Origin: a bacterium
GTDB lineage: Bacteria > Sysuimicrobiota > Sysuimicrobiia > Sysuimicrobiales > Segetimicrobiaceae
Reading direction: 5' to 3'
Length of the DNA stretch: 64,000 nt
NCBI GenBank assembly: GCA_035307765.1
Contig: DATGHU010000044.1
Location: forward strand, 62,001-126,000
Position 1 is the stretch's first letter, and every line of letters begins with the position of its first letter. A model generated the notes under the pieces. That model was not told the origin of the DNA, made no database searches, and saw nothing but the letters and a program-made list of their open reading frames with translations. A program made the translations under genes and the position numbers. Positions 1 through 64,000 of this stretch are shown piece after piece.

Positions 1-1018
1 TGACGTGCTCCGCCCGCTCCTTCTCATCGCCCAACAGCTCCTCGGCGAGCGCGCGATCCTCGTCCTCGCTGAGACCGCGCCGCCGGGTCCCCGCGATCGG
101 CCGCATCTCCACCAGATCGCCCTCCAGGCGGACGAGCAGCTCGGGAGACGCGCCGACCAGCGTCGCGCCTCGCCCCTCGAGGAAGAACATGAACGGGGAC
201 GGATTGATCATCCGCAGCGCCCGGTAGATCGCAAACGGGTCGAGGGCGCCGATCTCCGTCGCGAATCGCTGCGAGAAGACGATCTGGAACGCGTCGCCGG
301 CGTAAATGTATTCTTTGCATCGTCGAACGGCCGCGATGTACTGCTCGCGGGTCATGTTCGAGCGCACCCGGAGCGACGGCACACCGGTGGAAGCCGGCGG
401 GGCGGGTAAAGGCCGGTGCAGCCGTTCGAGCCACTCCTCGATCCGGGCACGCGCCCCCCGGTAGGCGCGCTCCGCCCCGTCATCCACGCAGGCGTTCGCG
501 ACAATCCGGATGCGGTGGCGAAGGTGGTCGAAGATCATCACGGTGTCGGCCAGGGCCAGGCTCATGATCGGGAAGTTGCGGTCGTCGGGGGGGCGGTGCG
601 GGAGATGCTCGATCGTCCGGATCAGATCATAGCCGAACGAGCCCACGAGCCCGCCGTAAAATCGCGGGAGCGAGGGATCCACGACCGGCCGGTAGCGCGC
701 CAGCACCGCTCGCGCCGCAACCAGCGGATCCTCCGCCACTCGGCGCGAGCTCCCCCCTTCGACGATCTCCACCCCGGAAGGGTCCGCGGTGAGGGTCAAC
801 CGCGGCTGAGCGCCGAGGAAGGAGTATCGTGCGACCTTGGCTCCCCCCTCGACGCTCTCGAGGAGGAACGGGTGCGGGAGATCGCGCAGGCGCAGGTACG
901 CGGAGATCGGCGTCTCCAGATCCGCGATCACCTCGCAGGAGACCGGCACGAGATTGCCCTCGCGCGCCCTGCGGTCGAACTCTTGGGTCCCGGGTTCCAA
1001 CACCAGCGCCTTCGCCAT
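1..1018 (-). CDS. trpE: anthranilate synthase component I, 3' end cut by window edge
   Basis: Converts chorismate and glutamine-derived ammonia to anthranilate, the first step of tryptophan synthesis, with a TrpG subunit that is not in the window. I translated it directly. It starts at ATG 1018 (MAKALVLEPGTQEF) and reads about 339 codons with no stop before the edge, so roughly the last third of a usual 500-residue TrpE is missing. The family's N-terminal signature is present (FLLESVEGGAKVARYSFLG), as is the beginning of the chorismate-binding domain (TREQYIAAVRRCKEYIYAGD, then FQIVFSQRF and a GTRRRG segment). It begins only 3 nt after the tyrA stop, so it is the third gene of the T-box-controlled aroF-tyrA-trpE operon. 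PabB is the main alternative; the N-terminal motif and the operon favour TrpE. Confidence 0.88.
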   Translation of the reverse strand, partial: MAKALVLEPGTQEFDRRAREGNLVPVSCEVIADLETPISAYLRLRDLPHPFLLESVEGGAKVARYSFLGAQPRLTLTADPSGVEIVEGGSSRRVAEDPLVAARAVLARYRPVVDPSLPRFYGGLVGSFGYDLIRTIEHLPHRPPDDRNFPIMSLALADTVMIFDHLRHRIRIVANACVDDGAERAYRGARARIEEWLERLHRPLPAPPASTGVPSLRVRSNMTREQYIAAVRRCKEYIYAGDAFQIVFSQRFATEIGALDPFAIYRALRMINPSPFMFFLEGRGATLVGASPELLVRLEGDLVEMRPIAGTRRRGLSEDEDRALAEELLGDEKERAEHV

Positions 1019-1021
1019 CCG

Positions 1022-1888
1022 CTATCCTCTCTCCGGGTCCCCGGCGCTTCCCCCCAACCTGAGCCGCGTCTCCCGGGCGGCCTCGAGGAGGGTGTCCAGG
1101 CGGCGTTCGTCGGCGAGCGCGGCCTCCAGGCGGTCGAGCTCCTGCCGAAAAACGCGCAGCGCTTCCTGGATCGGCGCACGGTTCAGCCGGCAGATCTGGG
1201 CCCACATCGCGACCGGACTCGCCGCCACCCGCGTGGCCCCCCGCAGCGAGGGGCCCGCGGCGGGACCGGCCCCGCCCACGGCGCCCATCAGGGCGGCGGC
1301 AACTAGATAAGGAAGGTGGCTCACCCGCGCCACGGTCCGGTCGTGCTCCTCCGGGCTCATCTCCATCGGGACCGCACCCAGCGCCCTGGCCAACTGAGCC
1401 AAGCGCTCCACGCCCGCGCGCGGCGTCCGCGATGTGGGTGTCAGGAGATAGGCGGTGCCGGCGAACAGCCCGGGCTCCGCCGCGTCGACCCCCCGCCCCT
1501 CGTTGCCGGCCATCGGATGGCCGCCGACAAACGCCACCTCGCCGCGGGTTCCGACGCCCGCCTCGATCCCGGAGACGATCGCCGCCTTGACGCTCGCCAC
1601 GTCAGTGAGCAGAGCGCCCGCCGGGAGGTGCGGCGCCACCCGCCGCGCCATCGGGACGATCTGGTCAGGCGGAACGGCCAGGACGACCAGATCGGCGCCG
1701 TCCACCCCTTCCGCCGGATCGATCGTGCCCCGATCGATCGCCCCGCGCCGGCACGCCTGGCCGATCGTCGCCAGCGACCGGGGCACCCCCACGACCTCGC
1801 GGGCCAGCCCGCGGGCCCGCAGCGCCATCCCGAGCGACCCCCCGATCAGGCCAACCCCGACGATCGCGACCCGGCGGAACGTCTCCAT
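1022..1888 (-). CDS. tyrA: prephenate dehydrogenase
   Basis: Oxidatively decarboxylates prephenate to 4-hydroxyphenylpyruvate with NAD(P)+, the committed step to tyrosine. The protein has 288 residues. The Rossmann motif GVGLIGGS is at residues 11-18, and the family motif GGHPMAGNEG follows mid-protein, then the alpha-helical prephenate-binding domain. No C-terminal ACT domain is visible, so feedback control may sit elsewhere, for example in AroF. The gene starts 7 nt after the aroF stop and ends 3 nt before trpE. Its product also feeds CofH, encoded close by, which uses tyrosine. Confidence 0.93.
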   Translation of the reverse strand: METFRRVAIVGVGLIGGSLGMALRARGLAREVVGVPRSLATIGQACRRGAIDRGTIDPAEGVDGADLVVLAVPPDQIVPMARRVAPHLPAGALLTDVASVKAAIVSGIEAGVGTRGEVAFVGGHPMAGNEGRGVDAAEPGLFAGTAYLLTPTSRTPRAGVERLAQLARALGAVPMEMSPEEHDRTVARVSHLPYLVAAALMGAVGGAGPAAGPSLRGATRVAASPVAMWAQICRLNRAPIQEALRVFRQELDRLEAALADERRLDTLLEAARETRLRLGGSAGDPERG

Positions 1889-1895
1889 CCGGCGC

Positions 1896-2918
1896 TCACA
1901 CGCGGCGTCCCACGGCGAGGGCGACCGCGTCCAGCTCCTGCATCATCAGGGCGAAGTTCACGGGGGTCAGCTGCTGCGGCCCGTCGCTGAGCGCCCGGCC
2001 TGGATCGGGATGGACCTCTACCAGAAGCCCGTCGGCGCCGGCGGCCACCGACGCCCGCGCCATCGGGGTGACGAGCTCCCACTTCCCCGTCCCGTGGCAG
2101 GGATCGACGATCACGGGAAGATGCGTGAGGTGCTTGAGGACCGGGACCGCGTTGAGGTCGAGCGTGAACCGCGTGTAGTTCTCGAACGTGCGGATGCCGC
2201 GTTCGCACAGAACCACGTTGACGTTCCCCTCGGCCATGATGTACTCGGCGGCGAGCAACAGCTCCTCAATCGTCGCGCTGGGCCCGCGTTTGAGCATCAC
2301 GGGATGGCTCACCCGTCCGACCTCCCGCAGCAGCGGGTAGTTCTGCATGTTCCGCGCGCCGATCTGAATCATGTCCGCGTACCGCATGACCATCTCGAGC
2401 TGTCGGGGGTCCATCGCCTCCGTCACCACCGGCAGCCCGGTGATCTCGCGGGCCTCCGCCAGAATCTTGAGCGCCTCCTCCTCGAGGCCCTGGAACGAGT
2501 AGGGGGAGGTCCGCGGCTTGAAGGCTCCGCCGCGAAGCAGTTGGGCGCCGGCCTCCTTCACCGCATGGGCGGTCTCGAGCGCCTGCTCCCTCGTCTCCAC
2601 CGAGCAGGGGCCGGCGATGACGATCACCCGGCCGCCCCCGATGGCCACATCCTTCACCCACACCGTCGTGTCGCGGCCGCCGTGAAACTCGCGGCTGACG
2701 AGTTTGTACGGCTGGAGGATGCGGACGACGTTCTCGACGCCGGCCATGGCCCCAATGTTCTCGCGCAGGAGCTCCTTTGTGTGGCTGTCGCCCACCACGC
2801 CGATCACGATTCGCTCCACCCCTTCGTTGATCTGCACGCGCAGACCGGCCTCCTCGATCTTCTGGATGACCGCGTCCATCTGCGGGCGGGTGTGACCGGG
2901 ACCCATCACGACGATCAT
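1896..2918 (-). CDS. aroF: 3-deoxy-7-phosphoheptulonate (DAHP) synthase, type I beta with regulatory N-domain
   Basis: Condenses phosphoenolpyruvate and erythrose 4-phosphate to DAHP, the entry step of the shikimate pathway. The protein has 340 residues. Residues 1-70 look like the ferredoxin-like regulatory domain of Thermotoga-type enzymes ([18 protein letters not shown]). The TIM barrel follows, with [40 protein letters not shown] and DPCHGTGKW. The last of these carries metal and substrate ligands in the family. The start is supported by GAGGAGG 8 nt upstream. It is the first gene after a T-box leader with terminator, so transcription should respond to a tRNA charging level. In this family the N-domain gives allosteric inhibition by tyrosine or phenylalanine. 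Confidence 0.95.
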
Positions 2919-2939
2919 TCCGCTGTCCTCCTCACCCCT

Positions 2940-3240
2940 GCAAAAACATAAGAGCCCCCCGTCCGCTCGGGACGGGAGGCTTGATGCGCCACCCGCGGTA
3001 CCACCCCATTTTCCCGGCCGTACGGCCGGGACGCTCGCCAGGGAACGAAGCCGTTGCTCTGCTCCGTCCCACCTCCGCCCACGGTGGAGGAACCCGGCGG
3101 GGACTACTCAGCGCACGTGCGCCGTTCGTCCCGCCCCTCGCGGGTCCATTCCGCCCCGGCGGCCTCCCGTGCTCGCACCCTGCGCACGGGTCGCTCTGTA
3201 GATCCGCCGGAGGTACTCGTCCCGGTCATCGGGTTTGGTA
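2940..3240 (-). promoter_or_regulatory. T-box riboswitch leader of aroF-tyrA-trpE
   Basis: Read on the minus strand, this leader carries the T-box core GGGGTGGTACCGCG (2994-3007), which pairs with the acceptor end of an uncharged tRNA. A terminator hairpin with a T-rich tail follows (2951-2981, tail to 2942). Upstream is a long GC-rich stem I. It has GATGA...AGTA elements, as in the usual S-turn/K-turn side, and a distal segment AGAGCGACCC...GGTGCGAGCACGGG resembling the AG-bulge and terminal loop. On the 3' side of stem I the best specifier candidate is TGG (3146-3148) in the context GGAATGGACC, followed by A as usual. That would read tRNA-Trp. The T-box and terminator are directly visible; the specifier is an inference. 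Confidence 0.9.
2951..2981 (-). terminator. T-box intrinsic terminator
   Basis: A 12-bp stem (AGCCTCCCGTCC against GGACGGGGGGCT, one G-U pair) has a short CGAGC-type loop and is followed by TTATGTTTTT. It lies between the T-box core and the aroF ribosome site and would be the default structure when the tRNA is charged. Confidence 0.9.
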
Positions 3241-3246
3241 CCCTCC

Positions 3247-3255
3247 ACTATAGCA
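3247..3255 (-). promoter_or_regulatory. extended -10 promoter of the T-box operon
   Basis: TGC-TATAGT on the minus strand, placing the start of transcription near 3240, just before stem I. No good -35 is visible at 17 bp. The same 14-mer GTGTGCTATAGTGG recurs exactly at the rpmH promoter (27838-27843 is its -10), which supports it as a promoter type of this genome. Confidence 0.6.
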
Positions 3256-3345
3256 CACTCCGTCAAGACGCTAGGCACGAAGGGCCTTTTCGGCCACACG
3301 GCGGATAGTGAAGACACGTCGCGCGTCCCACCGAGGAGCATCCTC

Positions 3346-4062
3346 ATGTTCACGAAATCCGTCGAATTCTACGACGCGATCTACGAGTGGAAGGATTACC
3401 GCGCGGAGGCGGAGCGGCTGCGCACCGTGATCCAGACCCACGCCCGGCGGCCCGTCGAGACCCTGCTCGACGTCGCCTGCGGAACCGGCCAGCATCTCGT
3501 CCACCTCAAGCCGCACTTCGCGGTGGAGGGGCTCGACCTCAACCCGGAGATCCTGGCCACCGCTCGCCGGCGACACCCGGATGTCGTATTTCATCACGCG
3601 GACATGGTGCGGTTCGACCTCCCCCGCCGGTTCGATGTCGTGACCTGCCTGTTTGCCTCGATCGCGTACGCCGGGACGGTTGCGAAGCTTCACGAAGCCG
3701 TGGGCAGCATGCGCCGGCACGTCCGCGCGGGGGGGCTGGTCATCGTCGAGCCGTTCGTCCGCCCGGAGGACTTCCAGCCCGGCCGGCTGGGCGCGATCTT
3801 CGTCGACCGGCCCGACCTGAAGATCGCCCGGCTGCACATCAGCGCGGCCGATCGAGGCCTCGCGGTCCTGCCGTTCCACTATCTCGTCGCGACGCCGAGC
3901 GGGGTGGAGCACTTCGTGGAGCGCCACGAACTCGCCCTGTTCTCCCACGACGAATATCTGGCGGCGTTCCGTGCGGCCGATCTGACGGTCCGCTACGAGC
4001 ACGACGGGCTGATGGGCCGGGGCCTCTACATCGGCCTGCGGGGGAACGAGCCGGCAGGGTGA
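3346..4062 (+). CDS. class I SAM-dependent methyltransferase
   Basis: A 238-residue methyltransferase, probably for a small molecule. Motif I (LLDVACGTG) is at residues 40-48, followed by VEGLDLNPEIL (acidic motif II), FHHADMVRFDL and FDVVTCLFASIAYA. The overall sequence resembles the amino-sugar N,N-dimethyltransferase group (DesVI/TylM1-like), but the substrate cannot be deduced. The start at ATG 3346 is chosen because GAGGAG lies 7 nt upstream; the open frame reaches back to 3235 into the divergent T-box promoter. It ends 6 nt before cofG and may be cotranscribed with cofGH. Confidence 0.8.
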   Translation: MFTKSVEFYDAIYEWKDYRAEAERLRTVIQTHARRPVETLLDVACGTGQHLVHLKPHFAVEGLDLNPEILATARRRHPDVVFHHADMVRFDLPRRFDVVTCLFASIAYAGTVAKLHEAVGSMRRHVRAGGLVIVEPFVRPEDFQPGRLGAIFVDRPDLKIARLHISAADRGLAVLPFHYLVATPSGVEHFVERHELALFSHDEYLAAFRAADLTVRYEHDGLMGRGLYIGLRGNEPAG

Positions 4063-4068
4063 TGGGCG

Positions 4069-5358
4069 ATGGGATCGCGAAGCTCTAGAGCGATGATCTC
4101 CCCCGCGAAGCGCCTTTTTCTCCGAGGGTCCGATGGTACCGCCTCCGACCCTCTCCGTCTGGCCCGGACGCCGGCCGTCGCGGCCGCGCTCGATCGCGCC
4201 CTGGGCCGCGGCGCGGCGGGGGGCGAGGACGCCGCGCTCCTGATGGCGTGCCCGGAGGCGGACCTCCCGGCCGTCTGCGCCGCCGCGCGCGCGCTGCGCA
4301 CCCTGGGCAAGGGGCGGACGGTCAGCTTTTCGCCCAAGGTGTTCATCCCCCTGACGCGGCTGTGCCGCGACACGTGTGGATACTGCACCTTCCGCACCGA
4401 CCCCGAGAACGATCCCGGGCTCTACATGACCCCCGAGGACGTCCTGGCGGTAGCCCGCGGGGGAGAGCGGCTGGGGTGCACCGAGGCGCTGTTCACCCTG
4501 GGCGAGCGACCCGAGCAGCGTTTTCCGGAGGCGCGGCGGTGGCTCGCCCACCGCGGCCACCGCAGCACGCTCTCCTACCTTGGCGAAGTGGCCGCGCTCG
4601 TGCTGCGCGAGACCGGGCTGGGGCCCCACCTCAATCCCGGCACGATGACCCGCACGGAGATGGCCGGGCTGCGGGAGGTCAGCGCCTCCATGGGGCTGAT
4701 GCTGGAGAGCGTGAGCGAGCGCCTGTGCCGGCCCGGAGGCCCGCACGCGAACGCACCCAGCAAGCGCCCGCGGGCGCGCCTGGCCACGCTGGAGGCGGCC
4801 GGAGCGCTCCGTGTGCCGTTTACGACCGGGATCTTGATCGGGATTGGGGAGACTCCCCAGGAGCGCGTGGACGCCCTCCTGGCCATCCGCGAGTCGCATG
4901 CCCGGTGGGGGCACGTCCAGGAAGTGATCGTGCAAAACTTCCGCGCCAAACCGCACACGGCCATGGCGGGCGCGGCGGAACCGGGGATCCTGGACGTCGT
5001 CCGCACGGCCGCGGTGGCGCGGCTCGTGCTCGGGCCCGAGGCAAACATCCAAGTCCCCCCCAACCTCAGCGCGGTCGACTTCCCCATCTACCTCGAGGCG
5101 GGCATCAACGACTGGGGGGGGATCTCGCCCCTCACGATCGACTACGTCAACCCCGAGGCGCCGTGGCCGCAGATCGACGCCTTGGCTGCGGCCACGACGG
5201 CGGCGGGACTGGACCTCAGGCCCCGGCTCCCCGCCTACCCCGAATATCTGCTCCACCACCAGGAGTTCTTCGCCCCGGCCCCGCGGGACCGGCTGTTCGC
5301 CGCCGCGGATGCCGAAGGGTACGCCAAAGGAGGTCTGGCTCGCCATGGAGGCACATGA
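4069..5358 (+). CDS. cofG: FO synthase subunit 1, radical SAM enzyme CofG
   Basis: Second of the two radical-SAM half reactions that build 7,8-didemethyl-8-hydroxy-5-deazariboflavin (FO), the chromophore of coenzyme F420. The protein has 429 residues. The [4Fe-4S] motif CRDTCGYC (C99, C103, C106) follows SFSPKVFIPLTRL. Other CofG-type segments are LTLGERPEQRFPEARRWL (near), HLNPGTM, LMLESVSERL, FTTGILIGIGET and QEVIVQNFRAKPHTAM. The N-terminal 85 residues form a helical extension before the barrel. It overlaps cofH by 14 nt, so the two halves are translationally linked rather than fused as in actinobacterial FbiC. Confidence 0.93.
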   Translation: MGSRSSRAMISPAKRLFLRGSDGTASDPLRLARTPAVAAALDRALGRGAAGGEDAALLMACPEADLPAVCAAARALRTLGKGRTVSFSPKVFIPLTRLCRDTCGYCTFRTDPENDPGLYMTPEDVLAVARGGERLGCTEALFTLGERPEQRFPEARRWLAHRGHRSTLSYLGEVAALVLRETGLGPHLNPGTMTRTEMAGLREVSASMGLMLESVSERLCRPGGPHANAPSKRPRARLATLEAAGALRVPFTTGILIGIGETPQERVDALLAIRESHARWGHVQEVIVQNFRAKPHTAMAGAAEPGILDVVRTAAVARLVLGPEANIQVPPNLSAVDFPIYLEAGINDWGGISPLTIDYVNPEAPWPQIDALAAATTAAGLDLRPRLPAYPEYLLHHQEFFAPAPRDRLFAAADAEGYAKGGLARHGGT

Positions 5359-6673
5359 GGCTGGACCCGGGGCCGCACTCAACCGCCTGCTCCGGGAGAT
5401 CGATCCGCCGGTCGCCCGCGCCCTCGATCGCGCGCTGTCCGGGGGGGATGTGACGGCGGAGGAGGCGGAGATGCTGCTCGGCGCTTCGGGGCGCGAGCTG
5501 ACCGCGACCCTCGCCGCCGCCGACCAGCTGCGCAGGGAGTCCGTGGGCGACATCGTCACCTATGTGGTCAACCGGAACATCAATTTCACCAACGTGTGCA
5601 TCAAAGGGTGCGGGTTCTGCGCGTTCAGCCGCGACTTCAGGGAAGAGGAAGGGTACTTCCTCCCGGAGGATGAGATCGTGCGGCGGGCACGCGAGGCGTG
5701 GGACCTGGGCGCCACCGAGGTGTGCGTTCAGGCTGGGCTGCCGCCCAAGATGGACGGCGACCTCTACATTCGGCTCACCCACACCCTCAAGCGCGCGATT
5801 CCGGACATCCACATCCACGGGTTCTCGCCGGAAGAGGTGCTCTACGGCTCGGTCCGGTCGGGGCGGACGATCCGGGAGTACCTCGCCGAGCTCAAGGCCG
5901 CCGGGGTGGGGAGCCTCCCGGGGACCGCCGCGGAAATCCTCGACGACGAGCTCCGTGACCGCATCGCGCCCGGACGGATCCGGACGGCGCAGTGGATCGA
6001 CGTGATCACGACGGCGCACGAGCTGGGGATCCCGACGACCTCCACGATGATGTTTGGCCACGCGGAGACGCGGGGACACCAGGCCCGTCACCTCGTCCTG
6101 CTCCGCGACTTGCAGCGCCGCTCCGGAGGGTTTACCGAGTTCGTCCCGCTGAGCTTCGTCCACACCGAGGCGCCGATGTGGCGGCGCTCCCTCGTGCCCG
6201 GCCTGCGACCGGGGCCGACGGGTTTGGAGGTGGTTCGGGTGCACGCCACCGCACGCATCGTCCTCAACCGGACGATCCCGAACCTCCAGGTTTCCTGGGT
6301 CAAGGAAGGCCAGCGGCTCGCCCAGCTCCTGCTCACGGCCGGCGCCAACGACCTTGGCGGGACGCTGATCAACGAGAGCATCTCGACGGCGGCCGGCGCG
6401 GGCTACGGGCAGCTGGTGCCGCCGATCGAACTGCGGCGGCTGGTCAGGGACGCGGGGCGGGTTCCGGCGGAGCGGTCGACGCTGTACGCGCTGCGCCGCG
6501 TCTTCGACCGCGAGGACGAGGATCACCCCGAGGCCCTCGATCGCGCCGCGGCGGACCCGGGGCGGTTTGGCAGTTACCAGCAGCTCATCAAGCTGGACCG
6601 GTACCGGTACCGCCATCCCCACCGGACCGCCGCCGTGTCATCGGAACAGCCCTCGGAACAGCAGGTTGAGTGA
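5345..6673 (+). CDS. cofH: FO synthase subunit 2, radical SAM enzyme CofH
   Basis: Joins tyrosine-derived hydroxybenzyl to 5-amino-6-ribitylaminouracil, the first FO-forming step. With the start at ATG 5345 the protein has 442 residues. AAAGGAGG lies 11 nt upstream, inside the end of cofG. The radical SAM motif CIKGCGFC (C85, C89, C92) follows NINFTNV, and EEGYFLPEDEI, CVQAGLPPKMDG, HIHGFSPEEV, GSLPGTAAEILDD, TTSTMMFGH and NDLGGTLINESIS match the family throughout. The 3' end overlaps the convergent permease gene by 36 nt. Confidence 0.94.
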   Translation: MEAHEAGPGAALNRLLREIDPPVARALDRALSGGDVTAEEAEMLLGASGRELTATLAAADQLRRESVGDIVTYVVNRNINFTNVCIKGCGFCAFSRDFREEEGYFLPEDEIVRRAREAWDLGATEVCVQAGLPPKMDGDLYIRLTHTLKRAIPDIHIHGFSPEEVLYGSVRSGRTIREYLAELKAAGVGSLPGTAAEILDDELRDRIAPGRIRTAQWIDVITTAHELGIPTTSTMMFGHAETRGHQARHLVLLRDLQRRSGGFTEFVPLSFVHTEAPMWRRSLVPGLRPGPTGLEVVRVHATARIVLNRTIPNLQVSWVKEGQRLAQLLLTAGANDLGGTLINESISTAAGAGYGQLVPPIELRRLVRDAGRVPAERSTLYALRRVFDREDEDHPEALDRAAADPGRFGSYQQLIKLDRYRYRHPHRTAAVSSEQPSEQQVE

Positions 6674-7384
6674 GGCGAGGAAGACGACGCCGAGCACCAC
6701 CCGCTCAAACACGGCGGGCGACAACCGGTCCTGCAGGAGCAGCCCGCCCCAGGTCCCTACGGCCATCGGCAGACAGGCCAGGAGCGCCGCGTGCAGGACC
6801 GGGCCGGCGTAGAGCCCCAGCCGGAAATAGCTCGAGACCTGAACCAGGTTGCCGACAAAAAACAGCAGCGTGATCCCGAACACGAACTCCCGCTTCGACA
6901 GTTGGAGAAAGTGCATGTAGCTCGCGAGCACCGGGGCGAAAATCCCGGTCGATCCGCCCATCAGGCCGGCGAACACGCCGACGATCGAGGCCACCCGCTG
7001 CTCGGCGCCGATTGGAATCTTGAGCGTCAACCGGAACGCCGTCGCGGCCACGTACAGCACCGCCACCGCGCCGACCAGCGCGGCCAGCACGTGGGGGTCG
7101 AGGGACGTGATCAGCAGGGCCCCGATCCCCGTCCCCACGATCAGGCCCGCCAGCAACAGAACGAGCGGCCGGACAAACCCGCTCCGTCCGGTCCGGCTGA
7201 CGACGATGAGATTGCTGAGCAGCGTGGGGATGGCGATGACCGGGATGGCCACCCGCGGGCCGAAGATCGTGGACAACAGGGGCACCGCAACCAGCGGGAA
7301 CCCAAATCCGATCGCGCCCTTGATCATGGAAGCGGCGCACACGACCAGCGCGGCGACGGCGAGCTGAAGGGGGCTATAGGTCAT
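6638..7384 (-). CDS. TauE/SafE family permease (putative sulfite/anion exporter)
   Basis: A 248-residue polytopic membrane protein with about eight hydrophobic segments. The paired family motifs are visible: SMIKGAIGFGFPLVAVPLL near the N-terminus and GLMGGSTGIFAPVLASYMH near the middle. TauE/SafE members export sulfite, sulfoacetate or other small anions; the substrate is not predictable here. Its ATG overlaps the aroA stop as ATGA, so it is the last gene of the aroE-aroC-aroKB-aroQ-aroH-aroA operon. An aromatic acid or anion as substrate is only a guess from that position. Confidence 0.85.
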   Translation of the reverse strand: MTYSPLQLAVAALVVCAASMIKGAIGFGFPLVAVPLLSTIFGPRVAIPVIAIPTLLSNLIVVSRTGRSGFVRPLVLLLAGLIVGTGIGALLITSLDPHVLAALVGAVAVLYVAATAFRLTLKIPIGAEQRVASIVGVFAGLMGGSTGIFAPVLASYMHFLQLSKREFVFGITLLFFVGNLVQVSSYFRLGLYAGPVLHAALLACLPMAVGTWGGLLLQDRLSPAVFERVVLGVVFLASLNLLFRGLFR

Positions 7385-8661
7385 CCGCCGGTGGCCCGGC
7401 GGAGGGTCGCGGCGAAGCCCGGGAACGATGTTTCGATGCAGTCGGGATCATCGATCGTGACGGGGCCGTCGGCGCACAAGCCGGCCACGGCCAGGCTCAT
7501 CGCGATGCGGTGATCCCCGCCGCTCGCGACGTGGCCCCCCCGCAGCCGCCGGGTGCCCACCACCGCCAGCCCGTCCGATTGGGACTCGATCTGGGCGCCG
7601 AGGCGCCCCAGCTCTCTCGTCAGGGCGTCGATGCGGTTGGACTCCTTCACCCTGAGCTCGGCCGCGTCCCGGATCAGCGTTTCGCCTTCGGCGAGGCACG
7701 CCGCCACCGCGACGACGGGGAGCTCGTCGATCGCCCGGGGCACGAGGTCTCCGCCGATCGTCACCCCGTGGAGTTGGCTCGCCCGAACGGCGATCGTCCC
7801 GACGGGCTCCCCGCCCTCCTCCCGCCGATCGCGCACCTCCACCGCCGCCCCCATCATCTTCAGGATGTCGAGGATCCCGGTTCGCGTGGGATTCAGCCCG
7901 ACATCGGCGACCGCGACCTCGGATCCCGGCACCAGCGCCGCCGCCACCAGCAAGTAGGCGGCCGAGGAGAGATCTCCCGGCACCCGCACCCGCGCGCCCC
8001 GCAACGCCACGGGTCCCCACAGGCGGGTGAGCAGATCTTCGCGTTCCACGCCCGCCCCGAACGCCTCCAGCATGCGCTCGGTATGGTCCCGGCTCTGAGC
8101 GGGTTCGCGAACCGACGTGGCGCCGTCGGCGAACACCCCGGCGAGCAACACCGCCGACTTCACCTGCGCGCTGGCGACCGGTGTCGTGTACGCGATCCCG
8201 CGCAGCCCCCCCCCTTCGATTGTCAGCGGGGCCAGCCGGCCGCTTTGGCGTCCGGTGATCCGGGCCCCCATTCGCCGCAGCGGGTCGGTGACGCGATCCA
8301 TCGGGCGGCGGCGGATCGAGGCGTCCCCCGTCAGCACGGCGTGAAACCCCTGGCCCGCCAGCACCCCCGCGAGGAGCCGGATCGTCGTGCCGGAGTTGCC
8401 GACATCCAGCACGTCGTCCGGCTCACGAAGCGATCCGCCGCGGATCTCGAGCTCCCCATCACGTTCCTCGATCGCCGCGCCGAGGGCGCGCAGGCACCGC
8501 AGCGTCGACCGGCAATCCTCGGCCTCAAGGAACCCCGACACGCGCGTGGTCCCCCGCGCCATCGCGCCGAGAATGGCCGCGCGGTGGGAGATCGACTTGT
8601 CTCCGGGCACGCGCATAACGCCCCGGAGCGGAGGCCCCGGGGAAACGACCAACGGGGTCAC
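7381..8661 (-). CDS. aroA: 3-phosphoshikimate 1-carboxyvinyltransferase (EPSP synthase)
   Basis: Transfers the enolpyruvyl group of PEP to shikimate 3-phosphate. I place the start at GTG 8661, which overlaps the aroH stop as GTGA and gives 426 residues, the usual length; the open frame continues upstream only as an aroH shadow. Motifs are PGDKSISHRA (19-28), GNSGTTIRLLAG, ASIRRRPMDRV, ASAQVKSAVLLAG, PGDLSSAAYL, IDELPV and KESNRIDAL, all typical of the family. It is coupled at both ends, with aroH upstream and tauE downstream. Confidence 0.95.
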   Translation of the reverse strand: MTPLVVSPGPPLRGVMRVPGDKSISHRAAILGAMARGTTRVSGFLEAEDCRSTLRCLRALGAAIEERDGELEIRGGSLREPDDVLDVGNSGTTIRLLAGVLAGQGFHAVLTGDASIRRRPMDRVTDPLRRMGARITGRQSGRLAPLTIEGGGLRGIAYTTPVASAQVKSAVLLAGVFADGATSVREPAQSRDHTERMLEAFGAGVEREDLLTRLWGPVALRGARVRVPGDLSSAAYLLVAAALVPGSEVAVADVGLNPTRTGILDILKMMGAAVEVRDRREEGGEPVGTIAVRASQLHGVTIGGDLVPRAIDELPVVAVAACLAEGETLIRDAAELRVKESNRIDALTRELGRLGAQIESQSDGLAVVGTRRLRGGHVASGGDHRIAMSLAVAGLCADGPVTIDDPDCIETSFPGFAATLRRATGG

Positions 8662-9029
8662 GAGCGGGGCGTCAGGTCCGGCCGCAGCCGCTCCGCGCCG
8701 TGGAGGTAGACGTGGCGAACCTCGGTTGCGGTCCGGGTGGTGTTCACGAGCATGAGGATCCGCACGCACCGCGACAGGGCGCCGGGCACGGGCACCTCCT
8801 GCGCGCACATCAACGGGACGTGCGTCCACCCCGGCAGCCGACGGCCGGCTTCCGCGGGAAAGGCCGCGTTCAAGTCGGGGGTCACCGTGAACATCACGCC
8901 CGCGATGTCGTCGGCGTCCACCTCGTTCGCGCGCACCATTTCCTTCAACAGCTCGTACGTCGCATCGAGGATCGCCTGCTCGGTGTTCGCCTCGACGGTG
9001 ATCGCTCCCCGAACCCCGCGGAACCGCAT
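8658..9029 (-). CDS. aroH: chorismate mutase, AroH class
   Basis: Rearranges chorismate to prephenate. The protein has 123 residues, the typical size of the Bacillus subtilis-type trimeric enzyme. The family pattern is clear: RGVRGAITVEANT at the N-terminus, VMFTVTPDLNAAFPA with the loop after the TxDL strand, and VPLMCAQEVPVPGALSRCVR. The N-terminal arginine and the later Arg and Tyr residues (HVYLHGA) match active-site positions known for the family. It supplies the substrate of TyrA. Confidence 0.94.
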   Translation of the reverse strand: MRFRGVRGAITVEANTEQAILDATYELLKEMVRANEVDADDIAGVMFTVTPDLNAAFPAEAGRRLPGWTHVPLMCAQEVPVPGALSRCVRILMLVNTTRTATEVRHVYLHGAERLRPDLTPRS

Positions 9030-9102
9030 CGTCTCCTCCTGCCGGCCCGAGGCGCAGGTCGTGGTCTGCGGCGCTGAGGCTGGCTGTTGCTTCGACGGGG
9101 GG

Positions 9103-9564
9103 TTAGGGCTTCCTCCGCGCTCGTCTCGCCCCGTCCGCCGCGATCGCCAGCGCGGCCCGGAGCCCGAGCAGGTAGCTGTGCGCGCCGAACCCCGCGATCT
9201 GCCCCCGGGCGACCGGGGCGATCACCGAGATCCGAAACGGTTCGCGGGCATGGATATTCGAGAGGTGGACTTCGACCACCGGCACCGAGATTGAGGCGAT
9301 CGCGTCGCGGATGGCGTAGCTGTAGTGGGTCAAGGCGCCGGCGTTCAACACGATCGCCCCGTAACGCCCCTGCGCCCCGTGCAGCCGGTCGATGATCGCC
9401 CCTTCGTGGTTGGTCTGGAATGTTTCGACGGCGGCCCCCTCCGCGCGGGCGAGCGCATGGAGCTGCCGGTCGATCTCGGCGAGGGTCGTCGTGCCGTAGA
9501 TCTCCGGTTGGCGCTGCCCGAGGAGATTCAAGTTGGGTCCGTGCACCACGAGCACCTTAATCAT
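9103..9564 (-). CDS. aroQ: 3-dehydroquinate dehydratase, type II
   Basis: Dehydrates 3-dehydroquinate to 3-dehydroshikimate. The protein has 153 residues from ATG 9564. Motifs are [19 protein letters not shown] at the N-terminus with the catalytic Tyr, [27 protein letters not shown] and [15 protein letters not shown], whose His acts as general acid in the family. The ATG overlaps the end of aroKB by 8 nt, so the long upstream open frame is a shadow and not an extension. Confidence 0.95.
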
Positions 9565-11185
9565 CGACGAGCACCTCCTCGATGAGCGCGGGGGACACAT
9601 CGTCCCGGATCGCCGTTCGCCCCAACGCCTCGGGGAGCACGAAGCGCAACCGCCCCGCCGCGGCCTTTTTGTCGTGGCCCATCGCCGCCTGTATCTCCCG
9701 GCCCGCGGGCGCCCCGCCGCGGCGCAGGGCCCGGAGCCGGACGGGGAGGCCCAGCGCCTCGAGCAGCCGGGTCTGGCGATTAAGGAGCGCCTCGTCGCAC
9801 ACACCCATCCGCACCGCGATCCGCGCCTCCAGCGTCATTCCGACGGCGATCGCCTCGCCGTGGGTGAGCCCGCGGTACCTCGCCGCCGCCTCGATCCCGT
9901 GGCCGATGGTGTGCCCGTAATTGAGCACCATCCGCGGCCCGGCCTCCAGTTCATCCCCCGCGACGACCCCGGCCTTGTAGGCGGCGCAGCGAGCCACGAT
10001 CCAGGCGAGCAGAGCGGGATCGCGGCGGCGCCATGCGGCGAGGTGTCCCTCGACGTACTCGAAGAGATCGGGGGCGCCGATCACGCCGGTCTTGACCACC
10101 TCGGCCATGCCCGATCGCAGCTCCCGCCGCGGCAGCGAGCCGAGCGTCTCGATGTCCGAGAGCACGAGCGCGGGCTGATGCACGACGCCGATCAAGTTTT
10201 TCGCGCGGAAATTGATCCCCGTTTTCCCCCCCAGGCTGGCATCCACCTGCGCGAGCAGGGTCGTCGGCACCGACACCCAGGGAATTCCCCGCAGGAAGGT
10301 CGCCGCGACGAACCCCCCGAGGTCACCGGCCACCCCGCCGCCCAGCGCGAGCAGGGCGCTGCGCCGGTCGCACCGAGCGTCAACGAGGGCGTCGAAGACC
10401 CGGGTCGCGACACGCAGGCTCTTGCTGGACTCGGAAGGGGGCACGATCACCGTCACGACGTCGTACCCGGCGCGGCGGAGCGCCTCGGCGAGCGCGCGTC
10501 CGTACAGCGCGTCGATCCGGGGATGCGTCAGCAGCGCCAGCCGGCCGGCCGGGACGGCTCGGCCGATATAGGCGGCGGCATCCGCCAGGATCCCCCGGCC
10601 GATGCAGACGTCGTACCCCCGAGAACCGAGATCCACGCGAACCACCTGCGGGGAACCGGCGGCGGAGCGTGGGGACGCCTCCGCGGCGGCGACGATGGCC
10701 GCGACACGGTCCACCACCGCGTCGAGCGGCAGCGCCGAGGTCTCCACGGTGAAATCGGCCTGCGCGTAGAGCGTACTCCGCTCGTCGAGGAGCCGGCGGA
10801 TGCCCTGCTCGGGATCGCCGCCCAAGAGCGGGCGGTCACCGCCGCCCCCGACCCGAGCCAGGATCGCCTTCGGATCGGCGTGGAGCGCAACGACGATGCC
10901 GGTGCGTCGAAGCCGGTCCATGTTCGCGGGGCTGAGGACGACCCCGCCCCCCGTCGCGATGACGGCGCCGCTCTGATCGGCTGCATCCGCGACCGCCTGG
11001 GCTTCCAGCCGCCTGAACGCCTCCTCGCCGTCCTCGGCGAAGATCCGCGGGATGGGACGGCCGGCGCGTGTCTCGATCAGCGCGTCGGTATCCACAAAGG
11101 GCCGGCCGAGCCGGGCCGCGACCGCCCGCCCGACCGCGGTCTTGCCCGTGCCCATGAAGCCGATGAGGATGACGCTCGCCGGCAC
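9557..11185 (-). CDS. aroKB: bifunctional shikimate kinase / 3-dehydroquinate synthase fusion
   Basis: One polypeptide of 542 residues from GTG 11185, which lies 7 nt after the aroC stop. Residues 1-172 are shikimate kinase: P-loop GFMGTGKT at 9-16, FVDTDALIE at 30-38, and a TGGGVV segment with a lid-like RPLLGG. Residues 180-542 are dehydroquinate synthase: [57 protein letters not shown] and [14 protein letters not shown], with metal ligands of the family. The two activities are steps 5 and 2 of the same pathway. No stop or frameshift separates them. The linker (about 165-182) is Ala/Ser/Gly-rich. Confidence 0.95.
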
Positions 11186-11192
11186 GCGGGCC

Positions 11193-12323
11193 CTACACCC
11201 CAGGGCCGGAGCGAACCCAGCGCTGGTGTGCCTCGTAGGCGACGCGCATCTGATCCAGGCTGTCCCCACCGAACTTTTCGATCAGCGCGTCGGCGAGGAC
11301 GAACGCGACCATCGCTTCCCCGATCACGCCGGCCGCGGGCACCGCCGTGACGTCGCTTCGGACCACCGCGGCCTCCACGCGCTCCTTGGTCACGATGTCG
11401 ACCGAGGCGAGGGGGCTGCGCAGCGTGCTGAGCGGCTTCATCGCCACGCGGATGACCAATGGATCCCCGGTCGTCATGCCGCCCTCGGTGCCCCCGGCGC
11501 GATTCGTTCCACGGTAGAAGCCGCGCCCCGCATCATAGAAGATCTCGTCGTGCGCGGAGGACCCGGGCAGGCGCGCTTCCTGAAATCCCTCGCCGACCTC
11601 GACGCCCTTGATCGCGTTGATCGACATGACCGCCTGCGCCAGCCGGCCGTCCAGGCGCCGGTCCCAGTGGACGTAGGATCCCAATCCCACCGGGAGGCCG
11701 GTCGCGACCACCTCGAACACCCCGCCGAGGGTGTCGCCCGCCTCCTTGGCCCGGTCGATCGCGGCGATCATCCGTGCCTCCGCCTCCGGATCGACGCAGC
11801 GCAGCGGCGACTCCTCGGCGAGTTGGGGGATCTCCTCGTAACGCGCGGGCCGGCGACCGATCGCGATCCCGCCGAGCTCCACGACGTGACTGGCCAGGCT
11901 GATCCCGAACTGCCTCAGGAGCGTCCGGCAGACCGCGCCCACGGCGACCCGGGACACCGTCTCGCGCGCGCTCGACCGCTCCAGCACCCGGCGCACGTCA
12001 TCGAAATGATATTTCAGCGCACCCGCGAGGTCGGCGTGTCCCGGACGAGGCCGGGTGAGCGGGGGCTCGCTCTTGCGCCAGTCTTTGTTGCCGATGTGCA
12101 TCCCAATCGGCGCGCCAATCGTCAGGCCCCCCATCACGCCGGCGTAGATCTCCACCCGGTCCTGCTCGATCTGCATCCGGCCGCCGCGGCCGTAGCCGCG
12201 CTGCCGACGGGCCAGCTGGGCGTTGATATCATCCTCGCCAAGCGGGAGGGCGGCCGGGATGCCCTCGATGACCACCAATAATCCCCGCCCGTGAGATTCG
12301 CCTGAGGTCAGAAATCGCAACAC
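11193..12323 (-). CDS. aroC: chorismate synthase
   Basis: Removes phosphate from EPSP to give chorismate, using reduced FMN. The protein has 376 residues. Family signatures are [12 protein letters not shown] near the N-terminus, [48 protein letters not shown], and [18 protein letters not shown] for FMN and EPSP binding. It follows aroE by 18 nt in the same operon. Confidence 0.96.
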
Positions 12324-12341
12324 GGGCGCACCACCGTTTCC

Positions 12342-13244
12342 CTAGGATTTGGGAGCCGCTTCCCGCGGCAACCCCACGGCATCGCGCATCACCTGCAGGG
12401 GGGCGTCGCGACCGGTCCAGATCTCGAAAGCCCGCGCCCCCTGGTACACGAGCATGGCGAGCCCACCGAGGGTGCGGCACCCCAGCGCGCGTGCCTCTCG
12501 CAGCAACACCGTCTCCTGCGGTTCGTAGATCATGTCCATTACGAAGAGACCGGGGTGCAGCAGCCCGCCCGGCACCGCCGACTCCCGCCGGCCGCCGCCC
12601 CCCACCGTCGTCGCCTGTACGAGCAGAGTGGCTTCGCCGAGCGTCGATGCCAACCCGTGTCCGTCGAGCGGGACCGCGTCACACGCGCACGTGAACATGC
12701 GCCGGACGGCGGCGCTCAACGCGGCGGCGCGATCCCAGTTGCGGTTAACGATGGTCACGCTGGCGGCCCCCGCCCCGGCAAGCGCGAACGCGGCGGCCCG
12801 AGCCGCCCCCCCCGCCCCGACCACGACTGCCCGCTGCCCCTCCAGCGACACTCCCCCGTCGCGTCGGAGCGCGTCCACCAGTCCGACCGTATCGGTGTTG
12901 TGGCCGACCGACCGGTCGCCGGCCACTTCGATGGTGTTGACCGCACCGATGATGCGCGCATCTTCGGTCGCGTCATCGAGGTAGGCGAGGACGGCTTCCT
13001 TGTGCGGGACGGTCACGTTTGCCCCGGTGATCCCAAGCGCCGGCAGCCCGCGTATCGCAGCGCCGAGACGGTCCCGCGTGACCGGGAAGGCGACGTAACA
13101 CCAGTTGAGCTCCAACGCCGCGAACGCGGCGTTGTGGAGCCGTGGGGAGAGGCTTCCCCGAATCGCATCCCCGATGATGCCGACCACTCTTGTCGTCCCG
13201 TCGATCCCCGTCGGTTGACCTCCGAACCTGTTCCTCGCATGCAA
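12342..13244 (-). CDS. aroE: shikimate dehydrogenase
   Basis: Reduces 3-dehydroshikimate to shikimate with NADPH. The protein has 300 residues, with some 15-18 extra at the N-terminus before VVGIIGDAIRGSLSPRLHN, whose Ser residues bind shikimate in the family. The catalytic Lys/Asp region is ANVTVPHKEAV and later HNTDTVGLVDAL. The nucleotide-binding glycine motif is VVGAGGAARAAAFAL, and NRNWDRA replaces the usual NRTxxKA NADP clamp. It is the first gene of the second aro operon. Confidence 0.94.
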   Translation of the reverse strand: MHARNRFGGQPTGIDGTTRVVGIIGDAIRGSLSPRLHNAAFAALELNWCYVAFPVTRDRLGAAIRGLPALGITGANVTVPHKEAVLAYLDDATEDARIIGAVNTIEVAGDRSVGHNTDTVGLVDALRRDGGVSLEGQRAVVVGAGGAARAAAFALAGAGAASVTIVNRNWDRAAALSAAVRRMFTCACDAVPLDGHGLASTLGEATLLVQATTVGGGGRRESAVPGGLLHPGLFVMDMIYEPQETVLLREARALGCRTLGGLAMLVYQGARAFEIWTGRDAPLQVMRDAVGLPREAAPKS

Positions 13245-13494
13245 GACTCAGGTCCCCCGACAAGCCTTATTTATCAAGGCTCCACGCCGGTTGTCACCCG
13301 CTTTATCCTAAATGATTTTCCGCGATTTTGAAAGACTAGGGGTGAAAAGGAACACGTCACGCTCCGCCACCCCCGAGAGGCTCCCCACCGGCGGTGCGGC
13401 ACGACCCGACCGGCGCCGCGGTGCTCCTGGACAGACCGCGGACCCTCGTGCCAGAATGGCAGGTGGCTCGGAGGCAGCACCCGGGGGGGCGCGA
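13245..13494. promoter_or_regulatory. divergent intergenic region between aroE and the phosphoribosyltransferase
   Basis: The part nearest aroE is unusually AT-rich for this genome. A 6-bp hairpin (AGCCTT-ATTTATC-AAGGCT, about 13263-13281) lies there. A weak minus-strand promoter can be drawn (TTTCAA, about 17 bp, TAGGAT). The open frame of the plus-strand gene extends back to 13312 but that part has no recognisable domain. No strong signal was found. Confidence 0.3.
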
Positions 13495-14073
13495 ATGCGA
13501 TACGACGGGCGGGAGTTTTATGAGATCGAAGTCGCGGGGCTGCGCCGCAAATTGCCCGTCGTCTCCGTGAGTGACTCGCTGTGGATCGCCGCGTTCGTTC
13601 TGTGGGGGGACGTCGAGCTCACCAACGCCTGCGCCCGGGCGATCTCTGCGCGGCTGCAACCCATGGAATTCGACTGCCTGGTCTCGATCGAAGCCAAGGC
13701 GCTTCCTCTTGTCCACATGGTGGCGACCTATCTGTCCGATCCGATCGCGGGGCGGTTCTTCCCCTATATCGTCTTTCGAAAGAGCGTCAAAAGCTACATG
13801 AAGCGCCCCCGCACCGTCCAAGTCAAATCAATCACCACGGCCGCGGTGCAGGCACTGGTCCTCGACGGGCCCGAAGCGGAGCGGCTGCAGGGAAGCCGGG
13901 TCGCGATCGTCGATGACGTCGTGAGCACGGGCGGAAGCCTCCGGGCGGTGGAACAACTGCTCGACCAAGTGGGGGCAACCGTTGTGGCCCGGGCGACGGT
14001 CTTGCTCGAAGAGGGCGGCTACGAGAACAGCAATCTGATCGCGCTGGGGAAATTGCCGATCTTTACCAAATAG
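13495..14073 (+). CDS. purine-type phosphoribosyltransferase
   Basis: A 192-residue type I phosphoribosyltransferase similar in size and layout to adenine or xanthine phosphoribosyltransferases. The PRPP-binding motif is VAIVDDVVSTGGSL (residues 137-149), and an earlier segment VSIEAKALPLVHMVA occupies the position of the pyrophosphate loop. Residues 90-115 hold the flexible basic segment FRKSVKSYMKRPRTVQVKS. The base specificity is uncertain. I prefer ATG 13495 over the upstream starts because homology-like sequence begins there. It ends 6 nt from the true end of the convergent SDR gene. Confidence 0.8.
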   Translation: MRYDGREFYEIEVAGLRRKLPVVSVSDSLWIAAFVLWGDVELTNACARAISARLQPMEFDCLVSIEAKALPLVHMVATYLSDPIAGRFFPYIVFRKSVKSYMKRPRTVQVKSITTAAVQALVLDGPEAERLQGSRVAIVDDVVSTGGSLRAVEQLLDQVGATVVARATVLLEEGGYENSNLIALGKLPIFTK

Positions 14074-14079
14074 TCGTCG

Positions 14080-14830
14080 CTACTGCGCGACTTGACCGCC
14101 GTCGATGATCAGGTTGGCCCCGACCATGAAGCTTGCTCTCCTCGCACGCCAGCAGGACAGCGGCCCCCGCGACCTCGCGGGGCTGGCCGATCCGTCCCAA
14201 CGGTACGGGATCGCTCCGCAACTTTCGGAACGCCGGGTCAGCCATCAGCGCTCGGTTGATGTCGGTTTCAAACGCCCCCGGCGAGATCGCGTTCACCCGA
14301 ATGCCGTACGGGGCGAGTTCAACACCCATACACCGAGTCAGCATGATCACCCCGCCCTTGGCGGCGCAGTAGTGGGCGAGGTTCCGGGTCGCATTGGTGC
14401 CGCTGATCGATGCGATGTTAATGATGCTTCCCCCCGCCCCGCGGCGGATCATGTCCTTGGCCACCCACTGGCTCGTCACGAAGTAGCCGCGTAAGTTGAC
14501 GCGGTAGACGCGGTCCCAAGCCTCAAGGGTCAGCTCGAGCACGGATCCGCGGGTGACAATCACCGCGGCGTTCACCAGCACGTCGATCGGCCCAAGCACC
14601 GCGGTCACCTGCTCGAGCGCGGTGACCGTCCGACCGGCATCGGCAATGTCCACGCGAATCCCCAGCGCGCGCCGACCGAGATCTTCGATCGGACCCACCG
14701 TCCCCTCGGCAGAGCGGATGTCGAGCACCGCGACGTCCGCCCCCTCCCGGGCGAACGCCAGCGAAATCGCCCGTCCCAAGCCGTCGCCCGCGGCTCCCGT
14801 GATGGCGGCGACCTTGCCCTCCAATCGCAT
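14080..14830 (-). pseudogene. SDR family NAD(P)-dependent dehydrogenase, frameshifted near its 3' end
   Basis: A short-chain dehydrogenase of about 250 residues. GAGGAGGGA precedes ATG 14830. It has the Rossmann motif TGAAGDGLG, the NAA strand motif (VLVNAAV), catalytic Ser-Tyr-Lys region SISGTN...HYCAAKGG, and ISPGAFETDI. In the annotated frame the end turns into Arg-rich nonsense and runs on to 14063. One base removed at the two T residues 14133-14134 (plus strand) restores EESSFMVGANLIIDGGQ, the standard SDR C-terminus, with a TAG stop at 14080-14082. It is therefore either a recent frameshift or a sequence error. The substrate is unknown. Confidence 0.85.
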
Positions 14831-14884
14831 GCCGTCCCTCCTCTCCCCCCTGGCCGGTGTGGCGCCCGGTGGGATCACCCGCGA

Positions 14885-15541
14885 CTATTCCGCCTGATGT
14901 CGCTCGGAAGGGGTCTCGCTCAGATGAAGCGTTTCGTTGATCACCCTGACCCGAGGCTGGTCCCCGCCGAGATCCAGGATGTTCATCGCCGCGTTCTCCT
15001 GGCGGATCCGCCAGTAGGACGTCAGCGGCGCATCGAGGGCGGTCAAGATCACCGTCTTGATCACGGCACCGTGCGCCACGACCGCCACGGTCGTGCCCGC
15101 ATGCCGCGCGGCGATGGCCAGCATCGCGTGCATGGAGCGGGCGCGGACGTCGGCGAGCGTCTCGCCTCCCTGCGGCGCGATCCACTCTGGATTCCTCCGC
15201 CGCGGTTCGAGCACGGGACCGAAGCGCTGAGTGATTTCCGCCGCGGTCAACCCTTCCCACACACCCATCCCGATCTCGCGCAGGTCCGCGACCTCCACCA
15301 CCGGCAGACGATGGGCGTTCGCGATGACTTCCGCGGTCAGCCGCGCTCGGGAGAGCGGACTGCTATAGATCGCCGAAAAAGGCACCCGGGCGAGGACGAT
15401 CGCGAGCCGAGACGCTTGGCGGTGGCCGAGGTCGCTGAGGGCACTATCGGTTTGTCCCTGAAAGCGCCCTTCCGCGTTCCACACGGTCTGGCCGTGGCGA
15501 ATGAGGTAGATACGGGTGCCACCGCTCACGATGCGGGCCAC
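14885..15541 (-). CDS. histidine phosphatase family protein (phosphoglycerate mutase-like)
   Basis: A 218-residue member of the RHG superfamily. The phospho-histidine motif is LIRHGQTVWNAEGRFQGQ (His about 15), followed by SSPLSRARLTAEVI, REIGMGVWEG, and the second His in VVAHGAVIK. The pattern fits broad-specificity phosphatases such as CobC/PhoE-like enzymes rather than glycolytic mutase. The substrate cannot be assigned. It lies 28 nt before the next minus-strand feature boundary and is probably cotranscribed with tatA upstream. Confidence 0.85.
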   Translation of the reverse strand: MARIVSGGTRIYLIRHGQTVWNAEGRFQGQTDSALSDLGHRQASRLAIVLARVPFSAIYSSPLSRARLTAEVIANAHRLPVVEVADLREIGMGVWEGLTAAEITQRFGPVLEPRRRNPEWIAPQGGETLADVRARSMHAMLAIAARHAGTTVAVVAHGAVIKTVILTALDAPLTSYWRIRQENAAMNILDLGGDQPRVRVINETLHLSETPSERHQAE

Positions 15542-15569
15542 CCCAGCGCGGTCCGGGCGGGCCGCGGCG

Positions 15570-15944
15570 TCACTCTTTCCGCGGGAGGAGTTCCTGGACG
15601 GCCCGGGCGGAAGGTTCTGAGGCTAAGGAGTCACGCTCCTCGTCCTCGGAGAGAGGGTCGTGGGCATTCGCGTCCGACGCCGCGGCGGGCATGGGCGTCT
15701 CGGGGAATATCACCGACGGAACGGCAGGATCGGGCGCCGGCAGGGCGGGAGCCGTGGGGTCGTCCTCAGGCTTGCTTGCCTCGTCCATGGCATCTCGGAA
15801 TGAGTCCTGGGCATCCCTGATCGAACCGCGAAAGTCCCGGATCGCTTTGCCCAGCGATCCGCCCAGACCCATCAGTTTCTGTGGGCCAAGAACCAGGAGC
15901 GCGATCACCAAGATGATGAAGAGCTTCTCTGGGTTGTCGAACAC
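15570..15944 (-). CDS. tatA: Sec-independent (twin-arginine) translocase protein TatA/TatB
   Basis: A 124-residue protein with one N-terminal membrane helix (LFIILVIALLVLG), the FGP-like hinge GPQKL, then an amphipathic helix (GGSLGKAIRDFRGSIRD) and a long acidic, Pro/Ala-rich tail. This is the TatA/B/E layout; TatA is more likely than TatB from the short hinge and helix. The start is GTG 15944 with GAGGTGG upstream. TatC is not in the window. Confidence 0.85.
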   Translation of the reverse strand: MFDNPEKLFIILVIALLVLGPQKLMGLGGSLGKAIRDFRGSIRDAQDSFRDAMDEASKPEDDPTAPALPAPDPAVPSVIFPETPMPAAASDANAHDPLSEDEERDSLASEPSARAVQELLPRKE

Positions 15945-15996
15945 GCAACCACCTCGGCCGGGGCGACACCGCGCCGCTCACGGGGACCCATAGGGT

Positions 15997-16024
15997 ATTC
16001 TACACTACGATCCGGGGCGCGCAA
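15997..16024 (-). promoter_or_regulatory. probable promoter of tatA
   Basis: TTGCGC (16019-16024), a 16-bp spacer and TAGAAT (15997-16002) on the minus strand, about 50 bp before the tatA start. Confidence 0.45.
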
Positions 16025-16064
16025 AAGCCCGGGGGGGAACGTGCTGCTCGGAAAACTCCGCTAC

Positions 16065-16586
16065 CTACCGGTGAGAGGCGCGGCGCGGACGTCGCCGCAG
16101 CCTGCGCGTGTGCGCCGCGGCCGACGGCCGCGGCGGCGCAACCGTCGGGACATCTCTCCCCGCGAGCGCCCGCCCGTCCCCCACCAACGTTGCTCGACGA
16201 ACGCCACCACGGCGGTGTTCCAGGAACCGGCGGTAAAATTGTTCGACGGTCCGCCGCGTAATCCGAAACGTCGGAGTGCGGTGCGGCCTGATAGCGCCAC
16301 TGAACGTTCGTGGGATATGCAGCAGCTCATGGATCAACACGCGATCCTGCTCGTCCTGAGGTAACCGACTGAACTCCGGCTCAATGATCTCCAGCACGTA
16401 TGCCGGACCGGTGTGCAGCACCTGCTGCCACAGCGTCGGCAGCCCCCAAATCCTCGCCCACGCTTCCGACGTCGAGCCATACCCTCGAACGCAAAAGATC
16501 CGGGTGGGGTCGACGTGGCTAAACCCCAGCACCCGTGCAATCCGCTCCACGCGGGTATGGGTCTTGCGACAGAGCTCCCAGCGCAT
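16065..16586 (-). CDS. small putative zinc metallopeptidase with basic tail
   Basis: A 173-residue protein. Residues 1-110 match what I know as the putative phage-type metallopeptidase family: CVRGYGSTSEAWARIWGLP, a strand-rich middle YVLEIIEPEFSRL, then the zinc motif HELLH at 86-90 followed by IPRTFSGAIRPH, where His 102 is a likely third ligand. Residues 125-173 are an Arg/Ala/Pro-rich tail with no domain, suggesting nucleic-acid contact or simply translated low-complexity DNA. It begins 4 nt after the DinB-family stop. The substrate is unknown. No other phage genes are nearby. Confidence 0.65.
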   Translation of the reverse strand: MRWELCRKTHTRVERIARVLGFSHVDPTRIFCVRGYGSTSEAWARIWGLPTLWQQVLHTGPAYVLEIIEPEFSRLPQDEQDRVLIHELLHIPRTFSGAIRPHRTPTFRITRRTVEQFYRRFLEHRRGGVRRATLVGDGRALAGRDVPTVAPPRPSAAAHTRRLRRRPRRASHR

Positions 16587-16590
16587 CGAC

Positions 16591-17076
16591 TCAGCGAGCC
16601 CGTGCTTCGCGAGGGGTCGCGCGCGCGAGCTTGAGGAGGAGCAGCGCCTGCCCGCGATGATACCCCAAGTGATCGAGGTAGTGAAGCAGTGCCCACAGCT
16701 TGGTCGGCCGCCTTGGCGGCTTTCCCCAGGTGACCTCCGGGGTAGTCTCCGCGTGCAGGTCCTGCATCGTCACCGCGCCGATCGCCTGGCGCGTGATCCG
16801 CCTCGCTTCCGCCACGGCCCGCAGCACATCTTCGCGACGCGGCCGATCGTGGGTAAACTCCGCATCGCGCACACGATGACTCGGGACCCCACCGATCGCC
16901 TCACCAATCCACCAGCGCTCGCTTCCCGCGAGATGCCGGAGAAGGATCGCGACGGAATTGAACTCCGGACCGGGGGTCCAATAGAACGCCTCGTCGTCCG
17001 CCCCTTCCACCGCCTTGAGCAGCCCGTCCCAGGTCTCCTCTAGATGCGCCAGCATTCCCCGCAGACCGTCTTCCAT
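16591..17076 (-). CDS. DinB-like (DUF664/DinB) four-helix protein
   Basis: A 161-residue protein starting at ATG 17076 with AAGGAGG 9 nt upstream; the longer frame has no ribosome site. It has the DinB/YfiT layout: an N-terminal helix with HLEETWDGL, FNSVAILLRHLAGSERWW carrying a family His, and LWALLHYLDHLGYHRGQALLL with two further metal-type His residues. Members are often metal-dependent thiol (mycothiol, bacillithiol) transferases or hydrolases; the role here is unknown. It is paired with the metallopeptidase gene. Confidence 0.8.
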   Translation of the reverse strand: MEDGLRGMLAHLEETWDGLLKAVEGADDEAFYWTPGPEFNSVAILLRHLAGSERWWIGEAIGGVPSHRVRDAEFTHDRPRREDVLRAVAEARRITRQAIGAVTMQDLHAETTPEVTWGKPPRRPTKLWALLHYLDHLGYHRGQALLLLKLARATPREARAR

Positions 17077-17288
17077 CGAGCTCTGCCTCCTTGCTCGAAC
17101 AGCGAATGCGAATTCGCCTTCCGCTGTCCTCACACGAATTCTGCCCGGTGAGCACGCGGCCCTCCCTGACCATTCGCCGGGTGGCAATGCCCCTCCCTGC
17201 CGCCGCCGGAGATGCCGGGCGCGGTGGCGCAGGGAGCCTGCGAGATCACGGTCGGCGGGGCAAAAGTCGATCGCAGCCGGAACGGACC

Positions 17289-19727
17289 CTACTCTTCGGC
17301 AACTTCATCAGGGGCGGCGATCGGCGCGATCGCCGTGACGCGGTCGCCCTCGTCAAGCCGCTGGAGCCGAACTCCTTGCGCCTCACGCCCTTGCTCGGAG
17401 ATCTCCTTGACGAGCAACCGGCTCACGATTCCCTGCGCGGTGATGACCAAGACTTCGTCTTCATCGTCCACCGCGCGGATCGCGGCCACCTTGCCGGTCC
17501 GGGGCGTCAAACGAATATTACGCACCCCCGATCCCCCGCGACGCTGGAGGCGGTATTGCCCGAGCGGAGTGCGCTTCCCCATTCCGAGTTCGGTCGCGAC
17601 GAGGAGATCGGTGCCCTCGCCGCTCTTCGCCATCCCCACCACCACGTCGTCTTTGCGCAGCGTGATGCCGATCACACCGTGGGCCGACCGTCCCATCTCG
17701 CGCACGTTGGCTTCCTTGAACCGGATCGCCTGGCCGTTCCGGGTCGCGAGGATGATCTCTTGCTTGCCGTCCGTGAAGCGCACCGCGTCCAACTCGTCGT
17801 CTTTGTCCAGGGAGATCGCCACGATGCCTGCCCGCTTGGCGTTGATGAATTCCATGAGCCCGGTCTTCTTCACGAAACCGTGTCTGGTGGCGAAGAGCAA
17901 GTAGCCCGCGTCCTCGAACGAGCGGATCGGGATAATCGCGTTGACCTGCTCCCCCTGGGCAACGTTGATCAGGTTTACCAGGCTCGTCCCCTTGGCCGTA
18001 CGGCCGGCCTCCGGCACCTCATAGGCCTTGACCCGGTACACCTTCCCCCGATTGCTGAAGAACAAGACGAACGCATGATTGGTGGTCACGGTGGCGACTT
18101 CGACGTAGTCCTCCTCCTTAGTCCCCATCCCCATGACCCCGCGGCCGCCACGATTCTGACGGCGGTACGTTTCGAGCGGAAGCCGCTTGATGTAGCCGTT
18201 GTGGGTCAGAGTAATCACGACCTCGAGGTCGGGAATCAAGTCCTCCTCTTCCAGCTCCGCGTCCTTGCCGATAATCCGGGTCCGGCGCGGGTCTCCAAAT
18301 CGCTGCTTGACGTCGAGCAGTTCGGTCTCGATAATCCCGAAGATCTTGCGCTCGTTCGCCAGGATGTCCTCGAAGTATGCAATCGCCTTGATCAGTTCTT
18401 TGTACTCTTGATCGAGCTTCTCACGCTCGAGTTGAGTCAGCCGCTGCAGCCGCAGCTCGAGGATCGCGTCGGCCTGCGCCTGGCTGAGCTTGAACTGCTT
18501 CATCAATCCCGCCTGCGCCGCCGGCACATCCTTGGACCGGCGGATCAGGGCGATCACCTCATCGAGCGACTTCACGGCGATCTTCAGCCCTTCCAGGATA
18601 TGCGCACGCGCCTTGGCCTTGCGCAGTTCGAACTCAGTGCGGCGGGTGACAACGGCCTTGCGGTGCTCCAGGTAGTACACGAGCATCTGCTTGAGGTTAA
18701 GGACCCGCGGCACGCCTTCGACGAGCGACAGCATAATGGCGCCAAAGGTCGTCTGCATCTGCGTGTGCTTGTACAACTGATTCTGCAGGATCTGGGGATT
18801 CACGTCGCGGCGCAGCTCGATGACGACGCGCATCCCTTGTCGGTCGCTTTCGTCCCGGAGGTCGGAGACCCCGTTCAGTTTCTTCTCCCGCACCAACTGG
18901 GCGATCCGCTCGATCAGGGCCGCCTTGTTCACCATGTACGGCAGCTCGGTGACGATGATGGCGACCCGCCCGCCCCGCAACTCCTCGATGGTGGTCTTGG
19001 CACGGACGGTAATGCTCCCCCGCCCCTCCAGGTAGGCCTGGCGTATCCCGTCCCGGCCGAGGATCAGGCCGCCGGTGGGGAAATCCGGTCCCTTGACGAT
19101 CTTGAGGAGCTCCTCCATCTCGAGCTTCGGGTTCCCGATCAGGGTGATCAGCGCATCAACCAATTCGCCGAGATTGTGCGGGGGAATGTTGGTCGCCATT
19201 CCCACGGCGATTCCGGCCGCGCCGTTCATCAGGAGGTTGGGCACGCGGCTTGGGAGGACGACCGGCTGCTCGAGCGACTGGTCGAAGTTCGGCACGAAGG
19301 CGACGGTCTCTTTGTCGATGTCCGCCAGCAGCTCCATCGCCATCCGGGAGAGCCGGGCCTCGGTGTAGCGCATCGCCCCGGGCGGATCGCCGTCCACGCT
19401 GCCGAAGTTACCTTGCCCGTCGATCAGCGGATAGCGGAAGCTGAAGTCCTGCGCCATCCGCACCAGGGCCTCGTAGACCGGGACGTCGCCGTGCGGGTGG
19501 TACCGGCCCATCACGTCGCCAACGACCCGGGCACACTTCTTGTGCGGCCTGTCGGGGCTCAGGCTCATCTCGGAGGCGCCGTAGAGGATGCGGCGTTGGA
19601 CCGGCTTGAGCCCGTCCCGGACGTCCGGCAACGCGCGGCTGACGATGACGGACATCGCGTAGTCCAGATACGACGTCCGCATCTCCCGATCGATCGGTTG
19701 GGTAATAATGCTCTCTTCGGCGGCCAT
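17289..19727 (-). CDS. gyrA: DNA gyrase subunit A
   Basis: Breaks and rejoins DNA in the A2B2 gyrase that introduces negative supercoils. The protein has 812 residues and appears complete. The catalytic Tyr is Y121 ([10 protein letters not shown]). The winged-helix quinolone region reads [17 protein letters not shown], so residue 82 is Val where sensitive enzymes have Ser, and residue 86 is Glu. The coiled-coil tower is the [14 protein letters not shown] region. The C-terminal pinwheel begins with the GyrA box QNRGGRG, needed for DNA wrapping. It follows gyrB by 90 nt, with GAGGAGAG at the start. Confidence 0.97.
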
Positions 19728-19817
19728 GCCTCTCCTCAGGTTGGACGTCTGTCCGATGCCCCGCCGCTATCGGCCCGCATGCATGTCCCGAAAGCGGGGG
19801 TCCCGGACGACAAGGAG

Positions 19818-21761
<1,944 letters not shown>

Positions 21762-21790
21762 TCAAACTGTCTCAAATGGGCATGGGGACA

Positions 21791-21812
21791 GGGCGTGGAT
21801 TGAGCCACGCCC
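21791..21812 (-). other. hairpin in gyrB 5' leader
   Basis: A perfect 8-bp inverted repeat (GGGCGTGG / CCACGCCC, 6-nt loop) lies between the gyrB promoter and start codon. No T-tract follows, so it is not a standard terminator. It could stabilise the mRNA or respond to template state. Confidence 0.5.
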
Positions 21813-21831
21813 ATAAAAGTTCCTTCAATAT

Positions 21832-21860
21832 ACATTACCAAAAATTGCCCGCTAGGTCAA
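21832..21860 (-). promoter_or_regulatory. probable gyrB promoter
   Basis: TTGACC (21855-21860), 17 bp, TAATGT (21832-21837) with TGG just before the -10 on the minus strand. The -35 overlaps the remB stop. Confidence 0.6.
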
Positions 21861-22133
21861 ACCCCCACTGACTCCATCCTGGAGACCCCACTGCACGTGG
21901 GTAACACGCTTTTGGAGGGTCAGGGACGAGATGGCCGATGTGTAGACTCCGCTCGTCGTGACCACCACCGCTTTGCGCCCCTCCGGGGGAACCTCGGATC
22001 GAATCCGCCCCTGCGTGCGCGCGATCTCCACGAACCGCTGATTGTCCTCGTTACCCTCCAGCAGCCGCGAGTCGAAGATCCCGATGATCTCCCGGATCGG
22101 GACCACGACGTCCCCACCCAAATGCAAATACAC
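21852..22133 (-). CDS. remB: RemB-like DUF370 regulatory protein
   Basis: A 93-residue protein of the RemA/RemB (DUF370) family. MYLHLGGDVVVPIREIIGIFD and the later RKAVVVTTSGVYTSAISSLTLQKR match the family. In Bacillus subtilis remB (yaaB) sits between recF and gyrB, the same position as here. RemA-type proteins are DNA-binding regulators of biofilm matrix genes; RemB's own role is less clear. The gene starts 6 nt after dciA. Confidence 0.88.
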   Translation of the reverse strand: MYLHLGGDVVVPIREIIGIFDSRLLEGNEDNQRFVEIARTQGRIRSEVPPEGRKAVVVTTSGVYTSAISSLTLQKRVTHVQWGLQDGVSGGLT

Positions 22134-22139
22134 GCCGCC

Positions 22140-22463
22140 TCACCCCGCTTCGCCGTGACCGTCTCCCGGCGGCGCCCCCAAGGGGCGCATCACAATGTGA
22201 ATTTCCTCAATCACCCGCTCCCCCACCCGCTCGTTCAGCGTGTCAACCAAGTCCCCGCGACGCAGACCAAGCTCGTACGAAAGCGCCGGCAGATCGGTGA
22301 CCACCACCAACACGTTGCCCCGGATGCCCGCCGCGTGCGCGTGGCGGGCATGCATCTCACCCACCACCTCCGGCCACGCATCCAGCACGGCGGCCTGCCG
22401 CGCCCGCCGCGGCCCCATCAGCGCGCTGAGCGCGTCAGTCAGAAGATCCTTGAGCGGAAACAC
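22140..22463 (-). CDS. dciA: DciA-like (DUF721) replicative helicase loader
   Basis: A 107-residue DUF721 protein. The conserved N-terminal helix and WPEVVGEMHARHAHAAGIRGNVLVVVTDLPALSYELGLRR core match the family, in which DciA replaces DnaC/DnaI as helicase operator. It overlaps recF by 29 nt. No DnaC or DnaI is present in the window, so this is the likely loader for the split DnaB encoded 31 kb away. Confidence 0.83.
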   Translation of the reverse strand: MFPLKDLLTDALSALMGPRRARQAAVLDAWPEVVGEMHARHAHAAGIRGNVLVVVTDLPALSYELGLRRGDLVDTLNERVGERVIEEIHIVMRPLGAPPGDGHGEAG

Positions 22464-23535
22464 GAGACTCCTCGACCACCACGCCGGCGCGAACCCGCAG
22501 CTCGCGCAGCCCGACAGCCTCTGCCGGTGGGAACTCCGTGTGCGTCAACAACACCTGCGGCCCCTCCACCTCCCGCAGCAATAGCGCCTGCCGCGACGCG
22601 TCCAGATGCGCGAGCACGTCATCCAGCAGCACCACGGGCCATTCTCCCAGCTCTTCGCGCAACAGATCCACCTCTGCCAACCGCAGGCTCAAAGCGGCCG
22701 TATGGTGCTGCCCGCGCGATCCGTATGTCCGAACATCCACACCATTGATCTCGAGCCGCAGATCATCCCGGTGCGGCCCAACCAGGCTCGTGCCGCGCCG
22801 GATCTCCTCGGCACGGCGCGCGACCAGCGCCCGCGCCAGCGCTGACCGTTCGTCTCCCGCGTCCACGGCCCCCAGGTAGGTAATCCCCAGCCGCTCCGCG
22901 CCTCCTGCCAGCCGGGCGTGCCGCACCGCAGCCCGCTCGCCCAATCGTTCCACGAACCGCCGACGCCGCTCGATCAACACCGCTCCCAGCTCAACAACTT
23001 GGTCGTCCCACGAACCCAGCGCAGCTCCTGCCGACGCCTCGCGCAGGAGCTGATTTCGCTGCTTCACCACGCGAATGTACCGCGTCAACGCAAAAAAATA
23101 CGACGGGCTGACCTGGCTCAACGCCGCATCCATCACCCGCCGTCGGTGTGCCGGGGCCCCGCGGATCACTTCATCGTCCAGCGGGCCCGCCAGAACCACC
23201 ACCAACCGACCGAGCAACTGCCCGCGGCCCACCGCCACGCCGTTTACCTTGTTTCGCCGACCCCCCGTCGCCCGATCAATCGCCACCTCCAGGACGTCGG
23301 TCCGCGCCCCCTGGGCGACGGCGCGCGCGTAGGCCCGATCGCAGCCAAACCGGATAACCTCAACGTCTCGACCGGCCCGCGGGCTTCGCCCGAGCGCCGC
23401 CGTATAAATCGCTTCCAGCAGGTTGGTCTTTCCCTGAGCGTTCGGACCCACGAGCAACACGGTCCCCGGCTCAAACGACAGGTCGACCGTTTGATAATTT
23501 CGAAAATCCCGCAGTCGCAGATCAGCCAGCCACAA
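22435..23535 (-). CDS. recF: DNA replication and repair protein RecF
   Basis: An SMC-like ATPase that helps load RecA at gaps. The protein has 366 residues. The Walker A GPNAQGKT is at 30-37 after the typical LADLRLRDFRNYQ start. The signature and Walker B region are YGSRGQHHTAALSLRLAEVDLL and VVLLDDVLAHLD. It overlaps yaaA by 14 nt upstream and dciA downstream. Confidence 0.95.
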   Translation of the reverse strand: MWLADLRLRDFRNYQTVDLSFEPGTVLLVGPNAQGKTNLLEAIYTAALGRSPRAGRDVEVIRFGCDRAYARAVAQGARTDVLEVAIDRATGGRRNKVNGVAVGRGQLLGRLVVVLAGPLDDEVIRGAPAHRRRVMDAALSQVSPSYFFALTRYIRVVKQRNQLLREASAGAALGSWDDQVVELGAVLIERRRRFVERLGERAAVRHARLAGGAERLGITYLGAVDAGDERSALARALVARRAEEIRRGTSLVGPHRDDLRLEINGVDVRTYGSRGQHHTAALSLRLAEVDLLREELGEWPVVLLDDVLAHLDASRQALLLREVEGPQVLLTHTEFPPAEAVGLRELRVRAGVVVEESRVSAQGSSD

Positions 23536-23752
23536 CCCGGTACCCCTGTCCGCCCACCACGATGCAGTCTCCGACCAACAACTGCCGACCGCGTCTCCGC
23601 TCGACCGCCCCGTTTACCAGAACACGTCCCCCGCGAATGAGCAGCTTAGCCTGCCCGCCGGTCGCCGCAATTCCCGCCCACTTCAGCGCCTCTCCCAGCG
23701 TAATCGTCGGTGTCGAGATCTTCAGCGAAACCGGCGCGCGAACCTGTCCCAC
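23522..23752 (-). CDS. yaaA: S4 domain protein YaaA
   Basis: A 76-residue RNA-binding S4-domain protein, conserved between dnaN and recF in Gram-positives. ITLGEALKWAGIAATGGQAKLLIRGGRVLVNG is the S4 core. It has been linked to ribosome assembly in Bacillus; I infer the same general role. It ends inside recF and lies 9 nt after dnaN. Confidence 0.9.
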   Translation of the reverse strand: MGQVRAPVSLKISTPTITLGEALKWAGIAATGGQAKLLIRGGRVLVNGAVERRRGRQLLVGDCIVVGGQGYRVVAG

Positions 23753-23761
23753 AAGACGCGG

Positions 23762-24871
23762 CTATCCGTAAACCCTCACCGGAGCCAACACGTAGACGTA
23801 CTCCGCATGATCGACGGGCCGCAACACCCCAGGGCTCAGTGATCCCGTCAGTTCGAACATCACTTCAGGAACGTCCATATTGATCAAAGCATCGAGGAGA
23901 AACTTGGCGTTAAACGCCACCTGCATCGTCTCTCCCTCCGCTTGCACATCAATTTCTTCTTGTGCTTTCCCAACCTCCGGAGTGTTGGAACTGACGGTCA
24001 ATGTGCGCTCCGCAGCGCTCAACCGAACGACGTTGGCGGAATCGCGAGCCGTAATGCTCGCGCGGCGCACCGCACGCAACAATCGCTCGGTCCCCACCTT
24101 AATCCGCTGCTTAAACTCGGACGGAATCACCTTCTCGTAGGGCGGAAACTGCCCGGCGATCAACCGAGAGATAAACCGCATTCCCCCCACTGTAAACAAC
24201 AACTGGTTTTCGTGCGACGCGATGGTAACTTGATCCTCGGCGCCCCCCAAAACGCGCACGAGCTCCGCCATGGTTTTGCTGGGGACGATCGCCGAGATCT
24301 TGCCTTTGACCTTTCCCGGAAGTTTCATTTTCCTCAACGCCAACCGTCCTCCGTCCGTTGCCACCAACCGGCCATCGCCGTCCTCCAACACCAAGTACAC
24401 CCCGGTGAGAAACGGCCGGGTCTCGTCGGTCGATACAGCAAAACTCGTCTGCCGAATCATCGTCCGCATCAACCCGGCATCAATTTGCGCGATAATTTCT
24501 CCCCCATCTTGGGGCATCACCGGGAAGTCAGCAGCGGGAAGTCCCAAAATCTCAAATTTGATATTCTCGCAGCTGATACGGGCCCGTGTGTCCCCCTCAC
24601 CCACATCGATGTTCACCGAAGCCACGGGAAGGTTGGAAACTATATCCCCAAAGATCCTTGCCGGAAGCGTAATACTCCCGTTCTCTGTAACATCAGCACT
24701 GATTTGTGACTCGATCCCCAATTCCAAATCAGTGGCGCTGACCTTTAATTTTCCCCCGCCCGCATCTAGTAGGATATTACTAAGTATAGGCATACTAGCT
24801 CGATTAGATATTGCTCTACTCACCACTTGGACTTCTCTGAGGAGGTGATCCTGAAGACACTGGACCCGCAT
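23762..24871 (-). CDS. dnaN: DNA polymerase III sliding clamp (beta)
   Basis: A 369-residue beta clamp. It starts MRVQCLQDHLLREVQVVSRAI, has the three-fold repeated clamp domains, and ends with PEVMFELTGSLSPGVLRPVD and YVLAPVRVYG, the conserved tail near the partner-binding pocket. AGGAG lies 8 nt before ATG. It is separated from dnaA by about 200 bp, as in many Gram-positive origins. Confidence 0.96.
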   Translation of the reverse strand: MRVQCLQDHLLREVQVVSRAISNRASMPILSNILLDAGGGKLKVSATDLELGIESQISADVTENGSITLPARIFGDIVSNLPVASVNIDVGEGDTRARISCENIKFEILGLPAADFPVMPQDGGEIIAQIDAGLMRTMIRQTSFAVSTDETRPFLTGVYLVLEDGDGRLVATDGGRLALRKMKLPGKVKGKISAIVPSKTMAELVRVLGGAEDQVTIASHENQLLFTVGGMRFISRLIAGQFPPYEKVIPSEFKQRIKVGTERLLRAVRRASITARDSANVVRLSAAERTLTVSSNTPEVGKAQEEIDVQAEGETMQVAFNAKFLLDALINMDVPEVMFELTGSLSPGVLRPVDHAEYVYVLAPVRVYG

Positions 24872-25069
24872 TCTAAACTCTCCTAGGGAGTACTATGTAT
24901 ATAATATTTCGTCATAATGGTAGTAGAACCTGTGGATTATGTGCATATCCCCATAAAACCCTGCTCCAGCACGTATTTGCTGGTGTGGACAATTGGTTTA
25001 TACCGAAGCAGAGTTGTTCGTGATATCCATAGGCAGGGCCGACTGCGCGGATTGGGCGAGCAATTCCTG
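24872..25069 (-). promoter_or_regulatory. dnaA-dnaN intergenic region with DnaA-box-like sites
   Basis: An AT-rich 198-bp gap. It has two minus-strand DnaA-box-like nonamers: TTGTCCACA (24984-24992) and TAATCCACA (24931-24939). A CCAGCA/TGCTGG hairpin at 24966-24983, followed on the minus strand by a short T-run, could end the dnaA transcript. A TATTATATAC stretch near 24900 is a candidate -10 for dnaN. Confidence 0.55.
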
Positions 25070-26446
25070 TCATTTGTCCACGGGGTTTTGACGCTCAAGG
25101 CGGAAGTTATCAACAAGACCCTTGATGCCAGCCGCGAGGTGCGTATCCTGGAGGATCGCGCTCTTGACCCGGTCACAGGCGTGCATCACGGTGGTGTGAT
25201 CTCGACCGCCGAACTCTTCGCCAATTCGTGGAAGGGAGGCGTCGGTGAGCTCGCGCGACAGGTACATGGCGACCTGTCTTGGAAACGCGATCCCTTTCGT
25301 GCGCCGCTTGGCTTTCATTTCTTCAACCCGCATGCCAAAGAACTCGGCCACGGCCCGCTGGATCGCGGGGATGGTCACCGGCCGGATTCGTGCCTGTGGG
25401 AGGAGGTCGCGCAGGACTTCGGTGGCGAGTTCGATGGACAATGAAGTTCCCGTCATTTGTGCGTGCGCGCGAAGGCGGCTCAGCGCTCCTTCGAGCTCGC
25501 GGATGTTCGAGGAGATGCGCTGGGCAATGAACTGGGCGACTTCATCCGGGAGGGTAATGGCGTCCAGATCGGCTTTTTTCCTGAGGATCGCGATCCGCGT
25601 TTCGTAGTCCGGTGGGTGGATATCGGCGATCAGCCCCCATTCGAACCTTGAGCGCAGGCGATCTTCGAGCGTCGGGATCTCCCGTGGCGGCCGGTCGCTG
25701 CTGATGATGAGCTGCCGGCTGGATTCGTGGAGGGCGTTGAAGGTGTGGAAGAACTCTTCTTGTGTCCGTTCTTTCCCCGCCAGGAATTGAATGTCGTCGA
25801 TAAGCAGCACGTCGGCGGTGCGGTACTTGTTGCGGAACTGGACTGTTTTGTCGTCTCTGATGGAATTGATGAGGTCGTTGGTAAATTTTTCGGACGACAC
25901 GTACATGACCTTCGCTAATTGCTTGTGGGTGAGGACATAGTTGCCGATCGCTTGGAGGAGATGGGTTTTTCCCAGTCCGACTCCTCCGTAGATGAACAAG
26001 GGGTTGTAAGCTTTGGCGGGGGCTTCGGCAACCGCGAGCGCGGCAGCGTGCGCGAAGCGGTTGCCGCTGCCGATAACGAATGTATCGAACGTATATTTGG
26101 GGTTAATGGCTAGGGCGTCTACGGGAGTCGACCGGGTCGAAACCGGAGGTGGGGTCGGGACAAGCGGAGGGGAAGCTTGTGCGTCGGCCTCGGCGATGAT
26201 AAATTGCACATCCACGCCGTGCCTGAGTACTTCCTGGAGGGTGTCCGAGATCAGCCGCCGGTATCGGCCCTCCACCCATTCCTTCGCGAACAAGCTCGGG
26301 ACCGAGAAAACGAAGACGCCCTGGTCCAGCATCATGGGCTGCATAGCCTTTAGGAACGCTTCGAAGCTCGGTCTGTTGAGCTGTCGTTCGATTCTTGGCA
26401 GTGCTTGCTGCCAGACTTGACTGGCAGCGAGGTTCTGGGATTCCAT
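25070..26446 (-). CDS. dnaA: chromosomal replication initiator DnaA
   Basis: Binds DnaA boxes and opens oriC. The protein has 458 residues: domain I (1-85), a Pro/Ser/Thr-rich linker (86-112), the AAA+ domain with Walker A GGVGLGKT (154-161), Walker B VLLIDDIQFL and arginine-finger region, then domain IV with the DnaA signature GGRDHTTVMHACDRV. The gene lies 41 nt downstream of the GHKL-winged-helix gene, so the two form one transcript reading away from oriC. Confidence 0.97.
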   Translation of the reverse strand: MESQNLAASQVWQQALPRIERQLNRPSFEAFLKAMQPMMLDQGVFVFSVPSLFAKEWVEGRYRRLISDTLQEVLRHGVDVQFIIAEADAQASPPLVPTPPPVSTRSTPVDALAINPKYTFDTFVIGSGNRFAHAAALAVAEAPAKAYNPLFIYGGVGLGKTHLLQAIGNYVLTHKQLAKVMYVSSEKFTNDLINSIRDDKTVQFRNKYRTADVLLIDDIQFLAGKERTQEEFFHTFNALHESSRQLIISSDRPPREIPTLEDRLRSRFEWGLIADIHPPDYETRIAILRKKADLDAITLPDEVAQFIAQRISSNIRELEGALSRLRAHAQMTGTSLSIELATEVLRDLLPQARIRPVTIPAIQRAVAEFFGMRVEEMKAKRRTKGIAFPRQVAMYLSRELTDASLPRIGEEFGGRDHTTVMHACDRVKSAILQDTHLAAGIKGLVDNFRLERQNPVDK

Positions 26447-26487
26447 GTGGTTCCTCCGTCATGATTGGGGCTCGGTGCCCCTGGGTG

Positions 26488-27279
26488 TTATGGCTTGAAC
26501 ACGTTATCCAAGTACGCGATGCCTTGTTCGGTAAGGGTGCGTTTCCCGAGACCGCGCATCGCCACCAATTGGAGCGTTTGGAGAGCGTCGAGTTCGCGGT
26601 AGGCGGTGCTGGCACTAATGCCCAATTCCTTGGCGATGGTTGAGGGGCCGGCCGACCCCAGTTCGTTGATCAGGAGGAGTACTTTACGTTGGCGGTCGCT
26701 GGTTCTGGGCGGGATCGGGTCGGGCTTGGTCGCGGGGCGCGAAGGTTCGGTCTGGGCGGCGGCCTGTGGGGGTCCGACGTGAAGGGTGACCACGGTGCCC
26801 TGTTCGAGATTATCCTCGATCGAGATGGCGCCGCCGAGAAACGCGAGTTGTTCACGCGCCACAGGAAATCCGGATCCTACACCCTTGATGAACTGCCGCA
26901 TCTCCCTGGTCGCGGTGGTGAACCCCGGTAAGAGTGCGCGTTCCTTTTCTTTGATGCCTGGGCCGTGATCGGAGATGCGGATCGTGTTGCCGTTGTCCAT
27001 CACGGTGACGACGGCATCCTCGAAGAAAGCATGGATCAGGTTTTCCATAATCTCTCTGATGACGACAAACGGGATCCGCCCCCCGCGTTCGCGGGCGAAG
27101 TTATAGGTCCGTGCTGCAAGCTCTCCCACAAGCTCGTTGAAATCCTCCGCGGAGAGAGAGATGATCTGGGGCGGCGAGAGCAGCGTGTCGTAAACCGCCA
27201 GGCGCACCTCTGGCGCTTGGCTTATATCCTCCGGCGTCCCCTTGTGCTTCGCAATGAGCCGCAGGAAGAAATCCTGCAT
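26488..27279 (-). CDS. GHKL ATPase with C-terminal winged-helix domain, first gene of the dnaA operon
   Basis: A 263-residue protein starting at ATG 27279 (GGAG 8 nt upstream). Residues 40-168 are a GHKL (HATPase_c) ATP-binding domain: N-box REIMENLIHA (E76, N80), G1 box DHGPGI (104-109), G2 box GVGSG (133-137), and a closing GTVVTLHVG strand. It resembles anti-sigma kinases such as SpoIIAB/RsbW more than histidine kinases, and no phospho-acceptor His domain precedes it. Residues 170-195 are a Pro-rich linker. Residues 196-263 form a winged helix (ELGSAGPSTIAKELGISAST...GLGKRTLTEQGIAYLD). This suggests an ATP- or phosphorylation-sensing DNA-binding regulator of replication genes; the function is not known to me. 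Confidence 0.8.
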   Translation of the reverse strand: MQDFFLRLIAKHKGTPEDISQAPEVRLAVYDTLLSPPQIISLSAEDFNELVGELAARTYNFARERGGRIPFVVIREIMENLIHAFFEDAVVTVMDNGNTIRISDHGPGIKEKERALLPGFTTATREMRQFIKGVGSGFPVAREQLAFLGGAISIEDNLEQGTVVTLHVGPPQAAAQTEPSRPATKPDPIPPRTSDRQRKVLLLINELGSAGPSTIAKELGISASTAYRELDALQTLQLVAMRGLGKRTLTEQGIAYLDNVFKP

Positions 27280-27489
27280 GGAGTATCTCCGAATGTGTAG
27301 CGTGAGTATTGGCGGTGAGGGAGTGGCCTCCTCCCCGCGCAATTGCAGGTGTAGAGTTTTCCTATCTGCCGCTGACGTATCGGTGGTCGGTCATCTTTGT
27401 GGAGAGAAGCCCGGCATCCTCCTCCGATTTCGGAGGCATCTGTCCCCATCTCGACGATGGTCATTCATCCGAAAAGTAGCAGAATACAT

Positions 27490-27670
27490 GCCCCGGCCGC
27501 ATTATCCACAGGTGTGGAAAAGATTGTGGATATCTGGAGAAATCTCCTTCAGTTGGATTACGATTTTATTACAATCGCGAAGTTCGGCGGAATCCCAGTT
27601 TTCTGGATTTGTGGGGGTCGGAAAAATCTGGATAACCCCTGGAGTTACCACCAGGTTATCCACAAAACAT
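27490..27670. other. chromosomal replication origin oriC
   Basis: The gene-free stretch 27343-27911 lies between divergent dnaA-side and rpmH-side transcripts. Perfect DnaA boxes TTATCCACA occur at 27502-27510 and 27656-27664. Near-boxes are TTTTCCACA (minus, 27513-27521), ATATCCACA (minus, 27525-27533) and TTATCCAGA (minus, 27627-27635). Between the box groups is an AT-rich stretch (about 27552-27580, GATTACGATTTTATTACAAT) suited to unwinding. Box clustering, AT content and the switch of gene direction together identify the origin. Confidence 0.92.
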
Positions 27671-27813
27671 GCCATAATAACAGCCCCGCCAGAACAACTT
27701 CTTAAGTGGGCGGTCAACCGCTCGGTGCAACCCTGGTTAACCTCGCAGGGCGATGAGGGGCGGCACTGCCGCGGGGCTTTTCTGCGGGTCGACCGCTAGG
27801 GCCATGCCTCGCG

Positions 27814-27843
27814 TTGAATGGGTTGTCGCGCGTGTGCTATAGT
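27814..27843 (+). promoter_or_regulatory. rpmH operon promoter
   Basis: TTGAAT (27814-27819), 18 bp, TATAGT (27838-27843) preceded by TGC (extended -10). It shares GTGTGCTATAGTGG with the T-box promoter. It reads toward rpmH-rnpA-yidD-yidC-jag-rsmG. Confidence 0.7.
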
Positions 27844-27911
27844 GGGAAAAGGTGTCGGTCCGCCCCATGGGTAGGGGTGTACGGGCAGGTTTGGGATAGG
27901 GGGGCGGCCAG

Positions 27912-28049
27912 GTGAAGCGGACATTTCAGCCGAATAGACGTCATCGGAGTAAAACGCATGGGTTTCGGGCCAGGATGCGCACCCCGGGCGGGAGAAACGT
28001 ACTCCGGCGCCGTCGAGCGAAGGGGCGGCATCGGTTGGCGCCGTCGTAG
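27912..28049 (+). CDS. rpmH: 50S ribosomal protein L34
   Basis: A 45-residue basic protein found by direct translation from GTG 27912 ([20 protein letters not shown]...). The family signature [11 protein letters not shown]...HGFRARM is unmistakable. TAG stop at 28047-28049. It has the standard position beside rnpA at the origin. Confidence 0.97.
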
Positions 28050-28108
28050 GATCCGCACATTCGGATCGGCTGAAAGGCCCAGGGGCGCCGTTTCAAGCAT
28101 CCCGTCCG

Positions 28109-28435
28109 GTGGAGTTCTCCAGGGTTTTCCGGGAGGGTCGGCGGTTTTCCGGTCTGCGACTCGTGCTTTATGTTCGTCTCGCGGAAGGGGGCCGCAGGGT
28201 CGGGATTACCACCGGCCGGCGGTTTGGTGGGGCGGTCGCACGAAATCGGGCCAAGCGTCGGTTGCGGGAGGCTTTCCGGCGGCTGGAAGGGCGCCTCTGT
28301 GATCAGGGGGAATTTGTGCTGGTGGCCCGCCCGCCGGTCCTCACGTCGCCTTTTTTAGAGATTGTAGGAGAGCTCGAAGCACTGTGCGCCGCCGGGCGGG
28401 TCCTTGCGGGGGAGTCGGGTGAAGCGGGTCGCTGA
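28109..28435 (+). CDS. rnpA: ribonuclease P protein component
   Basis: Protein subunit of RNase P, which matures tRNA 5' ends. From GTG 28109 it has 108 residues. It shows [22 protein letters not shown], and the RNR motif [18 protein letters not shown]. The N-terminus appears some 10 residues short of the usual start. The frame is open upstream across the end of rpmH to an in-frame TAA near 27950, with no ATG, GTG or TTG. The only earlier option is a CTG at 28070 ([16 protein letters not shown]). The true start is therefore uncertain. Confidence 0.9.
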
Positions 28436-28646
28436 AGCGGCGTGGATCAGCGCGATCCGCTTCTATCGGCGGTGGATCTCTCCGTACACCCCCCCTGCGT
28501 GCCGATTTTACCCATCCTGCTCCGAATACGCTCTGGAAGCGGTACAGCGGTACGGCTTGTTTCGGGGCGGCTGGTTGGCCCTCCGACGGCTCTGTCGCTG
28601 TCACCCGTTCCACCCGGGCGGGTACGATCCGGTGCCGAGGGAATAG
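28419..28646 (+). CDS. yidD: membrane protein insertion efficiency factor YidD
   Basis: A 75-residue protein from GTG 28419, inside the end of rnpA, with GGGGGAG upstream. The family signature is complete: [28 protein letters not shown] and [14 protein letters not shown]. It helps YidC insert membrane proteins, and yidC follows 14 nt later. Confidence 0.93.
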
Positions 28647-28660
28647 AGGAGGCTTGGTGA

Positions 28661-29458
28661 GTGAACCAGGTATTCGGCCCGCTTTTTAGTGCGATCACCG
28701 AGGCGCTTCACCGCATCCTGCAGGTGTTCTATGGATTCTCCCACGACTACACGATTGCCATCATCCTCCTGACCCTGGCGGTCAAGTTGGTGCTGCACCC
28801 CCTCACCCGAACACAGTTGCGCTCGATGAAGCGCATGCAGATCGTCGCCCCCCACATCGAAGTGCTGCGGCGAAAGCACAAAGATGATCCGAAGGCCCTC
28901 AACCAGGAAATCATGGGGCTCTACCGCGCACACAACGTCAACCCTATGATGGGCTGTCTGCCCATGCTCGTCCAGATGCCGGTCTTCATCGCGCTGTGGC
29001 GAATGCTCTACGTGCGTGGCCTCTTTGGTGGGAACGCGGCGGTTTTTGGCATCCCCTGGATTCGGTTGGACGAAGTCCCGAACCTTGGGAAGATCCTCAC
29101 CGCCGCGGCGGCGGGGCATCCCGAGCAGTTCGTGCTGCTGATTTTTCCGGTGCTCGTGGGAGTCACGATGTTCTTTCAGCAGCGGATGAGCATTACCGAT
29201 CCGCAGCAGGCTCGAATGTTCATCTTCATGCCGATCATGATGGCCTACTTCGCCACCATTTACCCGATCGGCGTGTCGGTATACATGATCACGTCGACCA
29301 CTGCATATATTGGGGAGTACCTTCTGGTGGTGGGCGCTCCGCCGGCATCTTCGACGGCCCCACCGAAGTCCCAGGCGGTGGCGCAGACCGCCAAGGGGGA
29401 TGGGCGCCGGGTTTCCGGACCTGAGCCGCGGGGGAAGAAGGGGGCAAAGGGCGCGTGA
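28661..29458 (+). CDS. yidC: membrane protein insertase YidC/OxaA, short Gram-positive type
   Basis: A 265-residue insertase without the large periplasmic domain of enterobacterial YidC. It has YTIAIILLTLAVKLVLHPLT, the cytoplasmic coiled region with MKRMQIVAPHIEVLRRKHKDD, NPMMGCLPMLVQMPVFIALW, then three further helices and a basic tail (KGDGRRVSGPEPRGKKGAKGA). The conserved groove Arg is probably in LTRTQLRSM. GTG start with GAGGAGG upstream. It overlaps jag as GTGA. Confidence 0.94.
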   Translation: MNQVFGPLFSAITEALHRILQVFYGFSHDYTIAIILLTLAVKLVLHPLTRTQLRSMKRMQIVAPHIEVLRRKHKDDPKALNQEIMGLYRAHNVNPMMGCLPMLVQMPVFIALWRMLYVRGLFGGNAAVFGIPWIRLDEVPNLGKILTAAAAGHPEQFVLLIFPVLVGVTMFFQQRMSITDPQQARMFIFMPIMMAYFATIYPIGVSVYMITSTTAYIGEYLLVVGAPPASSTAPPKSQAVAQTAKGDGRRVSGPEPRGKKGAKGA

Positions 29459-30195
29459 AATCGGCCGAGGGCTCGGGGCGGACCGTCGAAGAGGCGATCA
29501 GGGACGCGCTTCGGGTGCTCGGAGCGCGGCGGGAAGACGTCGATCTGATGGTGCTCGACGAGGGGAGCCGTGGGGTGCTGGGGTTGGGATCGCGCAGCGC
29601 CCGCGTTCGGCTCACGCTGCTGTCGGCGGTGGAGGAGGGTGACGATGAGGTCCCCGTGGCGCCCCCGACGCCGACGGCTCCTCCCGGGGAACGCGGGGAG
29701 CTTGCCGAGCGCATCGTCTCCTCGCTGATGGAGGCGATGGGCTTCCGGGCGACGCTCGAGGCGCGTGAGGAAAGCGAGGTCGTCCACGTTTCGATCACCG
29801 GTCCGGATCTCGCCCCGCTGATCGGCCGGCGCGGACAAACCTTGGAGGCCCTGGATCTCCTCGTCAACCTGATCGTGGCCCACCGCTACGGCAGACGGGT
29901 GCCGGTGATCGTCGATGTCGAGCGGTATCGGGAGCGGCGGCGGGAAGTGCTGCAGGACATAGCGTGGCGCTTTGCCGAGCGCGTGCGCCGGACCAGCCGC
30001 CCGGTGACACTGAAGCCGATGTCGGCAGCCGAGCGGAGGATAATCCACACCACGCTCTCCGAAGATGGGAGCGTCACCACGCACAGCGAAGGGGAAGAGC
30101 CGGATCGCTGCGTGGTGATCACGCCACGCGGATCCTCCTCGCCGGTCCAACCGGGTCGGTCCCGGGCCCACCCCGCCGACGACGCCAGGCAGTAG
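29455..30195 (+). CDS. jag: Jag/KhpB RNA-binding protein
   Basis: A 246-residue protein with the three Jag parts: an N-domain with the TVEEAIRDALRVLGARREDVDLMVLDEGSRGVLGLGSR segment, a KH domain (APLIGRRGQTLEALDLLVNLIVAHRY), and an R3H domain (MSAAERRIIHTTLSEDGSVTTHSEG). Linkers are Pro/Thr-rich. KhpB binds RNA and affects cell division and wall synthesis in Gram-positives. The GTG start overlaps the yidC stop. Confidence 0.94.
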   Translation: MKSAEGSGRTVEEAIRDALRVLGARREDVDLMVLDEGSRGVLGLGSRSARVRLTLLSAVEEGDDEVPVAPPTPTAPPGERGELAERIVSSLMEAMGFRATLEAREESEVVHVSITGPDLAPLIGRRGQTLEALDLLVNLIVAHRYGRRVPVIVDVERYRERRREVLQDIAWRFAERVRRTSRPVTLKPMSAAERRIIHTTLSEDGSVTTHSEGEEPDRCVVITPRGSSSPVQPGRSRAHPADDARQ

Positions 30196-30200
30196 GCCAC

Positions 30201-30917
30201 GTGTCCGTCGGCCGGATCCTCCAGTCCGGCGGGGCTTCCGTGGGGATCACGCTTTCCTCCCAGCAGTCGGACATCCTCGCTCGATATGTCGAGTTGGTTC
30301 TGGATTGGCGGGCCCGCGCGAACCTCACCGGAGTTCGAACCCAGGAGGAGGGAGCGCGCGTGCTCGTCCTCGACGCGTTCGGCTGTCTCGTCGCGCTCCC
30401 GCAGCGGGGCTCGATCGTGGATCTTGGGAGCGGAGCCGGAACACCTGGGATTCCGATAGCCGTGGCGCGCCCAGATGTCTGCGTCGTGCTCGTCGAGGCG
30501 TCCAGGAAGAAGGCGGGGTTTCTCGAGGTCGTCCTCCGCGAGCTCGAGCTGGCAAACGCGGAGGTGCTTCAGACACGCGCTGAAACCTTGGGCCGCTCTC
30601 CCGCCCACCGGGGGCGTCACGACGCCGTCACCGCGCGTGCGCTCGCCAGTATCCCGGTGCTGGCGGAGTATGCGCTCCCCCTGCTTCGGATCGGCGGCGT
30701 GGCGGTTTTTCTCAAAGGGAGCGGTGCCGCAGTCCAGGCGCGACGCGCCGCGGGGGCGGTGGCGATTTTGGGGGGAGAGGTCCAGGCCGAAGACCCGGTG
30801 CTCGCTCCTCGTCCTCTCGTGGTTCTACGGAAGGTCGCGCCCACCCCAGAGCGCTATCCTCGCCGTCCCGGGGTGCCGGCCAGGCGTCCGCTGGCGGTTG
30901 ATCCTCCCGGCCTGTAG
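30201..30917 (+). CDS. rsmG: 16S rRNA (guanine527-N7)-methyltransferase
   Basis: From GTG 30201 it has 238 residues. It has the GidB layout: YVELVLDWRARANLTGVR, the SAM motif IVDLGSGAGTPGIPIAV, VVLVEASRKKAGFLEVV, and VTARALASIPVLAEYALPLL. It starts 5 nt after jag; mnmE and mnmG, usual between them in Firmicutes, are absent. Confidence 0.92.
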   Translation: MSVGRILQSGGASVGITLSSQQSDILARYVELVLDWRARANLTGVRTQEEGARVLVLDAFGCLVALPQRGSIVDLGSGAGTPGIPIAVARPDVCVVLVEASRKKAGFLEVVLRELELANAEVLQTRAETLGRSPAHRGRHDAVTARALASIPVLAEYALPLLRIGGVAVFLKGSGAAVQARRAAGAVAILGGEVQAEDPVLAPRPLVVLRKVAPTPERYPRRPGVPARRPLAVDPPGL

Positions 30918-31072
30918 AATCGGTGGGCCGGGTGACTTCCGCTCCAAATTCCTCTGCGTCCAACGCAACTGAAGCTGAAAGGCCTGGCTTGCCCGCGCCG
31001 ACAGTCACATTCGAGTCTTCACGCACGGTTCATGGCGAATAGTTCGGCGCCGCTATATGATAGATAAGTATC

Positions 31073-31090
31073 ATTACATTGTAATGTAAT
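31073..31090. repeat. 18-bp palindrome just before parA
   Basis: ATTACATTGTAATGTAAT is a perfect 8-bp inverted repeat with a 2-bp centre, in an AT-rich island unlike the surrounding DNA and immediately before the parA start. It is a candidate operator, perhaps for ParA or ParB autoregulation or another regulator. Confidence 0.5.
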
Positions 31091-31092
31091 TA

Positions 31093-32079
31093 ATGTTCGT
31101 TCGGCATCGAGGGGGTCCGCGCGGAGGGAGTTCCGGTGGAGGATTTCCTCTTCGGCATAGGGAACTGGTGCTCGATTGCGGTCGGCCCCTCTCGCATTTT
31201 ACCGGATCGGAGTCGCAGCCCACGGGGAAGACGTTCGCGATCGTCAATCAAAAGGGCGGAGTGGGGAAGACCACCACTGCCGTCAATCTTTCAGCCGCCC
31301 TTGCCTCGCTCGGATACGTAATTCTCCTGGTCGATTTTGACCCGCAGGGCAATTCCACGAGCGGCGTCGGCATCTCCAAAGGGGATCTGGCGATGTCGGT
31401 TTACGACGTCATCATATCTGGGGACCCTGCCGATCACGTCATCAGGCGGACGTCCACATCCGGTCTCGACATTTTGCCGTCCGACGTTCGTCTAGCCGGC
31501 GCCGAGGTGGAGTTGGTCGCCGCGATCGCACGGGAGGCCAAGCTCAAAACCGCGCTCAGGAAGGCCAAAGAGCACTACGACGCCGTGATCATTGACTGTC
31601 CGCCGTCTTTGGGTCTGCTGACGATTAATGCCCTGACGGCCGCCGACGCCTGCCTGATCCCCATGCAGTGCGAATACTACGCCCTGGAGGGCCTGTCGTC
31701 GCTCCTTACCACGGTCAATTTGATTCTCCGCCACCTGAATTCGGAGTTGAAGGTGGGCGGGGTTCTCCTGACCATGGTCGACTCGAGGATCAAGCTTTCC
31801 GATCAGGTCGCCACCGAGGTGCGGCAGCACTTTGGCGACCAGGTTTTTCAGACGGTCATTCCCAGGAGCGTGCGCCTGGCCGAAGCGCCGAGCTATGGGC
31901 AGCCTATTTTGACGTACGCGCCTGGATCACGTGGGGCAGTGGCCTATCTCGACCTCGCCAGGGAGTTCGCCGGTAGGGCCGGTCTCCCAACGGCTCAGAT
32001 GAGGTCGACCGTGGAGCGGATCGAGGCGGCAGTGGTCACAAGCGATCAAGGAGGTGACGACGGCGATGAGCACAGCTAG
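31093..32079 (+). CDS. parA: chromosome partitioning ATPase ParA (Soj)
   Basis: A ParA/MinD-family ATPase of up to 328 residues. The deviant Walker A is KGGVGKTT (54-61), followed by VDFDPQGNSTSG and VIIDCPPSLGLLTINALTAAD. The first 40 residues are not conserved-looking; GTG 31168 would give a more usual length, so the start is uncertain. It overlaps parB by 14 nt. It works with ParB and parS in origin segregation. Confidence 0.94.
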   Translation: MFVRHRGGPRGGSSGGGFPLRHRELVLDCGRPLSHFTGSESQPTGKTFAIVNQKGGVGKTTTAVNLSAALASLGYVILLVDFDPQGNSTSGVGISKGDLAMSVYDVIISGDPADHVIRRTSTSGLDILPSDVRLAGAEVELVAAIAREAKLKTALRKAKEHYDAVIIDCPPSLGLLTINALTAADACLIPMQCEYYALEGLSSLLTTVNLILRHLNSELKVGGVLLTMVDSRIKLSDQVATEVRQHFGDQVFQTVIPRSVRLAEAPSYGQPILTYAPGSRGAVAYLDLAREFAGRAGLPTAQMRSTVERIEAAVVTSDQGGDDGDEHS

Positions 32080-32923
32080 GCGCGGGCTAGGCCGAGGGCT
32101 CGGAGCTCTAATTCCAGGGGCATCGACCGAACAGCCGGCCGGTCTTGTTCAGGAGATCGAGATTGGCTTGCTGGAGGCGAGTCCGTTCCAGCCGAGGCGA
32201 GAGATCGGCGGAGCCGAATTCGACGAACTCGTCGCATCTGTGCGGAAACACGGCATCATCCAGCCGATCGTGGCCAGGCCATCTGACGGAGGCTACCAAG
32301 TGGTTGCAGGGGAGCGGCGGTGGCGGGCTGCGAAGGCCGCCGGGCTGCCGACCGTTCCGGCTGTGATACGGGAGATTTCCGATCGGGAGGCATTGGAAGT
32401 TGCCCTCATCGAGAACCTTCGACGTGAGGACCTCAACCCAATTGAGCGGGCCCGAGCCTATCGGAGGCTAGCGAGCGAGTTCGGAATGACCCAGGAGGAC
32501 GTTGCGGAGGCCATTGGCGGGAGCCGTTCTGCCGTGGCGAATACGCTTAGGCTCCTAGAGCTCCCTCAGGAGGTTCAGCAGTCCATCGATCATGGGAGGC
32601 TTACGGAGGGACACGGGCGGGCGCTGTTGGCGGTCGCCGATCCGAGCCGGCTGCTCAAACTCTGGCAGCACGTGGAGAAGCGTGGGCTATCGGTGAGGGA
32701 GACCGAGACCCTAGTCAGGGCCTCGGCGAGAAATGTTTCACGTGAAACAATTGTCAGACGGAACGGCAGTAGGGACCCCGTCCTGGTCGATCTTTCGGCC
32801 AGGCTTCACGGCCGATACGGCACGAACGTCAGCATCCTCTCCAAGGGGAAGGCCGGAACGATTCAACTTCACTATTACACTCAGGATGATCTTGAGCGGC
32901 TGATCGACATGCTTCTCAGGTGA
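32066..32923 (+). CDS. parB: chromosome partitioning protein ParB (Spo0J), CTP-dependent clamp
   Basis: A 285-residue ParB from ATG 32066 (AAGGAGG 11 nt upstream, within parA). It begins RRGLGRGLGALIPG. The CTP-binding motifs VVAGERRWRAAKAAG and ENLRREDLNPIERARAY follow, then the helix-turn-helix VAEAIGGSRSAVANTLRLLELP for parS, and the C-terminal dimer domain (YYTQDDLERLIDML). A perfect parS lies inside its own coding sequence. Confidence 0.95.
   Translation: MSTARRGLGRGLGALIPGASTEQPAGLVQEIEIGLLEASPFQPRREIGGAEFDELVASVRKHGIIQPIVARPSDGGYQVVAGERRWRAAKAAGLPTVPAVIREISDREALEVALIENLRREDLNPIERARAYRRLASEFGMTQEDVAEAIGGSRSAVANTLRLLELPQEVQQSIDHGRLTEGHGRALLAVADPSRLLKLWQHVEKRGLSVRETETLVRASARNVSRETIVRRNGSRDPVLVDLSARLHGRYGTNVSILSKGKAGTIQLHYYTQDDLERLIDMLLR
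32734..32749. promoter_or_regulatory. parS: parS centromere site inside parB
   Basis: TGTTTCACGTGAAACA, a perfect 16-bp palindrome matching the conserved bacterial parS consensus. It encodes part of the linker before the ParB dimer domain. Bacillus subtilis also carries a parS inside spo0J. Confidence 0.97.
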
Positions 32924-32984
32924 CGCTCACCACTGGATTCTGTCGGCCGCGCACAGATAGTATTACAATACTCGACTAGTTAGA

Positions 32985-34526
32985 TTACACGGACGTAACG
33001 AACTCACCGGCATCATGTTCGTCTCGGACGGCCGTGGAAAGAAGCCGGGTAATTGCCCTCGCAAGCCGTCTGATACCCTCTCCGGCCACCTCTTCTGGAT
33101 TATCCGCAAACGAGATGCGAAGTCCCGCTGGCGGCGGGACGTGCGGCAGGAATAGGTCGCCCATGGCACAGGCTACCCCCTCCTTGAGGCCTTCCTCGAA
33201 GGCATCGGATGCAGATACCCCATCGGGAAGATGGATCCAGACGTTAAACCCCGCCGTGGGGTGGGTCCAACCCACCCCCTCCGGCATCGCGTGCTCCAGT
33301 GCCCTTAGCAGTGCATCCCGCCTCCGCCGATACGTATCCCGTGCCACCGCTAGGTCCTTTGCGTACTGGGGTGCACAGAGGTACCGCCACAGGGTTCGCT
33401 GGATCAGCGGGGACGTGAACCGGTCTGCGACGGACTTGGACTCGATGAGCCGAGCCAAGAGCGGACCTTGGGCCACGACGCACCCGACCCTAAGGCCGGG
33501 TATCACGGTTTTGGAGAAGCTCACGACAAGAGCCACATGCCCTCCGGCGTCAAAGGCTTTGATCGCCGCTGGGACCTCCCCCTCGTAGGTGAACTCGCTG
33601 CAGCTGTCGTCTTCCAAGATCAGCAAGTTGTGACGGCGCGCGAGGGCGGCCAGCTGGCGGCGCCGCCCCTCACTCATGGTTACGCCCGTTGGATTGTGCG
33701 CCGTCGGGATCGTGTACATCAGCCGGGGCCGGTACCGCTCGATCAGGGAGGCGGCGACATCGATCTGCGGGCCCTCCGCGTCTATCGGGACCCCCAGGAG
33801 CTTGGCCCCGCGGCCTTCTAGGATGTCCAGCGCGGTGATAAAAGTCGGGCTCTCGACGAGGACATAGTCTCCGGGTCCGACCAGCGTACGCGCGATGAGA
33901 TCGATGGCCTGCTGCGACCCGGACGTGATCAGGATGTCCTCCGGCCGCGCCGCGATGCCCATGGCGGAGCAATGTTCAGCGATCCAGGTCCGCAGGTGGT
34001 AGTCGCCTTGGGGCGTCCCGTACTGCAGAAACCTCGGATCGTCGAGGGCCATCACCCGACTCCAGAGGCGGCCCAGGGCCCGCAACGGAAAGAGCTTGGG
34101 ATCGGGCGTGCCCGCGGCAAGGGAGATCATGCCGGGCCGACGGCCGGGCCGAAGCAGCGACTGCATTGCGGCGATCCTGGGAGCCCGCAAGTACACCGGC
34201 ATTGAGGACTGCCATTCGTCGTCCCGCTGCGCCGCTAAGGCGGAAGATTCGTGATGGCGGCCCTCTGATTGAAAAACCGCCTCTGCGGGGGCAACTCTAA
34301 CGAAGGTTCCCCGTCCGGCGGAAGCGTGGATGAGGCCGTCCGCGGCCAGGGCGTTGTAGGCCTGCACGACCGTAATCGGGCTGACCCCGAGCACTTTTGC
34401 CAGGCCTCGAACCGATGGGAGGCGAAATCCCGGGGCGAGATCCCCCGTCCCGATGCGATCGGCGAGGGCCCCGTGGAGTTGTCGGTAGAGAGGGGTGTCC
34501 GAACCGCGGTTCAGGCTTATATCCAC
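32985..34526 (-). CDS. pdxR: MocR/PdxR-type regulator (GntR wHTH + aminotransferase domain)
   Basis: A 513-residue regulator. Residues 1-75 are a GntR winged helix (PLYRQLHGALADRI, GFRLPSVRGLAKVLGVSPITVVQAY, HASAGRGTFV). A variable linker leads to a fold-type I aminotransferase domain with AHNPTGV, DDSCSEF and the PLP lysine in SFSKTVIPGLRVG. It diverges from the HD-pdxS-pdxT operon. By analogy with PdxR it senses PLP and activates pdxST or represses itself. The palindrome and direct repeats in the intergenic region fit its binding site. Confidence 0.87.
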   Translation of the reverse strand: MDISLNRGSDTPLYRQLHGALADRIGTGDLAPGFRLPSVRGLAKVLGVSPITVVQAYNALAADGLIHASAGRGTFVRVAPAEAVFQSEGRHHESSALAAQRDDEWQSSMPVYLRAPRIAAMQSLLRPGRRPGMISLAAGTPDPKLFPLRALGRLWSRVMALDDPRFLQYGTPQGDYHLRTWIAEHCSAMGIAARPEDILITSGSQQAIDLIARTLVGPGDYVLVESPTFITALDILEGRGAKLLGVPIDAEGPQIDVAASLIERYRPRLMYTIPTAHNPTGVTMSEGRRRQLAALARRHNLLILEDDSCSEFTYEGEVPAAIKAFDAGGHVALVVSFSKTVIPGLRVGCVVAQGPLLARLIESKSVADRFTSPLIQRTLWRYLCAPQYAKDLAVARDTYRRRRDALLRALEHAMPEGVGWTHPTAGFNVWIHLPDGVSASDAFEEGLKEGVACAMGDLFLPHVPPPAGLRISFADNPEEVAGEGIRRLARAITRLLSTAVRDEHDAGEFVTSV

Positions 34527-34563
34527 CTGGCTTCCTTTCTGATGTGGACTCCCTGTATCTATC

Positions 34564-34577
34564 AGTATCTAGATACT
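34564..34577. promoter_or_regulatory. palindromic operator between pdxR and the pdxST operon
   Basis: AGTATCTAGATACT, a perfect 14-bp palindrome. A further half-site GTATCTA lies just upstream (34555-34561), giving a direct repeat, the pattern described for MocR/PdxR sites. It sits 11 bp before the -35 of the pdx promoter. Confidence 0.65.
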
Positions 34578-34588
34578 ATACGCGTATA

Positions 34589-34616
34589 TTGACAAATAGC
34601 TGGGCGAACGTATAAT
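34589..34616 (+). promoter_or_regulatory. promoter of the HD-pdxS-pdxT operon
   Basis: TTGACA (34589-34594), 16 bp, TATAAT (34611-34616), both full consensus. The only weak point is the short spacer, which suggests dependence on an activator bound upstream. Confidence 0.8.
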
Positions 34617-34704
34617 CACATTACCCATAATGCGGCTATAAGTCAACGGATGTTACTAAATACTATAGATAGAAGTCGGTGATTACGGTCTCGAAGAGGT
34701 CGAA

Positions 34705-35277
34705 GTGATGACGCGGGATGAAGCTTTGGGGATCCTGAACGAGCACACAAAGAGCCCGAACCTGCTGAAGCACATGATGGCCGTCGAAGCCGTGATGCGT
34801 GCCTACGCGCTCAGGTTTGGGGAGGACGTGGAGACCTGGGGTCTTGTCGGGCTGCTGCACGACATCGACTATGAGGAACACCCGTCCCAGGAGGCGGGAC
34901 ATCCGTTTGTTGGGGCGGGCTGGCTGCGGGAGCGGGGACTCGACGAGTCGTTGTGCCGGGCGATCCTCTCCCATGCCGGGTACAGCGGGGTTCCGCGCGA
35001 GACCCGGATGGAGCGGACGCTGTTCGCCGCCGACGAGTTAAGCGGCTTTGTCATCGCCGTGGCGCTGGTCAAGCCGACCAAGTCGTTGGCGGAGGTGGAT
35101 GTCGCGTCGGTGCGGAGGAAGATGAAAGACAAGGCGTTCGCAAGGGGCGTCCGGCGTGAGGATATCGTCGGGGGCGCTGAGGAACTGGGGGTGCCGCTCG
35201 AGCAGCACATTGCCGCCGTGATCACGGCTCTGCAGGGCATCGCCCCCGAGCTGGACCTGGACGGCGGGGGTCGGTAG
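34705..35277 (+). CDS. HD-domain (HDIG-type) hydrolase
   Basis: A 190-residue HD-superfamily protein. Metal-site residues are in HMMAVEAVM, GLLHDIDYEEHP and the later ILSHAGYSG and ADELSGF, which fits the small HDIG phosphohydrolase group. The start is GTG 34705 or ATG 34708. It is the first gene behind the consensus pdx promoter, 90 nt before pdxS. Its substrate is unknown; a link to nucleotide or B6 phosphate metabolism is only suggested by position. Confidence 0.78.
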   Translation: MMTRDEALGILNEHTKSPNLLKHMMAVEAVMRAYALRFGEDVETWGLVGLLHDIDYEEHPSQEAGHPFVGAGWLRERGLDESLCRAILSHAGYSGVPRETRMERTLFAADELSGFVIAVALVKPTKSLAEVDVASVRRKMKDKAFARGVRREDIVGGAEELGVPLEQHIAAVITALQGIAPELDLDGGGR

Positions 35278-35368
35278 GTGAACGGTTGCTGAGCGGACCT
35301 GGCGGTGCGACGCTCGCACCAAACGGGCAGGATCTGGGTATGGGAGATTTGAGATGGGAGGCGCGGAG

Positions 35369-36253
35369 ATGGCGGATGTCGGTACGATCAAGCTAAAGCG
35401 CGGGTTGGCTCAGATGCTAAAAGGCGGCGTGATCATGGACGTCACGACCGCGGAGCAGGCAAAGATCGCAGAAGACGCGGGGGCGTGTGCGGTGATGGCG
35501 CTGGAACGGGTGCCCGCCGACATCCGCGCCGAAGGCGGCGTCGCCCGGATGGCGGATCCCCTCAAGATCAAGGAGATCATGGAGACCGTCACGATCCCCG
35601 TGATGGCCAAGGTGCGGATCGGGCACTTCGTGGAGGCCCGTGTGCTGGAGGCCCTCGGCGTGGACTTCATTGACGAGAGCGAAGTTCTCACCCCCGCGGA
35701 CGAGCGGTATCACGTCAACAAGCACCTGTTCAAGGTGCCGTTTGTCTGCGGCTGCCGGGACTTGGGGGAGGCGCTGCGCAGGATCGGCGAGGGGGCGGCG
35801 ATGATCCGCACCAAGGGCGAGGCGGGGACCGGCAACGTGGTGGAGGCAGTGCGTCACATGCGCGCGGTGATGGACGGCATTCGCCAGCTGCAGGCCACTC
35901 CGGAAGAGGAGTTGATGACGGTGGCAAAGGAGTTGGGCGCCCCGTACGATCTGATCCTGGAAACCCGGGCGCTCGGTCGGCTGCCGGTGGTGAACTTCTC
36001 TGCGGGAGGGATCGCCACGCCGGCGGACGCCGCGCTGATGATGCAACTCGGGTGCGACGGGAACTTTGTCGGGTCGGGCATCTACAAGTCGAAGGAACCG
36101 GCCAAGCGGGCCAAGGCGATCGTCGAGGCGACGACGCATTTTAACGACCCGGACGTGATTGCGCGCGTGTCGGAGGGCATTGGCGAGGCGATGCATGGGC
36201 TGGATATCCGTAAGCTCCCCGAAGGAGAGTTGCTGCAGACGCGCGGGTGGTAG
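35369..36253 (+). CDS. pdxS: pyridoxal 5'-phosphate synthase, lyase subunit
   Basis: Makes PLP from ribose 5-phosphate, glyceraldehyde 3-phosphate and ammonia, in a 12+12 complex with PdxT. From ATG 35369 (GGGAGG 8 nt upstream) it has 294 residues. The sequence is nearly family consensus: [81 protein letters not shown], and the catalytic lysines within these motifs. Confidence 0.97.
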
Positions 36254-36266
36254 TAGTCGGCGGGCG

Positions 36267-36848
36267 ATGACGATGAGGATCGGCGTGCTGGCAATTCAAG
36301 GGGACGTGGTTGAGCACCGGGTCATCCTCCGGCGCCTCGCGGTGGAGGAGGTGGAGGTTCGGGTTCCGGGGGATCTCGATGGGGTGGACGGGCTTATCCT
36401 GCCCGGGGGGGAGTCCACGACAATCGGGAAGCTGATGGTTCGCTACGGGTTGGACCGGGCGATCCCGGAGCGGGTCGAGCGCGGGATGGGCGTCTACGGA
36501 ACGTGTGCGGGGATGATCCTTCTGGCGCGGCGCGCCGCAGGGGGAGAGCCGGCCCTTTTGCGGCTGATGGATATTACCGTCACCCGCAACGCTTACGGGC
36601 GGCAGGTCGACTCGTTCGAGGCGCCTCTTGAGATCCCGGTGCTCGGGCCGCCTCCGCTCCGGGGGGTCTTTATTCGGGCCCCCGTCATCGATCGGGTGGG
36701 GGCGGGGGTGGAGGTTCTTGCCCGGTACGGGAGCCGGCCGGTGCTCGTCCGCGAAGGCCGACTGCTGGTGTCCTCGTTTCATCCCGAGTTGGCCCCCGAC
36801 GACCGGGTGCATCGGTACTTCATCGAGACGATTCGCGCGGCGGCGTGA
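36267..36848 (+). CDS. pdxT: pyridoxal 5'-phosphate synthase, glutaminase subunit
   Basis: Releases ammonia from glutamine for PdxS. From ATG 36267 it has 193 residues; ATG 36273 is equally possible. Motifs are GVLAIQGDVVEHR, LILPGGESTTIGKL, the nucleophile Cys in YGTCAGMILLAR, and the His-x-Glu dyad SSFHPELAPD. It begins 13 nt after pdxS. Confidence 0.96.
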   Translation: MTMRIGVLAIQGDVVEHRVILRRLAVEEVEVRVPGDLDGVDGLILPGGESTTIGKLMVRYGLDRAIPERVERGMGVYGTCAGMILLARRAAGGEPALLRLMDITVTRNAYGRQVDSFEAPLEIPVLGPPPLRGVFIRAPVIDRVGAGVEVLARYGSRPVLVREGRLLVSSFHPELAPDDRVHRYFIETIRAAA

Positions 36849-36896
36849 GCATCGCAGCGACCACCGCACACGCGGCGCGTTCTCCGCGGTAGGGGC

Positions 36897-37619
36897 ATGC
36901 ACGCCACCCTCGTCAACGCCGTGGTGGTGCTGATCGGCGGAGGACTCGGGGCCTCCATCGGCAATCGCATCCCGCGGGCGATGCGCGAGACCGTCATGCA
37001 GGCGGTGGGGCTGGCGAGCCTGGTCATCGGGGTGAGCATGGCGCTTGGGACGCGCAATATCCTCCTGATGATCCTTACCCTCACCGCCGGCGCGGTGATC
37101 GGGGAAGCGCTGCGGCTCGAGGCGGGACTAGAGGCGGTCGGGCGGTGGGCCCAAGGGCGGCTGGGGGTGAAGGCCGGGGGGAGCACCGTCGCCAGGGCGT
37201 TCATGACCGGTTCGTTGCTCTTCTGCGTAGGACCGCTCACGATTCTCGGGAGCATCCAGGCCGGGCTGGGACAGCCCCCGGTGCTGCTGTACACCAAGAC
37301 GTTGATGGACGGCGTATCGTCAATCGCGATCGGGGCAGGACTCGGCGCCGGCGTGATGCTGGCGGGAGGGGTGATCCTTGTCTACCAGGGGGCACTGACG
37401 CTCCTCGCCTCGGCCGCGCACACCCTGATGACCGCGGACGTCACCCGGGAGTTCACGGCCACCGGGGGGGTGCTGGTGGTCGGGATCGGGCTGAACATCC
37501 TGCGCCTCCAGATGATCAGGGTGGGCAACATGCTCCCGGCCTTGGTGATCGCACCTCTGCTGACCGCGCTCATCCCGCACCTCGCCCCTTTTGTCAGGAG
37601 TGTCTGGCCGTTTCACTGA
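36897..37619 (+). CDS. DUF554 membrane protein (YqgA/YdfK-like)
   Basis: A 240-residue protein with six or seven hydrophobic segments. Family features are NAVVVLIGGGLGASIGNRIP, TAGAVIGEALRLEAGLE, and FCVGPLTILGSIQAGLG followed by KTLMDGVSSIAIG. Its function is not established. It lies 48 nt after pdxT and 13 nt before the SIS-domain gene. Confidence 0.85.
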   Translation: MHATLVNAVVVLIGGGLGASIGNRIPRAMRETVMQAVGLASLVIGVSMALGTRNILLMILTLTAGAVIGEALRLEAGLEAVGRWAQGRLGVKAGGSTVARAFMTGSLLFCVGPLTILGSIQAGLGQPPVLLYTKTLMDGVSSIAIGAGLGAGVMLAGGVILVYQGALTLLASAAHTLMTADVTREFTATGGVLVVGIGLNILRLQMIRVGNMLPALVIAPLLTALIPHLAPFVRSVWPFH

Positions 37620-37632
37620 AGGGAGGTCGCCC

Positions 37633-38727
37633 GTGACTCAGGAGACCAGGACGAAACATCCGTTCCACATGTACGAGGCGATGCAGCGACAACCCGAGAC
37701 GTTTGCCCGGGTCGTCGCCCGAGGCGGCGCCGCGGCGGGACGCTTTGCCGCTGCCGCGGGTGACTGCGACCGCCTCTTCGTGGTAGGAATTGGGACCTCG
37801 CATCATGCCGCGCTTGTCGGGGAGCATCTCGTACGGGCCTACGGTGGGGACCTGCCGGTGTCTGCCCACCACTCGTTTGATTTTGCGCTGTACGGGCCGC
37901 GCCTCACGGTGAAGGATGCGGTGATCGGGATCAGCCACCGCGGTAACAAAGATTACACCGCCCGGTCGCTGGCGCGCGCGCGGGAGGCGGGATGCCGCAC
38001 GGCCCTGGTGACGGGCGAGGGAAACGTGGATCAGCGGCCCGCGACCGACGTCGTCTTCGAGACAGTTCCCCAGGAGCAGTCGTCGACCCACACGGTGAGT
38101 TATGTGGGCTCGATCGGCACGCTCGCCCTCATTGCGGCCCATCTCGGGCGTCACCGCACGGGGGCGCGCCCGCTGCCGGACCCCGAGCTGTCCGAACGGA
38201 TCCCGGGGGTGCTTGGTGTCGCACTGGTGACCGAAGCCCAGATGGCCGAGTGGGCGCGCGCGCACGCCGGGCGCCGCCGGATCTGGGTGGTCGGCGGTGG
38301 GCCGGGGGCGATCACCGCGACCGAGATCGCGCTGAAGATCAAAGAGGCCGCCTACCTGCAGGCCGAGGGTCTGGCGATCGAAGCGATGCTCCACGGGCCG
38401 TTTCAGTGCACGGAGCCGGAGGATCTCTTCGTCTTGATCGCACCGGCCGGTGCGGCGCAGCCGCGTCTCTTGGAATTCGCCGGCATGGTGACGGACATCG
38501 GAGCGGCCTACGTGGTGGTGAGCGACGGGACGCCGACCGCCCTGCAGGCGGGGGCGGCCGGATGGTGTGTCGTGCCGGCGGTCCCGGAGCCCTTTACCGC
38601 GTTGACCTGCCTCGTGCCGCTGCAGCTCTTCAGTTACGCCCTGGCGCTCGTGCGGGGCACGAACCCCGATGTGTTCCGCCTCGACGATCCCCGGTTCGCC
38701 CACGCCCGCGCCCGGGTGCGGCTGTAG
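37633..38727 (+). CDS. SIS-domain sugar-phosphate isomerase/aminotransferase-like protein
   Basis: A 364-residue protein with two SIS domains, like the isomerase half of GlmS or AgaS-type deaminases. The start is GTG 37633 with GGGAGG upstream. Segments include FVVGIGTSHHAALVGEHLVRAYGGDLPV, GISHRGNKDYTARSLARAREAGCRTALVTGE, SSTHTVSYVGSIG, WVVGGGPGAITATEIALKIKEAAYLQAEG and MLHGPFQCTEPED. No glutaminase domain is present. The substrate is unknown. Confidence 0.82.
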   Translation: MTQETRTKHPFHMYEAMQRQPETFARVVARGGAAAGRFAAAAGDCDRLFVVGIGTSHHAALVGEHLVRAYGGDLPVSAHHSFDFALYGPRLTVKDAVIGISHRGNKDYTARSLARAREAGCRTALVTGEGNVDQRPATDVVFETVPQEQSSTHTVSYVGSIGTLALIAAHLGRHRTGARPLPDPELSERIPGVLGVALVTEAQMAEWARAHAGRRRIWVVGGGPGAITATEIALKIKEAAYLQAEGLAIEAMLHGPFQCTEPEDLFVLIAPAGAAQPRLLEFAGMVTDIGAAYVVVSDGTPTALQAGAAGWCVVPAVPEPFTALTCLVPLQLFSYALALVRGTNPDVFRLDDPRFAHARARVRL

Positions 38728-38832
38728 ATCGGCGCGGGGGCGCCGTCCTCCCGCGCCTCGCTGTGGCGAGGGGCCGGGCCCCGTCCCCCCGAAGTGGAAC
38801 TGGGAGGACGCAGCGGAGAGGAGCGTGGGCCC

Positions 38833-40401
38833 ATGCGCGCCGGCCGGTTTGGGTTGCGGATCTGCACCTTCGTGGCGGGGGCGGCCCTGCTGCTGTTCGG
38901 GATGGGCGATCGGGTGCACGGCGCCGGCCCGGTCCGCGGGGGCGTGCTCCACATCGCCACGAACGCGGAGCCGGGGACCCTCGATTGGACAGCCTCGACG
39001 GCGACGGCGACCCGCCTCGTCGCCTGGCACATCTACGAGACCTTGTTCGCTCTGGACAAGAACTATGAAGTGAGGCCGATGCTGGCTGAGGGCTACTCGG
39101 TCAGCGCCGACGGCCTCCACTACACCGTCCGCCTGCGCAAGGGCGTCACCTTTCACACCGGGCAGCCGATGACCGCCGACGATGTCGTCGCATCGCTTGA
39201 GCGCTGGGGCAAGATGAGCGGTGGCGGCCGCGAGACGTTCCGATTCGTCAAGCAGGTCACCAAGGTGGATCCGGCCACCATCGAGATCGAGTTGAGCCGG
39301 ATCTTCACCCCACTGATCGCCAACATCGCGGATCCGAAAGAGGCCGCGATCATCATGCCGGCGAGCCTGGCCGAGTCGAGCGGGCTCAAGCCGGTCAAAG
39401 AGTACATCGGGACGGGTCCCTACATGTTCAAGCGGTGGGATCCAGGCCACGAAATCGTCCTGGTGCGCAACCCCAACTATGCCTCGCGCACCGAGGAGTG
39501 GGGCGGGTTAACGGGCAAGAAGGTCGCGTACGCGGATGAGATCGACTTCCTCCCCGTGCGGGACGACCAGGTGAGGTTCGACGGGGTCTCCACCGGACAG
39601 TACGATCTGGCCTTGGAGCTGCAGCCCGATTTCTTCTCGCAGGTCAAAGCCAATCCACACCTGACGGCCTCTATCGTCAAGGTCTTTACCTGGCGCGCCA
39701 TCGTGTTCAACAAGGCGCGGGCACCGTTCGGCGACGTACGGATGCGCCAGGCGGTGATGGACGCGATCAAGCCGGCCGATCTCATGGCGGCCGAAGGCCC
39801 ACACGAATTCTGGACGCTGGATCCCGGACTGTTTTTCCCCGAACAGAGGGCGCTCTACTCGGTTGTCGGGAAGGACGTCTACAACCGACAAAACCTCGAG
39901 AAGGCGAAAGGGTTGTTGAAAGAGGCCGGCTACGCGGGCCAGAAGATCGCCGTCATGATGACGAAAGACTACACGTGGAACTACAACCTGACGCAGGTGC
40001 TCGTTCCCGAACTCCAGGCCGTCGGCCTGAACGTCGACGAGCAGGTCTACGACTGGCCGACGCTCTTGAGTCGGCGGGCGAAGCCGGAAGGGTGGGACAT
40101 CTTCATGACGGGGTTCTCGCCGTCGTTCGATCCCACGGCGGTGATCTTCTTCTCCAGCACCTGGCCGGGGTTCTACAAGAGCCCGGCGATGGAGGAGCTG
40201 CTGGGCAAGTGGGGCGAGACCCCGCTCACCGACGCGGCCGCGCGCAAGGCGCTGATGGACCAGATCCAGGCCACGTTCTACAAGGAAGTGCCCGTGGCGA
40301 AGATCGGGAACGAGTACGGCCTGGAGGTGTACGGCGATCGTCTCCACGGGTACTCGGGCTACTTCGACGTCCGGTTCTGGAACACGTGGGTGACGCGGTA
40401 G
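38833..40401 (+). CDS. ABC transporter substrate-binding protein, family 5 (peptide/nickel type)
   Basis: A 522-residue extracellular binding protein. The N-terminal signal peptide has a basic start and hydrophobic core (FGLRICTFVAGAALLLFG) with a likely cut near HGA. The family-5 pattern is clear: GGVLHIATNAEPGTLDW, YETLFALDKNYEVRPMLAEGYSVSADGLHYTVRLRKGVTFHTGQPMTADDV, and EYIGTGPYMFKRW. Ligands in this family are peptides, opines, nickel chelates or sugars. The two permease genes follow; no ATPase gene is in the window. Confidence 0.92.
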   Translation: MRAGRFGLRICTFVAGAALLLFGMGDRVHGAGPVRGGVLHIATNAEPGTLDWTASTATATRLVAWHIYETLFALDKNYEVRPMLAEGYSVSADGLHYTVRLRKGVTFHTGQPMTADDVVASLERWGKMSGGGRETFRFVKQVTKVDPATIEIELSRIFTPLIANIADPKEAAIIMPASLAESSGLKPVKEYIGTGPYMFKRWDPGHEIVLVRNPNYASRTEEWGGLTGKKVAYADEIDFLPVRDDQVRFDGVSTGQYDLALELQPDFFSQVKANPHLTASIVKVFTWRAIVFNKARAPFGDVRMRQAVMDAIKPADLMAAEGPHEFWTLDPGLFFPEQRALYSVVGKDVYNRQNLEKAKGLLKEAGYAGQKIAVMMTKDYTWNYNLTQVLVPELQAVGLNVDEQVYDWPTLLSRRAKPEGWDIFMTGFSPSFDPTAVIFFSSTWPGFYKSPAMEELLGKWGETPLTDAAARKALMDQIQATFYKEVPVAKIGNEYGLEVYGDRLHGYSGYFDVRFWNTWVTR

Positions 40402-40429
40402 CCGGGGGCAGCCTGCCGGGGGCGGGGGC

Positions 40430-41371
40430 GTGTCGCAGTACATAGCCGTTCGCCTCGCCGCGCTCGTGCCGGTGCTGCTGGTGGTTGGCGTCACGGCGTT
40501 TCTGCTCCTCCACCTGATCCCCGGCGATCCGGCTTCGGTGATCCTGGGGCCGGATGCCGGCGCGGCCCAGGTGGAACAGCTCCGGCACGCGCTGGGGCTC
40601 GACCGGCCGCTCTACGTCCAACTCGTGCTGTGGTTCGGCCGACTGCTGCACGGCAACCTGGGAGAATCGATCTTCCTCCGCGAGGCCGTCACCCGATCTA
40701 TTTGGGAGCACCTCGGCCCGACGGTCGGCTTGACGGTCCTGGCGGAGACCCTCGCCATCGCTGTGGCCATCCCATCGGGCGTCCTCGCGGCGTGGAAGCG
40801 CAACAGCCGGTTCGATCAGATGTTCATGACCGTGGTGCTGCTCGGCGTGTCCATTCCGTCGTTCTGGATGGGGTTGAACCTCATCGCGGTGTTCGCCGTG
40901 GCGGCCCGTTGGCTGCCCGTCGCCGGGTATGAACCGCTCCTGAGCGGCGTCGGGCCGTGGCTCCGGCACCTCGTCCTCCCGGCGGTGGCGCTGGCCTTCA
41001 CCCAGGCCGGATTGATCGCCCGCATGGCGCGCGATTCCACCATCGACGTGCTCGACGAGGACTACATCCGCACGGCGCGGGGCAAAGGGGTGGGCGAGGC
41101 GCCGATCTTGGTGAAGCATGCGCTGCGCAACGCCCTGATCCCCACCGTGACGGTGGTGGGCACGAGCCTGGCCAACCTGCTGTCGGGTGCCGTGGTGGTG
41201 GAGTCGGTGTTCGTCATGCCGGGGATCGGCAACCTCGTCATCCAGTCCATCAGCCGGCGCGACTACCCGGTTATCGAAGGCGTGATCCTGCTCGTGGCGG
41301 TTGTGTACGTGCTGGTCAACCTGACGGTCGATTTGCTCTACGCAGTCATCGACCCGCGGATTCGCTACTAG
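40430..41371 (+). CDS. ABC transporter permease, DppB type
   Basis: A 313-residue inner membrane permease with six helices. It begins YIAVRLAALVPVLLVVGVTAFLLLHLIPGDPA and carries the EAA-loop EDYIRTARGKGVGEAPILVKHALRNALIP that docks on the ATPase. GTG start. It pairs with the next gene. Confidence 0.93.
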   Translation: MSQYIAVRLAALVPVLLVVGVTAFLLLHLIPGDPASVILGPDAGAAQVEQLRHALGLDRPLYVQLVLWFGRLLHGNLGESIFLREAVTRSIWEHLGPTVGLTVLAETLAIAVAIPSGVLAAWKRNSRFDQMFMTVVLLGVSIPSFWMGLNLIAVFAVAARWLPVAGYEPLLSGVGPWLRHLVLPAVALAFTQAGLIARMARDSTIDVLDEDYIRTARGKGVGEAPILVKHALRNALIPTVTVVGTSLANLLSGAVVVESVFVMPGIGNLVIQSISRRDYPVIEGVILLVAVVYVLVNLTVDLLYAVIDPRIRY

Positions 41372-41462
41372 CCGCATGTGCGCCTCCGGTCCAGCGCACC
41401 GCACGGCGGGATCGCGCGCCGCGCTCCGGTGCGCCGATTTGCGCCGGGGGGGGCGAATCGGA

Positions 41463-42308
41463 ATGGCGCGATTCCTGAGGCTGCTCGCCCGCCGCCGCCC
41501 GATCGCGCTCGTCGCGTGCATCGTGCTGGGGGGAATCACCCTCGCCGCCCTGATCGCTCCCTGGCTCGGGCTGCCCGCCCCCGACCGGATCGACATGGCC
41601 CACCGGCTGCTCGCGCCCGCTCCGGGCCACCCGCTGGGGACCGACAACTTCGGGCGCGACGTGCTCGCCCGGGTCGTCTACAGCGGGCGGGTCTCGCTGC
41701 CCATCGGGCTCGCGGTCATGGCACTGAGCACGGCGGCCGGGACGGGGGTCGGCCTGATCGTGGGGTACTACAGGAGGCTGGACGACGTGCTGACCCGGAT
41801 CCTCGACGGGCTGATGGCCTTTCCCGCGATCCTGCTCGCGATCGCCCTGGTCGCGGCGCTCGGCGTCGGCGCGCGCAACGAAGTGCTGGCGATCGCTCTC
41901 GTGTACTTTCCGCGGACGGCCCGGATCGTGCGCGCGTCCACCCTGCAGTTGAAGGGGCGCACCTTCGTCGAGGCGGCGGTGGCGCTCGGCGAGGGAGACG
42001 CGAGGATCCTGGCCGGCCACATCCTGAGGAACGCGCTTCCCCCGCTGATCGTGCAGTCGACGTTCGTCTTCGCGGAAGCGATCCTCGCGGACGCCGCGCT
42101 GTCCTTCCTGGGGTTGGGGGTCAAGCCGCCGACACCGACCTGGGGGAACATGCTGGACGAAGCGCATGTCTTCGTGGCCCTCGCGCCATGGTTCATCGTC
42201 TTTCCGGGCATCGCCATCGTGGTGACCGTGCTCTCGCTTAACCTGATCGGCGACGCCGTGCGGGATCTCGCCGATCCGCACGCGGTGGCCGGGCGGGGAC
42301 TCGGATAG
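41463..42308 (+). CDS. ABC transporter permease, DppC type
   Basis: A 281-residue permease from ATG 41463; the upstream open frame to 41376 is Arg-rich and not family-like. HPLGTDNFGRDVLARVVYSGRVSL is the DppC signature, and RASTLQLKGRTFVEAAVALGEGDARILAGHILRNALPP the EAA loop. The usual DppD and DppF ATPases are missing after it, so the importer must borrow ATPases encoded elsewhere. Confidence 0.92.
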   Translation: MARFLRLLARRRPIALVACIVLGGITLAALIAPWLGLPAPDRIDMAHRLLAPAPGHPLGTDNFGRDVLARVVYSGRVSLPIGLAVMALSTAAGTGVGLIVGYYRRLDDVLTRILDGLMAFPAILLAIALVAALGVGARNEVLAIALVYFPRTARIVRASTLQLKGRTFVEAAVALGEGDARILAGHILRNALPPLIVQSTFVFAEAILADAALSFLGLGVKPPTPTWGNMLDEAHVFVALAPWFIVFPGIAIVVTVLSLNLIGDAVRDLADPHAVAGRGLG

Positions 42309-42320
42309 GGAGGTGCGGAG

Positions 42321-43619
42321 GTGGTCCGTCCACTGACGATTGCCGCGACCGGGGACTCACTGATGACGATGCGAGTCGCCCCGACGCGGCATCCGGGGTC
42401 GCAGGCGCTGATGGAGCTCCTTCGGCCGGCGGACGTGCGATTCACGAACCTGGAGGGGACGCTGCACGAGTTTCGGGGGACGCCCCAGGCGGTGAGCGGG
42501 GGAACCTACGTCTGCGGGCATCCTCGATGCATCGATGACCTCAAAGCGATGGGCTTCAACCTCTACGCGGCCGCCAACAACCACATGGGGGACTGGGGGG
42601 AGGGGGGTCTCTTCGCCACGATGGAGACCCTGGATCGGGCGGGGGTCGTGTACGCCGGGATCGGGCAGCACCTCCAGGACGCGCGTGCTCCCCGCTACCT
42701 CGAGACCGGCGCCGGCCGGGTCGCCCTCCTGGCGACGACGAGCACCTTCCCTCCCCACTCGCCGGCGGGGGAGCAGCGCCCGGACTGCCGGGGGCGCCCG
42801 GGGGTCAACCCCCTGAGGTTCCTGGAGACCGTCAACGTCGATGCCGCGACGCTTGCCCAGCTGGCGGACCTCCACCGCCGCCTGGGCCTGGGGGCCACCC
42901 GCGACCTGCGCATTCGGTTGGGCTTCGAGCGGCCCGATCCCCCCGGCATCGCGACGTACTTCGACCGGAGATTCCGCCTGGGGGACCCACCCGGGGTCCG
43001 GACCGAGCCGCACCCCGCCGACCTGGCGGGAAACCTCACGTGGATCCGGGACGCCCGGAGACAGGCGGATTGGGTGATCGTCAGCGTCCACGCGCACGAG
43101 ATGCGCAGCGGCAACCGCGAGGAGCCGGCGGAGTTCGTCCCGATCTTCTGCCGCCAGGCCGTGGAGGCGGGGGCGGACGTGGTCTTCGGCCACGGGCCTC
43201 ATCTGCTTCGGGGAATGGAAGTGTACCGCGGGAAGCCGATCTTCTACAGCCTCGGCAATTATATCTTTCAGAACGAAACCGTCGAGCGCCAGCCCGCCGA
43301 CTTCTACGAGCGGTTGGGGTTGGGGCCCGAGGCGACGCCGGCGGACGCGTTCGACGCCCGGGGGGCCCGGGGGGGGTTCGCCGCCGATCCGCTCTACTGG
43401 GAGTCGATCCTCCCAATCTGTCGGTTCGGACGGGAGGAGCTCGAGGAGGTGCGGCTATACCCGATCACCCTCGGCCACGGGCTTCCCCGGCCGCAGCGGG
43501 GGATCCCGGTTCGGGCCGCGGAGCCGGCGGGCAGGGCGATCATCGAACGGGTGGGTCGACTCTCGCCCGCGGTCCGGATCGCGTGGACGGGCGAAGGGTT
43601 TGGCCAGGTCCGGTGGTAG
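42321..43619 (+). CDS. CapA family protein (poly-gamma-glutamate/metallophosphatase-like)
   Basis: A 432-residue CapA-domain protein in the calcineurin-like fold. It has IAATGDSLMTMR at the N-terminus, FTNLEGTLHE, NNHMGDWGEGGLFATMETLDRAGV, WVIVSVHAHEM, VEAGADVVFGHGPHLLRGMEVYRGKPIFYSLGNYIFQNE. These Asp, Asn and His residues are the expected metal ligands. No signal peptide is visible, so it is probably cytoplasmic. It follows the permease by 12 nt, which suggests it acts on what the importer brings in. Confidence 0.85.
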   Translation: MVRPLTIAATGDSLMTMRVAPTRHPGSQALMELLRPADVRFTNLEGTLHEFRGTPQAVSGGTYVCGHPRCIDDLKAMGFNLYAAANNHMGDWGEGGLFATMETLDRAGVVYAGIGQHLQDARAPRYLETGAGRVALLATTSTFPPHSPAGEQRPDCRGRPGVNPLRFLETVNVDAATLAQLADLHRRLGLGATRDLRIRLGFERPDPPGIATYFDRRFRLGDPPGVRTEPHPADLAGNLTWIRDARRQADWVIVSVHAHEMRSGNREEPAEFVPIFCRQAVEAGADVVFGHGPHLLRGMEVYRGKPIFYSLGNYIFQNETVERQPADFYERLGLGPEATPADAFDARGARGGFAADPLYWESILPICRFGREELEEVRLYPITLGHGLPRPQRGIPVRAAEPAGRAIIERVGRLSPAVRIAWTGEGFGQVRW

Positions 43620-43640
43620 GCGGCAGGGGGGAAGCGGCCG

Positions 43641-44369
43641 CTACGGGATTCCCCACTTCGCGGCGACGTCGGGGTTGGTTGCGTACAGGCCGATCACCTC
43701 GCCCTGCGCCACGATGTGGCCCGTCATCGCCTTGAGCGCCTCGGGCCCGGTAAACTTTCCCGGCAGGTCGAGCTTGGCGACGTCGAGGGCGTAGACGGCG
43801 AAGTGATAGTGGTGCACGATCTCATCGTTCCACGGTGGGCACGGGCCGTCGTAGCCGCCGTAGTCCCCCTCCATCTTTGGATCTCCGGCGAAGCCCTTGG
43901 TGTAGTCGTTGATGCCGCGGACGCCGAACTTGGCCGGCCCGGCCTTCTTGCCGCGAGGGGTGATCCCGTTGGAATCGGCCCCCGCGGGCAGGGCGGTGGT
44001 GCCCGAAGCGATGTCCACCAGCACCCAGTGATAGAAGTCCATGCGCTTCAGTGTGGCGGGGAGGACCTTGCCTTCGACGTTGGCGTCGGTGAAGACCGAC
44101 GGAACGTCGGGGTCAACGACAATGATGGCGTAGGACTTCGTGCCCGCAGGGGCCCCCGACCAGCTGATCGCGGGATTCCTGTTGCCGGCGAAGGTCACGT
44201 GGCCTTGCCTGGCTCGGGCGCAGAACGCAAACTCGCGGGGGATCGGGCCGTCAGGTTTGACGCCGCCGACGGAGACCGTGAGCGTCCCGGCCCCCGCTGC
44301 CGGAGCGGCGAGCCCGGCACAGACCGCCAGGAGTGCGATTCCCCGGATCCCGTGCCTGATGTGGGCCAT
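43641..44369 (-). CDS. secreted YbhB/YbcL-type PEBP family protein
   Basis: A 242-residue protein with an N-terminal signal peptide (GIRGIALLAVCAGLAAPAAGAG) and a phosphatidylethanolamine-binding-protein fold: NPAISWSGAPAGTKSYAIIVVDPDVPS, FYHWVLVDIASGTTALPAG, GPCPPWNDEIVHHYHFAVYALDV. Its function in bacteria is poorly known. It lies 12 nt downstream of the dipeptidase on the same strand. Confidence 0.88.
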   Translation of the reverse strand: MAHIRHGIRGIALLAVCAGLAAPAAGAGTLTVSVGGVKPDGPIPREFAFCARARQGHVTFAGNRNPAISWSGAPAGTKSYAIIVVDPDVPSVFTDANVEGKVLPATLKRMDFYHWVLVDIASGTTALPAGADSNGITPRGKKAGPAKFGVRGINDYTKGFAGDPKMEGDYGGYDGPCPPWNDEIVHHYHFAVYALDVAKLDLPGKFTGPEALKAMTGHIVAQGEVIGLYATNPDVAAKWGIP

Positions 44370-44381
44370 TCCCCGTCTCCC

Positions 44382-45515
44382 TCATCCCCGTGTGCTCACC
44401 GTCTTCGCCGGCGAGACCGCGGCCGGCCCCGGCCGGTGCCTCCAGGCGTCGCGCAGGAATCTCAGCCAGTTGCCGTGCATGATCGCTTCGATGTCGCGCG
44501 GGGGGTATCCCTGTCGCTCGAGCAGCCCCACGAGCCGCTGAAGGTCCGCGATCGTGTCCAGGTCGTGGGGGGAGCCCTCGCGGCCGAACCCGCCGTCGAG
44601 ATCGGTGCCGATCGCCGCGTGGGCGCAGCTGCCGGCCAGCTGGCAGATGTGATCGATGTGGTGCACGACGTCGGCCAGCGTGACGCGGCGGTTGTCGTCG
44701 CCGTGGCGCCATCCGGGGACGATCATCCAGCAGTCCATGGCGACGCCGATCACGCCCCCGCGCTTGACGATCGCGCTGATCTGCTCGTCCGAAAACTGCC
44801 GCTGATGCGGCACCAGGGCGCGGCAGTTGTTGTGGCTGGCGTGGACCGGCCCGGAATACCGCTCCAGTGCCGCCCAGAACGCCTGGTCGGAACAGTGCGT
44901 GAGGTCGAGGATCACCCCGCACCGCGCCATCTCCGCCAGGAGCGGCGCTCCGAGCTCCGTGAGGCCCTCTTCCGTGCCGGTCCCCCCCGCGTACCGGCCC
45001 GGGCCGTAGTGGGTGGGGCCGAGGAGGCGCAGGCCCCCTCGCTCCCATTCCTCGAGTTGCGCCGGCTCCAGGATGGGGTCCGCCCCCTCCATCGCGATGA
45101 CGAATCCCAGCGGCGGCGTCGGCTCGGGGGCGTCGCCGGGGTGCGCGGCGTCCCACGCCGCCCACTCCGCGATGTGCGCCTCGAGCCGTGCGGCATCGTC
45201 GATGATGCGGATGTGCCCCTGGCGTTCGAGCGCGCGGTAGAAGGCGAGCTGCCCCTTGGCGATCCCGTAGGCCTGCGCCGGGGTCGGGTAGTCGATGTGC
45301 GGCACCGGGCGGCCGGTTGATCGGGCGATGAGCGTGGCGAAGGCGAGCGCGATCCGCCCCCGGCGCATCTCGGGGAACGCGACCGTTCCCACGCCGCGCC
45401 CCTTGCCCGGGGTGTAGTTTTCCTGCGCGCGAATCGTATAGGCGGAGGCGAGCAGGTCACGGTTCCACTGCAGCGCGTTCATCGAGAGGTCGAGATGGCT
45501 GTCGACGATCAGCAT
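44382..45515 (-). CDS. membrane-dipeptidase-like zinc hydrolase (renal dipeptidase family, M19)
   Basis: A 377-residue protein from ATG 45515. Zinc ligand motifs are VDSHLDLS at the N-terminus, the bridging Glu in VIAMEGADPI, DLTHCSDQAFW, HASHNNCRAL, and the late AIGTDLDGGFGREG with HGNWLRFLRDAW. M19 members cleave dipeptides, often with D-residues, and some degrade cell-wall or beta-lactam compounds. Given the oligopeptide importer nearby, use of imported or wall peptides is plausible. Confidence 0.9.
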   Translation of the reverse strand: MLIVDSHLDLSMNALQWNRDLLASAYTIRAQENYTPGKGRGVGTVAFPEMRRGRIALAFATLIARSTGRPVPHIDYPTPAQAYGIAKGQLAFYRALERQGHIRIIDDAARLEAHIAEWAAWDAAHPGDAPEPTPPLGFVIAMEGADPILEPAQLEEWERGGLRLLGPTHYGPGRYAGGTGTEEGLTELGAPLLAEMARCGVILDLTHCSDQAFWAALERYSGPVHASHNNCRALVPHQRQFSDEQISAIVKRGGVIGVAMDCWMIVPGWRHGDDNRRVTLADVVHHIDHICQLAGSCAHAAIGTDLDGGFGREGSPHDLDTIADLQRLVGLLERQGYPPRDIEAIMHGNWLRFLRDAWRHRPGPAAVSPAKTVSTRG

Positions 45516-45657
45516 GGCGTGCTCCCCCCTGCGCTTTGACGGTGGAGCGGGCACCCTCGACCGCGAGGGACGCGGTCATTCCTCCGGGATGCGCTTCGGC
45601 ACCGTCCCGCTGGACCGGGGCCCGGACACGGGTCCACGGTCCGCTGCGCCCTGCCGT

Positions 45658-46491
45658 TCATTCCCGCTCCGGGTTTCCGTGGCGCTGCGCCGCGGCCCAC
45701 TCCGCGATCTCCCCCACCGTGGCCCACCAGACCCCCGGCGTGCCCCGGATGTGGCGGATGAGTTGCTCCAATCCCCTGAGCCGCCCGGCCCGCCCCGAGA
45801 TCCAGGGATGCATGGTGAGCACGAAGCAGCCGTTTTCGTCGACCAGACCGTCGAACTCTTGTGCCCACAGGCGGATGACGCGATCGGGATCGGCGATGCC
45901 ATTGCTCGAGCCATAGACGTGCCGGTAGAAGGGCGCATCGTCGAGCAGCCACTGGACGGGAACCTCCACCAGCGGGCCGGCGGGGGTCTCCAGGTCGTAG
46001 GGAATGTCGTCCCCCATCAGAGAACTGTCATAGGTGAATCCGTGCTGCTTGAGGAGCATCGGCGTCCCGACGTTCAGCTCCCACGACGGCGACCGATACC
46101 CCGTCGGTCGGATGCTGAGCTGCGATTGCCAGATCTCGAGTTGGTCCTCCAGCACCCGTTTTTCTTGAGCGGCATCCAGGGTGTCCAGGGTCTCGTGCAC
46201 GTTGCCGTGAGCGCCGAGTTCGTGGCCCGCGTCGCGAATCGACCGGATCGCTTCCGGGTGGTGCACGATGGTGTATCCGGGGACATAGAAGGTCCCCCGC
46301 AGTCCGTACCGATCCAGGAGGCGCAGAATCCGGGGAATCCCCGTCCGGGGTCCGAATCGGCGCTCCTCCATGTCTGCGAGTTGGCGTTGCGCCTTCTCCG
46401 GGTTCCGGAACACGTGCGCCGCTTCGGCATCGGCGTCAAAGCACAGCGCGACGGCGCAGCGGTGTCCGTCGGGCCAGCGATAGCGCGTCGT
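45658..46491 (-). CDS. polysaccharide deacetylase (NodB/CE4 family); no standard start codon
   Basis: The conserved part spans about 277 residues: RYRWPDGHRCAVALCFDADAE holds motif 1 with the metal Asp, then GTFYVPGYTIVHHPEAIRSIRDAGHELGAHGNVHE (motif 2, HxxxH type), GYRSPSWELN (motif 3), and VLTMHPWISGR. Upstream in frame there is no ATG, GTG or TTG before uppP. AAAGGAGG (46497-46504) is followed by ACG codons at 46491 and 46488, and by an ATG at 46495 that is one base out of frame. I annotate from ACG 46491. A GTG at 46413 would lose motif 1. Confidence 0.75.
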   Translation of the reverse strand, partial: TTRYRWPDGHRCAVALCFDADAEAAHVFRNPEKAQRQLADMEERRFGPRTGIPRILRLLDRYGLRGTFYVPGYTIVHHPEAIRSIRDAGHELGAHGNVHETLDTLDAAQEKRVLEDQLEIWQSQLSIRPTGYRSPSWELNVGTPMLLKQHGFTYDSSLMGDDIPYDLETPAGPLVEVPVQWLLDDAPFYRHVYGSSNGIADPDRVIRLWAQEFDGLVDENGCFVLTMHPWISGRAGRLRGLEQLIRHIRGTPGVWWATVGEIAEWAAAQRHGNPERE

Positions 46492-46561
46492 CCATCCCTC
46501 CTTTATCGCCGGTCCCCCTCCGGACGGCGCGGGAGTTCGCCCGCGCCTCGTGGGACGCGCA

Positions 46562-47467
46562 TCAGCGGAACGCCCCCCGGGCGGCCCCCCACAACAGCAG
46601 GACCCCCAGCAGGATCCGGTACCAGACGAAAACCCAGGTCGTGTGCGCTTTCAGATAGCGCACCAGCGCCCACAGGGCGAAGTACGCGGAGGCGCTGCCG
46701 GACGCCAGGCCAAGTGCCAGCAGCGCCCACCCATGCGCGTGGAGCCCCGCCTTCCGGAGGGCCATCAATTCGACCAGGCCGGCCAGCACGATGGCGGGCA
46801 GCCCCAACAGGAATGAGAACCACGCGGCCGTGGCGCGCTCCATCCCCAGCGCCAGCCCGGTGGTCAAGGTGGAGCCCGACCGAGACACCCCGGGCACGAG
46901 GGCGAACGCCTGGGCGATCCCGACCGAGAGGCAGTCCCGGAGGGTCAGATCGGCCCACACCCGTTTGGCTTGACCGGTTTTGCGCTGCCCGTAACGCTCC
47001 GCGAGCGCCAAGAGGATGCCCATAATCACGCATGCCCATCCGATCACGACGAGGCCCCTCAGGGGGGAGGCGCACCCCTCAAGTGTCTTCTTCAGGGCGA
47101 GCCCGGCGATGGCGATCGGCAGCGTCCCGATCAGGATCCCCACCGTCATCTGGAGCGAATGATCCCGCCAGTCCCCGCGCTTCGCGGCGGTCGCCGCCCG
47201 GCCCGCAATGCGGAGGGCGTCGCCCCCGAGGAAGATCGCGACGGCGAGCAGGCTGGCCAGCTGCATCGCCGCGGAGAAGGCCGACCCGGGGTCCGGCCAC
47301 CCCAGCAGGCTGGGAATGACACGGAGGTGCGCCGTGCTGCTGATGGGGAGCAGTTCGGTGATCCCCTGCACGATGCCCAGCACGATGATTCGCACCGGCC
47401 CGAGCTGGGTGAAGCTCGTATTGACCTGGGCCGTTTCGCTGCAGGGGATGGGCGGGAGCGGCGTCAT
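46562..47467 (-). CDS. uppP: undecaprenyl-diphosphatase UppP (BacA)
   Basis: Recycles undecaprenyl diphosphate for cell-wall synthesis; also linked to bacitracin resistance. From ATG 47467 (AAGGAGAT upstream) it has 301 residues with eight or more helices. Catalytic regions are GITELLPISSTAHLRV and PGVSRSGSTLTTGL. Its ATG overlaps the preceding stop as ATGA. Confidence 0.93.
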   Translation of the reverse strand: MTPLPPIPCSETAQVNTSFTQLGPVRIIVLGIVQGITELLPISSTAHLRVIPSLLGWPDPGSAFSAAMQLASLLAVAIFLGGDALRIAGRAATAAKRGDWRDHSLQMTVGILIGTLPIAIAGLALKKTLEGCASPLRGLVVIGWACVIMGILLALAERYGQRKTGQAKRVWADLTLRDCLSVGIAQAFALVPGVSRSGSTLTTGLALGMERATAAWFSFLLGLPAIVLAGLVELMALRKAGLHAHGWALLALGLASGSASAYFALWALVRYLKAHTTWVFVWYRILLGVLLLWGAARGAFR

Positions 47468-49752
47468 TGGGGATCTCCTTGAAGCATCCGCCAAACCCGG
47501 TCGGGGCTCAGCGGCAGATTGAGCGCACCGCTGCGGCGCGGCCGCAGCGCGTCCTCGACCGCGTTCGCGAACGCCGGGGGCGCCCCGATCGTCCCCGACT
47601 CGCCAATCCCCTTGGCGCCCAAGGGGTTGAGCGGGGAGGGCGACTCGACGGATTCCGAAACGAACTCCGGCAGGTCGGCCGCGCTGGGCACAGCGTAGTC
47701 GAGGAGCGATGCTGTGAGGATCTGGCCGTCGTCACCGTAGACGACATGCTCGAACTGCGCCTGGGCCAGGCCCTGCGCGAGGCTGCCGTGGACCTGGCCT
47801 TCGACCAGCAGGGGGTTGACCACCCGCCCGCAGTCATCCACGGCGGCGTACCGGAGTACCTCGACCTGGCCGGTGTCCCGATCGACCTCGACGACGGCGA
47901 CGTGCGCGCCCGACGGGACCGTCGGGCGTGCGAGCGCAAACCGGGTCGCGCTCTCGATACCCCGCGCCTCCGCCCCGGGAGGGTGCAGGCTTCCCGTCCG
48001 GGCGACTTCGGCGAGGGTGATCGCCCGCGTGGGGGCACCCCGGACCGCGGCGGTTCCATCGGAGAGGACGACGTCGTGTGGGGCGGCTTCGAGGAGGGCC
48101 GCGGCGGCCGCGAGGATCTTCCCCCGTAGTTCGGCGGCCGCCACGGCCACGGCAGACCCCCCGATCGAGAGCGAGCGGCTGCCGTAGGTGCCGACCCCCG
48201 CGGGGATCGCGTCCGTGTCCCCGTGCACGACCGCCACACGCTCGGGGGAGACCCCGAGCGCATCCGCAGCAATCTGGCTGAACGCGGTTTCGAGCCCCTG
48301 CCCGTGCGGAGAGGAACCCGTGAGCACGGTGATGCCGCCGCTGGGATCCAGTTGGACCACGCCGCTCTCCCACAGTTCGCCGCCGCCGGCGACCTCGACC
48401 CACGTGCTGAGGCCGACCCCGATGGGGCGTCCCCCCAGGCGGCGCCGCCGCGCCTGCTCGGCTCGCCAGTGTTCGTACCCTGCGAGTGCAAGGGCTCGGT
48501 CGAGCAGGGCGGGGTAGTTCCCAGAGTCGTGGACAAGGCCGGCCGCACTCGTGTGGGGGAAGGCGGTGATGAAGTTCCGGCGGCGCAGCTCGGCCGGGTC
48601 GAGCCCCACCCGCTCCGCCACGAGATCCATGATCCGCTCGATGTAGTAGGCTGCTTCGGGACGCCCCGCTCCCCGGTAGGGACCGGTGGGAGCCTTCGTC
48701 GTCGCGACCCCGCGCACGCGGTAGCGGACGTGCGCGATTCGATAGGCGCCGAGCCCGACCAGTGGTGTCTGGGCCGGGATCGAGGCGGTGACCGATAAGC
48801 AGTAGGCGCCCAGGTCGGCGAGGACATCGGCGTCCACCGCCATCACCGTGCCGTCCCCGGCGGCCGCGGCGCGGATGCGCGCGCGCTGCCCGCGTCCCTG
48901 GGTCATCGTCCGGAGGTTCTCCAGGCGATCCTCCGCCCACTTCACCGGGCGGGTGTGGCAGCGGGCCAGGAGGGCCGCCAGAACCTCTTCCGGATAGACG
49001 CTGCCCTTCGCGCCGAAGCCGCCTCCGACCTCGGGCGCGACCACGCGGACGCGGTCCCGGGGGAGGTTGAGGATCGCCGCGATGGTGGCGCGGGCGCCGT
49101 GCGGTATTTGGGTGGAGAGCCAGATCTCGACGCGATCGGCGCCCGGATCGTAAGCGGCCACGACGCCCCGGCATTCCATGGGGACCGCGGCCAACCGGGG
49201 CTGCTCCAGCGTCGCCTCGACCACGACCGCCGCACCGCGGAACGCTTCGTCCGGATCGCCGCCGGACACCGTGGAGGTGAAGACCAGGTTCGACGCGCGG
49301 CCGTGGTGCAACACGGGAGCTTCCGGAGCGAGGGCGTCTGCCGGATCCATGACCGCGGGAAGCACCTCGTAGGCGACGCGCACGTGTTCCGCGGCGTCTT
49401 CGGCGGTGTACCGGTCCTCGGCCAGGACGGCCGCCACCGGCTCGCCGACGTAGCGCACCGTCCCATCGGCCAGCAGCGGGTGCGCGACGCTTTCCAGTCC
49501 CAGAAACGCGCGCACGGCTGGGATTCGCGGGACGGGGGCGGGCAGGTCGGCCGCGGTGATGATCGCGACAACGCCCGGCCCCCCGCGCGCCCCGCGGACG
49601 TCTACCTCCACGAGACGGGCGTGGGCGTGGGGCGATCGGACGAACGCGAGGTGGAGCATTCCCTCCAGGCGGATGTCGTCCACGAACCGGCCGGCGCCTT
49701 TGAGCAAGGAACGGTCCTCGCGCCGGCGCAGGGGGGAACCCACGTACGGCAT
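47464..49752 (-). CDS. molybdenum hydroxylase large subunit (CoxL/xanthine dehydrogenase family, form II-like)
   Basis: A 762-residue Mo-cytosine-dinucleotide-binding subunit from ATG 49752. It has RREDRSLLKGAGRFVDDI, YVGEPVAAVLAEDRYTAEDAAE, VAPEVGGGFGAKG, and the catalytic Glu in LGAKGIGESGTIG. The active-site loop reads GPYRGAGRPEA (358-364 for PYRGAGR), like form II proteins; the CO-oxidising form I loop AYRCSFR with its Cys is absent. The FAD and [2Fe-2S] subunit genes are not adjacent. It is therefore an oxidoreductase of unknown substrate, not a proven CO dehydrogenase. Confidence 0.9.
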   Translation of the reverse strand: MPYVGSPLRRREDRSLLKGAGRFVDDIRLEGMLHLAFVRSPHAHARLVEVDVRGARGGPGVVAIITAADLPAPVPRIPAVRAFLGLESVAHPLLADGTVRYVGEPVAAVLAEDRYTAEDAAEHVRVAYEVLPAVMDPADALAPEAPVLHHGRASNLVFTSTVSGGDPDEAFRGAAVVVEATLEQPRLAAVPMECRGVVAAYDPGADRVEIWLSTQIPHGARATIAAILNLPRDRVRVVAPEVGGGFGAKGSVYPEEVLAALLARCHTRPVKWAEDRLENLRTMTQGRGQRARIRAAAAGDGTVMAVDADVLADLGAYCLSVTASIPAQTPLVGLGAYRIAHVRYRVRGVATTKAPTGPYRGAGRPEAAYYIERIMDLVAERVGLDPAELRRRNFITAFPHTSAAGLVHDSGNYPALLDRALALAGYEHWRAEQARRRRLGGRPIGVGLSTWVEVAGGGELWESGVVQLDPSGGITVLTGSSPHGQGLETAFSQIAADALGVSPERVAVVHGDTDAIPAGVGTYGSRSLSIGGSAVAVAAAELRGKILAAAAALLEAAPHDVVLSDGTAAVRGAPTRAITLAEVARTGSLHPPGAEARGIESATRFALARPTVPSGAHVAVVEVDRDTGQVEVLRYAAVDDCGRVVNPLLVEGQVHGSLAQGLAQAQFEHVVYGDDGQILTASLLDYAVPSAADLPEFVSESVESPSPLNPLGAKGIGESGTIGAPPAFANAVEDALRPRRSGALNLPLSPDRVWRMLQGDPQ

Positions 49753-49858
49753 CCGGCAAGCCTCCCAGCGGGGGTGGCGGCGACTCCCTGCTGCGGAAGG
49801 TTCGCCTCCGGGTCCGTCGAAGCCTCCGCAGAGCTCTCTTGGGGAGAAGGAGGGGCCA

Positions 49859-50014
49859 ATGCGGCGACGGCGGACGGCACAGGCCCTCGGGGCCGACCCC
49901 GAGACGCACAATGTCGTTCAGGCGGTCTACCTCCGCCAGGTGCGGGAGGTCGGCCAGGCGATCCATAACGTCGTCTTCGACACCCTCGGCGTCTTCAAGG
50001 ATCCCGCGACCTAG
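49859..50014 (+). CDS. small protein of unknown function
   Basis: A 51-residue reading frame with a strong ribosome site (GAAGGAGGGGCCA before ATG) and a TAG stop. The sequence begins basic (MRRRRTAQALGADPETHN) and continues VVQAVYLRQVREVGQAIHNVVFD, a plausible amphipathic helix. I do not recognise it. The good ribosome site and non-random helix argue for a real gene. It diverges from the molybdenum hydroxylase gene. Confidence 0.45.
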   Translation: MRRRRTAQALGADPETHNVVQAVYLRQVREVGQAIHNVVFDTLGVFKDPAT

Positions 50015-50071
50015 GTCGCCGCGGTGGCCGAAGCGGCGCCCGGCGGCGCGACGTTCTAGCCGCGGCATCCG

Positions 50072-50701
50072 CTATCGATCCGGCGGGGCCGCGTGCAGGT
50101 CCGCAATCTGCGCCGCCGCGGCCTCGCTCGCGCGCGCCAAGTCCGCGCGCTCCGCTCCCGGGACGGCGATGGGGGTACCGATGCGCACCGCGATGGGCCG
50201 GAGGCGCGGGAGTGTCCGGCCGAGGGGGAGCGCGTCCGCCGTTCCCACGAGCGCGACCGGGACGAGCGGCACCTGAGTGCGGGCGGCGAGCAGCGCCGCA
50301 CCCTGGTGAAACGGGCGAAGCCGACCGTCGGGGCTGATGCCCCCTTCGGGGAAGACGATCAACAGCGCTCCACTCCTCAATGCCAGCAGGGAGCGCTTGA
50401 GCGCCGTTGCGTCAACCGCGCCGCGGCGCAGCGGGATGGCCAGCGGACCGTACGCCCGCATCACCACCCCCACCCCCGGCATTCGCCACAGCTCTTCCAT
50501 GGCGAGGAACGCCGGCTTGCGGGGAAGCGAGAGGGGCAGAATGATGGGGTCGAGCCAGCTCTCGTGGTTGGCGACGAGCACCGCCCCTCCGCGTGGAAGC
50601 CGCTCCACGCCGGTGACCTTGAGGCGGAACAGGGCGGCCGCCAGCGCCCGGACCGCGGCGCGAAGCCCGCGATACACGATCCCGTCGATTGGGCTCCTCA
50701 C
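50072..50701 (-). CDS. plsC: 1-acyl-sn-glycerol-3-phosphate acyltransferase (PlsC family)
   Basis: Transfers a second acyl chain to lysophosphatidate. The protein has 209 residues. The catalytic NHxxxxD motif is NHESWLD (45-51); the second motif is RRGAVDATAL and the third FPEGGISPDG. A short hydrophobic stretch near the N-terminus may hold it at the membrane. Confidence 0.9.
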   Translation of the reverse strand: MRSPIDGIVYRGLRAAVRALAAALFRLKVTGVERLPRGGAVLVANHESWLDPIILPLSLPRKPAFLAMEELWRMPGVGVVMRAYGPLAIPLRRGAVDATALKRSLLALRSGALLIVFPEGGISPDGRLRPFHQGAALLAARTQVPLVPVALVGTADALPLGRTLPRLRPIAVRIGTPIAVPGAERADLARASEAAAAQIADLHAAPPDR

Positions 50702-50717
50702 CGGGCCGGCCCCGGTC

Positions 50718-50969
50718 CTACGATGTCACCACCGGGTCCCCTGGCTGGATCAGCCCGCCGGTGAGGATCTGGGCCCGGAGTCCCCCCCGATGAACGAGCC
50801 CGGCCCGTGCCCCTTCACCCGAGAGGTGGTCGAGATGCCCGCGCGGCTGGCACAGACGGATCCCCCGCAGGCTGATGGGACCGATGGTGAACTCGCGGCC
50901 GACGAGATGGGCGAGCGCGACGCCGGCGTGCGGCCTGATGTGGACGGAAACGACGGCGCCTGTGGACAC
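50718..50969 (-). CDS. shortened MOSC-domain protein
   Basis: 83 residues from GTG 50969 (GGGAG upstream). GAVVSVHIRPHAGVAL matches the first strand of MOSC proteins. It runs directly into LAHLVGREFTIGPISLRGIRLCQPRGHLDHLSG and LVHRGGLRAQILTGGLIQPGD, which match the C-terminal half. The middle of the usual domain, including the GLEGDR-type segment, is missing. The usual Cys of RLCEPC-like motifs is partly kept (RLCQPR). It may be an internally deleted remnant or a stable mini-domain. Full-length relatives bind sulfur or molybdenum cofactor. Confidence 0.65.
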   Translation of the reverse strand: MSTGAVVSVHIRPHAGVALAHLVGREFTIGPISLRGIRLCQPRGHLDHLSGEGARAGLVHRGGLRAQILTGGLIQPGDPVVTS

Positions 50970-51153
50970 GAATCGGGCTCCCTTCGCCGGGGGGCATGAG
51001 GCGGCCGGTCGGATGCGCCCCGTAGCTTATTTTTGCAATGGCGATCCAGATCCTCCGAGACCGGCGGCGCGGTGAGAGTCGGGGAACGCGCATGTCTGTG
51101 GTTGCGGATCCCGCCCGGGACCGGCGCGCCGGCGAGGCACGGAAGGAGGCCCG

Positions 51154-51939
51154 ATGACGATCACGGGCGCACGGCAGCACGAACGTAGGGTGCCCGCGCA
51201 GCGGACCGTTCGACGCGGTGCGCGGACGAACGAGGGTTTCCGCCGTCCTCCCGCCGTCTTGCGCCGTAAGGCCGCCCGTCTCGATCGGATCCTCGAGGCC
51301 CACTACGGACGGCCAAAGCCCCGGGCGCGGCGGGATGCGGTCTCCACGCTCGTCCACACGATCCTTTCCCAAAATACCAGCGACGTCAACAGCCGACGGG
51401 CGTTCGAGCGGCTGCGTGCGAAGTTCCCCTCGTGGGAGGCGGTGTGCGACGCGCCGGTGGAAACCGTCATCGAGGCCATCCGTGTCGCGGGATTGAGCAC
51501 CCTCAAAGGGCCGCGCATCCAAGGTGTCCTGCGGCGCATGCTCGCAGAGCGCGGCAGGCTTTCGCTGGATTTTCTCCGGCGGTGGCCCATCGATCGCGCC
51601 AAGGCCTGGCTGCAGGGTTTCGATGGCGTGGGCCCCAAAACCGCCGCGATCGTGCTGATCTTCGGGCTGGGGAGGCCGGCCTTCGCGGTCGACACCCACG
51701 TCTACCGCGTCGGACGGCGCGTCGGGCTCATCCCTGCAGGTCTCTCCGTGGCGGCCGCGCACGACTGGCTCGAGGGGGTTATCCGGCGCGAGCGGTACGG
51801 GCCGTTTCACCTCTTGCTCGTTCGCCACGGCCGGGAGATCTGCGGGGCCCGCCGGCCCCGCTGCGGGGTGTGCCCGGCCCGCCGAGCGTGCGATTTCTAT
51901 GCGCGGTGGGCTGATCCGCGCTCTGACTCGGTACCCTGA
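51154..51939 (+). CDS. nth: endonuclease III-family DNA glycosylase
   Basis: A 261-residue HhH-GPD glycosylase. The helix-hairpin-helix GFDGVGPKTAAIVL carries the lyase Lys (K162), and the catalytic Asp is in AVDTHVYRV (D180). A [4Fe-4S] loop C-x6-C-x2-C-x5-C (C230, C237, C240, C246) closes the protein. It removes oxidised pyrimidines. A 40-residue basic N-terminal extension is unusual. GGAAGGAGG lies just before ATG. Confidence 0.9.
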   Translation: MTITGARQHERRVPAQRTVRRGARTNEGFRRPPAVLRRKAARLDRILEAHYGRPKPRARRDAVSTLVHTILSQNTSDVNSRRAFERLRAKFPSWEAVCDAPVETVIEAIRVAGLSTLKGPRIQGVLRRMLAERGRLSLDFLRRWPIDRAKAWLQGFDGVGPKTAAIVLIFGLGRPAFAVDTHVYRVGRRVGLIPAGLSVAAAHDWLEGVIRRERYGPFHLLLVRHGREICGARRPRCGVCPARRACDFYARWADPRSDSVP

Positions 51940-51996
51940 ACACGTCCGGGGCGCTTCCACGGGGGCCCACGCGCCGTTTCGGCGAAGGCATATCGA

Positions 51997-52030
51997 TTGA
52001 CAAAGTCAACTAACTAGTTAACAATGTCAA
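51997..52030. promoter_or_regulatory. tandem operator sites before the MarR-GNAT gene
   Basis: Two 13-mers, TTGACAAAGTCAA (51997-52009) and TTAACAATGTCAA (52018-52030), fit TTRACAAWGTCAA. The first is a perfect inverted repeat. Their starts are exactly 21 bp apart, two helical turns, so both would present the same face to a MarR dimer. A TATAGT follows at 52032-52037. Confidence 0.65.
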
Positions 52031-52061
52031 GTATAGTAGTGCGGGTCCGAGGGGGACGGCG

Positions 52062-52991
52062 ATGGCCGAGGCGGACTTCGACCGGCGCGTGGAAGCCGTG
52101 CGGCGCTTCAACCGGTTCTACACCGGGCAGATCGGCGTGTTGAACGACGGATATCTGGAGAGCCCGTTTTCCCTGACCGAGGTGCGCGTGCTGTATGAGC
52201 TTGCTCACCGCGACGAGGCCACGGCGAGCGAGTTGGCCAGGGAGCTGGGCCTGGATGCCGGATATCTGAGCCGCATCCTGCGGAGCTTCCAAAAGCGCGG
52301 CCTGATCGACAAGGAACTCTCAGAGGTTGATGGCCGGCAGAGCCTCCTCGGGCTGACCAAGCGCGGGCGCGACGTTTTCACCCCCCTCCACGCCCGGGCT
52401 CACGCCCAGATCGGCGCGATGTTGAGTCGCCTGCATCAGGGCGACCAACGTCGTCTGGTCGAGGCGATGCGCGCGATTGAGGAGGTTCTCGGAGGCCGCC
52501 CCGCGTCGAAGGCTGCGTACCTCCTCCGCCCCCACCAGCCCGGCGACATGGGCTGGGTCATCCACCGGCACGGCGTGCTGTACGCTCAGGAATACAAATG
52601 GGATGAGCAGTTCGAGGCGTTGGTCGCGGGCATCGCGTCAAAGTTCATCCAGCACTATGATCCCAAGCGCGAGCGCTGCTGGATTGCCGAGAAAGACGGG
52701 GAAATCGTCGGCTCGGTGTTCCTGGTCAAACACTCGAAGACGGTCGGACAGCTTCGCCTGCTCCTGGTCGAGCCGAAGGCACGCGGGCTGGGCATCGGCG
52801 TCCGCTTGGTTGACGAATGCCTGCGATTCGCCCGACGGGTGGGGTACCGAAAGGTCATGCTGTGGACCAACAGCGTGTTGAAGGCCGCCCGTCACATTTA
52901 TGAAAAGGCCGGGTTCCGTCTGGTCCACGAGGAGCCGCACCACAGTTTCGGCCATGATCTGATCGGCGAGACGTGGGAGGTGGAGTTGTGA
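52062..52991 (+). CDS. MarR regulator fused to GNAT N-acetyltransferase
   Basis: A 309-residue bifunctional protein. Residues 1-145 are a MarR winged helix (FSLTEVRVLYELAHRDEATASELARELGLDAGYLSRILRSFQKRGLI, then the wing DGRQSLLGLTKRG). Residues 155-309 are a GNAT domain with VEPKARGLGIGVRLVDECLRFARRVGY for acetyl-CoA binding and ARHIYEKAGFRLV near the end. Such fusions are known in several phyla. It probably regulates itself through the tandem sites upstream and acetylates an amine or antibiotic-like compound. It is likely coupled to the exporter that follows 3 nt later. Confidence 0.9.
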   Translation: MAEADFDRRVEAVRRFNRFYTGQIGVLNDGYLESPFSLTEVRVLYELAHRDEATASELARELGLDAGYLSRILRSFQKRGLIDKELSEVDGRQSLLGLTKRGRDVFTPLHARAHAQIGAMLSRLHQGDQRRLVEAMRAIEEVLGGRPASKAAYLLRPHQPGDMGWVIHRHGVLYAQEYKWDEQFEALVAGIASKFIQHYDPKRERCWIAEKDGEIVGSVFLVKHSKTVGQLRLLLVEPKARGLGIGVRLVDECLRFARRVGYRKVMLWTNSVLKAARHIYEKAGFRLVHEEPHHSFGHDLIGETWEVEL

Positions 52992-52994
52992 CCG

Positions 52995-53984
52995 GTGTGC
53001 AGACCGCCTGCGCACCCCGCGCGGTCGATGCCTGTCCCCCCCGGCCACATCGCTGACGGCGCTGCTCCCGCGCCGCGCCCCTCGCTGACGCGGGTGCCGG
53101 CGGCGGCGGCGGCCGCCACCGGCATCCTGGTCGGTTCCGGGATCGTCGCCACGCGGTTCGTCATCGGCCAATCGAGCCCGGCCTCCCTGGCCCTGTTGCG
53201 GTATCTCATCGGGTTCTGCTGCCTGCTGCCCGTCGTGCTCGTGTCCCCCCGCGCACGCTTCGAACGACGCGATCTGCTGCCGATCGCGCTGCTCGGGATC
53301 ACGCAGTTCGGGATCTTAGTCACGCTGTTGAATTACGCGTTGCAGTTCATCTCCTCCGCTCGCGCCGCTCTGATCTTCGCCACGATGCCGTTGCTGACGA
53401 TGGTGCTGGCGGCCGCGTGGGGGCACGAGCGGGTGACCTGGACGAAGTCCCTGGGAGTTCTCTTGACCCTCGCCGGGGTCGGGTTCGCGCTGGGGGAGCG
53501 GGCCGTTGCTGGGGCGGGGGGCGCCGCCGAGTGGATTGGTGACGCTGCTGTGTTCGCGAGTGCCGCGAGCGGGGCGGTCTGCAGCGTCTTGTACCGTCCC
53601 TACCTGCGAAAATATCCGACACTGTCGGTGAGTGCGTTTGCCATGCTCGCTTCGGTTGTCTTTCTCGCCTTCCTCGCCGGGGGGGAGGGGTTTTTCAGTT
53701 CACCGCCGCGCTTGACCACGGGCGGGTGGCTGGCGGTCGGCTTCATCGGGGTCAGCAGCGGCATCGGGTACTACCTCTGGCTGTGGGCGCTGAATCACGC
53801 GACACCGACCAGGGTCACCGTGTTTCTGGCGCTCAGTCCCATTACCGCGACGGGAATGGGGGCTCTGTTCCTCGCAGAAAAGATCACCGCGCTGTTCGTG
53901 GTGGGGCTGGTCAGTGTGGCCTTGGGGCTGTGGCTGGCGCACCGGCAGGACGGCGCGGCGGATGGACCGGTGGCTTCGCCGTGA
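52995..53984 (+). CDS. EamA/DMT family exporter
   Basis: A 329-residue membrane protein with ten predicted helices and two EamA repeats (AAATGILVGSGIVATRFVIGQSSPASLALLRYLIGF and WIGDAAVFASAASGAVCSVLYRPYLRKYPTLSVSAFAMLAS). GTG 52995 follows the MarR-GNAT stop; ATG 53028 is possible. Exporters of this group move amino acids, nucleosides or drugs. The pairing with a MarR-GNAT gene suggests a detoxification unit. Confidence 0.87.
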   Translation: MCRPPAHPARSMPVPPGHIADGAAPAPRPSLTRVPAAAAAATGILVGSGIVATRFVIGQSSPASLALLRYLIGFCCLLPVVLVSPRARFERRDLLPIALLGITQFGILVTLLNYALQFISSARAALIFATMPLLTMVLAAAWGHERVTWTKSLGVLLTLAGVGFALGERAVAGAGGAAEWIGDAAVFASAASGAVCSVLYRPYLRKYPTLSVSAFAMLASVVFLAFLAGGEGFFSSPPRLTTGGWLAVGFIGVSSGIGYYLWLWALNHATPTRVTVFLALSPITATGMGALFLAEKITALFVVGLVSVALGLWLAHRQDGAADGPVASP

Positions 53985-54017
53985 GGCCGGCCGATCGCGC
54001 GCGGACACGCCGCCGCA

Positions 54018-57000
54018 TCACGTTCCGCGCCGCTTGGCCAGGTTCTCGAACCGGCTGAACTCCTTGTGGAAGAAGAGTTCTATGCTGCCGATCGGACCGT
54101 TGCGGTGTTTGGCGATGATGATTTCGCAGACGTTCTCTTTGTTCTCCTTCTGGGCTTTGTCGACGTCGTAGTAGTCCTCGCGGTACAGGAACATGACGAG
54201 GTCCGAGACCTGCTCGATTTCTCCGGAATTGTGACTCACTATCCCGTCCGCCAACCACGACGCCGGCCCCGGCACGGTAAGATCGAACACTTCCTCTACC
54301 CCGGCCGGCTCAACGGCCACCACGCCGTCCCAGGACAGGTTGGCGGTCGCGTCGGGGGACGGGATCGCCTCGTCCCGGAGGCTTGCAGGCGCCGGGACGG
54401 CGTCGCGGGGCGGGAGGAGGCCTCGGTGGGGAGACGCTCCCGGGTCCGTCCCGGATGTGGCGGCCGGCAGGCGGCGCGGGACCGCCGCGGTCGCTCTTTG
54501 CTTGTGGCCCGCCGCCACGAGACCGGGGTGGGTTCGAGCGATCCCAAGCCGGTCGCCGACGATCAAGTCCTTGACGCGGACCCATCCCGCGGTGCCGTAC
54601 AGGCGATGCATCGGGGTGGCGCGGATGGAACGGCCGCTCGCCAACCGGACCTCAAAGAGAGGCCGGGGCCCCACGGCCCAAACGAGATCGGCCCGCGCGG
54701 GGAGAACGCGCCCTTCGGGCGATAGGGCGAGCACGGACGGTGTGGTCCCAACGAGATCCCGAATTGGCACCCGCCGCCCATCGGCGAGCCACACGGGCGT
54801 ATTCCCCGTCACGCATTCTCGCAGGTGGCTGAGCATCGGCCGTTTTGATCCCAGGGTCTCCACGGCCCGGCTGAGCTGGGAGACCGCGATGATGGGGATG
54901 TCGAGCTCCTTGGCGAGCGACTTGATGCCCCGGGCGATCTCGCTCAGCTCCTGAGTGCGGTTCTCGGTATGCTTGTAAGACTGGATCAACTGGATGTAGT
55001 CGATCACGATCAGCCCCAGCCCGTGCTCCGCTTTCAACTTCCGGGCCTTGGCCCGCATCTCCATGACCGAAAGGCTCGCCGAATCGTCGATGAAGATCGG
55101 CGCCTCGCTGAGGTTGCCCATCGCCCGGGCGAGCTTCCGCCAGTCCTCGTCGGCGAGATACCCCGTGCGGAGCTTGGTGTTGTCCACCCGAGCCTCGGAG
55201 CAGAGAATTCGTTGCACGAGCTGTTCCTTGCTGGTTTCGAGGCTGAAAATCGCGACCGGGATCTTGTGGGTGAGCGCGGCATGTTGTGAAATGTTGAGCG
55301 CCAACGTGGTGTTGTGGACGCAGATGTCGTTGGCCACAAAGTTGTGCGTTTGGGGGATGGTGAGATCATAGACCTGTTTCGGTCCGACCCACCCGATCGA
55401 CGTGATCTCGTCCCAGCAGACATCGCCGGCCGGGAGGCGTTCTGGATCTTTCGGCATCGCCGCCCGGACGCCAGGGCGGCCGGACACGGCACCAGGATCG
55501 GGGCTCGACGTGCGGTCGGGGGCGTCGGGGAGGGCGCGCACCTTTTCGATCTGCCCCTCCTTCCCAAAGATCCCGATGTCGCGCGCAAAGGCCCGGACGG
55601 CTCGCGGATCGGCTATCTGGAGCCGCCAGGACGAACGGCGTGCCCCGGGGTGCGCGACGGCGCGTTTCCGCAGTCGCGAGATGATCCCGAAGCGGAGCAA
55701 GAGGTGCTGGACCTGTTTCCCCATCCGCTCGCTGGGGGTCGAATACCCGATGTGCGCCGACTGGCCCGCTGTGATCCCTACCCATCCGTTGGTGGCGAAG
55801 AGGCGGTTCAGAAACAGCGCGAGTTGCGAGCGCGGCAGGGTGAACACCGCCGGCGGAGTCGACCGGCGGTGCGCGTCGTTGCCCCGCGCCGTGTGTTCGA
55901 TGAGCCAATGAGCCAGAACGCCTTGGGTGTTCCCGCCGCCTGGCATCGAGTGACCCACCGAGCGTCGGATCCAGGCGGAGCTGACGATGAGCTCCCGATC
56001 GCGCCCTCGGACAGTTTTCAACGCCCGGACCGCCGCCTCGAAGTCCCGGACGATCCTGGCGTCGGCGTTGGCGGGCAGGGCGTTCCCGCTGGCGCGCCCG
56101 CCCCCGGCGAAGTACGCAAGCAGCTTGACCTCACACTCGCGGAGCGGGCGACTGCCGAAGGTATCGACCTTGCTCGGCACGGCGACGCGCTCTCCGGCAC
56201 GGAGGGCGGACAGGGGGAGCCAGCCCGCGGGCGTCAGGAACGGGTGGGCGGCGGTGCACTCGACCGCCCGGCCGAGGTATGTTGTTACCCGAAACACCGG
56301 TTTGACTCCGTCGTCGACAAACGCCGACGGCTCGGTCCATCTGAACTTCCCATCGCCTCCGAGCGTCATGAGCCGTCCTTCGCGCCGTCGGTAGATTTCC
56401 TCGATGGTGGCCAGGCTGCCGTCCTCGAGCAGGATCTCCGAATCGGCACTGAGGCATTTCCCGACGCTCGGCCTGGCCGCCACGATGACCATGTCGGCCG
56501 GTTGGAGCCCGGAGGTCAGCATATCGAAGTCCGAAAAGCCTGTCGCGACCCCGGTGACGGTCCCCTTCTCCCGGTAGCGCTGGTCGATTTTCTCGAAGCT
56601 CGCTTTGAGGATCTCCTTGATCGTTTGGAAATCCTGAATGTTGCGGCGCGCGGCGATGCCGTAGACGAGCTTCTCTGCCTGGTCGATGAGGTCCGACACA
56701 TCGTCTGCGCCGTCGTATCCGAGCGAGGCGATCTGCGTGCCCGCGGTGATGAGAGCGCGCAGCATGGCCTTTTCCAGGACGATCCCGGCGTAGAATTCGA
56801 CGTTGGCGGACGTGGGCACCGTGTTCGGCAGGGAGGTGAGATAAGTGGCGCCCCCGATGTCTTCCAGCTTGCCCATGCTGGCGAGCTTGTTGGTTACGGT
56901 AATGAGGTCGACCGGTTCGCCGCGCTCAAAGAGGTCCAGAATCGCCGTGTAGATCGTCCGATGCAGGTCGCGGTAGAAATCTTCCGGCCGGAGCGCCTCA

Positions 57001-57110
57001 ACCACACGTGCGATCGCATCGCGATCGAGCATCATTGAGCCGAGCACGCTCTGCTCGGCGTCCAAATTCTGAGGGGGGATGCGCGGTTCGACTGGCCGGG
57101 TGATGCTCAC
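54018..57110 (-). CDS. dnaB: replicative DNA helicase DnaB carrying two inteins
   Basis: 1,030 residues before splicing. Removing the inteins (219-600 and 766-961) leaves 452 residues, the usual DnaB length. Exteins: N-terminal domain ([31 protein letters not shown]), Walker [14 protein letters not shown] split between Lys 218 and Thr 601, then [19 protein letters not shown], Walker [11 protein letters not shown], and [20 protein letters not shown] split by the second intein. GTG start with GGAGG 10 nt upstream. The promoter is upstream of rplI-independent sequence and carries a LexA-type box. The helicase cannot bind ATP normally until the first intein is removed. Confidence 0.97.
54228..54815 (-). 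mobile_element. intein 2 of DnaB (mini-intein)
   Basis: Residues 766-961 (196 residues). It begins [13 protein letters not shown] with the splicing Cys766, has block B ATPMH (T832, H835), block [18 protein letters not shown] and block G IVSHN (H960, N961), followed by extein Ser962. No endonuclease domain is present; in its place is a Pro/Ala-rich linker (about 866-922). The site is the conserved LRE|SG motif after the Walker B region. Confidence 0.95.
55311..56456 (-). mobile_element. intein 1 of DnaB, in the Walker A motif, with decayed LAGLIDADG endonuclease
   Basis: Residues 219-600 (382 residues). It begins [13 protein letters not shown] (Cys219), block B ECTAAH (T286, H289), block [17 protein letters not shown] and block G ICVHN (H599, N600), then Thr601. 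The endonuclease blocks are recognisable but altered: LLAYFAGGG (330-338) has Gly where the metal-binding Asp/Glu is expected, and LFATNGWV (437-444) has Asn in place of the second Asp. Confidence 0.95.
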
Positions 57111-57142
57111 CTGTGGGGGCCTCCGTGGGGGTCGTCGAGGCC

Positions 57143-57172
57143 ATTATACAAACATATGTTCGGTATTGTCAA
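57143..57172 (-). promoter_or_regulatory. dnaB promoter with LexA (SOS) box
   Basis: TTGACA (57167-57172), 18 bp, TATAAT (57143-57148). The spacer carries CGAACATATGTTTG (57149-57162 read on the minus strand), which fits the Gram-positive LexA consensus CGAACRNRYGTTYG at every position. LexA bound here would block RNA polymerase. The rest of the 57111-57329 gap shows no other clear signal. Confidence 0.85.
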
Positions 57173-57329
57173 TGCCCCTTTGCCCAACCGTCATCATGGA
57201 ACGAATCTCCTCAATGCGAGATGAACGTTGTGGATTCCCTTCAGGACTACCTGGGGATTCATCGGTTTTTTCTTGTGGAGGGCGGGGAATCGGTGTGGAG
57301 GATGTGCGTAAGCTGGGGATGGCGGCGGC

Positions 57330-57776
57330 TCAGGCGGTCCCCACCACGTTCACCTCGACCAAGGCACTGATCTTGGGGTGGATATGAACGGGGATTCGAT
57401 AGAAGCCTGTGACCTTGATGGGCTCGGGGATCTCCACCTGCTTCTTGGAGATCTCGATCCCCTTACGGAGGATCGCCGCCGCGATGTCCTGGGCCGTCAC
57501 CGAGCCGAAGAGCCGTCCGCCCTCCCCGGCCTTCGCCGGTACCTCGATCACCAACGCTTCGAGCTGAGCTTTAAGGGCCGCCGTCTGCTGGAGGATCCGG
57601 GTGTCGCGCTCTTGCGCCGCCGTCCGGGTCTTCTGGAGATTCTGGAGGTTTGCCTCGGTCGCCAGCGCCGCCAGGCCGCGAGGCAGCAGGAAGTGGTGGG
57701 CATACCCCTCTTTCACCTCGCGGATCTCGCCCGTCCGGCCGAGCGAGGGCACGTCCTGAAGGAGGATGACCTTCAC
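57330..57776 (-). CDS. rplI: 50S ribosomal protein L9
   Basis: 148 residues: MKVILLQDVPSLGRTGEIREVKEGYAHHFLLPRGLA (N-domain), a long helix, and a C-domain with GGRLFGSVTAQDIAAAI. GTG start overlapping the DUF2232 stop (GTGA). Last gene of the rpsF-ssb-rpsR operon. Confidence 0.96.
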   Translation of the reverse strand: MKVILLQDVPSLGRTGEIREVKEGYAHHFLLPRGLAALATEANLQNLQKTRTAAQERDTRILQQTAALKAQLEALVIEVPAKAGEGGRLFGSVTAQDIAAAILRKGIEISKKQVEIPEPIKVTGFYRIPVHIHPKISALVEVNVVGTA

Positions 57777-58858
57777 TGCGGATGGGCCGCCTTCGCCTGG
57801 GGTGGGGTCTCTGCGGGCGGCAGGGACGTCTCGACGCGGGTGTCCGGGCCTTCGCAGTGGGGTGACCGCGCGAGATGGCGATAGTCATGCCACGTATCGA
57901 GGATGCCGACCATCGCCAGCGCGAGTTGCGGCAGGAGCCCCGCGGTAAAGAGCAGCACCAGGACCAGGATCTGTGCGATCCGGGGGATCTGTCGGGTGTT
58001 CATCCAGGTGATCCCCACCAGCGCTCCTTGAAAGCCGAAGACGAACAGCGTAAGGATCATGGCGTTCCACACCGCACCGTTGAGCGCCGCGACCCAATGG
58101 CTGGCCACCGACAAAGCGCAGAAGGTCCAGAGCATCGCCGCGGCGAGCGGCGCCGACAGGCGCCAGGTGAGGATGGCGGGGACCCCCGGGATCTCGTGGC
58201 CGATCCGGCGGAGAACCGACCGAGCCAGCGCGTAGCATAGGTAGGCCCAGAGGAGCGCCCCTAGGGCCAGCATGACCGGGAGGAGCGTCCGGATCAGTTG
58301 AGGGAAGGCCGCGGGATCACAGTGGTGCTCGCCGCACGTGGCATCGACGAGGGCGCGCAGCTGCTCGACCTGCTGCGGCGGGGCGCCCAGGCGCTGTTGA
58401 AGGGAGACCGCCATCTGCATGCCCTGCACCTGGGTCTGGATGAACTGGTCGAGCACGTCTTGGTGGAGCACGGTCATCGTCAACCCCACCGCTGCGATTG
58501 ACGACGCGAGAAACGCCGCCGCCCCGACGAGCACGGTCAGTTGTGCGCCGATCCTGCGTCGCACCCCCCAACCCAGCGCCAGCCCGAGCGGCGCGAAAAC
58601 GCCCGTGATGGAGAGGGCGTTGAGCGGGCCGACGAACTGCAGCAGGATCAGGCCGGCGACGACCGCGGCGAGCACCGCGGTCCGGAGCCCCCAGCGAATC
58701 ACGAGCAGCATGACCGGGATGGGCGCGAGGAGGACGCCGACGAATGGCGCGACCAGACCGACCGCTGCCGCGACCGCGCTCAGCGCAGCAAGGATGGCGC
58801 CCTCGGTCAGCCCGCGAGTCGGGCGACGTCCCGCAGGCGTACCCAACACGGCTCTCAC
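57773..58858 (-). CDS. DUF2232 (YybS-like) membrane protein
   Basis: A 361-residue membrane protein with eight or so helices. The N-terminal ILAALSAVAAAVGLVAPFVGVLLAPIPVMLLVIRWG, the later PGVPAILTWRLSAPLAAAMLW and VFGFQGALVGITWMNTRQIPR fit DUF2232, found next to rplI in Bacillus (yybS). The function is unknown. Confidence 0.83.
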   Translation of the reverse strand: MRAVLGTPAGRRPTRGLTEGAILAALSAVAAAVGLVAPFVGVLLAPIPVMLLVIRWGLRTAVLAAVVAGLILLQFVGPLNALSITGVFAPLGLALGWGVRRRIGAQLTVLVGAAAFLASSIAAVGLTMTVLHQDVLDQFIQTQVQGMQMAVSLQQRLGAPPQQVEQLRALVDATCGEHHCDPAAFPQLIRTLLPVMLALGALLWAYLCYALARSVLRRIGHEIPGVPAILTWRLSAPLAAAMLWTFCALSVASHWVAALNGAVWNAMILTLFVFGFQGALVGITWMNTRQIPRIAQILVLVLLFTAGLLPQLALAMVGILDTWHDYRHLARSPHCEGPDTRVETSLPPAETPPQAKAAHPQ

Positions 58859-58897
58859 CGGATGATCCCACGCCCCGAAGAGCGGGACGCGTGGCGG

Positions 58898-59158
58898 CTA
58901 TTCGCCCGTGTAGGGAAGGAGGGCGAGCTCGCGGGCCCGCTTGATCGCGACCGCCAACACACGCTGGTGCCGGGCGCAGTTCCCCGAGACCCGCCGCGGT
59001 AGGATCTTGCCGCGCTCGGTAACGAACCGGCGCAGTCGCGGAATATCTTTGTAGTCAATGTGCGTGGCTTTTTCCGTGCAGAATGAGCAGACTTTGCGCT
59101 TCGGTCGGCGCCGGTAATCGCGGCGCGGTCGTGCGTCTTTGTCCCTTCCCTCTGGCAT
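58898..59158 (-). CDS. rpsR: 30S ribosomal protein S18
   Basis: 86 residues. It is a zinc-ligand (C+) form: [17 protein letters not shown] has two Cys, with a further Cys and His in [19 protein letters not shown]. The core [18 protein letters not shown] is family consensus. Confidence 0.96.
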
Positions 59159-59211
59159 GCGTGTCCTCCCGTACTTGCCGGATCGCCCCTAATCGCTGCT
59201 GCGCCTGGGCG

Positions 59212-59625
59212 CTAAAATGGCACGTCCTCGTCCGTACCGCCCTGGGCGGGTTCGTCCGTGGCGCTCTGCGCCACCGCCGGGGCGGCGGTCTCCGCGGTGC
59301 TCGGCCGGCCGCGGTCCAAAAACCTCACGCCGTCCGCGACGACCTCGGCGACCTTGCGCTTCTGGCCGTCCTGCGTTTCGTAGGAGCGGATCTGGAGCCG
59401 GCCCTCGACGGCCACCATTCGGCCCTTGGCCATATACTGACTCACCTGCTCGGCCAGCTTTCGCCACGCGACGATGTCGATGAAGTCCGTTTCGCGATTC
59501 CCCTGCTGGTCCCGGAACGGTCGGTCCACCGCCAGCGTGAAACTGGCGACCGGGGCGCCACTCGGTACGTAGCGGAGCTCGGGATCGCGCGTGAGCCGCC
59601 CGATCAGGATGATCCGGTTATACAT
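59212..59625 (-). CDS. ssb: single-stranded DNA-binding protein
   Basis: 137 residues from ATG 59625, which overlaps the rpsF stop by 8 nt. OB fold: MYNRIILIGRLTRDPELRYVPSG, TDFIDIVAWRKLAEQVSQYMAKGRMVAVEGRLQIRSYE. It ends EDVPF, the conserved acidic tip that binds repair and replication partners. Confidence 0.95.
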   Translation of the reverse strand: MYNRIILIGRLTRDPELRYVPSGAPVASFTLAVDRPFRDQQGNRETDFIDIVAWRKLAEQVSQYMAKGRMVAVEGRLQIRSYETQDGQKRKVAEVVADGVRFLDRGRPSTAETAAPAVAQSATDEPAQGGTDEDVPF

Positions 59626-60049
59626 GTGGGGTGTCCGGCGAAGGGACCGAAGCCGGAGCGCTCGGCGAAGTCGGTGCCGCGGCAGGGGCGGCTGTTGGCA
59701 CGGGGGCGGCTGCCGGCGTCGGGGTCGGCGCCGCCGCGGGGGCGGGCGCCGCCGGGGTCGGCTTGGGGTGATGCGCGGAGAAGGCGAACCTGAGCACGTC
59801 CTCGTGCAGCCCAAGTGTTTGCCGGAGCGTTCCAATTCGATCCGCATCGAGCGAGAATACGAACAACGCGTAGAAGCCGTCGCGGTGTTTCTTGATGGGA
59901 TAGGCGAGCCTGCGCTTGCCCCAGCGGTCGAGGCTGACGAGCGTGCCCCCGTGTTCGGCGACCCGTTGGCTCACCCGCTCCAGGGCGGCGCCCAACCCCT
60001 CTTCATCGAGGTCGGGTCGAAGAACAGCGACGATCTCGTAAGTGCCCAC
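59618..60049 (-). CDS. rpsF: 30S ribosomal protein S6 with Ala/Pro-rich tail
   Basis: 143 residues. Residues 1-96 are S6 (MGTYEIVAVLRPDLDEEG, RRLAYPIKKHRDGFYALFVF, LHEDVLRFAF). Residues 97-143 are a low-complexity Ala/Pro/Thr tail without charge until the end. First gene of the rpsF-ssb-rpsR operon. Confidence 0.95.
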   Translation of the reverse strand: MGTYEIVAVLRPDLDEEGLGAALERVSQRVAEHGGTLVSLDRWGKRRLAYPIKKHRDGFYALFVFSLDADRIGTLRQTLGLHEDVLRFAFSAHHPKPTPAAPAPAAAPTPTPAAAPVPTAAPAAAPTSPSAPASVPSPDTPHV

Positions 60050-60228
60050 TTGGCACGCTCCCTTCCTCTGGACTGCAACCGGGACTCCTCGGTCCCGATT
60101 GGGACCATGCTCCCGGGCGGCCCTTCGCGGTGGTCCTCGGCGCGGTGCTTCCGGGGGTCACGCAGGGCAGGAAGGATCCGATCGCGCGGCGCGACCGTTT
60201 CCATCTTCAGTTCGCTGCGAACGCACAA

Positions 60229-60257
60229 ATTGTACCATGCGCGGGAGGGGTTCACAA
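60229..60257 (-). promoter_or_regulatory. rpsF operon promoter
   Basis: TTGTGA (60252-60257), 17 bp, TACAAT (60229-60234) with TGG before the -10. It leaves a leader of about 175 nt before rpsF, GC-rich and able to fold; the family's usual S6:S18 autoregulatory site could be there but I could not identify it. Confidence 0.65.
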
Positions 60258-60292
60258 GGGAAATTGGCGATGCGGGCGGCCCGGCGCATGCG

Positions 60293-61390
60293 CTACACGG
60301 CGAATCGAAACGTCACAATGTCTCCGTCCTGGATTTCGTAGTCCCTGCCCTCGAGACGGACCATCCCGCGCTCACGAGCGGCAGCGACCGATCCGAGCGC
60401 GGAGAGATCCCGATAGGCGACGACTTCAGCCCTGATGAACCCCCGCTCCATATCGGTATGGATGCGTCCCGCCGCTGCGGGGGCGCGCGTGCCGGCCGGC
60501 ACGTGCCAGGCTCGGACCTCGCTCGAGGCGATCGAGAAGAAAGTGCAGAGGTCGAGGAGCGACTCGCACGCCCGGATCAGCCGCGGGAGGCCGCGCTCGT
60601 TGAGCCCGACCGCAGCAAGGAACTCGGCCGCCTCCGCCTCCGGCAGATCGGCGAGCTCCAGTTCGAGTTTGGCGCACAGGCCCAGGGCCACAGCGCCCGC
60701 GTCCGCAGCGTGGCGGGAGATCGCGTCCAGACACGGACTGTTCGCCACCTCTCCCTCATCGAGGTTGGCGACGTAGAGGACGGGGCGCCCGGTCAGGAGG
60801 CGCAGCGGGCCGGCCGCCCGCGCCATCGACTCGTCCCCCGCGGGTCGGGAGACGATCTTGGCGGCCCGTCCCGCGGCGAGGTGTGCCTCGAGTTGCGAGA
60901 GGGCGGCGTCCGCCTGCCGCGCCGCCCGGTCGCCCGTGCGCGCCCGGGGAATCGCCTCCGCGCGGGCACGCTCGACGGTGGCCAGATCGGCCAGCAGGAG
61001 TTCGGTCTCCACGATGCCGATGTCGCGGAGGGGGTCCACCCCGACTTCCACGTGGCCCACATCTCCTCGGAAGCAGCGGACGACGTGGAGGAGGGCGTCG
61101 ACCTCCCGGATCCGGCCCAAGAATTGATTCCCCAGGCCCTCCCCCTTGTGCGCGTTTCGGACGAGGCCCGCGATGTCGACCAGTTCCAGCGTCGCCGGCA
61201 CCACCCGCTTGGGGTGGGTGATCTCCGCGATCGCCTCGAGGCGAGGATCGGGGACCCGGACCACGCCGACGTTTGGGGTGATCGTGGTAAACGCGTAGGG
61301 GGCGATCTCCGCCTGGGCGGCGGTGATCGCGCGAAACAATGTGGACTTCCCCGCATTGGGCAGTCCGACAAGACCGCAGGTCAGGGGCAC
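60293..61390 (-). CDS. ychF: ribosome-associated ATPase YchF/OLA1
   Basis: 365 residues. P-loop GLVGLPNAGKSTLFRAIT, switch region YAFTTITPNVG, DIAGLVRNAHKGEGLGNQFLGRIREVDALLHVVRCF, then the coiled-coil insert and a C-terminal TGS domain ending EIQDGDIVTFRFAV. The NxxE replacement of the guanine motif (LYVANLDE) gives ATP preference in the family. Confidence 0.95.
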   Translation of the reverse strand: MPLTCGLVGLPNAGKSTLFRAITAAQAEIAPYAFTTITPNVGVVRVPDPRLEAIAEITHPKRVVPATLELVDIAGLVRNAHKGEGLGNQFLGRIREVDALLHVVRCFRGDVGHVEVGVDPLRDIGIVETELLLADLATVERARAEAIPRARTGDRAARQADAALSQLEAHLAAGRAAKIVSRPAGDESMARAAGPLRLLTGRPVLYVANLDEGEVANSPCLDAISRHAADAGAVALGLCAKLELELADLPEAEAAEFLAAVGLNERGLPRLIRACESLLDLCTFFSIASSEVRAWHVPAGTRAPAAAGRIHTDMERGFIRAEVVAYRDLSALGSVAAARERGMVRLEGRDYEIQDGDIVTFRFAV

Positions 61391-61453
61391 GGCGGGCCTC
61401 CCGGTGGACCACTCGGGCCTGCCCCACCGCCGTGGTGGGGAGTCAGTGCCCGA

Positions 61454-63739
61454 CTAGGAGGACTTCGCCAAAGCGACCGCGTTTCCGCCGCCCTCTTTGG
61501 CCCGATACATGGAGCGGTCAACGGCCTCGACGAGCGTGTCGGTGCTCTTGCCGTCCGCGGGATATCCGGCGACGCCGAGGCTGAGGGTAACCGAAGCGAC
61601 CTCGCGGTCGCTGATGAGGGGGGTGCTGTCGACGGCGTTCCGAATGCGCTCGGCGATCTCGGCGGCAATGGGTTTGGTGGTGTGGGGGAGGAGGATCATA
61701 AACTCATCCCCGCCGTAGCGGGCCACGAGATCGATCTGGGCGCGGTGTTCCTGGCGGAGGACTTGGGCAACGAGTCGGATGACCTCGTCGCCGCGGAGGT
61801 GCCCGTACGTATCGTTGTAGCGCTTGAACTTATCGATCTCGATCATGATGAGGGCGAGGGGGATTCCGTAGCGCATCGAGCGTTCGAGTTCGCGTTCCAG
61901 GGCTTGCCAGAAGGCGCGGTAGTTGAGCAACCCGGTGAGGCCATCGGTGGTGGCGAGCGCCTGCGTTTGCTCGTACAGCTGGGCCTTGCCGATGGCGACC
62001 GACGCGTACCCGGCGAGGGTGGTGAGAAGATCCAGATCCGCCTGGTTCAACGTCGGCTCTATCGCTTCCACATCGATCACGCCGATGACGTCGTCGTTGC
62101 TCACGATGGGCGCGCAGGCTTCCTGTGTCACCCGGGGATCCGTCGCCACATAGTCGGGGTCGCCGGCGACGTCGGTGACCAGAACCGCCTTACCGGTGCG
62201 GGCGACTCGTCCAATCACCCCCCGTGTGGTGGGCACGAGATCATCTGCGTTGGTGTAGCCCCGGTGGGCCATCAGCCGGAGGTGCCCGCCGTCCAACAGC
62301 CGGACCGTCGCCAGCGCGTAGTTGAGCGTCGTATGCAGTTCTTCAACCAGCGTGTCGAGGAGCTCGGTGGGCCGCAGCGAGCTGGCCACCCGGGTCACCG
62401 CTCGGTTCAGCAGCGCAAGCTGATGGGCTTTCCGCTCGGCTTCTTCCAGCAGCTGGACGTTCTGCGCCGTCAAGGCTTTGACGCGGGCCAGCGTTTGCTG
62501 CGATTCCTGATAGAGGCGGGCGTTGTTGACCACCAGCGCGGCCTGCGCGGCCAGCAGGGCTACGGCGCGCTCCTGGTGTTCGGTAAAATAGTCGGGGATC
62601 GGTTTGGTCGCGGCGAGGATCCCGACAGGTTCGGATCCCGCGAGAAGCGGCACGAAGATGGCGGAACGCACCCGCCCTGACCCGAAGATCTCCGCGCTGC
62701 GCGGTGCCCGTCGCGGATCGCGCTCGTAGTTGGCGATTCGCACCGGCCGACGCTGCGCCAATACCCATCCCGTCGCGCCTCGGTCGAGCTCCCCCGGCTC
62801 GGGCCTGAGCAGGGCGGGGTCGATCCCTGGGGTGCGGGCTAGGACGACGTCATCCCCGGACGGCCCTCGGAGGATGATCCACAGCATGTCGGGCTTGGTA
62901 ATCCGCTCCACGTTGTCGGCCAGCCGATTGAGCAGCTCGTCGAGGTCGAGCGTCTGGAGCAGGGCGGTCACCGCGCGGTGCACACCGACGAGTTCGTGCG
63001 TGATCTGGGTGCGGGAGGCGTACAAGAGGAGGACGATCTCCGCGATGATCGCGGGGATGAGGACGTACCCGATCTCCGGCGCCCGCGCCCCCGCACCCAA
63101 AAACAGGAGGGTGATGACCAGGCCGGATGCTCCGAGCACCGCGGTGGCGCTCACGCGGATCAGCATGTTGCCGGTCAAAATCCGCCAGAACGGTTCCCGG
63201 CGATTGACGGCAAGCGAGGCGCTGACCTGGACGGACGTTGCCAGGACGTAGACCACAATGCTTCCGATGACTGCCGGGAGAATGGCCTCGCTGGCCCGCG
63301 AAAGATCCGGGAGGCGGAGGGAGGGGGCACCCGACTGGATCATGTTCCACGTCAACCCGGTCAGGAGCACGGTGAGCGTGCGCTGCCCCGCATTGAACGC
63401 GGTCTTCTCCAGCGATCGGCGCCGCAGGACGCCGTTGCCGACCGCCATCCCGATCCCCGCGATGAGTGCCGCCGGGCCCGGGCCGATGATCAGGATCGCC
63501 GGCAGCGTCACGACGGGGCCGAAGGTCTGATAGCCGGCCTGGGGCAGGGGGATGGACAGCCATTCCATCAGAATGGCCAGGAACGCGAAGATGACGAGGA
63601 TCCCGGGGGAGCCGAGCGGCGCCCCGCGCAGGGCCTCCAGCAGCGCCATCCCCCCGAAGACCGGCGAGCCCCAGATGATGATCACACGGCCGAGGGTACG
63701 TAGGCGGTCTGCCAATTCGGGTGGGCTCCCGGAATGCAC
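61454..63739 (-). CDS. membrane-bound GAF-GAF-GGDEF protein (putative diguanylate cyclase)
   Basis: 761 residues from GTG 63739. Residues 1-265 hold about seven to eight membrane helices (MASE1/MHYT-unlike, PGPAALIAGIGMAVGNG). Two GAF domains follow (about 275-430 with GATGWVLAQRRPVRIANYERD; about 450-590 with RGVIGRVARTGKAVLVTDVAGDPDYV). The GGDEF domain (about 595-761) has DGLTGLLNYRAFWQAL, EIDKFKRYNDTYGHLRGDEVIRLVAQ, intact active site YGGDEF, and TLSLGVAGYP. No EAL domain. An active cyclic-di-GMP synthase is likely; the signal is unknown. Confidence 0.9.
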   Translation of the reverse strand: MHSGSPPELADRLRTLGRVIIIWGSPVFGGMALLEALRGAPLGSPGILVIFAFLAILMEWLSIPLPQAGYQTFGPVVTLPAILIIGPGPAALIAGIGMAVGNGVLRRRSLEKTAFNAGQRTLTVLLTGLTWNMIQSGAPSLRLPDLSRASEAILPAVIGSIVVYVLATSVQVSASLAVNRREPFWRILTGNMLIRVSATAVLGASGLVITLLFLGAGARAPEIGYVLIPAIIAEIVLLLYASRTQITHELVGVHRAVTALLQTLDLDELLNRLADNVERITKPDMLWIILRGPSGDDVVLARTPGIDPALLRPEPGELDRGATGWVLAQRRPVRIANYERDPRRAPRSAEIFGSGRVRSAIFVPLLAGSEPVGILAATKPIPDYFTEHQERAVALLAAQAALVVNNARLYQESQQTLARVKALTAQNVQLLEEAERKAHQLALLNRAVTRVASSLRPTELLDTLVEELHTTLNYALATVRLLDGGHLRLMAHRGYTNADDLVPTTRGVIGRVARTGKAVLVTDVAGDPDYVATDPRVTQEACAPIVSNDDVIGVIDVEAIEPTLNQADLDLLTTLAGYASVAIGKAQLYEQTQALATTDGLTGLLNYRAFWQALERELERSMRYGIPLALIMIEIDKFKRYNDTYGHLRGDEVIRLVAQVLRQEHRAQIDLVARYGGDEFMILLPHTTKPIAAEIAERIRNAVDSTPLISDREVASVTLSLGVAGYPADGKSTDTLVEAVDRSMYRAKEGGGNAVALAKSS

Positions 63740-63821
63740 GCTGCTGTATTCTGACTCTGTTCAGGAATGTATGCCCCCGTTGAGCGAGGCCTAGACAGGC
63801 GGTTCCCGAGGCGGGAGCGGA

Positions 63822-63881
63822 GGGTGTGCGGCCCCGGACGCCTTGGCGGCTAAGGGGCACACCCGGTGGGAGGCCGGGGCC
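63822..63881 (-). other. pseudoknot-capable sequence upstream of the GGDEF gene
   Basis: Two interleaved perfect 8-bp inverted repeats: GGGTGTGC (63822-63829) with GCACACCC (63857-63864), and GGCCCCGG (63830-63837) with CCGGGGCC (63874-63881). The order A-B-A'-B' allows an H-type pseudoknot or two competing hairpins. A small CCTT/AAGG stem lies inside. It is in the 5' region of the GGDEF gene. I do not recognise a known riboswitch. Confidence 0.45.
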
Positions 63882-63892
63882 GGTGGGGCGGG

Positions 63893-64000
63893 TTAGATTT
63901 CGGGCCGGGGCGGGGGGGCTGGCTCCGCCGGGGGGATGTCGGCCTGGCCGCGGCGCACGAACTCCTTGATCCGCCGCTCCAACTTGGGCCGGGGCATCAG
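63893..64000 (-). CDS. C-terminal end or short protein, unrecognised
   Basis: A minus-strand frame open from the window edge to TAA at 63893-63895. From a possible ATG at 63997 it reads MPRPKLERRIKEFVRRGQAD, then a Pro/Ala-rich tail ending RPEI. It may be a 34-residue protein or the end of a longer one. No function can be given. Confidence 0.35.
   Translation of the reverse strand: MMPRPKLERRIKEFVRRGQADIPPAEPAPPPRPEI

Follow-up and report, generated by a model that had tools for sequence, protein, structure and literature searches.

How the initiation of chromosome replication is coupled to physiology is, to our knowledge, largely unknown outside of the usual model bacteria. Among the regulators described for DnaA or the origin, which include SirA, YabA, Soj, SeqA and Hda, we know of none that contains a GHKL domain and of none that is encoded as an obligatory gene ahead of dnaA. 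An N box of the form E-x3-N characterizes GHKL enzymes whose chemistry involves activation of water or of a hydroxyl, such as SpoIIAB, GyrB, MutL and Hsp90. Winged helices can bind protein as well as DNA. A protein that carries both types of domain is DIP2311 of Corynebacterium diphtheriae (PDB 3lmm), which we take to be a COG2865-type protein with the order AlbA_2, HATPase_c_4 and winged helix, and for which we know of no linkage to dnaA.

Here we analyze a gene encoding a GHKL domain joined to a winged helix (GHKL-wH) that is located next to dnaA in a 64,000-nucleotide stretch of DNA from a member of the Sysuimicrobiota, hereafter called the window. An original prediction made from the letters of the window described this gene as coding for a nucleotide-sensing, DNA-binding regulator of dnaA or oriC. 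We utilize a combination of profile searches, structure prediction and a comparison of homologous loci to establish how far this reading holds, and we compare the GHKL-wH protein with the systems that resemble it most.

The GHKL-wH gene opens the dnaA operon beside oriC

The gene occupies positions 26488..27279, as originally predicted, and lies on the minus strand, which the prediction did not give. Its frame of 263 codons opens with an ATG at 27279, closes with a stop codon ending at 26488 and encodes 263 amino acids. A TTG at 27342 was rejected as the start since the ATG at 27279 is kept in near relatives, and a chance open reading frame is ruled out by 55-83% identity among the homologues of Sysuimicrobiota and by about 50 residues that are invariant across three phyla. 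The gene is the first of the dnaA operon, with dnaA (25070..26446, minus strand, 458 amino acids) following 41 nt downstream of its stop codon, exactly the gap that had been noted, and with dnaN (23762..24871, minus strand) next in the conserved gene order. Upstream, a 632-bp intergenic region (27280..27911) extends to the divergent rpmH gene (27912..28049, plus strand, GTG start, 45 amino acids) at its opposite side. This region is oriC, as it holds the only three DnaA boxes of the window and coincides with the change in sign of the GC skew, which switches at about 26 kb. A search of the window with TTWTCCACA returned matches at 27502, 27513 and 27656 against 0.26 expected, all of them between the GHKL-wH gene and rpmH, so the predicted position beside the DnaA boxes is borne out. 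The first two are facing boxes (27502..27521) that consist of TTATCCACA, a 2-nt spacer and TGTGGAAAA, and the third is a copy of TTATCCACA on the plus strand (27656..27664).

In most relatives within Sysuimicrobiota the facing pair of boxes is found at about -242/-231 from the start of the gene. Facing DnaA boxes that form a near-perfect palindrome with a 2-3 nt spacer also recur in the oriC of all three groups that we compared, where they are present in 17/37, 15/63 and 23/33 loci, counted in gene-bearing genomes only. Analysis of k-mer enrichment in the oriC regions indicated that DnaA boxes and their variants are the only sequences common to all three phyla, and it revealed no shared palindrome other than DnaA-box-like sequence.

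Additional candidate elements were noted in individual lineages. Alignment of upstream regions disclosed an AGGA-N16-CCAA element on the minus strand (27309..27332), 53 to 30 nt ahead of the GHKL-wH start codon, that could be the promoter of the operon or an operator bound by the winged helix. The more general form AGGA-N16-19-C[CTA]AA was found in 28 of 37 upstream regions from Sysuimicrobiota, where 0.7 would be expected; most copies lie between 57 and 47 nt ahead of the start codon. Among 96 upstream regions from outside of this phylum it has no match. In Thermoleophilia (locus L067, 5700-5790, and locus L066, 2780-2810) an extended -10-like sequence, TGTTATACT, occurs about 10 nt ahead of the ATG, and this spacing suggests a near-leaderless mRNA that begins with the GHKL-wH gene.

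Domain structure of the GHKL-wH protein

The original prediction had described the boxes of a GHKL ATPase, a Pro-rich linker and a winged helix with no histidine kinase dimer domain, and each of these features was recovered with Pfam and AlphaFold2. The GHKL domain comprises residues 22-172 (26764..27216, minus strand) as judged from Pfam HATPase_c, the domain model and conservation in 214 proteins, and it is built of an N-terminal strand pair, an N box (E76-N80-H83), a G1 box (D104-G108), the ATP lid, a G2 box (G133-G137) and a G3 box (G161-T162). Pfam HATPase_c is matched at residues 73-168 with 46 bits against a cut-off of 26.4 (E 8e-12) and in 25 of 25 members of a cross-phylum alignment. 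The fold together with the four boxes (N, G1, G2 and G3) places the protein in the GHKL ATPase superfamily. A Pro/Ala-rich linker of low model confidence (residues 173-192; 26704..26763, minus strand) leads to the winged-helix domain (residues 193-263; 26491..26703, minus strand), which was delimited by Pfam models, AlphaFold2 and conserved arginines. Several winged-helix and helix-turn-helix models of Pfam match residues ~194-259 of the window protein, all under their own cut-offs, including HVO_A0261_N (1.6e-5), HTH_IclR (2.8e-4), MarR and TrmB; across the 25 aligned members HVO_A0261_N is matched in 24 and HTH_IclR in 23.

Structure prediction, which had been proposed as a check, gives both folds with a floppy linker. 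In the full AlphaFold2 model (mean pLDDT 80.9) the GHKL and winged-helix folds are confident, residues 1-70 are modelled as a strand pair plus a helix, and residues 173-186 of the linker are disordered, with the relative placement of the two domains uncertain (pTM 0.55). The isolated GHKL domain, modelled from 84 relatives, reached a pLDDT of 86.8 and a pTM of 0.83.

Most of the sequence and fold matches of the GHKL domain are to CA domains of histidine kinases (KinB-type 3d36, HK853), and HATPase_c is likewise its best Pfam family. However, GHKL-wH proteins differ from histidine kinases in that they carry no HisKA/DHp domain, no sensor domain and no adjacent response regulator, and have a C-terminal winged helix instead. 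A HisKA-type dimerization or phospho-acceptor domain was found neither with Pfam nor in the curated-family search nor in the 25-member alignment, and the absence of the phospho-acceptor domain rules out a two-component histidine kinase.

Conserved residues of the ATP site and of the winged helix

The ATP site of the family is intact. Asn80, His83, Asp104, Gly106 and Gly108 are present in 212/212 proteins that include these positions, all of 213 proteins have Gly133 and Gly137, and Glu76, which precedes the N-box Asn80 by four residues (E-x3-N), is kept in 210/212. The winged helix has a basic recognition helix and a basic wing, with Arg228 of the former conserved in 197/211 proteins and Arg247 of the latter in 203/211. 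Two homologues from Bacillota (L108 and L109) have Ala in place of Glu76 and constitute natural variants that lack the putative catalytic base. The linker is Pro- and Ala-rich throughout and ranges from 13 to 242 residues among relatives; linkers of >100 residues with both domains intact are found in part of the Actinomycetota (the Coriobacteriia-type class) and in one class of Bacillota (loci L152, L154-L157, L172, L173 and L178).

Because the N box is of the E-x3-N type, activity as an ATPase or as a kinase is to be expected rather more than passive sensing. This raises the question of whether the protein could be a kinase in the style of SpoIIAB or RsbW that acts on DnaA, on a component of the replisome or on a sigma factor by phosphorylation or sequestration, with the winged helix serving as a tether to DNA or to the partner. 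The GHKL-wH protein does share with SpoIIAB and RsbW a small GHKL domain that has no histidine dimer domain as well as the spacing of the N box, with Glu76 located where anti-sigma factor F kinases have their base, and the domain profile matches the SpoIIAB structures 1th8, 1til and 1l0o (E about 2e-5, domain residues 49-146). It differs from them in carrying a winged helix, and the anti-sigma F model TIGR01925 is matched with an E value of 2.2e-4 but with only 21.2 of the 135 bits needed, while HATPase_c_2 gives a weak match in just 3/25 members. In addition, the glutamate equivalent to Glu76 serves hydrolysis in GyrB, MutL and Hsp90, and the neighbors at the examined GHKL-wH loci are dnaA and dnaN, where genes for sigma factors or anti-anti-sigma factors are absent. 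Membership in the anti-sigma factors is thus ruled out by the cut-offs of TIGR01925 and HATPase_c_2 together with the neighbors, and we regard a protein kinase of this style as unlikely.

Distribution of the family across phyla

The GHKL-wH gene was found in 39 of 43 genomes of Sysuimicrobiota, including all 28 good ones. Its relatives in the same genus are the 'ANGP1' genomes (Candidatus Segetimicrobium, Candidatus Sysuimicrobiota at NCBI), and a CSP1-3 genome is more distant within the phylum. A scan of a genome collection additionally uncovered relatives at 41-51% identity in Actinomycetota (Thermoleophilia and Coriobacteriia) and in Bacillota; the family is thereby far wider than the phylum of the window, and an orphan of one phylum is ruled out. 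For wider counts a profile built from all three phyla was run on sampled genomes. It was positive in 96 of 246 genomes of Actinomycetota, in 124/149 of the class of the Coriobacteriia seed, in 60/149 of the class of the Thermoleophilia seed and in 39 of 398 genomes of Bacillota, with 11/12 in one class of the latter; class names follow the NCBI labels of the seed loci. The search covered those phyla that had provided such a locus, and the true range may be wider than three phyla. Viral contigs queried with DnaA gave no match.

There is one dnaA-linked copy per genome. Where a genome contributed two rows to the results, these represent a single gene with a long linker, split in two, and inside Sysuimicrobiota there are rare weak extra matches (E about 1e-6).

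Linkage of the GHKL-wH gene to dnaA

We collected 258 loci, with some genomes represented twice, that encode 214 distinct proteins. The original prediction posed the question of whether the fusion is always found next to dnaA, and homologues scattered with no link to this gene would have spoken against it. In fact all testable homologues from Sysuimicrobiota, Actinomycetota and Bacillota are located immediately upstream of dnaA. A DnaA frame follows directly on the same strand in 236 of the 258 loci, and in 12 others a dnaA frame merely opens within the GHKL-wH gene, with dnaA itself again downstream. The remaining 10 loci run into a contig edge, five of which reflect a chromosome that was cut at dnaA such that its first bases encode dnaA. 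Among the 214 distinct proteins we observed no exception to this position in testable contexts. The median gap to dnaA is about 35 nt, several loci have 4-nt overlaps, and the operon order is GHKL-wH, dnaA and then dnaN where the locus extends that far.

Co-inheritance of the GHKL-wH gene with dnaA is shown by a comparison of protein distances in 165 genomes, which gave a Mantel r of 0.42 when the best of 500 permutations gave 0.15, and a correlation inside Sysuimicrobiota of 0.75. Sysuimicrobiota also form one clade with 0.99 support in both the GHKL-wH and DnaA trees, and the GHKL-wH protein has evolved 1.4- to 1.9-fold faster than DnaA.

Such linkage could in principle be passive, with an ancestral gene retained next to dnaA, in the absence of any functional tie, as the rpmH-dnaA-dnaN region rearranges slowly. 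Few gene orders in bacteria are as stable as this one, and in 185 of 200 testable loci a divergent rpmH is retained upstream. However, a Thermoleophilia locus (L067) has no rpmH within 6 kb and nevertheless keeps GHKL-wH, dnaA and dnaN together, and neither a translocated nor a second, dnaA-unlinked copy occurs in the 214 distinct proteins. We therefore consider passive adjacency to be very improbable. As locus L067 has lost rpmH and kept the link to dnaA, the gene is linked primarily to dnaA and the origin and to a lesser degree to the ancestral rpmH-dnaA block. In the same locus the usual rpmH-rnpA-yidC side is replaced (1100-5200) by genes that, named by inspection, look like those for a sortase, MoeA, a thiamine pyrophosphokinase and a thiamine transporter.

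Proposed role in the control of replication initiation

The fact that every checkable relative in three phyla directly precedes dnaA makes control of dnaA or of the origin probable, although position in an operon is by itself no proof that dnaA or oriC is the target. The reading that we favor is a regulator that binds DNA under the control of nucleotide and targets the dnaA operon and/or oriC, and we give it an even chance of being correct. Since the protein combines a predicted DNA-binding domain with an intact ATP site and would be produced alongside DnaA from a gene at the origin, the simplest place for it to act is the origin region itself. In such a mechanism the regulator would come from the first gene of the dnaA operon and would act on the adjoining operon promoter and/or oriC, with its winged helix contacting the DNA. 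The GHKL domain would constitute the switch, in which bound ATP would shut the lid and alter the geometry of the dimer or of the linker, and hydrolysis of ATP with Glu76 as the base would reset it. The outcome would be an adjustment of DnaA supply and/or of the access of DnaA to the origin. We infer from sequence that the protein binds DNA at its own locus, that nucleotide affects this binding, that ATP is hydrolyzed and that the result is either repression or activation.

A regulator of this type may alternatively respond to nucleotide in order to control distant genes, with its place in the dnaA operon providing dosage or a coupling to initiation and with no control over dnaA or oriC. One-component regulators do often reside in operons that are not solely their target, and the high variability of the linker leaves just the domains and the position as fixed features of the family. 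A strict location ahead of dnaA in three phyla, which persists when rpmH departs, nonetheless exceeds what dosage needs since many origin-proximal sites would serve equally, and control of distant genes alone seems to us improbable.

The original prediction is partly supported: the adjacency to dnaA holds in all testable contexts and the ATP-binding residues are invariant, a sensing of energy state is conceivable, and the two-domain order is not unique, as is discussed below. With its invariant ATP site, its DNA-binding domain and its place ahead of dnaA in the majority of genomes in entire classes, the protein is a strong candidate for a lineage-wide regulator of initiation. The family could conceivably represent an undescribed, ancient form of initiation control in which a GHKL switch, encoded at the head of the dnaA operon and tethered to oriC or the dnaA promoter by its own winged helix, couples the state of the nucleotide to the supply of DnaA or to the firing of the origin in Sysuimicrobiota, Coriobacteriia, Thermoleophilia and part of the Bacillota; this broader proposal we put forward tentatively and at somewhat less than an even chance. 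Homologues may perhaps be annotated only as ATP-binding protein or histidine kinase. As the gene is also present in Coriobacteriia, a class that has cultivable members, the question is approachable outside of uncultured phyla.

Comparison with known systems

Our searches of Pfam, curated families and the open-access literature revealed no characterized family with another role, the discovery of which would have told against the original prediction. No curated family covers the whole GHKL-wH protein, and we found no description of a dnaA-linked GHKL-wH family in the open-access literature.

The assumption that a GHKL-winged helix fusion has no precedent must nevertheless be dropped, as DIP2311 (3lmm) matches both domains. 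Foldseek ranks it first against the full model (E 2.4e-8, 278 columns), in a match that covers the GHKL domain and then the winged helix, both in the same order. Against the GHKL domain alone DIP2311 has the top TM-score among the best 50 matches (TM 0.76, rmsd 3.3), with kinases among these 50 reaching TM 0.46-0.57. The two proteins differ in that the 3lmm chains have about 555 residues versus 263 here, and they share 16-18% identity. Furthermore, neither AlbA_2 nor HATPase_c_4 is matched in any of the 25 aligned members, and consequently we describe the GHKL-wH protein as having a COG2865-like build and not as a member of that group. In its proposed function the closest parallels are the known regulators of DnaA and oriC, which have the role that we propose, and Soj/ParA and others among these also share a location near oriC.
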